DNA of 32,490 nt. It comes from Thermotogaceae bacterium. GTDB lineage: Bacteria > Thermotogota > Thermotogae > MWEM01. Both the position numbers and the translations under genes were made by a program. Each line of letters starts with the position of its first letter. The stretch's first letter is position 1. The stretch lies in contig JAAYCF010000178.1 in assembly GCA_012744415.1 (NCBI GenBank), positions 1-32,490 on the forward strand. Reading direction: 5' to 3'. Of the stretch, positions 1 to 32,490 are shown one piece after another. The notes under the pieces were generated by a model. The model was not told where the DNA came from, made no database searches, and saw only the letters and a program-made list of their open reading frames with translations.

Positions 1-2
1 TA

Positions 3-956
3 TTCCGCAAAAACACGCCGCCTTACACGACGAAAGACGCGATCCGAATGGGGACCTATATGCGGATTTGTTTGGGCACAGAGAAAAACCCGCATACCCT
101 GATCGACGCGATGATGAGGGAAGTTACGCGGGTCGAAAACAAGTATTCTTTCCATAATGAAGAAAATATACTCGCAGAAATCAACCGGAACGGCGAAAAC
201 TGGACTTATGTGGATGAAGAAACGAGGTTTATCCTGGAAAGATCATATGAGTTGGCGCTGATCACGAAAGGCGCTTTTGATCCCGCTCTCGGACGTTTGA
301 CGAAGTTATGGGGCTTCGACCAGATCGATAAGGATGATTTTGTGTTTCGCGTACCGACCCCCGAAGAGATCGAAACCGCCCTCAAGGCATCGGGATACCG
401 TAACCTTGAGATTCAAGAGGATACGGTACGCCTAATAAACGGCGCGCTTCTGGACCTCGGCGGGATCGTTAAGGGGTACGCGATTGACCGTTGTGTTCAA
501 GTCGCGCGAGAATTGGACCCGGACGCCACCGGCTACGTCGATATCGGCGGCGATATCGGCATTATCGGCCCAAAGTTTGGGGGAGCCGACTGGATTATCG
601 GTGTTCAATCTCCCCGAGAAATCGAGGGTGTATCGCTGATGGCCTCGGTTTTTATGAAAACCGGCGGGATCGCTACCTCGGGCGATTATCAGCGGTACTA
701 TGAAATCGAGGGTCAACGGTATCACCACATCTTAAACGCGGAGACGGGAAAACCTTCCACCGGAACGGTATCGGCGACCGTGATCGCGCAGAATTCGATG
801 GATGCGGATGCCTTCGCGACGGCGGGTATGATTCTGGATGAGGACTATGTTCTACAAATATTGCCGCGTCTGGGCGGCCAGGCATTGCTTATCGATCCGA
901 AATTGAGCAAACGTTCCACGGACGGATGGGCTTCTTTCGAGAAAAACGACCCGTGA
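3..956 (+). CDS. apbE: FAD:protein FMN transferase ApbE family, 5'-truncated by the window edge
   Basis: The frame stays open upstream of the listed ATG at 48 (FRKNTPPYTTKDAIRMGTYMRICLG...). ApbE-like motifs: FDPALGRLTKLWGF, LDLGGIVKGYAIDR, DIGGDIG, HHILNAETGKP, DAFATAGMIL. Confidence 0.9.
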   Translation, partial: FRKNTPPYTTKDAIRMGTYMRICLGTEKNPHTLIDAMMREVTRVENKYSFHNEENILAEINRNGENWTYVDEETRFILERSYELALITKGAFDPALGRLTKLWGFDQIDKDDFVFRVPTPEEIETALKASGYRNLEIQEDTVRLINGALLDLGGIVKGYAIDRCVQVARELDPDATGYVDIGGDIGIIGPKFGGADWIIGVQSPREIEGVSLMASVFMKTGGIATSGDYQRYYEIEGQRYHHILNAETGKPSTGTVSATVIAQNSMDADAFATAGMILDEDYVLQILPRLGGQALLIDPKLSKRSTDGWASFEKNDP

Positions 957-980
957 AACGAGAACGGACACCCTGAAACG

Positions 981-1445
981 GTGGGACGATTAAGGCAAAT
1001 GGCGATGGATAACCGAAGAAACTTATTCAAAAAAATATCGGCGCGTCCGTTAATGCGTAAAAACGATTTACTTGTAATCGGAGGTGTTTTTGTCCTCTCG
1101 TTCGCGCTTTCGTTTCTGATCCCCCAGCATCAAACTGCATCTATTGTAATCGTAGAAGTAGATGGCCGAGAAGCTTACCGGTTTTCTATTCAAAAAGATA
1201 GCGAGTACCCCATTCGAGGCTGCCATCCCGTGGGGGGAACGAACCCGGTTTCCCACACGTTGCATATCCGCGATGGTCAGGTTTACGTCGAAGACGCGCA
1301 GTGCCGGGACAAGCTATGCGAGAAGATGGGAAAAATAGATCATCCAGGACAAATCATCGTCTGTGTTCCTTACAAAGTTCTGATTCGCATTGAAGGTTAC
1401 CAAGTCAATGAAAATGGCGCGTCTCCGGATGCCGTGACTCGATAA
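981..1445 (+). CDS. NusG domain II-containing protein (membrane-anchored)
   Basis: N-terminal TM followed by IVEVDGREAYRFSIQKDSEYPI...CRDKLCEKMGKIDHPGQIIVCVPYKVLIRI, typical of the stand-alone NusG-II family. The true start may be an internal ATG. Confidence 0.75.
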   Translation: MGRLRQMAMDNRRNLFKKISARPLMRKNDLLVIGGVFVLSFALSFLIPQHQTASIVIVEVDGREAYRFSIQKDSEYPIRGCHPVGGTNPVSHTLHIRDGQVYVEDAQCRDKLCEKMGKIDHPGQIIVCVPYKVLIRIEGYQVNENGASPDAVTR

Positions 1446-1458
1446 AGGGCGGTGCGGC

Positions 1459-1968
1459 GTGGAGAACAATCAGAAGGTCGTTCGGATCGCTTTATACGTT
1501 TCGCTTGCTTTAGCGGTCTATCTCATTGAGGCCTTTATCCCTGTTCCAGTACCCATACCGGGCTTTAAATGGGGGTTTTCTAATTTTGTCGTGTTAATGT
1601 CCCTGATGGCGTTAGATACGCGCGGTGTCCTATGGGTCGTCGTTTTAAAGGTGTTGTTAGGCAGTTTCCTAACCGGGAAATTTCTTTCCCCGGTTTTCTT
1701 TATCAGCTTCTTCGGGAATGTCAGCGGCGCGTTGGCCATGATCGCGGTTTCGAAAACAAGCTGCTTCGGCTATATCGGTATCAGTGTCATAGGCGCCTTT
1801 GCGAGCAACCTGGCGCAGATTGGGATCTGCGGCGTATGGTTGTTGCGCTCCGCTTATATTTGGTATTTTTTTCCATATATCGCCGTCATGGGGACGGTTT
1901 CAAGCGTTCTGAACGCACTAGTAGCTAAGGGAGGGGAACAATGGTTCCAAACCTATCAACGGACGTGA
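1459..1968 (+). CDS. Gx transporter / heptaprenyl diphosphate synthase component I family membrane protein
   Basis: Hydrophobic; EAFIPVPVPIPGFKWGFSNFVVL...KVLLGSFLTGKFLSPVFFISFFGNVSGALAM matches the family pattern. Placement after NusG-II and ApbE is a common neighbourhood. Confidence 0.8.
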   Translation: MENNQKVVRIALYVSLALAVYLIEAFIPVPVPIPGFKWGFSNFVVLMSLMALDTRGVLWVVVLKVLLGSFLTGKFLSPVFFISFFGNVSGALAMIAVSKTSCFGYIGISVIGAFASNLAQIGICGVWLLRSAYIWYFFPYIAVMGTVSSVLNALVAKGGEQWFQTYQRT

Positions 1969-2597
1969 ATCATCCGGAGAATTTTATAATAGTCCTGGGT
2001 TCAAGCAGCCCAAGACGCAAAGAGCTATGCGCGCGCTTCGGGTTGCCGATTGTCACGGTTGACCCGGATGTCGTCGAAGAAGCGCTGACACAAAGGTTTA
2101 GAATCCCTCAAGAAATCACGACCGAAATCGCGCTGGCAAAACTCCGGGCGACCGAAAGGGCAATGGCGGAGGAATTGGCGGAGAAGATCAGAGGAAAAAA
2201 CCGTGTGCTTATCGCTGCGGATACGATGGTTTTTTTGGGAGAAGAACGCATGGGGAAACCTCAACATCCCGAACAGGCCGAAGAGATGCTGCACAAGCTA
2301 TCAGGCAAATGGCACGACGTGTATACCGGGGTGGGGATGAAGCTTGTTTGGAACGGCTCGCGAGAGCAGCAGATGTATTTTTGCGAACGAACGCGCGTCT
2401 TGTTTCGAAAATTGCCTGATGAAGCGATACAGAAGTATGTGCGTTCGGGAGTTCCTTTGGATAAGGCCGGAGCTTACGGCATACAGGACGAGGGTGGATT
2501 CTTTGTGGACCAGATCAGAGGAGATTTTTACAATGTGATGGGCTTTCCTTTAGGAAGAATATGGGAATTGTTATATAATAACGGTGCGATTCGATGA
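1941..2597 (+). CDS. maf: Maf family nucleotide pyrophosphatase
   Basis: LGSSSPRRKELCARFGLP, LIAADTMVFLGEERMGKPQHPEQAEEMLHKLSGKWHDVYTGV, DKAGAYGIQDEGGFFVDQIRGDFYNVMGFPLGRI. Confidence 0.92.
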   Translation: MVPNLSTDVNHPENFIIVLGSSSPRRKELCARFGLPIVTVDPDVVEEALTQRFRIPQEITTEIALAKLRATERAMAEELAEKIRGKNRVLIAADTMVFLGEERMGKPQHPEQAEEMLHKLSGKWHDVYTGVGMKLVWNGSREQQMYFCERTRVLFRKLPDEAIQKYVRSGVPLDKAGAYGIQDEGGFFVDQIRGDFYNVMGFPLGRIWELLYNNGAIR

Positions 2598-3310
2598 TGC
2601 CTCGAGAGAAGCTGAAGAGATTTGGTTCCGGTAGCCTGACAAATGAAGAGCTATTGGCGATATTGCTGAGGACGGGAACGCCGGAAAGAAACGTTCTGCT
2701 TCTCGCTGAAGAGTGTTTGGGATACTACGAGGGGTCTCTTTATGCGCTCCAACGGGAAACGCTCGAAGGGTTGAGCCGTTTGAAGGGCATTGGGTCGGTA
2801 AAGGCGATTACGATTCAGTCCGCATTGGAATTAGGGGTTCGCTATTACAAAGAGCGCATGGCGCTAAAAACGAAGATAGCCGATCCGGAAGATGTCTTTG
2901 TTTTTTGTTTGGAAATGTCTTTGCTGGACCAGGAGCACGTCCGCGTCCTATCGTTGGATTCGAAAAATCACGTGATCGGTTTTGATGATGTGACGAAAGG
3001 AACGGTGAACGCTTCGCTGATCCATCCGAGAGAGGTATTCCGGAAGGCTATCTTGCATTCGGCGGTAGCGATCATTCTGGTGCATAACCACCCGTCGGGA
3101 GATCCGCTTCCGAGTATAGAGGATCGGAAGATAACGGAAAAAATAACACAAAGCGGTGAACTCCTCTCTATCCCGTGCCGGGACCACGTGATCATCGGGA
3201 AAGGCTGTTTTTACAGTTTTACCGCCGGAAAGACATTTTGGAAGGGAGACATCGAGAATGGAACAGAACCCCGAACTGCAGAAATTGCTGAAGTTGAAAG
3301 AAGCCCTTAA
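2594..3310 (+). CDS. radC: RadC family (JAB/MPN domain) protein
   Basis: GSLTNEELLAILLRTGT, HhH motif LKGIGSVKA, JAB motif ILVHNHPSGDPLPSIEDRKITEK. Confidence 0.92.
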   Translation: MMPREKLKRFGSGSLTNEELLAILLRTGTPERNVLLLAEECLGYYEGSLYALQRETLEGLSRLKGIGSVKAITIQSALELGVRYYKERMALKTKIADPEDVFVFCLEMSLLDQEHVRVLSLDSKNHVIGFDDVTKGTVNASLIHPREVFRKAILHSAVAIILVHNHPSGDPLPSIEDRKITEKITQSGELLSIPCRDHVIIGKGCFYSFTAGKTFWKGDIENGTEPRTAEIAEVERSP

Positions 3311-4538
3311 ATCCGATTACGAGAAAAAAACCGGAAAAAAAATAGAACCGAAAGAAGAGAAAAAAAACAGAATTCAACTCTCCGAAGAGCTCAAAAAGCG
3401 TATTGTCAGCGATGTAAATCTGCCCTTGCACCTGGACGAGATCCGAACTCCCCTGGATATCGAAAAGAGCTGTATGGAGGTTCAAGACCAGAGATTATTT
3501 GATTTCGTCGAAAAGAATACGGATCAAGTCCGCGACCAAGTGCTTTCCGAAAACCTCGAAAATATCATGCTCATGCTGAAGGGACGTTCCCAAGAGGCCG
3601 TGAAGAACCTGGAGAGCCTTTACATGAAAGGCAAGAACGACTTCGTCTATTTCAACCTCTTGTTGGCGGGGTTGCTTTCGGGAGAAGAGATCGAGAAAGG
3701 GATCGCCGGTTTTTTGGCCGAGCAATCCCGGTCGGCTTACCCCTTTTTGTTGATGCTGTTTTATTCGCTGTTCCGGTACAAAAGCTTTCAAATCGTGAAA
3801 AAGACGGTCCCGTTGTTGCTAAAAACCGATCCGAATGAGCTTCATGCCTTATTTTTCCAGATGCTTCAAATAGATGATAAAGAAATCGCCAAATTCAGCT
3901 CGATCCTCTACCGAAAGAATGAGTACAAAGAATTCCAGAACATCGTCAAGCTACTCCCTTTTTTCGTGAATAAAGACGGAACGAACTACCAATACACGCT
4001 CGACGCGCTCGTCAAGAAAGATACCCATCGCTGTTCCCGGGTTTATTACGAGTATGTGAGCCAAGAAAAGGGGTTGGAACCGGAAGAAACCGCGAAATGC
4101 CCTTTAGGCCTCTATATTTTAGGGAGAAAGGCGCTTCAAAACAATGACATTGAGAGAGCGCAGAACTGTGCCTCGCGGCTGGTGGCTTATAACGATCCTT
4201 ATGGGCAGCTATTGACAGCGGCGTTAAAATTTGGTTCAGGGAAAAATTCCGAGTCGATGCGGCTTTTGCATGAATTGCTACTTCCATTCGAGAGAGTCAT
4301 CGTGACTTGGCTTAGTGGGCAACATGTTGCCTACAAAGGGGTGGGAGTCCTCCTTAAACCATTGAAAAAGAACACCATCGTCTTTCCGGTTCCTGCCGAT
4401 TTCGAGCAATTTCAGGGAATTATGGAAGAGAGTCTGACAGTATGGGACGACTTTGAAGTGTTTTTCTATCCTTATGAAGAGTTCCGGTGTTTCTTCGGTT
4501 CCCGGTTGTGTACCTTAGCCTACAAGGGGAAGAAATAA
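3258..4538 (+). CDS. Uncharacterised helical/repeat-like protein
   Basis: Long ORF in a tight run, overlapping radC by about 50 nt. Charged N-terminus (EKKTGKKIEPKEEKKNRIQL) then TPR-like helical sequence. No confident family. Confidence 0.6.
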   Translation: MEQNPELQKLLKLKEALKSDYEKKTGKKIEPKEEKKNRIQLSEELKKRIVSDVNLPLHLDEIRTPLDIEKSCMEVQDQRLFDFVEKNTDQVRDQVLSENLENIMLMLKGRSQEAVKNLESLYMKGKNDFVYFNLLLAGLLSGEEIEKGIAGFLAEQSRSAYPFLLMLFYSLFRYKSFQIVKKTVPLLLKTDPNELHALFFQMLQIDDKEIAKFSSILYRKNEYKEFQNIVKLLPFFVNKDGTNYQYTLDALVKKDTHRCSRVYYEYVSQEKGLEPEETAKCPLGLYILGRKALQNNDIERAQNCASRLVAYNDPYGQLLTAALKFGSGKNSESMRLLHELLLPFERVIVTWLSGQHVAYKGVGVLLKPLKKNTIVFPVPADFEQFQGIMEESLTVWDDFEVFFYPYEEFRCFFGSRLCTLAYKGKK

Positions 4539-5380
4539 TGTCGTTATTCGCGGGAAAGAAAATATTCCAGCCAATGGAAGAATGGCCCGCTTACGAACGG
4601 GAATGGATGGCCAAGGTATCGAATAAAGGCCCTATCCTCTTTACAGGAGAAGGGTTTTTGTCTCAGATCTCGAAGGACTATTCGCTGGAAGTGAACACCT
4701 CTTTCCGGCGAGGAGACTTTGTCGCCAATGAAACGGGTTTGATGACCTTGAGGGGGAAGCTCGGCGCGCTGATTCGCTTCAGGGATGAATTTTTGTACGT
4801 GTATACCCAGACACTCCATCTTTCGACGATGTTGTATCGGCTCAAAGAAACGGTAAAACGCGTCAATCCCCTGGCCTCCGTCATCATCCGGTCGCTTCCT
4901 CCTGTAAAGCCGCTGGATGATTGGTATTTCGAGGCGATCGAGGATGCCAGTTGCATCTGTTGGCCTTCCAGCGTGACCGACGGGGTCGTACATCAGGAGA
5001 TTTGGAAAGAGTATGGGGGGATCGAAAAAACGATCGAGTTCTACCGTCGGGCCTGGAACCCCAGCTTTAAGTTGTTGTTCGAATGTGACCGGCTATCGGA
5101 CGGAATCACGGCGATAAAAAGCGGCGCCGACGGAATCGTTTTAAAAGATTTGAAAAGCGAGATGGTGGGTGAGATCGTCAAAGCTTTACGGGAACGATTT
5201 AAAAAAATATATCTGGAGTACTGCGGGGATATCACGCTTCAAAACGTGGACCAATACGCTTCGCTGGGGTTGGACGCGCTTTCTACCTATCGGATTGACC
5301 TCCCGAAAGCTTCCACTTTATCCGAGATGGTCTACACGTTAATCCCTGCCCCCGATACGGATGAACCGGAACAATCTTGA
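4538..5380 (+). CDS. Divergent NadC/ModD-like (quinolinate phosphoribosyltransferase fold) protein
   Basis: ATG at 4538 overlaps the upstream TAA (TAATG). C-terminal half LLFECDRLSDGITAIKSGADGIVLKDLKSEMVGEIVKALRER...IYLEYCGDITLQNVDQYASLGLDALS resembles the NadC barrel pattern E(V)...A..AGAD.I.LDN...EASGGI...N...YA.TGVD..S. Confidence 0.5.
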   Translation: MSLFAGKKIFQPMEEWPAYEREWMAKVSNKGPILFTGEGFLSQISKDYSLEVNTSFRRGDFVANETGLMTLRGKLGALIRFRDEFLYVYTQTLHLSTMLYRLKETVKRVNPLASVIIRSLPPVKPLDDWYFEAIEDASCICWPSSVTDGVVHQEIWKEYGGIEKTIEFYRRAWNPSFKLLFECDRLSDGITAIKSGADGIVLKDLKSEMVGEIVKALRERFKKIYLEYCGDITLQNVDQYASLGLDALSTYRIDLPKASTLSEMVYTLIPAPDTDEPEQS

Positions 5381-6077
5381 AGGGAAAGGTCGGGCGGGCT
5401 CGGCTTTTCTCCTGATCGATGCCAGCTGTTCAACGAATCTCATTGCCTTAGTCGTACCGGACCGTCAGGTGCGACTAACGCGGACTTTTCCGGGCCGGGA
5501 GTATCCGGGGGAAAACTTGTTGTCCGCGTGCGAAGCGTGGCTGGATGGGTGCGCGATAAAGGGAGAGGATCTGGATTATTTCGCTACATCACACGGACCG
5601 GGGTCTCTGACAGGGTTGCGTGTCGCCGGCTCTTTCATACGCACTTTAGCCCAAGTATTCCGTAAACCGGTTATCACGCTTAACAGTCTCTGGGTGCTTG
5701 AGCGGTCGCTGGGTCAAGAGGAGCGCGAAGTCGTGACCATTATTCAAGCAAGGCAAGACCGGTATTTTGTTCGGTTCCGAAGCGCCCAGGATTCGGATGA
5801 TTACGCCTTGCTGACCGGAGAGGAGCTCTTCGAGCGCCGTCCTCCCGAGGCTTTTTATTGTTTGGAGGAAAGGTGCGATCTCATTCGCCGATTTCCGGAC
5901 CGATTCGCCGGGAGCGATTACGTCTTACAAAGATTGGATCCGGATTGCTATATCGAGGGTGTGGCGCAAGCGATTCAAAATAGAGCCGGAAAAGAATACC
6001 ATGAAATCGCTCTGCATTACGGTGGTCAATCCGTTGCCGAAGAAGTGTTTTATCGGAAAAAAGGAAGTATGATATAA
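5361..6077 (+). CDS. tsaB: tRNA threonylcarbamoyladenosine biosynthesis protein TsaB
   Basis: LLIDASCSTNLIALV...YFATSHGPGSLTGLRVAGSFIRTLA is the TsaB/YeaZ N-terminal signature. Confidence 0.88.
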   Translation: MNRNNLEGKGRAGSAFLLIDASCSTNLIALVVPDRQVRLTRTFPGREYPGENLLSACEAWLDGCAIKGEDLDYFATSHGPGSLTGLRVAGSFIRTLAQVFRKPVITLNSLWVLERSLGQEEREVVTIIQARQDRYFVRFRSAQDSDDYALLTGEELFERRPPEAFYCLEERCDLIRRFPDRFAGSDYVLQRLDPDCYIEGVAQAIQNRAGKEYHEIALHYGGQSVAEEVFYRKKGSMI

Positions 6078-6117
6078 TGCGAAACCTTTTTCTCGGTCAT
6101 ATCAAGGAGGTTGAAAA

Positions 6118-6450
6118 ATGAAAATCCAGAACGCTTTGGGTGATATTGTCATTGGCGTCGGCGTGTTTAAAAAGATCGTATTCCAATCGCTCCTGGAGAG
6201 TTACGGACTCGTAAAAATGGATGATGTCAATATTCTTAATAAATATCTTGGCGGCGATGACAAAGGCATTCATATTCGTGAAGATGACACCGGAATTACC
6301 GTGGATGTTTTTCCGGTCATTTCGTATGGGATGAAGATCGATCAAGTTTCCCTGAATGCCCAAGAAAATATCCAATACAATTTTCAGCAGATGCTCGGGG
6401 TCGTTCCCAGGGCCATCAATATTCATGTGTTGGGCATTCATATCGAGTAG
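6118..6450 (+). CDS. Asp23/Gls24 (YloU) family protein
   Basis: 110 aa; ALGDIVIGVGVFKKIVFQSL...ITVDVFPVISYGMKIDQV...NIQYNFQQML. Adjacent to FakA/YloV-type kinase as in many Gram-positive genomes. SD aaggagg at about 6104. Confidence 0.72.
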   Translation: MKIQNALGDIVIGVGVFKKIVFQSLLESYGLVKMDDVNILNKYLGGDDKGIHIREDDTGITVDVFPVISYGMKIDQVSLNAQENIQYNFQQMLGVVPRAINIHVLGIHIE

Positions 6451-6461
6451 GAGCGTTTCTC

Positions 6462-8252
6462 ATGGACAAACAAACCGATCTGTTGACCTCGCAAGCTTTG
6501 AAAGGAGCCTTTAAAAAGGGTGTAGAGGTTTTATTGCAGCACAAGGACGAAATCAACGCTTTGAACGTCTTTCCCGTTCCTGACGGCGATACGGGGTCGA
6601 ATATGAGCGCGTGCGTGTTGGAAGCTTTGAAAGAATTCGACAAAATCACCTTCGAATCCATGAAAAACGTGGCTCAAGCGATACGGACGGGAACACTGAT
6701 GGGCGCCCGGGGAAATTCCGGCGTGATCTTATCGCAAATTTTCAGTGGATTTTGCGGGACGATCACCAATGCCAACGTTTCCGAGATCAGTATCAAACTC
6801 TTTACCGAAGCCATTCACAAAGGTAATGAAGTGGCAAAAAGCGCCGTTATGAAACCGGTAAGAGGCACAATTCTGACATTGATCGAAGACTTAGCCAATT
6901 ACTCGGCTAAGATTGCGGATTCGACCCCGGACTTTCCCACGTTTTTTCAGCGACTGACGAAGCGGTCTTTTCAATTAGTGGAGAAGACAAGAGAGATGAT
7001 GCCGAAGTTGAAGCAGGCCGGGGTAGTGGATGCCGGAGCTAAAGGATTGGCGTATATCATAGAAGGCTTTTACCGATACTCCATCGGAGAACCGGTTAAC
7101 TTACAGGTAGGCGGAGAGATGAGTGGAACGGCGACGCAAGCGGTTTTCGAACGAGAGACTTTGACCTATCAGTATTGCACAGAATTTATGGCGCATATGT
7201 ATCAAGGCGTGGAAAACGGTAACGTGCGGCAGTTGAAAAAAATCCTTTTAGAGCGCGGGGACTCCCTCGTTCTCGTTCAGGACAGCGCGCTCCTAAAAGG
7301 GCACATCCACACCGATCATCCGGGAGAGATATTCGAAGCGGTTTTGCAATTTGGGGAATTGATGAAAGTAAAAGTAGACAATATGAAGCAACAGCACGAG
7401 TCATTACTGGGAGACACGCAACCGCAAGAAACGGCCGGAGTCATTCTGAACAACGGGCACCAAGGTTCTTCGAGCTCTTTAGGCATGGTGATTTCTTATG
7501 AGGATGAAGAACAGTCGGAGATTCCGGATGTTCCCTTCGTCGATCTCGAAACCGGGGAAGTGGAATTAATGAACGAGGAAGAGACGAAGGAAAACGGTTT
7601 CGTCGCTGTTTCCCCTGGGGAAGGGATCAGCCGGTTGTTCAAAGATTTGAATGTGGACCAGGTGATTTCGGGCGGCCAAACGATGAACCCCTCCACCGCC
7701 GATATTGCCGGGGCGATCGATCGCGTGAAAGCTCGGCACGTCTTCGTGCTGCCGAACAACCCGAATATTACTCTGGCGGCTCAGAGCGCGGCCAGGATGA
7801 TGAGTGGGGACAAGAAGTCCGTCTACATCGTCGACAGCAAGTCAATTCAAGAGGGAATCGCGGCGGTCTTGGCTTTCAATGAGATCGTGACGCCCGAATC
7901 CAACTTCGAGAATATGAATAGCGCGCTCAAAGAAATCGTCTCTATATCTGTCACACACGCGATTCGAGATTCCGAGATAGAAAACAACGAGATTTCCGAA
8001 GGCGAATACCTGTTCTTCGCCAATAAAGAGCTGATCTCTCATGGTATGCTTCGTCAGGATGTCGTTATGGAGGGGTTGGAGAAGGTTGGCTCGGATCGAT
8101 ACCTCACGATCAATATCTATTACGGGATCGATGTTCAAGAGCCGGAAGCGCAGAGACTAAGGGAAACCATAGCGGAGCGTTATCCCGCCGCAGAGATAGA
8201 GGTGTTTGAAGGAAGCCAGCCTCATTATTCCTACTTTATTTCTTTAGAGTGA
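6462..8252 (+). CDS. DAK-phosphatase domain protein, YloV/FakA-type fatty acid kinase catalytic subunit
   Basis: ALNVFPVPDGDTGSNMSACVLEAL, MGARGNSGVILSQIFSGF, VVDAGAKGLAYIIEGF, VLVQDSALLKGHIHTDHPGEIFEA, ISGGQTMNPSTADIAGAI, LPNNPNITLAAQSAARM. Confidence 0.93.
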   Translation: MDKQTDLLTSQALKGAFKKGVEVLLQHKDEINALNVFPVPDGDTGSNMSACVLEALKEFDKITFESMKNVAQAIRTGTLMGARGNSGVILSQIFSGFCGTITNANVSEISIKLFTEAIHKGNEVAKSAVMKPVRGTILTLIEDLANYSAKIADSTPDFPTFFQRLTKRSFQLVEKTREMMPKLKQAGVVDAGAKGLAYIIEGFYRYSIGEPVNLQVGGEMSGTATQAVFERETLTYQYCTEFMAHMYQGVENGNVRQLKKILLERGDSLVLVQDSALLKGHIHTDHPGEIFEAVLQFGELMKVKVDNMKQQHESLLGDTQPQETAGVILNNGHQGSSSSLGMVISYEDEEQSEIPDVPFVDLETGEVELMNEEETKENGFVAVSPGEGISRLFKDLNVDQVISGGQTMNPSTADIAGAIDRVKARHVFVLPNNPNITLAAQSAARMMSGDKKSVYIVDSKSIQEGIAAVLAFNEIVTPESNFENMNSALKEIVSISVTHAIRDSEIENNEISEGEYLFFANKELISHGMLRQDVVMEGLEKVGSDRYLTINIYYGIDVQEPEAQRLRETIAERYPAAEIEVFEGSQPHYSYFISLE

Positions 8253-8277
8253 GCGTTCTCCGGGGTGGGTTGGCGCG

Positions 8278-8865
8278 ATGTCCAAATTCGAAAAGATCGT
8301 ATTGTTCACGATCGTCGCTCTCTTCGGAGCAGGAATAGCCATCGGGCTCACGCCGCGTGACAGCGCGGTAGCCGAGGACTTGAGCGCGCGGCAGCAAGCG
8401 GTTAAAGCGGCGGTCCAATTTCCGATCGATCTGAATAGCGCGGGCCTCCAGGAGTTGAAGGCGATAAAAGGCATCGGAGAGGCGAAAGCGAATTGGATTA
8501 TCGCCTTTCGGGACGAAAAGGGTCCTTATCGTTCCGTAGATGACTTGCTTCAGGTGAAAGGCATCGGCCCCAAGACACTGGAGTCCATCAGGGAATTTCT
8601 CTACGTCGATGGATCCTTCTTATCTGAGTATCTTGCTGCCGATCAAACGGAAAAGTCCTCAAAATCGGGGGGGAAAATCGATATCAATCGCGCTGGTTTG
8701 GAGGAATTGATCGCTTTGCCTGGCATCGGAGAAGTAAAAGGGAAGCAGATCATCACCTATCGGGAAACCCACGGTAAATTCAACAAAACTGAAGAATTGA
8801 TCAACGTGTCCGGTATCGGCGAAAAAACCTTGCAAGCGATTTTGCCTTTTATCTGTTGCGAGTGA
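8278..8865 (+). CDS. ComEA-like protein with two helix-hairpin-helix modules
   Basis: N-terminal TM, then two tandem modules: IDLNSAGLQELKAIKGIGEAKANWII...LLQVKGIGPKTLESI and IDINRAGLEELIALPGIGEVKGKQII...LINVSGIGEKTLQAI. Confidence 0.85.
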   Translation: MSKFEKIVLFTIVALFGAGIAIGLTPRDSAVAEDLSARQQAVKAAVQFPIDLNSAGLQELKAIKGIGEAKANWIIAFRDEKGPYRSVDDLLQVKGIGPKTLESIREFLYVDGSFLSEYLAADQTEKSSKSGGKIDINRAGLEELIALPGIGEVKGKQIITYRETHGKFNKTEELINVSGIGEKTLQAILPFICCE

Positions 8866-8922
8866 ACGCGGCCTTCTCACTCGGAAGTTTCGAAGAAAGG
8901 TGGAACGAATCGACGGCTAATT

Positions 8923-8951
8923 TTGAAGTTTGATCGCCATAACGGTAGAAT
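8923..8951 (+). promoter_or_regulatory. Putative sigma-70-type promoter for ompH-lptB
   Basis: TTGAAG (8923-8928), 17-nt spacer, TAGAAT (8946-8951), read directly. Confidence 0.45.
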
Positions 8952-9037
8952 AGGCATAGAGAAGAAACACGGGTTGAACCATAAAGCTGCCAAGACCTAA
9001 GAGGTGATTTTGTATTTTTATACAGGAGGATGGAAAC

Positions 9038-9544
9038 ATGAAGGGAAAGCCAGTTGCGTTGCTTATCTTTTTTGTGACGATGGGGTTGTTGATTGGGACT
9101 GTTTTTGCGGGAACGCCTGCGACTGCGAAGTTGAAGACGCCGGTTATCGCCTTTATCGATTTCGATAAAGCCGGCCAGGAGTTCACTGAATTGAAGACGC
9201 TTTTACAGGAGTATCAAGCCGACGCCGAATACTACAATAGTCTGCTAAAGCCTTTGGAAGATGAAATCAATCGTTTGCGCGTGCTCGGAGATTCGAGCAC
9301 AACCTACCAGTTGAAAGTCAACGAGTACCAGTTGCAGCAGCAAAAGTACGTCAATCAGCTGAAGACGAAATATGATCCGTTGGCGGAAGCGAAGCAACAG
9401 CGTTTACTGGAACTGGCCAAAGAATACGCCCGGATTAACGGGATCGATGTGTTGCTCACAAAAGTGGTCGCGATACATGTGGCAGACGCCTACGATGTCA
9501 CAGATGATTTTATAAAATATGCCAACTCAAAAGCTTCTAACTGA
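9038..9544 (+). CDS. OmpH/Skp family periplasmic chaperone-like protein
   Basis: Signal peptide, then PVIAFIDFDKAGQEFTELKTLLQEYQADAEYYNSLLKPLEDEINRLRVL..., a coiled-coil pattern. SD aggagg before the ATG at 9038. Confidence 0.65.
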   Translation: MKGKPVALLIFFVTMGLLIGTVFAGTPATAKLKTPVIAFIDFDKAGQEFTELKTLLQEYQADAEYYNSLLKPLEDEINRLRVLGDSSTTYQLKVNEYQLQQQKYVNQLKTKYDPLAEAKQQRLLELAKEYARINGIDVLLTKVVAIHVADAYDVTDDFIKYANSKASN

Positions 9545-10253
9545 GACAGTCATTCGTTGTGAAAATCTAAAGAAACGATACGGTAGAAGAGAAGTTGTAA
9601 AAGGAGCTAATTTAGTCATCCATTCGGGAGAGATCGTTGGGCTTCTGGGACCGAATGGAGCGGGAAAAACGACGATTTTCCGCATGATCCTCGGTATCAT
9701 CGTCCCTTCAAAAGGGAGGATCATGTTGGATGGTTCGGAGATCACGCATTTGCCGATACATAATCGGGCGATGAAAGGAATCACCTATTTGCCTCAGGAA
9801 GTGTCGGTATTTACGGGTTTGACGGTTAAGAACAATTTGCGGTTGGTTCTTGAAAACTTAAGATACGATCGGAAAAAAATCGAACCGAGGATTTCGGAAC
9901 TGCTCAACGACTTTGGAATTTTCCATCTATCGGATCAACGAGCCGATAGTCTATCCGGAGGAGAAAAACGGCGTTTGGAATTAGCGAGGATGATGACGCT
10001 CAACCCCAAATTTATTCTTTTAGACGAGCCGTTCAGCGGGATAGATCCGATGACGGTCAAGGAGATACAACGGCTCACCCTTAAACTGAAAGAGAAAGGG
10101 CTGGGAGTTATTGTGACAGACCATAACGTCGAAGATATCCGGAGAATTGTGGATCGGTTGTATATCATACATAAAGGTTCTATATTAGCGGAGGGATTCC
10201 CGGACGCTGTTCTTTCTGATCCGGCCGTGATAGCCAACTATCTCGGAGAGTGA
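9519..10253 (+). CDS. lptB: LPS-export-type ABC transporter ATP-binding protein LptB
   Basis: Walker A GPNGAGKTT, GITYLPQEVSVFTGLTVKNNL, signature SGGEKRRLELAR, LLDEPFSGIDPMTVKEIQ, VTDHNVEDIRRIVDRLYIIHKGSILAEG. Overlaps ompH by 26 nt. Confidence 0.9.
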   Translation: MPTQKLLTETVIRCENLKKRYGRREVVKGANLVIHSGEIVGLLGPNGAGKTTIFRMILGIIVPSKGRIMLDGSEITHLPIHNRAMKGITYLPQEVSVFTGLTVKNNLRLVLENLRYDRKKIEPRISELLNDFGIFHLSDQRADSLSGGEKRRLELARMMTLNPKFILLDEPFSGIDPMTVKEIQRLTLKLKEKGLGVIVTDHNVEDIRRIVDRLYIIHKGSILAEGFPDAVLSDPAVIANYLGE

Positions 10254-10320
10254 TCTTCTTGGTTCGTGAGGTGGTTTTCCTCTTTAGGCCGTGAGGTGGT
10301 TTCACTCAGGAGGGATGTCT

Positions 10321-12342
10321 ATGAACGATCGTAGTTCGGGAATACGAAAATGCGCAAGGATCCGTTTGAGTTCTATACTAGGAGTGCTATGTGTTACGCT
10401 TGCGGTATTTTTTGCCGCTTGCGCGGGGGGGATCGAAGGGATCGGCAAAATCAATCTCTCTCCCTCCAAACCGCTGAACAAGTCGCCGGTTAACGGCGCT
10501 GTCAGCATCGGCGAACAACCCATATTGGAATGGGATCCGAGCGAAGACCCCGAAAATGACACGTTAACCTATATTATCCTCTATTCGACGGACACGATCA
10601 ACAACAGCAAGGTGCAAACCATCATGGCGACAGAGACGCGCGCCGAGCTTGCGCAACTTTCGGCGGGCACCTGGTGGTGGCGCGTTCTCGTTGTGGATGC
10701 CGGGAACAACATCGTGCGAGGAGATCGCTGGAGCTTCACAGTTGGGAGCGGCAATATCCCAAAAACAGATACGCCGGATTTCGATTCCGACCTTATCGTT
10801 GTCGACATAGCCGATGATGGAGTGATGCTATCTTGGCCCGCTTTTTACGATGAAGAAAACCCCGCCTTGGAAGTTGTCTATGACTTGCGGGTGGACGATC
10901 CGTCGAATTTAAGCTCGGAAAGGGCAAGCGGATGGGTGGACATCCTTTCTCAAGATTCCCGATACCTGGAGGTCGCTTCCACGACGGCCGAAACTTCCAT
11001 ACGATTGGAGGGATTGTCGCCATTGACCCGTTTTGACGGGTCGTTGGTCGCTCGAAGCGCGAGCAATACGCAAACGGCGGTCGGATTTTTCTCTTTCCGA
11101 ACTGGAAATCTCTTGCCTTCCACTCCCACTTATATCTACCCGGAAAATCAGGCTGTGCACATACCCGCGACACCGACCTTCCGATGGGATTTGTGCGAAG
11201 ATGAGGACGGCGATGCGTTGACTTACGATATCTACATCGGTGAAGACCGATTGACGGCGCAGCGATTCACCCGCGCGGCTACGGAAGGGATATATATTCC
11301 TGAAGAACCTTTCGAAAACGGCAAGAGTTATACGTGGCGGATCGTGGCAAAGGACACGAAAGGCGGAAACCGGATAGGGGAATGGTGGACCTTCTCCGTC
11401 GGCAACGCCACTCCCTCATCGCTGGAACCGGTCCGGCCCCTGAATCACGCAACGAATGTGTCGACCCGGACAAGCTTGGAATGGGCGTGTGAAGACAAGG
11501 AAGAGAACGCGCTGACCTACACCCTTCGCTTCGGCGTCACTCCGGGCCAGTTGGCGGTGGTCGCTGAGGACCTTGAAACATCGGCCTACCAATTCCAAAA
11601 TCCGCTCGCTTACAATCAAAAATACTATTGGCAAGTGCAGGCGGACGATGGGCAAGCAGGCGCGAATCGCGCCGTACATACCGGCGATGTGTGGGAATTC
11701 ACAACCGAAGCCACACCCAACTACGCCCCGGACAAGCCGGTCTTAAAGACCCCCGCGAACAAGGCGACCAACATACCGATCGATACTCAGCTGACATGGA
11801 CCTGTCAAGACGAAAATCCGGAGGATGTTCTCGTCTATTCTGTCTATACCGGAAAGACCATAGGCGGGTTGACGGTTGTCGGAACGACCACAGAGACAAA
11901 GTTCGACCTTTCGGGATTAGAATACCAAAGAAAGTATTATTGGAAGGTGGCAGCCGATGATGGACGTCCTTCTTCGGAGCGAAAGGAAGCGGTCTCTTCC
12001 ACCTGGTCCTTCACGACGCAGGCCACCCCGAATTTCGCGCCCGAAACGCCACATGATCCGAAACCCGCGGACGGCGCAACTGGCGTCGCGTTGACCCCCA
12101 ACTTGGAGTGGCAGTGCGACGATCCAAACGGAGACGCTTTGGAATTCACGATATCCTGGGGATCGACGAATACCGCGCTAACGCACACGGCGACAACGAT
12201 CTCGCTAAACTATCCGCTGACCGGGCTCGCGACAGGAACGTCTTATTATTGGCGCGTGAGAGCCGACGATCAGAAGGAAAGCTCCGAAAGGCTAAGCGCC
12301 GAAAGCCCGATATGGACTTTTAAAACGATTGAAACACCATAG
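10321..12342 (+). CDS. Lipoprotein with tandem FN3/Ig-like repeats
   Basis: Lipobox AVFFAACAGG. Recurrent units [P]xNxAxxxPxxPxLxWxCxDxxxDxLxYxxxxG...YYWxVxADDxxxSxxR...WxFTTxATPNxAP occur about 5 times. SD aggaggg upstream. Confidence 0.8.
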   Translation: MNDRSSGIRKCARIRLSSILGVLCVTLAVFFAACAGGIEGIGKINLSPSKPLNKSPVNGAVSIGEQPILEWDPSEDPENDTLTYIILYSTDTINNSKVQTIMATETRAELAQLSAGTWWWRVLVVDAGNNIVRGDRWSFTVGSGNIPKTDTPDFDSDLIVVDIADDGVMLSWPAFYDEENPALEVVYDLRVDDPSNLSSERASGWVDILSQDSRYLEVASTTAETSIRLEGLSPLTRFDGSLVARSASNTQTAVGFFSFRTGNLLPSTPTYIYPENQAVHIPATPTFRWDLCEDEDGDALTYDIYIGEDRLTAQRFTRAATEGIYIPEEPFENGKSYTWRIVAKDTKGGNRIGEWWTFSVGNATPSSLEPVRPLNHATNVSTRTSLEWACEDKEENALTYTLRFGVTPGQLAVVAEDLETSAYQFQNPLAYNQKYYWQVQADDGQAGANRAVHTGDVWEFTTEATPNYAPDKPVLKTPANKATNIPIDTQLTWTCQDENPEDVLVYSVYTGKTIGGLTVVGTTTETKFDLSGLEYQRKYYWKVAADDGRPSSERKEAVSSTWSFTTQATPNFAPETPHDPKPADGATGVALTPNLEWQCDDPNGDALEFTISWGSTNTALTHTATTISLNYPLTGLATGTSYYWRVRADDQKESSERLSAESPIWTFKTIETP

Positions 12343-12345
12343 GGA

Positions 12346-12963
12346 GTGACGGTTTTTCCGATGGTCAGAGGGATGCAAAAATTCTTGAAAGTGCTGATAG
12401 ACCGGTTGTTTGCCGGTCTATTTTTAGTGGTTTTCTCGCCCGTATTGTTAGGAATAGCGATCGGGATAAAAAAAGAGGATGGCGGTCCGGTTTTCTTCCG
12501 ACAAGAACGCTTGGGGAAAAACGGTCGTGTCTTCAAGATCGTAAAGTTCAGGTCCATGGTTCCGGATGCGATGTCGAAAGGGTCGGGCTTACACATCCAA
12601 CCGAACGACGACCGTATCACCCGAATCGGCCGATTCCTGAGAAAGTCCAGTTTGGATGAATTGCCGCAACTGGTGAACATACTGAAAGGCGAGATGAGCT
12701 TCATCGGCCCCCGCCCCCCGGTCCCTACCTATCCCAAACGTTACGAAGACTACGAGGCGTGGGTTTTAGTCCGCTTTCAAATGTTGCCCGGCATGACAGG
12801 TTTGGCTCAGGTGAGCGGGCGGAACGATATCGATTGGTACGAGCGCTTTCGATACGATGTCGATTACGTTCAGGATTGGTCGCTGATGAAGGACATCCGC
12901 ATCTTTCTGCTAACCTTCAAAACGGTCTTGAAAGGGAAAGGCATTTATAAGGATCCTACCTGA
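12346..12963 (+). CDS. Bacterial sugar transferase (initiating glycosyl-1-phosphate transferase family)
   Basis: GGPVFFRQERLGKNGRVFKIVKFRSMVPDA, GRFLRKSSLDELPQLVNILKGEMSFIGPRPPVP, MLPGMTGLAQVSGRNDIDWYERFRYDVDYVQDWS. Confidence 0.93.
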   Translation: MTVFPMVRGMQKFLKVLIDRLFAGLFLVVFSPVLLGIAIGIKKEDGGPVFFRQERLGKNGRVFKIVKFRSMVPDAMSKGSGLHIQPNDDRITRIGRFLRKSSLDELPQLVNILKGEMSFIGPRPPVPTYPKRYEDYEAWVLVRFQMLPGMTGLAQVSGRNDIDWYERFRYDVDYVQDWSLMKDIRIFLLTFKTVLKGKGIYKDPT

Positions 12964-13049
12964 ATGGGCTCCTTCGCGCCGAGCGCTTGCGGGCGCGAGA
13001 AACCGAAACTTGCCTCGGTTTATCTGATAGAACTCTCGCGACGTAATAG

Positions 13050-13079
13050 TTGACAATCGGGATTTAAATATGGTATAAC
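13050..13079 (+). promoter_or_regulatory. Promoter of leader 1 / SBP1 transcription unit
   Basis: TTGACA (13050-13055), 18-nt spacer, TATAAC (13074-13079). Closely matches the leader-2 promoter context ATGGTATAACACCCTTAAG. Confidence 0.75.
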
Positions 13080-13110
13080 ACCCTTAAGTTTTATCGAAGG
13101 ATGGGAATCT

Positions 13111-13203
13111 ATGCTTAACCGTTATTACGCTTTAACCATCGCCAATAAAAGTCATTCATTCGCTTTTGCTTTTCGAACAAAGCCCTCGTGTGGTTTTGTT
13201 TGA
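13111..13203 (+). CDS. Leader peptide 1: MLNRYYALTIANKSHSFAFAFRTKPSCGFV
   Basis: 30-codon ORF with upstream SD (gaaggatg). FAFAF precedes the RTKPSCGFV motif shared with leaders 2 and 3. Shared segment differs mainly at synonymous or third positions. Confidence 0.75.
   Translation: MLNRYYALTIANKSHSFAFAFRTKPSCGFV
13176..13200 (+). promoter_or_regulatory. Leader 1 switch hairpin
   Basis: AACAAAGCC(13176-13184)-loop CTCGTGT-GGTTTTGTT(13192-13200), 9 bp with one GU. Contains GCCCTC (13182-13187), complementary to GAGGGC of the terminator (13237-13242). Confidence 0.7.
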
Positions 13204-13231
13204 CTTTTCGTATAAAAAAGCGCAAAACGAC

Positions 13232-13266
13232 AAAAAGAGGGCACTGAAAGAAAGTGCCCTCTTTTT
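13232..13266 (+). terminator. Rho-independent attenuator-terminator 1, upstream of SBP1 start
   Basis: AAAAAGAGGGCACT-gaaagaa-AGTGCCCTCTTTTT, followed within about 12 nt by AAAAGGAGG SD and the ATG at 13290. Confidence 0.88.
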
Positions 13267-13289
13267 ATTTTTTAAAAGGAGGCGTCAAA

Positions 13290-14312
13290 ATGAGAAAAGG
13301 TTTGTTTGTGTTGTTGGTGTGTGTGATTGCGGTAAGCGGGGGGATGGCCATGTTTCGGATCGGGATGACCGCAATTGTCGATCATCCGGCTCTGGAGGCG
13401 ACACGGGAGGGGATCATAGACGAATTGATTCTTAGGGGATTCGCGCTCGGTACCGATTTCGTCGTGGAATTTCAATCGGCTCAAGGGAATATGAGCACGG
13501 CGGTTGCTATCGCCAATTATTTTCGTTCGAATCCGTTCGATCTGGTTGTCGCGATCTCTACGCCGTCGGCTCAAACCTGCGCCAATGCTATCCAAGGCGT
13601 TCCCGTTGTCTTTACGGCGGTAACGGATCCAGTGGATGCCGGGTTGGTTCCTTCCTTGGGTAAGAACCCGGGAAATGTGGTTGGCGTTAGCGATATGACG
13701 CCGGTCAAGACGCAATTCCAATTGATCCGCCTGGTGGTCCCGGAGGCGCGAACGGTCGGTATCGTCGCGAACCCGGGGGAGACGAATTCCCTGATAACGG
13801 TTGCGCACGCGCGCGCCGCCTGCGAGGAGCTGGGGTTTAAACTCGTAGAGATTCCCGGCAGTAATACCTCTGAGATGATAGCGGCCCTCACGGCGACCGT
13901 TGGGCAGATCGATGCGCTCTACGTCGGCACCGACAACACGGCCGCTTCCTGCATCGAATCGCTGCACCGCATCGCGCAGACCAACAAAGTCCCGATGATC
14001 AGCGGCTTCTTCACCCTGGCGCGATCTAACGGCGTGATCTCCTACGGTTTCGAATACTATAACCTGGGTTTGGATACCGGAGCAATCGTGTGGGATCTCT
14101 TGCACGGGAAACCGGTGTCCGAAATCGAATCGCGATTGATGAACGCCAATGCGCTTCTGCTGCTGATCGATTTGGACACGGCGAAAGAGATCGGGCTGTC
14201 GATACCGGAAACGCTACTGGCTCGCGCGGATTACCTCGTCGTCAATGGCGTTCAATGTCGAACGCGCGAATCGGCGCTTTCGGCAGGCATTAACAGCGAT
14301 AGCTGCCCCTAA
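13290..14312 (+). CDS. ABC transporter substrate-binding protein, TrpX/PF04392-like (paralogue 1)
   Basis: Start at 13290 (after SD aggagg) preferred to 13254, which lies inside the terminator. IVDHPALEATREGIIDELI..EFQSAQGNMSTAVAIANYF...GVSDMTPVKTQFQL...VGTDNTAASCIESLHRIA. Confidence 0.88.
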   Translation: MRKGLFVLLVCVIAVSGGMAMFRIGMTAIVDHPALEATREGIIDELILRGFALGTDFVVEFQSAQGNMSTAVAIANYFRSNPFDLVVAISTPSAQTCANAIQGVPVVFTAVTDPVDAGLVPSLGKNPGNVVGVSDMTPVKTQFQLIRLVVPEARTVGIVANPGETNSLITVAHARAACEELGFKLVEIPGSNTSEMIAALTATVGQIDALYVGTDNTAASCIESLHRIAQTNKVPMISGFFTLARSNGVISYGFEYYNLGLDTGAIVWDLLHGKPVSEIESRLMNANALLLLIDLDTAKEIGLSIPETLLARADYLVVNGVQCRTRESALSAGINSDSCP

Positions 14313-14318
14313 GCTATT

Positions 14319-15188
14319 CTACGATTTTTGAAAGCGGGTTAAGATACGGTCGACCGCTTTTTTTGCGGTCGGCGTCGTCGCAAGACCCCCCAATCCGGTT
14401 TCACGCAATTCCATCGGTAACGTCCGCCCGATCCGGCGCATCGCGTCGACGGTTTCATCGAACGGAATCACGGAGGAAACTCCCGACAAGGCCAATTCCG
14501 CAGCAGAGATCGCTGCGGTCACCGCGATCGCGTTCCGCTTGACGCAGGGGACCTCGACGAACCCGCCAACGGGATCACACACAAGACCTAACAGAGATTT
14601 TAGTACCAGAGCCGCCGCCGAATCGACCATTTCAGCGTCACCGCCGCTTAAGTAAGCCAATGCGCCCGCCGCCATAGCGGCCGCGCTGCCAATCTCCGCC
14701 TGGCAGCCACCTGCTGCTCCAGCCAAGGTCGCTTTCGTCGCGATGACGTTTCCGATGGCGCTCGCGAGAATATACCCCGGTAGAAGATGATCGAAAGGGA
14801 TTTCGTTTTCTTTCGCAAGCGCATAAAAAACACCGGGAATGACCCCGCTGGCGCCCGCGGTGGGGCACGCTACGACCCTTCCCATTGAAGCGTTGCTCTC
14901 GCAGATCGAGAGGCTGGCGACGATGGCGACATGGGTAAACGGGCTGTGATAAAGAACGCCGCGATCATATACTTTTTTGGCGTTTGTTCCGGTTAAACCG
15001 GTGAGGGTTTCCTGCACTTTCCCGTATTGTTTTTCAGATTCTTCCAAAATCACGCGCAGGAACTCCCCCAGTTGCGCGCGCGTCTCTTCCGGGTTGTTTC
15101 CCGTTTCAGACAGTTCGGCTACCAGAGCCGCTTCATGCAATGGGAGCTTGGTTTCTGATGCCATCTGTTTGATGCCGTTGAATGTCAC
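14319..15188 (-). CDS. sdaAA: L-serine dehydratase, iron-sulfur-dependent, alpha subunit
   Basis: NASMGRVVACPTAGASGVIPGVFYAL, GGCQAEIGSAAAMAAGALAYLSGG, CDPVGGFVEVPCVKRNAIA. Confidence 0.94.
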   Translation of the reverse strand: MTFNGIKQMASETKLPLHEAALVAELSETGNNPEETRAQLGEFLRVILEESEKQYGKVQETLTGLTGTNAKKVYDRGVLYHSPFTHVAIVASLSICESNASMGRVVACPTAGASGVIPGVFYALAKENEIPFDHLLPGYILASAIGNVIATKATLAGAAGGCQAEIGSAAAMAAGALAYLSGGDAEMVDSAAALVLKSLLGLVCDPVGGFVEVPCVKRNAIAVTAAISAAELALSGVSSVIPFDETVDAMRRIGRTLPMELRETGLGGLATTPTAKKAVDRILTRFQKS

Positions 15189-15880
15189 CGACCCTCGCCT
15201 CCCTTGCCTTGAATTGGCGCAGAGAGGCTTTTTACGTAGTAAGCCTCCTGAATTACCGATAAAGACTTGATTTCCAAGAGACTCCTCAACGTGAGGTCGC
15301 TGTCTAGTTCGACGATGGTGAGAGCTTTTGCCAGGAGTTTATTGATTCTTCGAAGGTAAAGATTCGCCACATTCGCGTCGATTTTCTCTAAAATCATGCC
15401 TAAAGCGCGTGGGGTGTCTTTATTCACGAGAATGAGGGTCGGGTATGCTCCCGAAAGATCGCAATCGACACCATTGATTTTGATGATTCGGATCATTCCG
15501 GCTCCCACAGAAGAAGCCCAGATTTCCTGCGGCATGGCGCCATCGTAAAGAAGCATCTTGACCGTATTGGGGTGAACCTCTCCCAGATCCTCCTGTTGGA
15601 AGGAGAAGTCCAAACCTCGAGAGAGGGCTAACGCGAACGCGTTTTTTACCGCCCGATCAGCATCTCCGAAACCCATCACGCCCCCCAGCAGCGCCCGATC
15701 GGTTCCGTGTCCCATATAGGTTTGGCCGAAAGACTGATGAAGGAAAAACTCGGCTTTATCAGGTGTTTTGCCTAAAAAATAGTTGCCGAAACGTCCGATC
15801 CGAAGCGCCCCTAAAGTATGAGAACTCGAAGGGCCTATCATGACAGGGCCTCCTACATCGAGTAGCGACACATCCGACAC
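15185..15880 (-). CDS. sdaAB: L-serine dehydratase, iron-sulfur-dependent, beta subunit
   Basis: LLDVGGPVMIGPSSSHTLGALRIG; FGQTYMGHGTDRALLGGVMGF; ACT-like C-terminus. 4-nt overlap with sdaAA. Confidence 0.94.
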   Translation of the reverse strand: MSDVSLLDVGGPVMIGPSSSHTLGALRIGRFGNYFLGKTPDKAEFFLHQSFGQTYMGHGTDRALLGGVMGFGDADRAVKNAFALALSRGLDFSFQQEDLGEVHPNTVKMLLYDGAMPQEIWASSVGAGMIRIIKINGVDCDLSGAYPTLILVNKDTPRALGMILEKIDANVANLYLRRINKLLAKALTIVELDSDLTLRSLLEIKSLSVIQEAYYVKSLSAPIQGKGGEGR

Positions 15881-15985
15881 CTCCTGGTATTTTGCTCTTC
15901 GATTCTATCATGGACGGCTCGGTTTCTTTTTTCGTTTTTTAATGGCAACCGTAAACGAGCCTTCTTTCTCGATTTCAAGACGGAT

Positions 15986-16015
15986 TTGACAAACGGGGCC
16001 TAATTATGGTATAAC
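15986..16015 (+). promoter_or_regulatory. Promoter of leader 2 / SBP2 operon
   Basis: TTGACA (15986-15991), 18-nt spacer, TATAAC (16010-16015), then ACCCTTAAG as at leader 1. Confidence 0.75.
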
Positions 16016-16045
16016 ACCCTTAAGATTTCGAAAGGATCGATGGGT

Positions 16046-16141
16046 ATGATGGAGATGTCAATCAGGACAGTATCCGTTTCCGTGAATGTATATGGCTTTT
16101 GGTATCGAACGAGGCCCTCTGGCGGTTTCGTTTGTCTTTGA
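16046..16141 (+). CDS. Leader peptide 2: MMEMSIRTVSVSVNVYGFWYRTRPSGGFVCL
   Basis: 31-codon ORF with SD-like aaaggat. YGFWY precedes RTRPSGGFV. The start may be at 16046, 16049 or 16055. Confidence 0.75.
   Translation: MMEMSIRTVSVSVNVYGFWYRTRPSGGFVCL
16108..16132 (+). promoter_or_regulatory. Leader 2 switch hairpin and alternative pairing element
   Basis: AACGAGGCC-CTCTGGC-GGTTTCGTT, 9 bp with 2 GU. Alternative: GTTTCGTTT (16125-16133) pairs AAACGAAAT (16148-16156), and GCCCTCT (16114-16120) pairs AGAGGGC (16160-16166). Confidence 0.72.
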
Positions 16142-16156
16142 GTATATAAACGAAAT

Positions 16157-16195
16157 GGAAGAGGGCACCGAAAAGAAGGTGCCCTCTTTTTTTTT
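16157..16195 (+). terminator. Rho-independent attenuator-terminator 2, upstream of SBP2 start
   Basis: AAGAGGGCACC-gaaaagaa-GGTGCCCTC followed by a long T tract; AGGAGG SD follows immediately, ATG at 16207. Confidence 0.9.
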
Positions 16196-16206
16196 AGGAG
16201 GTCAGG

Positions 16207-17190
16207 ATGAGGTTCAAAGGTCAGCTGTTTTTCTGTTTGTTTCTGTTTCTCGCGTTATCTGTTTTTAGTCTAACGAGGATAGGCATTACCGCTATTACCG
16301 ACCATCCGGCTTTGGACGCGATACGTTTTGGGATTATCGACGGGTTGATCCAGGAAGGGTTGGTTCTCGGTCAGGATTTCGAATTTGAGTTTCAATCGGC
16401 GCAAGGCAACATGAGCACCGCTTTGGCGATTGCCAACCACTTCAATTCCAACGCTTTCGATCTTGTCGTGCCAATCACCACCCCCTCTGCGCAAGCGTGC
16501 GCGAACGTGATCAAAAACAAACCTGTCATTTTCAGCGCCGCGACCGATCCAGTGGCCGCTTCCCTGATTCCGGCTTTAGGAAAAAACCCGGGGAATGTGG
16601 TGGGAGTAAGCGATATGACGCCGGTTAAAACCCAAATACAACTGATGAAATTGGTTGTCCCCGGGTTAAGGCGGATCGGGATTATGACCAACCCGGGCGA
16701 AGCGAATTCGACGGTGCTGAAAGACCATGCGCAGATCGCCTGCTCGGAATTGGACATCGAATTGGTCGAAGTCGTTGGGACAAACACCTCAGAGATGATC
16801 GCCGCCCTCAGCGCGATCGTCTCCGCCATCGATGCGATTTATATCGGAACGGACAATACGGCCGCTTCATGCATCGAATCTCTACACCGGATTGCCCTCG
16901 CTCAAAAAACACCGATCATTTGCGCCGATATTTCAATGTCTCGATCCGGAGGCATGATTGGCTACGGATTCGATTATTACGCGTTCGGAATCGATACGAG
17001 CCGCATGGTATTGGAAATCATCCGGGGTAAAACGCCTTCAGAGATCGAATCTCGTCTCATCGGGCCGGAGTCTTTGCAACTACTCATCAATTTGGACTAC
17101 GCGAAACAAATCGGGTTAATGATACCGGAAGCGTTGATCGCGAGAGCTTCTTTTATTATCGAAAACGGAGTTGAAAGAGAGATTAAATAA
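16207..17190 (+). CDS. ABC transporter substrate-binding protein, TrpX/PF04392-like (paralogue 2)
   Basis: Signal peptide; ITDHPALDAIRFGIIDGLI...EFQSAQGNMSTALAIANHF...GVSDMTPVKTQIQL...IGTDNTAASCIESLHRIA. Confidence 0.9.
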   Translation: MRFKGQLFFCLFLFLALSVFSLTRIGITAITDHPALDAIRFGIIDGLIQEGLVLGQDFEFEFQSAQGNMSTALAIANHFNSNAFDLVVPITTPSAQACANVIKNKPVIFSAATDPVAASLIPALGKNPGNVVGVSDMTPVKTQIQLMKLVVPGLRRIGIMTNPGEANSTVLKDHAQIACSELDIELVEVVGTNTSEMIAALSAIVSAIDAIYIGTDNTAASCIESLHRIALAQKTPIICADISMSRSGGMIGYGFDYYAFGIDTSRMVLEIIRGKTPSEIESRLIGPESLQLLINLDYAKQIGLMIPEALIARASFIIENGVEREIK

Positions 17191-17207
17191 CGGATCGGGG
17201 TGTTTTC

Positions 17208-18230
17208 ATGCTGGGGATCGTGGAACAAGGCTTGATTTTAGGATTGATGTCCATCGGGGTGTTTATTTCTTTTCGTATTGTCAATATGGCGGACCTGACC
17301 GTTGACGGAACCTTTGCGCTCGGGGGCGCGTTATGCGTCAGACTCTTCTCACTAGGACTGAATGCGCCGGTCTCTCTTCTCTTGAGTCTTTTAGCGGGCG
17401 CGGGTGCCGGCATTCTAACCGGATTTCTGCACCGCAAGTTGAAAATCAACGTTTTGCTTGCCGGTATCTTGGTCATGACGATGCTCTATTCCATCAATCT
17501 TCGGATTATGAATGGGCCCAACCTTCCGATTCCAAAAACGTCCGTGAGCGCTTCTTTGGGCACTTTTGAACAGGTAGCCGGAAAAGATCCGCTTGCGGAT
17601 TTATTTGAGCCTTCCGCCCCCGCCGCCGCGCCTCAGAAAGAAATCGCGAAACATAGAACCTTCGAGAACATCTTCCTCGGGACGGCGGACGGTCAAGATC
17701 TTCTGCTCCTGTCCGCGATCGTCCTGATTTGCGTCGCCTTGACCGGTCTCTTTCTTCGGACCGAACTGGGTACCGCTCTGCGCGGATTTGGAACGAATCC
17801 GTCCGGACTGGAATCCTTCGGATTGCCCAAGACGTTGATGACCTTGTTGGGTTTGGGTTTGGCCAATGCCTTTGTGAGCCTTTCGGGTGGGATATTCGCG
17901 CTATACAGCGGATTTGCGGATGTTACGATGGGGCAGGGTATGATCGTAACCGGCCTGGCGGTCGTGATGCTTGGGGAGATCTTGTTCGTCAGGAGAAAGC
18001 TCGTCTACGGTATCTTCGCCCCGATCTTGGGTGGCATCGTCTATCAGGGGATTTTAGCCGTTGTGATGCGGTACGGCTACCGGATCGGATTCCGAGCGAG
18101 CGACATGAAGCTGCTCACCGCGCTTTTCATCGTGGCAGTCATCGGGTTTGGGTTGATTCAGACGAAAAAACGCATGAAAGGGAAATTTCGTTTATCTACC
18201 ATTTTTGGTGGGGGTGTGGGCCGTGATTAA
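17208..18230 (+). CDS. ABC transporter permease (TrpY-like, BPD_transp_2 type)
   Basis: Polytopic; ADLTVDGTFALGGALCVRL, GTALRGFGTNPSGLESFGL, GGIFALYSGFADVTMGQGMIVTGLAVVMLGEIL; located 17 nt after SBP2. Confidence 0.9.
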   Translation: MLGIVEQGLILGLMSIGVFISFRIVNMADLTVDGTFALGGALCVRLFSLGLNAPVSLLLSLLAGAGAGILTGFLHRKLKINVLLAGILVMTMLYSINLRIMNGPNLPIPKTSVSASLGTFEQVAGKDPLADLFEPSAPAAAPQKEIAKHRTFENIFLGTADGQDLLLLSAIVLICVALTGLFLRTELGTALRGFGTNPSGLESFGLPKTLMTLLGLGLANAFVSLSGGIFALYSGFADVTMGQGMIVTGLAVVMLGEILFVRRKLVYGIFAPILGGIVYQGILAVVMRYGYRIGFRASDMKLLTALFIVAVIGFGLIQTKKRMKGKFRLSTIFGGGVGRD

Positions 18231-18990
18231 ACTGTCTGATGTCAGTGTGGTCTATCGAAAGGGTGAAGAGAACGAAAAATGCGCGTTGAAAAACGCAACG
18301 CTGCAGATCTCTCAAGGAGATTTTGTGATCATCGTCGGGCCGAACGGGGCAGGAAAGTCGACCCTCATGAAGGTATTGCTGTGCGAATTGGCGCCGACGG
18401 TAGGAACTTACTACTTAAATGGAAAATCAATGCGGGGGTTTTCTGTGACACAAGTGGCGCGTTGGGTCGGGCGTGTTTTTCAGGATCCAAACTCCGGCAT
18501 CTTTCCCGACCTCTCCATATTGGAGAATCTGTCGATAGCCTCTAAAAAAGGAGTTCGATGGCTGCGATTTCGAAGCTGTCCGCAAAAGGCGGTGTCCTTA
18601 CTCTCTCTTCTGGGATTGGGCTTGGAGAAAAACCTGAACACTCGGGCGGGTGACCTTTCAGGGGGACAGAAACAAGCCCTGGCGATGATCATGGCGATCA
18701 TTTCGGATCCCAAAGTCCTGCTTCTGGATGAGCATACCGCCTCTCTGGATCCGAAAAGCTCGGTCAAGGTCATGGAACTGACGCGTCAAATCAACGAACA
18801 GTTTGGGATCACGGTTGTGATGATTACCCATAATATGCCCTTTGCGGAACAATACGGAAACCGGAAATGGAAGATCGAAGAGGGTGAGGTTTACGAGTAC
18901 GAGTACCGACCGCCCGTCTGCTTGACCCGTTCGGAAAACCCGTTTCCGCTCGTGGGGGATCAGCGGCGCTGCGCGCCGAAATGCGTTTGA
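18205..18990 (+). CDS. ABC transporter ATP-binding protein (TrpZ-like)
   Basis: Walker A GPNGAGKST, signature LSGGQKQALAM, LLLDEHTASLDPKSS. Overlaps the permease; a GTG start at 18223 is also plausible. Confidence 0.92.
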   Translation: MVGVWAVIKLSDVSVVYRKGEENEKCALKNATLQISQGDFVIIVGPNGAGKSTLMKVLLCELAPTVGTYYLNGKSMRGFSVTQVARWVGRVFQDPNSGIFPDLSILENLSIASKKGVRWLRFRSCPQKAVSLLSLLGLGLEKNLNTRAGDLSGGQKQALAMIMAIISDPKVLLLDEHTASLDPKSSVKVMELTRQINEQFGITVVMITHNMPFAEQYGNRKWKIEEGEVYEYEYRPPVCLTRSENPFPLVGDQRRCAPKCV

Positions 18991-19103
18991 CCTTTGAAAA
19001 CGTCCGATATCTTTACATGAAGCCGCCAAGCTTGGCGACAGGTATTTTTAACACTGCGGCGAATGAATTATCGAAGCGTCGCGACGAAAGGATGTACAAA
19101 AAA

Positions 19104-19214
19104 ATGCGCAAAGAGAAAACGTGGATGCTTAAAATTAATGAAAGTGAGAACCAAATATCCCTTTACGCTTATTATCGGGCAAAGCCCTCCTGCGGCTTTG
19201 CTTTTCTTCCGTGA
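19104..19214 (+). CDS. Leader peptide 3: MRKEKTWMLKINESENQISLYAYYRAKPSCGFAFLP
   Basis: SD gaaaggatg at 19086-19093. YAYY precedes RAKPSCGFA, aligned to leaders 1 and 2. The start may be at 19104 or the internal ATG at 19125. Confidence 0.72.
   Translation: MRKEKTWMLKINESENQISLYAYYRAKPSCGFAFLP
19178..19202 (+). promoter_or_regulatory. Leader 3 switch hairpin
   Basis: GGCAAAGCC(19178-19186)-CTCCTGC-GGCTTTGCT(19194-19202), 9 bp. GCCCTC (19184-19189) is complementary to GAGGGC (19239-19244). Confidence 0.7.
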
Positions 19215-19236
19215 TTCGGGACGAAGGCGAAAAAAC

Positions 19237-19268
19237 AAGAGGGCATCGGAAACATGATGCCCTCTTTT
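19237..19268 (+). terminator. Rho-independent attenuator-terminator 3, upstream of SBP3 start
   Basis: AAGAGGGCATC-ggaaacat-GATGCCCTCTTTT, then AAAGGAGGAG SD and ATG at 19289. Confidence 0.88.
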
Positions 19269-19288
19269 ATTTTAAAGGAGGAGTCAAA

Positions 19289-20269
19289 ATGAAAAAAATG
19301 TTGTGGGTGCTTCTGTGTGCAGTAGTAATGAGCGTTTTCGGGTTTTCGACCGTAAGGATTGGGATCACCGCGATTGTCGATCACCCGGCGTTGGATTCCG
19401 CGCGGCTGGGGATCATCGAAGCGTTGGTTCAGCGGGGATTCGTTCTCGGAACGGATTTCGTCGTAGAGTTTCAATCGGCGCAAGGGAATATGAATACGGC
19501 GGTATCGATCGCCAATCATTTCCGATCCAGCGACTTTAGTCTGGTTGTCGGCATCTCAACTCCTTCGGCGCAAACGCTCGCGAACGCGATTAAGGATATT
19601 CCGGTGGTCTTTACCGCGGTCACGGATCCGGTAGCTTCCTCCCTGGTTCCATCCCTTGGGAAGAATCCGGGCAATGTCGTGGGGGTAAGCGATATGACCC
19701 CGGTGAAAACCCAGTTTCAACTGTTGAAATTAGTCGTTCCGACGGCTCAAAAGGTTGGGATTGTCACCAATCCGGGGGAAGCGAATTCGGTGATCGTGAC
19801 CGAACACGCGCGGCAGGCTTGCGAAGAGCTTGGATTAAGGCTGATCGAGGTCGTCGGCAGCAATTCTTCCGAGATGATCACGGCGCTGACGGCCGCGGTC
19901 GGGGAGTTGGACGCGCTTTATGTTGGAACAGACAACACCGCCGCTTCCTGCATCGAATCCTTGCATCGGATAACGGTGTCTAACAAGGTTCCCATGATGT
20001 GCGGAGACTTCACGCTCGCGCGCTCGGGTGGCGTGATGGCCTATGGTTTCGACTACTTCAACCTGGGTTTGGATACCGGCAAGATCGTCTGGGAGATCCT
20101 CAACGGGAAACCCGTCTCGGATATAGAATCGCGGTTGATGAACGCGGACTCCCTCCTGCTGCTGATCAATATGGATGTCGCGGAGGAGATATCCCTGGCC
20201 ATTCCGGATCTATTGATCGCTCGCGCAGATTTTCTCATCGTGAACGGTTCAGAACAACAAAAGCGTTAA
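19289..20269 (+). CDS. ABC transporter substrate-binding protein, TrpX/PF04392-like (paralogue 3)
   Basis: IVDHPALDSARLGIIEALV...EFQSAQGNMNTAVSIANHF...GVSDMTPVKTQFQL...VGTDNTAASCIESLHRIT. ATG at 19289 after SD; the listed 19211 start overlaps the attenuator. Confidence 0.9.
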   Translation: MKKMLWVLLCAVVMSVFGFSTVRIGITAIVDHPALDSARLGIIEALVQRGFVLGTDFVVEFQSAQGNMNTAVSIANHFRSSDFSLVVGISTPSAQTLANAIKDIPVVFTAVTDPVASSLVPSLGKNPGNVVGVSDMTPVKTQFQLLKLVVPTAQKVGIVTNPGEANSVIVTEHARQACEELGLRLIEVVGSNSSEMITALTAAVGELDALYVGTDNTAASCIESLHRITVSNKVPMMCGDFTLARSGGVMAYGFDYFNLGLDTGKIVWEILNGKPVSDIESRLMNADSLLLLINMDVAEEISLAIPDLLIARADFLIVNGSEQQKR

Positions 20270-20281
20270 GCGGGACGCAAG

Positions 20282-20319
20282 GGCCGCGTTCTCGGGAAAG
20301 GTGGAATGAGAGCGCGGCC
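20282..20319. terminator. Strong stem-loop between convergent SBP3 and GGDEF genes
   Basis: GGCCGCGTTCTC-14 nt-GAGAGCGCGGCC (12 bp with one GU). No clear T tract on either strand. Confidence 0.45.
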
Positions 20320-20328
20320 ATTTGAAGG

Positions 20329-20934
20329 TTACAACCCGTACTTGCGCAGCAGATCGTCGACCGCTTCTCGGAGCAACGCGGATTCGGTCTTTTGGGTTTT
20401 TGTGGATAACTTGGAAAGCCCTTCCAGTTGAGAGGACAAAAAATAACTCGATTTGAGGACCATCTTTTGTTCTCTCGATCCGGGGGCGAAGACCAGCCGG
20501 TTTTTCCCTTGTTTCTTGGCGAGCATTAACCCCTCTGAGCAAAGATTCAACAATTTGACGACATTGTCCGCGGTTCTTCCGAACTCTCCCACGGAACCGC
20601 TCACTTGGACATCGATCTCTTTCTCGTCGAACGCGACCTTCTGCGCGGCGATCTTTTTACGGACCTCTTCCAGTTCCATGAACATCGCTTCAAGAGAGCA
20701 ATTAGACGAATACACGTAGAACTCGTCTCCGAAACGACGGACGAAAAAGCCTTCTGGTAAACAGATCTTGAGCGTTTCCTCGACGTGCGCGAGAACGTGG
20801 TCCCCTCCGGCTCGTCCGTAACGGGCATTGATCGACTCGAAACAGTCGACGTCCAAATCCCCCAAAGTCAACCCTTCGTTTTGAGCAACGGTTATCAATT
20901 CTTTTGAAAACTCATCGAATTCATTTTTCGACAT
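20329..20934 (-). CDS. GGDEF-like domain protein with variant FGDEF motif
   Basis: DVDCFESINARYGRAGGDHVLAHVEETL...FFVRRFGDEFYVYSSN...VQVSGSVGE...LMLAKKQGKNRLVF. Confidence 0.82.
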   Translation of the reverse strand: MSKNEFDEFSKELITVAQNEGLTLGDLDVDCFESINARYGRAGGDHVLAHVEETLKICLPEGFFVRRFGDEFYVYSSNCSLEAMFMELEEVRKKIAAQKVAFDEKEIDVQVSGSVGEFGRTADNVVKLLNLCSEGLMLAKKQGKNRLVFAPGSREQKMVLKSSYFLSSQLEGLSKLSTKTQKTESALLREAVDDLLRKYGL

Positions 20935-20971
20935 GGTTTTCCCCTTCCTTATTGTATTTTGATATGTATAT

Positions 20972-21000
20972 ATATTATCATATATATATAATTAAGTCAA
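20972..21000 (-). promoter_or_regulatory. Putative promoter of the GGDEF gene
   Basis: On the minus strand: TTGACT (21000-20995), 17-nt spacer, TAATAT (20977-20972), in a TA-repeat-rich tract. Confidence 0.55.
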
Positions 21001-21186
21001 TATGTTCTACCCCGTGATTTCGGGGAACCGGCACTACGCGACAAGGGGGGGCGTCCCGCACGACGGGAACCGTATCGGGCGGATCGCCAGTAAGGGGCTA
21101 TGGATCATCCGCAGCGACGCGCGGGTGCCATTTCGGTTAAATTAAAGAAAATGTTCTGAAAAACAATCAAAAAACCATAGGGTTAC

Positions 21187-21215
21187 TTGACAAACGAAAG
21201 GAGATATAGTAAGAT
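21187..21215 (+). promoter_or_regulatory. Promoter of the tRNA cluster
   Basis: TTGACA (21187-21192), 17-nt spacer, TAAGAT (21210-21215), 15 nt before the first tRNA. Confidence 0.7.
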
Positions 21216-21230
21216 ATAGCGCAGATTTAT

Positions 21231-21306
21231 GCTCCCGTCGTCCAGTGGTCTAGGACATCGCCCTTTCAAGGCGGAAACCGGGGTTCAAACCCCCGCGGGA
21301 GCGCCA
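21231..21306 (+). tRNA. tRNA-Glu (anticodon TTC), CCA encoded
   Basis: Cloverleaf: acceptor GCTCCCG/CGGGAGC, anticodon loop CTTTCAA, T arm CGGGG-TTCAAAC-CCCCG, terminal CCA. Confidence 0.93.
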
Positions 21307-21315
21307 TCTTCGTTT

Positions 21316-21390
21316 GGGCGCGTAGCTCAGCGGGAGAGCGCCTGCCTTACAAGCAGGAGGTCGCAGGTTCAAAACCTGCCGCTCCCACCA
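21316..21390 (+). tRNA. tRNA-Val (anticodon TAC), CCA encoded
   Basis: D arm GCTC-AGCGGGA-GAGC, anticodon arm CCTGC-CTTACAA-GCAGG, T arm GCAGG-TTCAAAA-CCTGC. Acceptor GGGCGCG/CGCTCCC has one mismatch. Confidence 0.9.
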
Positions 21391-21397
21391 AGTTAAC

Positions 21398-21473
<76 letters not shown>

Positions 21474-21510
21474 AACGATTCCGCTTTTCGCATACGACCG
21501 GATTATATGA

Positions 21511-21541
21511 CATAAGGAGACCGTGATGGCTCCTTTTTTTT
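21511..21541 (+). terminator. Rho-independent terminator after the tRNA cluster
   Basis: AAGGAGaCC-gtgat-GGCTCCTTTTTTTT. Confidence 0.7.
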
Positions 21542-21567
21542 ATTGATCCACTCCAGGAACTTGAACC

Positions 21568-21867
21568 GTGGCGCGGACGGGAAGAAAGAAACGCGGCGAT
21601 ATTTCACGTCTAAAAATGTATGACTTGATAAAGATCGCCGGCGCGCGAACGCGGATAGTCAGACTAGCCCCTAAAGCGCGTTGGTGGCGTGCTTTGCGGG
21701 GGATCGGTGTGCATAAAGCGCAACCGTTTTTTTCTCTATTGTTTTTTCTGATCAGCGCGATTTCCGCGTTCTTATTATTCGCGGCTATGCGGTTTTTGGA
21801 TGATTTCCTATCCGAACGCTTTGAACGTGGTTTTGGTTCCAGCGTGGGAAAGAAAAATCGGGCCTAA
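21568..21867 (+). CDS. Small possible membrane protein, uncertain
   Basis: 99-aa ORF with basic N-terminus and one hydrophobic segment FFSLLFFLISAISAFLLFAAMRFL. No family recognised. Confidence 0.3.
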   Translation: MARTGRKKRGDISRLKMYDLIKIAGARTRIVRLAPKARWWRALRGIGVHKAQPFFSLLFFLISAISAFLLFAAMRFLDDFLSERFERGFGSSVGKKNRA

Positions 21868-21876
21868 GCCCGATTT
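21853..21876 (-). terminator. Terminator for the chemotaxis receptor gene (minus strand)
   Basis: Minus strand reads AAATCGGGC-TTAG-GCCCGATTTTTC, just past the stop at 21901. Confidence 0.7.
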
Positions 21877-21900
21877 GCAGCGCCGGATATTTACGCATGT

Positions 21901-24207
21901 TCATACTTTGAAGTCTTTCATTCGATTATCGAGTTTGACCGCGATCTCCGAAAGCGTTTGAGCGGATTGGGCCAATTCGCCGATGGAGTCGGCAGTGGAT
22001 TTCACCGATCGGTTTAGCCCTTTGACCGTTTGGGAGGCGTCTTCGAAGCGTTTGGCGATCTTCTCTGACTGTTTGGAAACGGCTGCTATCTCTTGGTTCT
22101 GATCCTCCAGCAAGGTTGAGAAATCCCTGATAAAACGTTGGCTGGTCCGGAGCGTTTCGGTAAGCGCGTTCGTTTCCTGAGATACGACCTTGATCCCGAC
22201 AAGGACCTCTTCCATCCCGCTCACGTGTGTCTGGGACTTCTCTACGACCTGATCAACCCGTTTCGTGATGACTGTGATGCGTTGGCGGATGTCGTCCACC
22301 ATCTTGTTGGATTCGACCGCCAGTTTGCGCACTTCGTCAGCCACAACGGCGAAGCCTCTTCCGGCATCGCCAGCGCGTGCCGCCTCGATGGCGGCATTGA
22401 GCGCTAACAGATTCGTTTGTTCTGCGATTCCGGAGATTCCTTCCACAAACGTTTCAATCTCCTGGGTGATACTTTTCAGCACGAGAATGTCCTTCATCGT
22501 TCCTGAAATCTCAGTGCCCACTTCTTCGACCCGACAGACGATAGCATCGATCTTCTTTTTGTTCTGATCGGAGTTTTGAAGGTTTTTTTCTGTCTCGACC
22601 ACATTTTTCTGCACTTTTTTGGCGGTTTCGCCGCTGTTCGAGACTAAAGATAGCGTTTGTTCGGTGACATTCCCCAATTCTTTCACCGATTGATCGATGC
22701 TTTTATTCATCTCATCCATATTGGAAGAGATCTCTTCTGCCGTAGCGGAGTTTTCTTCGACGGAAGACACCACCGTTTCGGATTCGATTTGTATCTTTTG
22801 CGCCGCTCCGGAAACCTCTCCAACGGTGGTTTTCATGGTATTGACCACGTCTTTGAAACTGCTCAAGATCTGGCCGAGTTCATCTTTTGAAGGCTTGAAG
22901 TCTAAAGCGCCTGAAAAATCAAGGTTTTTCATTTTTTCGGCGACGGGAAGGAGTTGCTTCATCAATTTGCGGAAGAGACCGTAGATGTAGAGGAAAGATA
23001 GCGCGGTGATCACAATCGCCAATACGAGAAGCCATAGAATCTTTTGTCCCGAGTTGTCCGTTGTGGCAACCGTATTCTTTCCTTCTGCCTTCATGTTGAC
23101 GATCGCACTTTCCACCTTCTCTTGCTCTTCTGTGAACAAAGCGTTTAGCGAACGGCTGATCGCTTCGATTTCGGCGTTGATCTTTTGATTCACGAGCTCC
23201 AATGACCGGGAGCGAATCGCTTCGATGCTTTCCTGGAGTTTGTAGATTGATTCGTTGTTGAGAGCGATCTCCGCTCCGATAAAACTGGTGGAGATGAGTA
23301 AATCGATATAGCTGGATAAGGTCGAGTCGTAGTTTTGCATGCTTCTTTCGATCAATACCTTTTGCATTTTTTCTGTATCGGTTAGCGTGCCTTCCGCTTC
23401 CAAGACGGTAAGTTCTTCCCGTATGCGTTTTAAGAGATCATCGGGGCTTTCTTCCAGAGAGTAGATATCCCCTTCTCGCAATCCGACTTCTCGACGCATA
23501 ATCATGAGTTTGTAGAAGGAAAGGCCGCGAATCCGTTCGTCGAGCAGATCCGATTCCCAAAGGGTTTCGTGCTCGATCAAACTCAAATCTTCGACCACTG
23601 CCTCAGATTTTAAAGCGCTTTTGAAGGTTTGCGCGCGTTCGTTTTCGGGGGCGGAAAGGGATTGCTCTATGAGCGCCCTGATTTTCCCGACCGCTTCGTC
23701 GTATCGTTCGCCGTCCATTGTTAAAAATTCATCGACATTTGCTTCGTTCTGCGCAAAAGAAGTCTGCAACTCGTTCACGATATAGACGCGGTATTGGTCC
23801 AACAGAGCCAAACTTCGCAGCTCTTCCTTTTTATACTTCGTCAGCTCATCCGTATACCCTCCGATTTTTTGAATCGATTGAAGAACGGCCGGAGAGTTCA
23901 ATGCGTTCGCCTTTTCGATAACGCGCGTCAACTGGCTGTCGAACTGCGTTTTTCGGGAATTCACATCGTCGTCTTTCTGCAGGTAACCGATCTGGAAGGC
24001 TTCTCGCGTGAGCAGGCTGACCGCCTCATCGAATTCGCGCACTTGTGTATACAGCAGGAAATCGGTGTTGACGGTATCGGCGCTTTCGACAACCCGGTTG
24101 GCTCCCCTCCGGATATCATCGTTTGACGCTTTGATGATGAGAAGTACAACAGCGAATACGGCTAAAACGGCAACGATCAACAGTAAAATCCTCATCGCTA
24201 TCTTCAT
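21901..24207 (-). CDS. Methyl-accepting chemotaxis protein with long helical sensor region
   Basis: Signalling hairpin [41 protein letters not shown]; two TM segments. Start [10 protein letters not shown] at 24207 with SD gggaggcgg. Confidence 0.93.
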
Positions 24208-24360
24208 ATGTCCGCCTCCCCTTGGCAATCTTGGATAACTGTATTATACGCGGACAAATATGAAATGCCAAGAAAAAATTTACATTCCGACGAAGACGCC
24301 TCAAGAGGATAGAGATTTACGAAGATCTATTATCGCGCGCGTTAACGAACGGGAGCCGGG

Positions 24361-25596
24361 TTAACCCCAGAAGTCCGCGGTTTGCGCTTGGGTTTCTTTC
24401 TCGGAACGAGCGGAAGGTTCGATGATCTGCAGCGCCTTTTCCGCGGAAGCACCATCTTTAAGAAGGTCGAAGAACTCTATCAAGCTTTTGACGACTTGTC
24501 GCATCTCCACGAATTGGCTCTGATGGAAGGGAGAACTCAAACGGGTTTTGACCGCTTCTTTCAAAGCGGCGGTGACCGTATTCTTCGGGTCGTAACCGTA
24601 TGCGGCCGCGTAAATCGCGGACAAATCCGCGAAGAGGGGGTCGAAGACGTCGGGAGAGACGAGCGCCAGTGTCTGAACCGTGGATTCGGTGGTGACCGAT
24701 ACCTCGGTTTTCAAACGGTCGTATAACGCCAAATAGCTTTTTACACCGCGATCGGGGTTTTCGAACCAGTTGGGAGTTCCCAGCATGATGCAGTAGAGAT
24801 GAGGCAAGTCCTTGGATGAGATCATGTCCAGTATCTCGCGGAGGGCTTCATATCCTTTGAAAGTGGTTCGCGAGGGCAGGTTTTGCATCAATTCGAGCTC
24901 GTCGAAGACCATGATGACCCCATTGTAGGCGATAGCCTGCGATAACTTTAAAATGTCCTGGATAAACAGGTAACTTTCTTCTTTGGTCTCGACCCGGCGG
25001 CTGATCTTGATCGCTTTCAGATCCCAGTAGTTCACCTTCCTGCCGGACATCCAGTCGACGATCTTCTTTTTTTGATCTTCCATGCCTGAAAGATGCGCTT
25101 CTATAAAGGCAGAGATCGCCATATTGAAATCATTCGTGAACTCAAAATCGAGGATCTTTTGAGTGATTTGTTCCTTGAATAAAACGTCCTGGCCTCTCGT
25201 TAGGCCCGTCTGTTCTATCTCCCGGACCACTTTTTCCGCCCATTGCGAAAGCAGGTAAAATAAGGAATCGCCGGCGAACTCCGGCGTAATCATACCGTTG
25301 ATGATGGCTTGGTACAGCTCGACCGGTTTGGAGAGGGGGGGCTCGGAAACATAAATCGGGAGCAGACCGGCCTCAAGCCCCAATTCTAAGGCGGTTCTTC
25401 CTAGAAGGGACTTCCCGGTGCCGTAATCGCCGATAAGCACACGGATGGCGCTCCCCCCGGAAGCCACGAATTCGATATCTTTCCGGAGTATGCTCATTTC
25501 ACGCTCCCGGCCCTTCAGGATACGGCAAGCGGCGCCGAAGGGAAGGTCGGATCCGTTTCGGAGCGAACGGATGATCTCTTCTTCAAACGTGGACAT
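24361..25596 (-). CDS. P-loop ATPase, BrxD-like (DUF2791/PF10923-like)
   Basis: Walker A IGDYGTGKS, Walker B GVIMVFDELELM, arginine-rich C-terminal half. Architecture resembles BREX ATP-binding proteins. Confidence 0.6.
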   Translation of the reverse strand: MSTFEEEIIRSLRNGSDLPFGAACRILKGREREMSILRKDIEFVASGGSAIRVLIGDYGTGKSLLGRTALELGLEAGLLPIYVSEPPLSKPVELYQAIINGMITPEFAGDSLFYLLSQWAEKVVREIEQTGLTRGQDVLFKEQITQKILDFEFTNDFNMAISAFIEAHLSGMEDQKKKIVDWMSGRKVNYWDLKAIKISRRVETKEESYLFIQDILKLSQAIAYNGVIMVFDELELMQNLPSRTTFKGYEALREILDMISSKDLPHLYCIMLGTPNWFENPDRGVKSYLALYDRLKTEVSVTTESTVQTLALVSPDVFDPLFADLSAIYAAAYGYDPKNTVTAALKEAVKTRLSSPFHQSQFVEMRQVVKSLIEFFDLLKDGASAEKALQIIEPSARSEKETQAQTADFWG

Positions 25597-26324
25597 TAAA
25601 CACGAACCTCATTCAAAAAAACATCGGCTATATCCGAAATGTCTTCTTCCCTCAATCCCTCTCCCCATAAGACTTTCATAGTTCCGTTCACATCTTTGAT
25701 TTTGATCAAGGGCACACCCGCAAAGACCAGCTTCCGACTAATCATCGGTAATAAAAATTTGGCTGTGGCGCCGTCTAAACCCAGATCTTCCGTTTTATGC
25801 CATTCGCAGTCTTCTTTTCGAAAGAGGCTATTGAGAAAAAGCTTCTCATCGGTTGATAACATCAGGTATTTTTGCTTTATTTTTTCTACTAAAGAAGTCT
25901 CGGGAACGGTTTGGCCAAAAGCGCCGTTTAGCATTCGCTTTTCCTGAGGCAAAGGCTGAACCAAACGGGGACCGATGGTTTCTTCCAACGATTTGATCGT
26001 TTGTTCTATCAATTCCAAACGTCTGTCGAGTTGGGAGAGTCCGTTTTCGAAATCGATCCGTTCCGAGGCAACAGAAGCGGTCGCTCTTCCTCCCGCGCGA
26101 TCCTCTATCTCGCCCTTTGCCACGGAGAGTTCCGAACGAAGCTCTTTCGTTTTTGCGTTCCATTCGCTTCGAAGGTTTTGCAGTTCCTGAAGAATTTTTC
26201 CGGTAGCGCGTTCGTTTTCCTGAAGCCGTTTTTCTTGCTCTTCTCCCAACCGGGAGATCTTAAAGTTGCCCATCAGAATAAAAAAACAAGTCAAAGAAGA
26301 AAGGACGAGTGCTAAGACATCCAT
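25596..26324 (-). CDS. Membrane-anchored coiled-coil protein, partner of the BrxD-like ATPase
   Basis: N-terminal TM (MDVLALVLSSLTCFFILMGNF), coiled-coil about residues 25-120, globular C-terminus. TAATG overlap with the ATPase gene. Confidence 0.65.
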   Translation of the reverse strand: MDVLALVLSSLTCFFILMGNFKISRLGEEQEKRLQENERATGKILQELQNLRSEWNAKTKELRSELSVAKGEIEDRAGGRATASVASERIDFENGLSQLDRRLELIEQTIKSLEETIGPRLVQPLPQEKRMLNGAFGQTVPETSLVEKIKQKYLMLSTDEKLFLNSLFRKEDCEWHKTEDLGLDGATAKFLLPMISRKLVFAGVPLIKIKDVNGTMKVLWGEGLREEDISDIADVFLNEVRV

Positions 26325-26483
26325 CTTCTAACCCCCCTTTGTGATTCTCACATACAATACCAATAAGATAAGAACACCCCTATCATATCACAAAGCGGCC
26401 CGAAGTTAGAAGATTGACCGAAAATCGTAACGGGTGAGGGAATCGGTTGTAGCGCCCCGATTTGGCCCGTATTCTCGAGAGAA

Positions 26484-26527
26484 TAAAAAAACCGCTCCAA
26501 AAGGAGTAGCGATTAGAGCGGTTTTTT
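26484..26527. terminator. Terminator downstream of the A2M gene
   Basis: AAAAAACCGCTC...GAGCGGTTTTTT; A/T tracts on both sides make it potentially bidirectional. Confidence 0.8.
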
Positions 26528-26537
26528 CAGTGTTTCG

Positions 26538-29500
26538 CTATTCGTGGACTTGAATCTGGTATCCGTTTGTCACAAAGACGCGGCTCGGATCGTACATTTC
26601 ATACAGTACGGCTGGGGGCACCTGGAAAGTGCCCGCCGTGGTGATCGTGTAGTAATATTTTTCGTTGGCATTCCCCTCGCTCATGGCGCTGTAGAAAGCT
26701 GCCGTACGGTCGTAACGGTCCTCTTTGTGCGTGTACCAGAGCCAGTTGGATCCGTAACCAAAATACTTGCCTTCATAATAACCGTACTCGCCTTCGGCCT
26801 GTATGAAGGCAGCCGGTATCGAATCCTCCAGTACAGAATACGCCAGCGATTCGGTTGTGTTGATCGGAAACCGATGGCGCACCTTGTCTCCCACCTTCAA
26901 TACCGTTTTGTTCGGGACGAAGTAGAGGGAATAATGGCCGTCGTATCCTAACCACGGGTTTTTGTTCAGGACGAGATGATCCGGGTAGAAACCCAACACC
27001 CGGCAATTTTCTCCGAAAGAAAGTCCGGTATCGTGCCCGTTGACGAAAAGTTCGTACACATCGTCTTGATAGCGATCGGTGTAGGCATAAACCAATTCAT
27101 AGTTTGTTAAAAGAATCGGGTCGATGTCCACGGGAATCCCCTTCTGTACGATGAGGCCCGGCAAGATGGGCACATCCCACGGAAGATAGATATCGAAACG
27201 GTAGGTATCGATCTGGTCTTTGTCTTGATAGGTATAGCTTGTCACTTCGTACAACTTCTCCAGTTTTCTTGAAAAACGGGTTTCAGGGGTCTTTGTCTTG
27301 TAATCCTCCAGTTTCCACGTTTCCGTACCGGTTAATTTCCAGAGAAGCCCTTGCGTGCCGCTGATATCGATTTCAAGAGAATCGCCCGCGCGCAAACAAA
27401 TGGGAATCGTGAGGCGTTCTCCTTTCAGAAGGGTTCTTGCGTATTGGGTGAACTCCGGAATATAGTCGGAGAGATTGCCTTCCGCTTGCCAGACGTACTG
27501 GTCTGAGAGAAGCTCGTCTCCCGCGAGGGCCATGACGGCGAAGGAGGTGTCTTTGGTGGACGTCCAATACTCACCCGACCGGTTCTTGAACAGATAAAGG
27601 ATTAATCCGCGCTTTTCGGCGCCTTCGTAGGCAAGGGCATGCATCAAAGACAACAACAGGGCATTTTTCTGGAAGGAACTCATGAAGTAGGCGTTCTTTT
27701 CAAACCGCACATAGAATAACGGCGCCGCTCGCGTCCCTTGCCCGATAATCTCATTCAGCAGAGCGTCAGCCGCGGATTTCTCTCCCATCCTAACGAAAGA
27801 CAACGCCAAAAAAAGCTTCGTTTCAAGGTTATCGGTGGCCGTCAGGAGCAAGGGATACTCCGAGTCGAACAGTTTGATCACGTAATAGCAGAAGGCCTCA
27901 TACTCTTTTGCTTGCTTGATGACGTTTTTAAGAGCCTGTACTCCCATGGCCACGACGTCCTCGTTCACTTCGTAGCCGGACTGTTTCAATTGATCGAAAG
28001 CGTACAGGACATAGGCTGTCATAAAGGGATCCGAAGACCCTCCGGCCCACCATCCCCAGCCTCCCTGATAGTTCTGCAGCCCATACAACCTCTGAACGCC
28101 ATTTCGGATGATATCCTCTATCGCGTTGAACGGTTCTTGATCACCTATTTCCGGACGTTCCTGGATCAGATACCGGGCCACGATCGCCGGCAGGAACGAG
28201 CTGACAGTTTGTTCCACGCATCCATACGGATAGCGGATCAAATACCGTAAGGCTTCGAGCAAATCTCCCGAGATATCGGCGCTGATCGTCAGTGACAATC
28301 GGGTTTCCGTTTCCGCTTGGTAGGCGATCCTTTGGTTTTCAAGGCTTAGCAGGCCGCTGAGACCCGTCGGAATTTCCATCGTGTTCGGCTTCACGGGTAT
28401 CACATGCACCATCGCGTCGGAAGCCGTAACGCCTTCGGCTTTGAGGGAAAAGGCGAGCGATGTCTCCTGTTCCACCTCCGGAAGCGCGATCGTAAACCAG
28501 AAGACCCGACTGCTTCTCGCCGGTATGACTGCGGTTTGCACCAAAACTTCGCTTTGCGCTTCTTGCGGCAATCCTAAAGATACGGTAAAAGTTTCTTCTT
28601 GATCCAGACTGTTTCCGACCAGTAGGCCGACGCGCGTTTGATCTCCCGAGCGAAGGAACTTCGGGAACACCGGGTTGACCGTTACCGGAAGCGTCGACAG
28701 AATCTGGGTCTTGGCATATCCCGTTAACCCCGTTTTCGTAAAGGCCATCGCGCGCACACTCCAGGTCGTTAGGTCTTCGGGCAAGGTTATTTCTGTTTTG
28801 TCGCTGCCGGAAACCACCCATAAAGGCGTCCAAAAGGCCGTGTCCGAAAACTTCGTGCGAACCTTCACCGAACGGTTTGTTGCAGCTTGTTTCGTTTGCG
28901 CGAGCGTCTCCGCTGTTTCATAGACATAGTCGGACGATTGCGTATTCCTCAGACGGTAATAATAGTAAGAATCATTGAAATAATAAAAACCATATCGGAG
29001 GGGAGGATTGGTCAGAATGTTCAGCAAGCCTTCCCAATCATCGTCTCCGTAGAGATCGAGAACGGCCTGGTCCAGGATGCCCAGCGTCACGGCTCCTTCC
29101 ACCGGTTTTTCTTCTTTGTTCATCAGCTGCACTTCGAGAGGAATGGTTTCGCCGGGTCGGGTCTCTTCGGGCGCCCGTATAAGGATCGTCGCTTGGCGAT
29201 GACTCAAATCCACAGGAACGGATAGATACTTCGTCAACCATTTCGACCCGTAAAAGGACACGAATCGGCATCTCAAGGAAGAGGCATTGACTTTGTCGGA
29301 TACGTAGAAAGCAATCTGCCCGTTGCCGTTTTTGAGCTTTATTTCCCGAATACTGGCCTGGTTGCCGTCATCGATCAAAGCTAAAACGCTCAGCGACGGA
29401 AAGGAGGAAACCACATTGAAGATAATCTGATCGCCCGGGCCGGCGGTTTCCAGATTGGTGAAGACATCCAGCTCTTTGCCGGTTCGATAGGTATAGGTGG

Positions 29501-31037
29501 AAGCATAAGAGAACAAATACCGTTCCACGGCGTAAGCCGGATATTTCGCGTCAGTCAGGCGGAATCGGTAAGATCCCGGTTTTTTCGGTTCGTAGGCTAA
29601 CTGAAACGCCCCGTTTGGATCGGCATAGACGGTGGACGAAGCCTCGAGCGTGTCGTCGTAAAAGATTTCCAGGATCATCGCGCGGGCGATGTCAGCCTGC
29701 GAAAGGAGGCTTTTAACCTGTACGGTTCCGTTTGCCGTTTGTCCGAAGGGTAACCACGACTTCGAGAGCTTAAAATCGATCTCGACGTCGGAAGGAATAT
29801 ACCGGAAGAAGAGGGTGTCTTCGATCTCTCGGCCGGTCTGGTCGACTACCGTACAGGTGACCTGCACGTTCTGTTTTTTGTTTCGCGGGATTTGTAGCGA
29901 AGCGTTGGCGACGCCGTCTTTAACCGGAAAGACGCGGCTGTCCAGTATCTTTTCGGATTCGTCGTAGTAGTCTTCCGAAAGCTCGATGACGTGCAGGTGA
30001 AGATTGGCGTCCGAAACGCTTTGCCCGTAGTAGTAAGTGGCTTCCACACGCAGGTCTATCGGCTCGTCAAGCGCGAAAACCGGTTTTTGAAGCGCGGCCT
30101 TTACCGTAAACGAGGGCTTGGCGTAGTCCGCCAATTCAAAGTAACGAACGCTCTCTTTCTTTTCGAAACGAATCTTGACGGTATAGTGTCCCCGCGTATC
30201 ATCCGGGAAGGTTTCATAAATAAAGCTGATCCCTCCCCAAGAATCGGACTGAAAGACGCTTCTCATCTTTTCTCTTCCCAGCGGATCCTCGATAACGACT
30301 TCAACGGAACGCTGAGCCAACAATTCACCGGTTTGGGAATCCAATAAGACCGCCCGAGCCTGGACCAAATCCCCCGGACGATATAAAGGACGGTCCGTCA
30401 GGAAGATCAAAGGGTCGCGCTCCGCGTATTCCTGACGGAGGGAGTCCGAAAGGAACAGAATCCCATAAGGGGTTTCGATAAACAGCGTTTCTTCCACAAT
30501 CCTTGATTTCTCTATCTCGACGATACCCGTAGAAGGAGCTATTGATAGGGGTATCGGGGAAGTGTACCCCGTAACGATCTGCGTGAATCGGACATCCTTT
30601 CCTTCGGTGTTGTCCCAAAGCTTTAGGAAGACAGATTCACCCATGCTCACCAAAGCGCCGTTCACGTTCGTCTTCAGCAGGAGGGTGTAGTCTTTTTCGC
30701 TTTTCGAGACAAATTCAAGGAGGTAAGTTCCGGTTCTTTCAAAATAACCCGATGGGATCTCCAGACGTTTCCACATCTTCACTTCTTCAAAAAACAAAGT
30801 TTGATCAGACTGTTTGAGCGGCTTTTTTAAAGAATCGCTCTTGAATTCGCCCAAAAAATCTTGAAGCGCGGGACCCATATAGTATAGGTTGACGGTTACT
30901 CCGTCAGGTTCGTCATAGACCCAAAACGAGTAGGATTGATAAGGATAAAGAATGGCGTTTCTGTCCGTAGAGACGTAACCGAATGCGATACCCGATATCG
31001 CAATAAGAAAAAGAAAGAGCCATAAAGCGTTTTTCAT
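26538..31037 (-). CDS. Bacterial alpha-2-macroglobulin family protein with thioester motif
   Basis: 1499 aa with signal peptide; LFLTDRPLYRPGDLVQARAVLLDS, RAMAFTKTGLTGYAKT, thioester motif YPYGCVEQTVSSFLP, QNYQGGWGWWAGGSSDPFMTAYVLYAF. Confidence 0.93.
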   Translation of the reverse strand: MKNALWLFLFLIAISGIAFGYVSTDRNAILYPYQSYSFWVYDEPDGVTVNLYYMGPALQDFLGEFKSDSLKKPLKQSDQTLFFEEVKMWKRLEIPSGYFERTGTYLLEFVSKSEKDYTLLLKTNVNGALVSMGESVFLKLWDNTEGKDVRFTQIVTGYTSPIPLSIAPSTGIVEIEKSRIVEETLFIETPYGILFLSDSLRQEYAERDPLIFLTDRPLYRPGDLVQARAVLLDSQTGELLAQRSVEVVIEDPLGREKMRSVFQSDSWGGISFIYETFPDDTRGHYTVKIRFEKKESVRYFELADYAKPSFTVKAALQKPVFALDEPIDLRVEATYYYGQSVSDANLHLHVIELSEDYYDESEKILDSRVFPVKDGVANASLQIPRNKKQNVQVTCTVVDQTGREIEDTLFFRYIPSDVEIDFKLSKSWLPFGQTANGTVQVKSLLSQADIARAMILEIFYDDTLEASSTVYADPNGAFQLAYEPKKPGSYRFRLTDAKYPAYAVERYLFSYASTYTYRTGKELDVFTNLETAGPGDQIIFNVVSSFPSLSVLALIDDGNQASIREIKLKNGNGQIAFYVSDKVNASSLRCRFVSFYGSKWLTKYLSVPVDLSHRQATILIRAPEETRPGETIPLEVQLMNKEEKPVEGAVTLGILDQAVLDLYGDDDWEGLLNILTNPPLRYGFYYFNDSYYYYRLRNTQSSDYVYETAETLAQTKQAATNRSVKVRTKFSDTAFWTPLWVVSGSDKTEITLPEDLTTWSVRAMAFTKTGLTGYAKTQILSTLPVTVNPVFPKFLRSGDQTRVGLLVGNSLDQEETFTVSLGLPQEAQSEVLVQTAVIPARSSRVFWFTIALPEVEQETSLAFSLKAEGVTASDAMVHVIPVKPNTMEIPTGLSGLLSLENQRIAYQAETETRLSLTISADISGDLLEALRYLIRYPYGCVEQTVSSFLPAIVARYLIQERPEIGDQEPFNAIEDIIRNGVQRLYGLQNYQGGWGWWAGGSSDPFMTAYVLYAFDQLKQSGYEVNEDVVAMGVQALKNVIKQAKEYEAFCYYVIKLFDSEYPLLLTATDNLETKLFLALSFVRMGEKSAADALLNEIIGQGTRAAPLFYVRFEKNAYFMSSFQKNALLLSLMHALAYEGAEKRGLILYLFKNRSGEYWTSTKDTSFAVMALAGDELLSDQYVWQAEGNLSDYIPEFTQYARTLLKGERLTIPICLRAGDSLEIDISGTQGLLWKLTGTETWKLEDYKTKTPETRFSRKLEKLYEVTSYTYQDKDQIDTYRFDIYLPWDVPILPGLIVQKGIPVDIDPILLTNYELVYAYTDRYQDDVYELFVNGHDTGLSFGENCRVLGFYPDHLVLNKNPWLGYDGHYSLYFVPNKTVLKVGDKVRHRFPINTTESLAYSVLEDSIPAAFIQAEGEYGYYEGKYFGYGSNWLWYTHKEDRYDRTAAFYSAMSEGNANEKYYYTITTAGTFQVPPAVLYEMYDPSRVFVTNGYQIQVHE

Positions 31038-31048
31038 AATGTCCCCCC

Positions 31049-31969
31049 TTAAGAAAGATTGTCGTTCAATATTTTAAGACGGAAAAACCCCAAAAAGTTC
31101 GGATTTTCCTTGACCGGGAGCCACGTCAACGGAGCCGCTTTCAAGTATTCCTCCGTTTTCCACAGCCGGACATCCCCTTCCGAAACATCCGATCCCCCGG
31201 TATGATAAACGAAGCCGTCTCCGGTGTACATCATCACGTGGTACGGGAAGGCCACGTCCTGAGGATGGTAAAGAAAGAGAAGATCGCCGGGCTTTACTTC
31301 GGGCCCCAGGGAGTGACTGACTTTGACCACGTTATACAGAAACAGGTTTCGTGCATTGGCGAAGCCGTAAAACCCTTCCTTTAACTGGTAAATTTGCGTG
31401 CCGAGCGTCGGGATGGCCGGATAATGAAAAGCCTGTATATCCGGAAAGGAAGCTGGGGCGATCCGAACACGCACGTACCATCGGGCATCATGCTTTCGCA
31501 GCGATTCCTGGAGGGCGAATCGTATTAAACCCGAGCAGTCCCGATCCTTCCACGCGGGAGACAGTTCAATTCTTTGCTGCATGGCGATATAAACGAACCA
31601 GCTACGAAATCGTTCTGCATCCTCCCCCCACAACTCGGCTTCATCCGGAAACCCGTCGCCGTCAGAATCCGCCATCGGCGCTTGTCCTTTCATTTCGTTG
31701 AGTTTACCTAAGAATCCGTTGCGATAAAGGACAAGCGACCACTTTGGGAGAGCGAGACGGGCAATCACCTTGTCTTCCAGCTCTTTCACGTCCGCCAGTC
31801 CTTCGTAGGATAACACCCGGGATAAAAGGGGTTTTTCCACGATCAACAGATCTCCGATAAAAACCGGTTCCTTCTGTATTCTGGGAGGAAATAGAAGCGG
31901 GAGGCTGACGATATTCAAAGACCAAGCGAATAGTCCACAGGCGATGAAAATACCGAGAGTTTTTTTCAA
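31049..31969 (-). CDS. DUF1175 (YfaT-like) family protein
   Basis: DRDCSGLIRFALQESLRKHD...PGDLLFLYHPQDVAFPYHVMMYTGDGFVYHTGG; next to A2M as in the E. coli yfaS/yfaT arrangement. Confidence 0.8.
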   Translation of the reverse strand: MKKTLGIFIACGLFAWSLNIVSLPLLFPPRIQKEPVFIGDLLIVEKPLLSRVLSYEGLADVKELEDKVIARLALPKWSLVLYRNGFLGKLNEMKGQAPMADSDGDGFPDEAELWGEDAERFRSWFVYIAMQQRIELSPAWKDRDCSGLIRFALQESLRKHDARWYVRVRIAPASFPDIQAFHYPAIPTLGTQIYQLKEGFYGFANARNLFLYNVVKVSHSLGPEVKPGDLLFLYHPQDVAFPYHVMMYTGDGFVYHTGGSDVSEGDVRLWKTEEYLKAAPLTWLPVKENPNFLGFFRLKILNDNLS

Positions 31970-32146
31970 AACCCCTCCGATTGAGGTAAAGATGAACCAT
32001 TATATCACACCACAGTCGGATGCTTTTGAGGAATCCCGGCACCGCGCAATGTATAGGCGGGTGGTTTAACTTGCTGATTACCCGTTATCAATATTCTTGA
32101 GCGAGGCTGTTAGCTATAATTTAATTATGTGTTTATTAAGAATTTA

Positions 32147-32155
32147 TGCTATAAT
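32147..32155 (+). promoter_or_regulatory. Extended -10 promoter for the downstream lipoprotein
   Basis: TGCTATAAT (TATAAT at 32150-32155), no good -35; palindrome CTGATTATCAG at 32166-32176. Confidence 0.5.
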
Positions 32156-32249
32156 CTCAACAAGGCTGATTATCAGGTCTTATTCCACTTTATTTTTTAA
32201 GTTTAGAAGAATCAGGGGTTTCTATCTAAAAAATTAAGGAGGAATATCC

Positions 32250-32490
32250 ATGAAAAAGCGCATTTTCTTGCTACTTCTTTCCGTTGCTCTTATCCTTAGC
32301 CTCATCAGTTGCACGGGTTCTTTGGTTTACAACGAAAGCATGGCGATTGATCGCTTTATAGGGTGGCTGTCCGAAAACGGTTATCCGAATCCACCGGCGA
32401 CCCCTATGCTCGGTTTGCTTTTAGGTCAGGTTAGCAGCGGCGCGATTATCGGATCTTATTCGCCGATTTTAGGAGCCAGCGAGAGGGCGA
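32250..32490 (+). CDS. Putative lipoprotein, 3'-truncated by the window edge
   Basis: SD aaggagg; MKKRIFLLLLSVALILSLISCTGSLVYNESMAIDRFIGWLSENGYPN..., lipobox LISC; frame open to window end. Confidence 0.75.
   Translation, partial: MKKRIFLLLLSVALILSLISCTGSLVYNESMAIDRFIGWLSENGYPNPPATPMLGLLLGQVSSGAIIGSYSPILGASERA

What the first reader, a model, noticed from the sequence alone, without database searches (positions are those of the whole stretch)
13050..19291. Three paralogous translation-dependent attenuators, one ahead of each TrpX-type binding-protein gene
Each of the three SBP genes (13290, 16207, 19289) is preceded by the same ordered module: leader ORF, aromatic-codon cluster, 9-bp hairpin with 7-nt loop, spacer, and a rho-independent terminator ending within about 20 nt of the SBP start codon. 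A terminator this close to the start codon makes sense only as a conditional one. The module recurs three times in 6 kb with diverged sequence but conserved architecture, which argues for function. Classical peptide-leader attenuation (trp, phe, his operons) and T-box control of trpXYZ-type transporters in Firmicutes are established. This leader family on PF04392-type genes is one I do not recognise.
Basis: partly seen in the sequence, partly recalled or inferred. Interest (0 to 1): 0.93.

Follow-up and report, generated by a model that had tools for sequence, protein, structure and literature searches.

The report
Aromatic leader-peptide attenuators on importer genes
In a Thermotogota bacterium that appears unable to make its own aromatic amino acids, each of three genes for an amino-acid-capturing protein is preceded by a small 'sensor' gene rich in Phe, Tyr or Trp codons and an RNA switch that should let transcription through only when ribosomes stall for lack of those amino acids; the same switch recurs across the phylum but is not in the RNA family database.

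Summary
Each of the three PF04392 binding-protein genes (13290, 16207, 19289) follows a leader ORF with an aromatic-codon cluster, a hairpin (P1), and an intrinsic terminator ending about 20 nt before the start codon.

All 27 full-length PF04392 genes found in 61 Thermotogota genomes have the same leader. Arm sequences differ between families, but three-way complementarity is kept, and the last aromatic codon always lies 2-8 nt before the antiterminator. Covariance models searched over 104 genomes land almost only before this gene, aroF, or trpE. The trpE leaders carry Trp-only clusters. No T-box or other Rfam family matches.

The host and its sister genome lack trpE, DAHP synthase and chorismate synthase, so they probably depend on import. 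Paralogue A alone lost the acidic residue linked to Tyr binding, and its leader alone carries a Phe-only cluster.

Mechanism: classical ribosome-mediated transcription attenuation. A new, phylum-wide member of a known kind; nothing was tested at the bench.

The parts
13050..13079 (+). Promoter A, TTGACA-18-TATAAC
   Evidence: 11 of 12 consensus bases; most relatives have a similar promoter before the leader
13111..13203 (+). Leader ORF A, MLNRYYALTIANKSHSFAFAFRTKPSCGFV*, with AAGGA ribosome-binding site at 13097-13101
   Evidence: frame kept in sister genome G001, with a 3-nt indel
13159..13173 (+). Sensing codons A: Phe-Ala-Phe-Ala-Phe
   Evidence: G001 orthologue Phe-Val-Phe-Ala-Phe
13173..13203 (+). 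P1 hairpin A (anti-antiterminator), arms 13173-13184 and 13192-13203
   Evidence: -14.7 kcal/mol
13182..13242 (+). Antiterminator A: outer GCCCTC(13182-13187):GAGGGC(13237-13242), inner GTTTTG:CAAAAC(13223-13228)
   Evidence: -17.5 kcal/mol; 3 of 300 shuffles as stable
13232..13272 (+). Intrinsic terminator A plus T-run
13290..14312 (+). Binding protein A (PF04392), separate transcription unit without its own permease; Phe at the Tyr-OH position
15986..16015 (+). Promoter B, TTGACA-18-TATAAC
16046..16141 (+). Leader ORF B, MMEMSIRTVSVSVNVYGFWYRTRPSGGFVCL*
16091..16105 (+). Sensing codons B: Tyr-Gly-Phe-Trp-Tyr
   Evidence: G001 Tyr-Tyr-Phe-Trp-Tyr
16106..16134 (+). P1 hairpin B
   Evidence: -13.3 kcal/mol
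16114..16166 (+). Antiterminator B: outer GCCCTCT:AGAGGGC, inner TTTCGTTT:AAACGAAA
   Evidence: -21.1 kcal/mol; 0 of 300 shuffles
16157..16196 (+). Intrinsic terminator B plus T-run
16207..17190 (+). Binding protein B (PF04392), first gene of the transporter operon
17208..18230 (+). Permease (PF02653), TrpY-like position
18205..18990 (+). ABC ATPase (PF00005), TrpZ-like position; start codon uncertain
19104..19214 (+). Leader ORF C, MRKEKTWMLKINESENQISLYAYYRAKPSCGFAFLP*; no promoter found, probably internal to the operon
19164..19175 (+). Sensing codons C: Tyr-Ala-Tyr-Tyr
   Evidence: same in G001
19177..19203 (+). P1 hairpin C
   Evidence: -14.8 kcal/mol
19184..19244 (+). Antiterminator C: outer GCCCTC:GAGGGC plus inner helix
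   Evidence: -23.8 kcal/mol; 1 of 300 shuffles
19237..19273 (+). Intrinsic terminator C plus T-run
19289..20269 (+). Binding protein C (PF04392); Asp at the Tyr-OH position

Best explanation
Each leader is a classical ribosome-mediated transcription attenuator. When Phe/Tyr/Trp-tRNA is charged, the ribosome runs through the aromatic codons to the leader stop codon inside or just past P1, covers strands needed for the antiterminator, and RNA polymerase stops at the terminator just before the binding-protein gene. When the cognate aminoacyl-tRNA is scarce, the ribosome stalls on the aromatic codons and covers the 5' arm of P1. The P1 loop and 3' arm then pair with the stretch leading into, and including, the terminator's 5' arm; the terminator cannot form and the gene is transcribed. 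Without translation, P1 forms and transcription ends. Shown here: ORFs, codons, spacing, the competing structures, their conservation, and the downstream gene families. Inferred: stalling, read-through, tRNA charging as the signal, and substrates. Leader B governs the shared permease and ATPase; A and C govern extra binding proteins that probably feed the same transporter.
For: 27 of 27 full-length PF04392 genes in 61 genomes carry the module. Three-way complementarity of antiterminator, terminator 5' arm and terminator 3' arm persists with different sequences in different families: GCCCTC, GACACCC, ACGTCCT, GGCATCCAC, TGTCCTTTTC. P1 in alignment A2 has changes on both sides at all 5 pairs. 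Last aromatic codon to antiterminator is 2-8 nt in all 27. Promoter TTGACA-17/18-TATAAT-like at most leaders. Frame kept between species, with indels only of 3 nt. Covariance-model hits over 104 genomes: of 60 fetched loci (some duplicates), 43 before PF04392 genes, 13 before aroF, 1 before trpE, 3 weak others. trpE leader clusters are Trp only: WWWLW, WWWH, WWWH, WWH. Host and sister genome lack trpE, DAHP synthase and chorismate synthase. Terminator B cannot serve an upstream gene, since the neighbour is on the other strand.
Against: No expression, term-seq or ribosome-profiling data were available. Folding energies were computed at 37 C with the ribosome mimicked by leaving out bases. In the window's own copies the outer antiterminator helix is only 6-7 bp. 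The host genome is 91% complete in 418 contigs, so missing genes are not proof of auxotrophy. Some relatives, such as L020, have a leader stop codon earlier than the typical place.
Confidence: 0.9

Rival explanations
1. A nascent-peptide arrest leader (like TnaC): the peptide itself, with free aromatic amino acid, stalls the ribosome, rather than uncharged tRNA.
For: Residues after the cluster are conserved within the host genus (R-T/A-K/R-P-S-C/G-G-F).
Against: That conservation follows from the RNA arms (GCCCTC encodes P-S); in other families the same place reads KDTQLG, RRNVLSS or QVPSWR. The codon identity follows the downstream gene (Trp only for trpE). Free amino acid as inducer would make little sense for an importer in an auxotroph.
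Confidence: 0.04
2. A riboswitch or protein-binding antiterminator that senses the amino acid directly, with the ORF incidental.
For: Alternative structures alone do not prove ribosome involvement.
Against: The conserved element across families is the in-frame aromatic codon cluster at fixed spacing, not a conserved unpaired RNA core; mean column identity is 57% over the 27. No Rfam match.
Confidence: 0.03
3. T-box tRNA-sensing leaders, as on Streptococcus trpXYZ (PMC9382623).
For: Same gene family and same physiological signal in Firmicutes.
Against: No T-box match at gathering threshold in the window or relatives, nor at relaxed threshold in the window; leaders A and B run only about 220-240 nt from promoter to gene; a 2008 survey listed no T-boxes in Fusobacteria/Thermotogae (2 genomes; PMC2494555).
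Confidence: 0.01
4. Ordinary 3' terminators of upstream genes with chance small ORFs.
For: Leader C lies downstream of the ATPase gene.
Against: Leader B has no co-directional upstream gene; promoters lie upstream of A and B; the whole module is conserved in 27 of 27 homologues with alternative pairing.
Confidence: 0.02

Closest known systems
Enterobacterial trp and pheA leader-peptide attenuators (trpL, pheL; Rfam RF00513 Trp_leader)
   Same: Short ORF with cognate codons at the base of a 1:2 hairpin, 2:3 antiterminator, 3:4 terminator, starvation expected to give read-through.
   Different: No sequence relation (no RF00513 match); controls ABC importers as well as biosynthesis; mixed Tyr/Phe/Trp clusters; outer antiterminator arm lies in the P1 arm end and loop; one copy lies inside an operon; phylum Thermotogota.
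T-box leader of Streptococcus suis trpXYZ (PMC9382623)
   Same: Same importer family, transcription attenuation, presumed aminoacyl-tRNA signal.
   Different: Senses uncharged tRNA directly by RNA with no leader ORF; about 460 nt; T-box sequence absent here.
uORFC-13-1 motif before aroF in Acholeplasma (PMC8632094)
   Same: Aromatic-codon leader plus terminator before DAHP synthase; predicted attenuation.
   Different: Confined to Acholeplasma and environmental sequences, Phe codons, before aroF only; relation to the present family not tested.
Earlier predictions of attenuators in Thermotogales (Vitreschak et al. 2004; Lopatovskaya et al. 2010), recalled from memory and not held in the library
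   Same: As I recall, the 2004 abstract lists Thermotogales among lineages with candidate leader-peptide attenuators of biosynthetic operons.
   Different: I recall no mention of PF04392 importers; I could not read either paper, so priority for aroF/trpE leaders may be theirs.

Membership tests
Ribosome-mediated (leader-peptide) transcription attenuator | Short translatable ORF upstream with ribosome-binding site and conserved frame | tested here: met
   frame kept between species; translation itself not shown
Ribosome-mediated (leader-peptide) transcription attenuator | Cluster of regulatory codons cognate to the controlled pathway | tested here: met
   3-7 aromatic of 8 codons; Trp only before trpE
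Ribosome-mediated (leader-peptide) transcription attenuator | Intrinsic terminator before the structural gene | tested here: met
Ribosome-mediated (leader-peptide) transcription attenuator | Mutually exclusive antiterminator and a first hairpin competing with it | tested here: met
Ribosome-mediated (leader-peptide) transcription attenuator | Read-through on starvation for the cognate amino acid, dependent on leader translation | not testable with these tools
   needs term-seq or reporters
T-box riboswitch | Stem I specifier loop and T-box antiterminator bulge (Rfam model match) | tested here: not met
Rfam Trp_leader (RF00513) | Match to the covariance model | tested here: not met
PF04392 ABC_sub_bind aromatic amino acid binding proteins | Pfam score over cut-off; relatives with bound Phe, Tyr or Trp | tested here: met
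   (224-250 bits, cut-off 25.9); nearest structures 3LKV, 6HNI, 3LFT (ligands from PMC6816091)
TrpX equivalog NF041285 | Score over the curated cut-off of 390 bits | tested here: not met
   219-229 bits

The most novel reading that the evidence does not exclude
The three attenuators are a codon-addressed input panel. Each binding protein carries a leader that samples the amino acid it captures (A Phe, C Tyr), while leader B, sampling Tyr, Phe and Trp together, sets the dose of the shared permease and ATPase. After gene duplication, the binding pocket of A (Asp to Phe at the Tyr-OH position) and its sensing codons (to Phe only) changed together, and C became an attenuator inside the operon.
Probability: 0.4. 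Interest if true: 0.65.

Novelty: new member of a known kind. Interest (0 to 1): 0.55.

Why it matters
It gives Thermotogota a widespread aromatic regulon (importer, aroF, trpE) controlled by leader peptides where Rfam lists nothing, and shows the same importer family under a different RNA sensor than the T-box of Firmicutes. Because leader codons report what the cell is short of, they can be used to predict substrates of uncharacterised binding proteins. The matched change of pocket residue and codons in paralogue A is a directly testable case of sensor and transporter evolving together.

Tried and rejected
(1) One alignment of all 27 leaders (A1) put the two clades' terminators out of register, so models were built per clade (A2/R1, A3/R2). 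(2) Mononucleotide shuffles of the outer helix alone do not support the window's copies; the whole antiterminator had to be scored. (3) T-box, Trp_leader and all other Rfam families rejected; the three matches with E below 1 in the window were far below their gathering scores. (4) The Moraxella and Serratia relatives of the binding protein that were looked at have no such leader. (5) Two Halanaerobiales-like MAGs (L045, L049) have a Tyr-rich leader and terminator, but no convincing antiterminator was found. (7) Literature searches found no description of attenuators on these importers in Thermotogota; subscription papers are mostly not held. (8) Weak R1 hits L107-L109 do not precede aromatic genes and were treated as chance.
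Full report
What is there. The window is a contig of a Thermotogota-class genome (G000, 2.63 Mb in 418 contigs, 91% complete). Its sister genome G001 matches the MAG 'Thermotogae bacterium ADurb.Bin062' (a contig of the same length, closest hit). Three PF04392 binding-protein genes (A 13290, B 16207, C 19289) lie with one permease (17208) and one ATPase (18205). A stands alone; B, permease, ATPase and C form one row on the + strand. Two genes on the other strand separate A from B.

The leaders. Each binding-protein gene is preceded by a leader ORF (A 13111-13203, B 16046-16141, C 19104-19214), an aromatic cluster (FAFAF, YGFWY, YAYY), a 10-12 bp hairpin P1 with a 7-nt loop (-13 to -15 kcal/mol), and a strong terminator ending 17-24 nt before the ATG. 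A and B have TTGACA-18-TATAAC promoters; C has none in either genome.

The missing piece. The sequence GCCCTC spanning the end of the P1 5' arm and its loop pairs with GAGGGC of the terminator's 5' arm, and the P1 3' arm pairs with the bases just upstream of that arm. With the bases under a stalled ribosome left out, the RNA folds into this antiterminator at -17.5, -21.1 and -23.8 kcal/mol; 3, 0 and 1 of 300 shuffles are as stable. The outer helix alone is not significant in these three copies.

Conservation. A PF04392 search of 61 genomes gave 27 full-length genes, and all 27 have the leader ORF, antiterminator complementarity and terminator. Nearly all have a good promoter; the exceptions are the two C copies and L010, which lies too near a contig end to judge. 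The antiterminator and terminator arms read GCCCTC in one set of families, GACACCC in Petrotogaceae-like genomes, ACGTCCT in Mesotoga-like genomes, and GGCATCCAC or TGTCCTTTTC elsewhere, yet remain complementary in all three arms. Family names here are my reading of kinship and named relatives. P1 shows changes on both sides at all five consensus pairs in alignment A2. The distance from the last aromatic codon to the antiterminator is 2-8 nt in all 27, with 3-7 aromatic codons of 8. A ribosome halted on these codons would cover about the next 9 nt (general knowledge of ribosome footprints), which in the window's leaders is the P1 5' arm.

A regulon. Covariance models R1 and R2 were run over 104 class genomes. 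Of 60 loci fetched, 43 lie next to and upstream of a PF04392 gene, 13 upstream of DAHP synthase (aroF, usually followed by a tyrA-like gene), 1 upstream of trpE, and 3 weak ones elsewhere; some loci are duplicates of one place. A trpE leader in G080 was also found by the pattern search. Codons follow the gene: trpE leaders read WWWLW (G080), WWWH (G031, G022) and WWH (G005), aroF leaders are Tyr-rich with Trp and Phe, and importer leaders mostly mix all three. This link between codon and pathway is what the attenuation model predicts.

Physiology. G000 and G001 have no trpE, DAHP synthase or chorismate synthase match, whereas many relatives do. They are probably aromatic auxotrophs, which would explain three binding proteins and tight starvation control. 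Both are incomplete MAGs, so this is inference, though absence in both makes chance gaps less likely.

Pocket and codons. In solved relatives, Glu263 of CD0873 bonds the Tyr hydroxyl, Ala replaces it in the Phe- and Trp-bound relatives, and Gln for Tyr279 admits Trp (PMC6816091). All Thermotogota proteins examined have Asp at the first position and Tyr at the second, except paralogue A and its orthologue, which have Phe at the first. Their leaders are also the only ones with a Phe-only cluster (FAFAF, FVFAF). A and C are sisters, with B outside, in one clade of the genus, so this is a single evolutionary event and suggestive only.

Known or new. Ribosome-mediated attenuation is a textbook mechanism. 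The library has T-box control of trpXYZ in Streptococcus (PMC9382623), leader peptides for hisS/hisZ in bacilli (PMC2965389), an aroF leader in Acholeplasma (PMC8632094), and the statement that Rfam's amino-acid attenuators covered only His, Leu, Thr and Trp and may have originated in gamma-proteobacteria (PMC3766115). I found nothing on Thermotogota importers. From memory, a 2004 comparative study listed Thermotogales among lineages with candidate attenuators, so aroF or trpE leaders may have been predicted before. I file this as a new member of a known kind.

Noticed in passing
L145, L152, L153, L154 (upstream of aroF in G100, G010, G056, G002): aroF leaders with strong Tyr clusters (HNYYYFWFNKGTCP, NYAYYYYYHHPRL, NAYYYNNRSICL, TTYFYYYHKSKRP) but different hairpin layouts from the importer family; their switching logic was not worked out.
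   Followed up: partly
L045 and L049, upstream of the PF04392 gene: Halanaerobiales-like Bacillota MAGs have a Tyr-rich leader (MGRQNSFFTSSYYSYYYYPRKRE*) and a terminator before the same gene family; possibly an independent origin.
   Followed up: partly
L142, L143 (trpE of G031, G022): Trp-only leader clusters (NWWWHLG*, RNWWWHL*) with a terminator GGGCATCC..GGATGCCC before trpE.
   Followed up: partly
window 14319-15880, minus strand: Two genes that look like the two subunits of L-serine dehydratase lie between binding-protein units A and B; identified by eye from the translation only.
   Followed up: no
window 26538-31037, minus strand: A 1499-aa protein resembling bacterial alpha-2-macroglobulin by its translation; not checked.
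   Followed up: no
G000:C161:10241-11041 and similar places in other genomes: Weak PF04392 matches inside much longer open frames (about 770-840 aa in several genomes), suggesting a PF04392-like domain fused to something else.
   Followed up: no

What the first reader, a model, noticed from the sequence alone, without database searches (positions are those of the whole stretch)
13111..19214. Conserved leader-peptide family: aromatic cluster + R-[TA]-[KR]-P-S-[CG]-G-F
The three short ORFs align as FAFAF-RTKPSCGFV, YGFWY-RTRPSGGFV and YAYY-RAKPSCGFA. The codons CGA/CGA/CGG, ACA/ACG/GCA, AAG/AGG/AAG, CCC, TCG/TCT/TCC, TGT/GGC/TGC, GGT/GGT/GGC, TTT/TTC/TTT, GTT/GTT/GCT differ largely at third positions, as expected for translated sequence. 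The N-terminal halves are unrelated. The conserved P-S-x-G-F tail lies after the aromatic codons, so it may be constrained by the RNA hairpin, by a nascent-peptide arrest role, or both.
Basis: partly seen in the sequence, partly recalled or inferred. Interest (0 to 1): 0.88.

Follow-up and report, generated by a model that had tools for sequence, protein, structure and literature searches.

The report
Aromatic amino-acid attenuators of TrpX transporter
Three short leader genes ahead of three aromatic amino-acid receptor genes in a Thermotogota bacterium look like ribosome-read transcription switches; the peptide ending they share is conserved because it encodes the switch's RNA hairpin, and in genomes with several receptors each leader appears tuned to a different aromatic amino acid.

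Summary
Three leader ORFs (13111-13203, 16040-16141, 19104-19214) end in R-[TA]-[KR]-P-S-[CG]-G-F, and this genome has exactly three motif matches. Each is followed by an intrinsic terminator and a TrpX-type receptor gene. The shared tail is RNA constraint, not a peptide signal. It encodes an 11-bp hairpin with compensatory changes; the Thr-to-Ala and Val-to-Ala changes in leader 3 are the two sides of one base pair. The Pro-Ser codons (GCCCUC) are the antiterminator strand for the terminator's GAGGGC. All 47 TrpX leaders from 40 Thermotogota genomes have an aromatic-codon cluster, then a strand complementary to the terminator arm. Tail peptides differ between families, and two orthologues have it truncated or frameshifted with the RNA pairing kept. 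Best reading: ribosome-mediated transcription attenuation sensing aromatic aminoacyl-tRNAs. No T-box was found in 103 genomes. Most interesting: single-copy leaders read mixed aromatics. In three independent receptor expansions a mixed leader stays on trpXYZ, while receptor-only copies read only Phe, Tyr or Trp. The Phe-only copies of the window lineage also lose the acidic pocket residue that binds the Tyr hydroxyl in CD0873. New variant of a known kind.

The parts
13050..13079 (+). sigma-70-like promoter of leader 1 (TTGACA-18-TATAAC)
   Evidence: read from sequence; the block ATGGTATAACACCCTTAAG recurs before leader 2
13111..13203 (+). leader peptide 1, Phe-type cluster FAFAF then RTKPSCGFV*
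   Evidence: orthologue in G006 FVFAF-RTKPSCGFV
13174..13202 (+). hairpin P1 of leader 1 (11 bp, encodes the conserved tail)
   Evidence: fold z -4.83; pair counts
13182..13187 (+). segment 2, antiterminator strand GCCCTC (Lys-Pro-Ser codons)
13235..13267 (+). intrinsic terminator; 5' arm holds GAGGGC (segment 3, 13237-13242)
13290..14312 (+). TrpX-type substrate-binding protein, copy 1 (pocket position 1 = Phe)
   Evidence: PF04392 E 2.5e-66; pocket
15986..16015 (+). sigma-70-like promoter of leader 2 (TTGACA-18-TATAAC)
   Evidence: read from sequence
16040..16141 (+). leader peptide 2, mixed cluster YGFWY then RTRPSGGFVCL*
   Evidence: G006 YYFWY-KTRPSVGFVCL
16106..16134 (+). hairpin P1 of leader 2; segment 2 GCCCTCT at 16114-16120
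16159..16195 (+). intrinsic terminator of leader 2; segment 3 AGAGGGC at 16160-16166
16207..17190 (+). TrpX-type substrate-binding protein, copy 2 (pocket position 1 = Asp), first gene of trpXYZ
   Evidence: PF04392 E 3.5e-74
17208..18230 (+). TrpY-type permease
   Evidence: PF02653 E 2.4e-20
18223..18990 (+). TrpZ-type ABC ATPase
   Evidence: PF00005 E 7.1e-28
19104..19214 (+). leader peptide 3, Tyr-type cluster YAYY then RAKPSCGFAFLP*
   Evidence: G006 VYAYY-RAKPSCGFAFFP
19177..19203 (+). hairpin P1 of leader 3; segment 2 GCCCTC at 19184-19189
19237..19270 (+). intrinsic terminator of leader 3; segment 3 GAGGGC at 19239-19244
19289..20269 (+). TrpX-type substrate-binding protein, copy 3 (pocket position 1 = Asp)
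   Evidence: PF04392 E 1.7e-73

Best explanation
Each leader is a ribosome-mediated transcription attenuator sensing charged aromatic tRNAs. When Phe-, Tyr- or Trp-tRNA is scarce, the ribosome stalls on the aromatic codons just before the hairpin and covers its 5' strand (the Arg-Thr-Lys codons). This frees the GCCCUC strand to pair with GAGGGC of the terminator's 5' arm, forming an antiterminator, so RNA polymerase reads through into the receptor gene. When the tRNAs are charged, the ribosome runs through GCCCUC to the stop codon, that strand is masked or re-folded into P1, the terminator forms and transcription stops. The conserved tail peptide is a by-product of these two overlapping RNA constraints. 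The window's genome reads Phe in leader 1, Tyr in leader 3 and mixed aromatics in leader 2. Leader 2 heads trpXYZ, so one permease and ATPase may be served by three separately gated receptors. Shown by computation: ORFs, alternative pairings, covariation, phylum-wide recurrence, gene context and codon specialisation. Inferred: actual stalling, termination, and receptor ligands.
For: The same architecture precedes all 47 TrpX genes examined in 40 of 103 genomes. The antiterminator segment folds better than dinucleotide shuffles in 47 of 47 (mean z -4.7), and at least 7 bases of the terminator arm pair with a strand starting 1-9 nt after the last aromatic codon. Segment 2 and 3 sequences change together between families: GCCCUC/GAGGGC, AACGUCCUUUCU/AGAGAGGACGUU, AGACACCCAAU/AUUGGGUGUCU, GGCAUCCAC/GUGGAUGCC. 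P1 and terminator show 97.7% paired cells against 42-58% when slid, with 4 pairs changed on both sides. An aromatic-cluster ORF at that position has shuffle p <= 0.01 in 42 of 47. The three solved relatives bind aromatic amino acids: Phe 3LKV, Tyr 6HNI, Trp 3LFT (PMC6816091). The genome and its sisters lack a trpE match, and the genome lacks a PDT (pheA) match, fitting dependence on uptake. No T-box match in 103 genomes.
Against: There is no expression, ribosome-profiling or termination data. In family f7 the antiterminator strand starts only 2 nt after the last aromatic codon, so a stall on that last codon would mask part of it; stalls earlier in the cluster are needed. Leader-peptide N-termini drift freely, so purifying selection on the amino-acid sequence could not be shown. 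Leaders of close relatives are not independent observations.
Confidence: 0.9

Rival explanations
1. Nascent-peptide arrest: the conserved RxKPSxGF tail (with the aromatic block) stalls the ribosome through the exit tunnel in response to a ligand, as TnaC or macrolide leaders do.
For: The tail is conserved among three paralogues and their orthologues.
Against: Tails in other families are unrelated (RRNVLSSDSSS, KDTQLGAFH, QVPSWRNLSVLT) with the same RNA logic. G051 stops right after KDT and G025 is frameshifted in the tail, both keeping the RNA pairing. The tail lies after the aromatic codons, so it is not yet made when the ribosome reads them.
Confidence: 0.03
2. An untranslated structured RNA (riboswitch, protein-binding leader or tRNA-binding T-box) switches the terminator, and the ORF is incidental.
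For: Strong RNA structure with alternative folds; TrpX of S. suis is T-box regulated (PMC9382623).
Against: No Rfam match apart from tRNAs in the window; no T-box in 103 genomes; open frames and aromatic clusters adjacent to segment 2 in 47 of 47 although the RNA sequence differs entirely between families.
Confidence: 0.04
3. The tail is similar only because the three cassettes are recent duplicates; no functional constraint.
For: The receptor genes are paralogues (60-71% identity) and share a tree clade.
Against: N-terminal halves of the leaders have diverged beyond recognition while the hairpin shows compensatory changes, and the architecture recurs in families with unrelated sequences.
Confidence: 0.02

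Closest known systems
Ribosome-mediated attenuators of enterobacteria (trpL, pheL, hisL; from general knowledge and PMC3766115)
   Same: Short leader ORF with regulatory codons, mutually exclusive hairpin, antiterminator and terminator, upstream of genes for the same amino acids.
   Different: Phylum Thermotogota; controls an ABC receptor or transporter instead of biosynthesis; single-copy leaders mix Phe, Tyr and Trp codons; no match to Rfam Trp_leader. PMC3766115 suggests such attenuators originated in gamma-proteobacteria with very few horizontal transfers.
T-box control of trpXYZ in Streptococcus suis (PMC9382623)
   Same: Same transporter family, transcription attenuation that reports tRNA charging.
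   Different: A T-box binds uncharged tRNA directly; here a ribosome reads codons and no T-box match was found.
uORFC-13-1 motif upstream of aroF in Acholeplasma (PMC8632094)
   Same: Predicted Phe-codon uORF directly before an intrinsic terminator at an aromatic amino-acid gene.
   Different: Different gene, lineage and structure; no multi-copy codon specialisation reported there.
TrpX/CD0873-type aromatic substrate-binding proteins (3LFT Trp, 6HNI Tyr, 3LKV Phe; PMC6816091)
   Same: The regulated genes belong to this family.
   Different: The NCBIfam TrpX equivalog cut-off is not reached (about 219-229 bits against 390), so a Trp-specific role cannot be assumed.

Membership tests
Ribosome-mediated transcription attenuator | Short translatable leader ORF with start codon and ribosome-binding site | tested here: met
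   Open frames in 47 of 47, nearly all with an SD-like sequence before the start; the start of G063-G065 is ambiguous and G005 is cut by the contig end
Ribosome-mediated transcription attenuator | Cluster of codons for the relevant amino acid at the position where a stall would free the antiterminator | tested here: met
   Aromatic clusters ending 1-9 nt before segment 2; shuffle p <= 0.01 in 42 of 47
Ribosome-mediated transcription attenuator | Mutually exclusive terminator and antiterminator, with an upstream hairpin | tested here: met
Ribosome-mediated transcription attenuator | Starvation-dependent read-through that depends on leader translation | not testable with these tools
   needs a reporter or RNA experiment
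Rfam Trp_leader (RF00513) | Match to the covariance model at gathering score | tested here: not met
   cmscan of the window found only three tRNAs
T-box (RF00230) | Match to the covariance model | tested here: not met
   0 of 103 Thermotogota genomes; only 5 of 14 control genomes ring and filters were strict, so sensitivity is limited
Arrest-peptide leader (TnaC, SecM, Erm type) | Conserved peptide sequence needed for arrest | tested here: not met
   Tail not conserved between families, truncated in G051, frameshifted in G025
TrpXYZ aromatic amino-acid ABC transporter | PF04392 receptor with BPD_transp_2 permease and ABC ATPase in one operon | tested here: met
   for window genes 16207-18990; the same gene order, judged by eye from ORFs, in G005, G017, G018, G022, G045c and others
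TrpX equivalog NF041285 | Score above the curated cut-off of 390 bits | tested here: not met
   219-229 bits

The most novel reading that the evidence does not exclude
One aromatic amino-acid ABC transporter is served by several receptors, each switched by its own leader peptide whose codons match that receptor's ligand. This arrangement arose independently in three Thermotogota lineages by narrowing an ancestral mixed Phe/Tyr/Trp leader to a single-amino-acid leader, together with a change in the receptor pocket. Leader codons could then be used to read receptor ligands from sequence.
Probability: 0.5. Interest if true: 0.75.

Novelty: new variant of a known kind. Interest (0 to 1): 0.62.

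Why it matters
Amino-acid leader-peptide attenuation has been described mostly in gamma-proteobacteria (PMC3766115), with Actinobacteria also known (PMC1262725), and the papers I could search describe none in Thermotogota. Finding it at every TrpX gene examined there, and at trpE in one family, suggests it is a major regulatory mode in a phylum where no T-box was found. The natural series of mixed and narrowed leaders, with a partly matching pocket change, makes it directly testable whether regulation and receptor specificity split together after gene duplication. It also offers a sequence-only guide to transporter ligands.

Tried and rejected
The tail as a peptide signal was rejected on cross-family comparison, the G051 truncation and the G025 frameshift. 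T-box and Rfam leaders were searched and not found. A synonymous/nonsynonymous test of translation was uninformative because leader N-termini drift freely and nonsynonymous differences dominate. A first scan for trpE ORFs failed through a bad motif and was redone by position; for several loci of families f9-f11 that redo picked other ORFs, so absence of leaders there is not established. An early extraction gave G017a and G017b the same ORF and a wrong one for G058; this was corrected. The pocket test is only partial: in G045 the single-aromatic copies a (WWW) and b (FSFF) keep Asp, and pocket position 2 is Tyr in all 40 receptors, including those with Trp-only leaders, so the Gln reported for the Trp-binding SP1069 is not seen. 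Serratia and Moraxella TrpX homologues (L018, L010, L024) show no obvious leader of this kind on inspection.
Full report
What is there. It holds three cassettes. Each has a leader ORF, a hairpin, an intrinsic terminator and a gene for a PF04392 substrate-binding protein of the TrpX type. Cassette 2 continues into a permease and an ABC ATPase (17208-18990), giving trpXYZ; cassettes 1 and 3 encode only a receptor.

Why the tail is conserved. The codons for R-T-K-P-S-C-G-F-V form an 11-bp hairpin, P1. On the six f1-family leaders (three from the window, three from G006) P1 and the terminator have 97.7% of cells paired, against 42-58% when the partner is slid, with four pairs changed on both sides. 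In leader 3 the Thr-to-Ala change (ACA to GCA, column 4) and the Val-to-Ala change (GTT to GCT, column 26) are the two sides of one A-U to G-C pair. In leader 2 the third-base change ACA to ACG (column 6) pairs with TTT to TTC (column 24). The same stretch contains GCCCUC, complementary to GAGGGC in the 5' arm of the terminator, so it must satisfy two alternative pairings. That is enough to freeze the peptide.

Phylum-wide test. A TrpX profile finds relatives in 40 of 103 Thermotogota genomes. I took the upstream DNA and found in all 47 copies a leader ORF with an aromatic cluster, and a terminator 11-63 nt after its stop. Folding the stretch from the last aromatic codon to the end of the terminator's 5' arm gave z-scores below -1.64 in 47 of 47 (mean -4.7), with the terminator arm paired to a strand that begins 1-9 nt after the last aromatic codon. 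Families use different words with matched partners: GCCCUC/GAGGGC in f1, GCCCUCUUCC/GGAAGAGGGC in f8, AACGUCCUUUCU/AGAGAGGACGUU in Mesotoga, AGACACCCAAU/AUUGGGUGUCU and GGCAUCCAC/GUGGAUGCC in f7. The tails are accordingly different peptides: RRNVLSSDSSSVCLS, RGRPSSGIPPKPLGT, KDTQLGAFHYLLASK, QVPSWRNLSVLT. In G051 a stop falls right after KDT, and in G025 the tail is frameshifted (RRNVLSWTPPLCA); both keep the RNA pairing.

Is it translated. Nearly all leaders begin behind an SD-like sequence, no frame is broken before the cluster, and a cluster-bearing ORF at that place is unlikely in shuffled sequence (p <= 0.01 in 42 of 47). N-terminal halves drift freely, as expected if only frame and stall codons matter. 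This supports translation but is not a measurement.

Mechanism. By analogy with trp and phe attenuation (established knowledge), a ribosome stalled on the aromatic codons masks the 5' side of P1 and frees GCCCUC to form the antiterminator; a ribosome that runs on, or no ribosome, lets the terminator form. The stalling and termination steps are inferred.

Specialised leaders. Taking the five codons adjacent to P1, the 36 leaders of single-copy genomes always contain at least two different aromatic residues, usually Tyr with Trp and Phe (YAYWF, AYWWF, YFWYW). Seven of the 11 leaders of the four multi-copy genomes (three genera) contain one kind only: FAFAF and LYAYY in the window, FVFAF and VYAYY in G006, NLWWW in G017b, NNWWW in G045a, IFSFF in G045b (peptides, counted by eye). 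All three multi-copy genera have such leaders and none of the 13 single-copy genera does (1 in 560 by Fisher's exact test, computed by hand; relatedness and the larger number of leaders per multi-copy genome are not corrected). A tree of the receptors places the three expansions separately. In each, the mixed leader sits on the copy that heads permease and ATPase (window copy 2, G017a, G045c), and narrowed leaders sit on receptor-only units. The G045c receptor reading frame holds a run of masked bases, so its integrity is unknown.

Receptor pocket. Structures of relatives hold Phe (3LKV), Tyr (6HNI) and Trp (3LFT); PMC6816091 names two selectivity positions, and CD0873 Glu-263 bonds the Tyr hydroxyl. 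The equivalent position is Asp in all 33 receptors with mixed leaders that were extracted and in the Tyr-leader copies, and Phe in the two Phe-leader copies and in the Trp-leader copy G017b. G045a and G045b keep Asp, and position 2 is Tyr throughout, so the match holds in two of three lineages.

Context. The window's genome has no match to the trpE model or to prephenate dehydratase (genome 91% complete), so it probably depends on uptake of at least Trp and Phe. No T-box was found in 103 genomes, with limited control sensitivity. In family f7, trpE itself is preceded by a Trp leader ending NWWWHLG, so leader-peptide attenuation is used beyond TrpX there. Two Bacillota loci (L021, named Halobacteroidaceae, and L022) also have aromatic-rich leader ORFs before a terminator and TrpX, so the arrangement may cross phyla.

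Novelty. Literature searches found no description of these leaders. The library lacks most subscription papers, so an earlier prediction (for example in the 2010 comparative study of attenuation by Lopatovskaya and colleagues, cited in PMC4833913) cannot be excluded. The mechanism is a known kind; the lineage, the transporter target, the mixed aromatic codon set and the repeated narrowing after duplication are new variants.

Noticed in passing
L131, L135, L136, L137, L140, L141, L145, L146 upstream of trpE (family f7): Trp-codon leader peptides (for example MFDQENLFLKTPKLKNNTINIINWWWHLG*), most with a terminator found before trpE; classical trpL-like attenuators in Thermotogota. The G045a TrpX leader ends in the same NWWWHL although G045 has no trpE match, which suggests a leader recruited from a lost trp operon.
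   Followed up: partly
L021 about 460-883; L022 about 2580-3001: Bacillota TrpX genes are preceded by an aromatic-rich ORF (MGRQNSFFTSSYYSYYYYPRKRE*, MGHLNSFFTSFYYSYYYYPKKRE*) and a terminator.
   Followed up: partly
window 20329-20934 (-): A 201-aa protein joins a GGDEF domain (PF00990) to a C-terminal ribbon-helix-helix domain (PF12651), an unusual pairing.
   Followed up: no
window 14319-15880 (-): Two ORFs that look like the alpha and beta halves of an L-serine dehydratase lie between cassettes 1 and 2 on the opposite strand (recognised by eye, not tested).
   Followed up: no
window 21231-21473: tRNA-Glu, tRNA-Val and tRNA-Phe cluster about 1 kb downstream of cassette 3.
   Followed up: no
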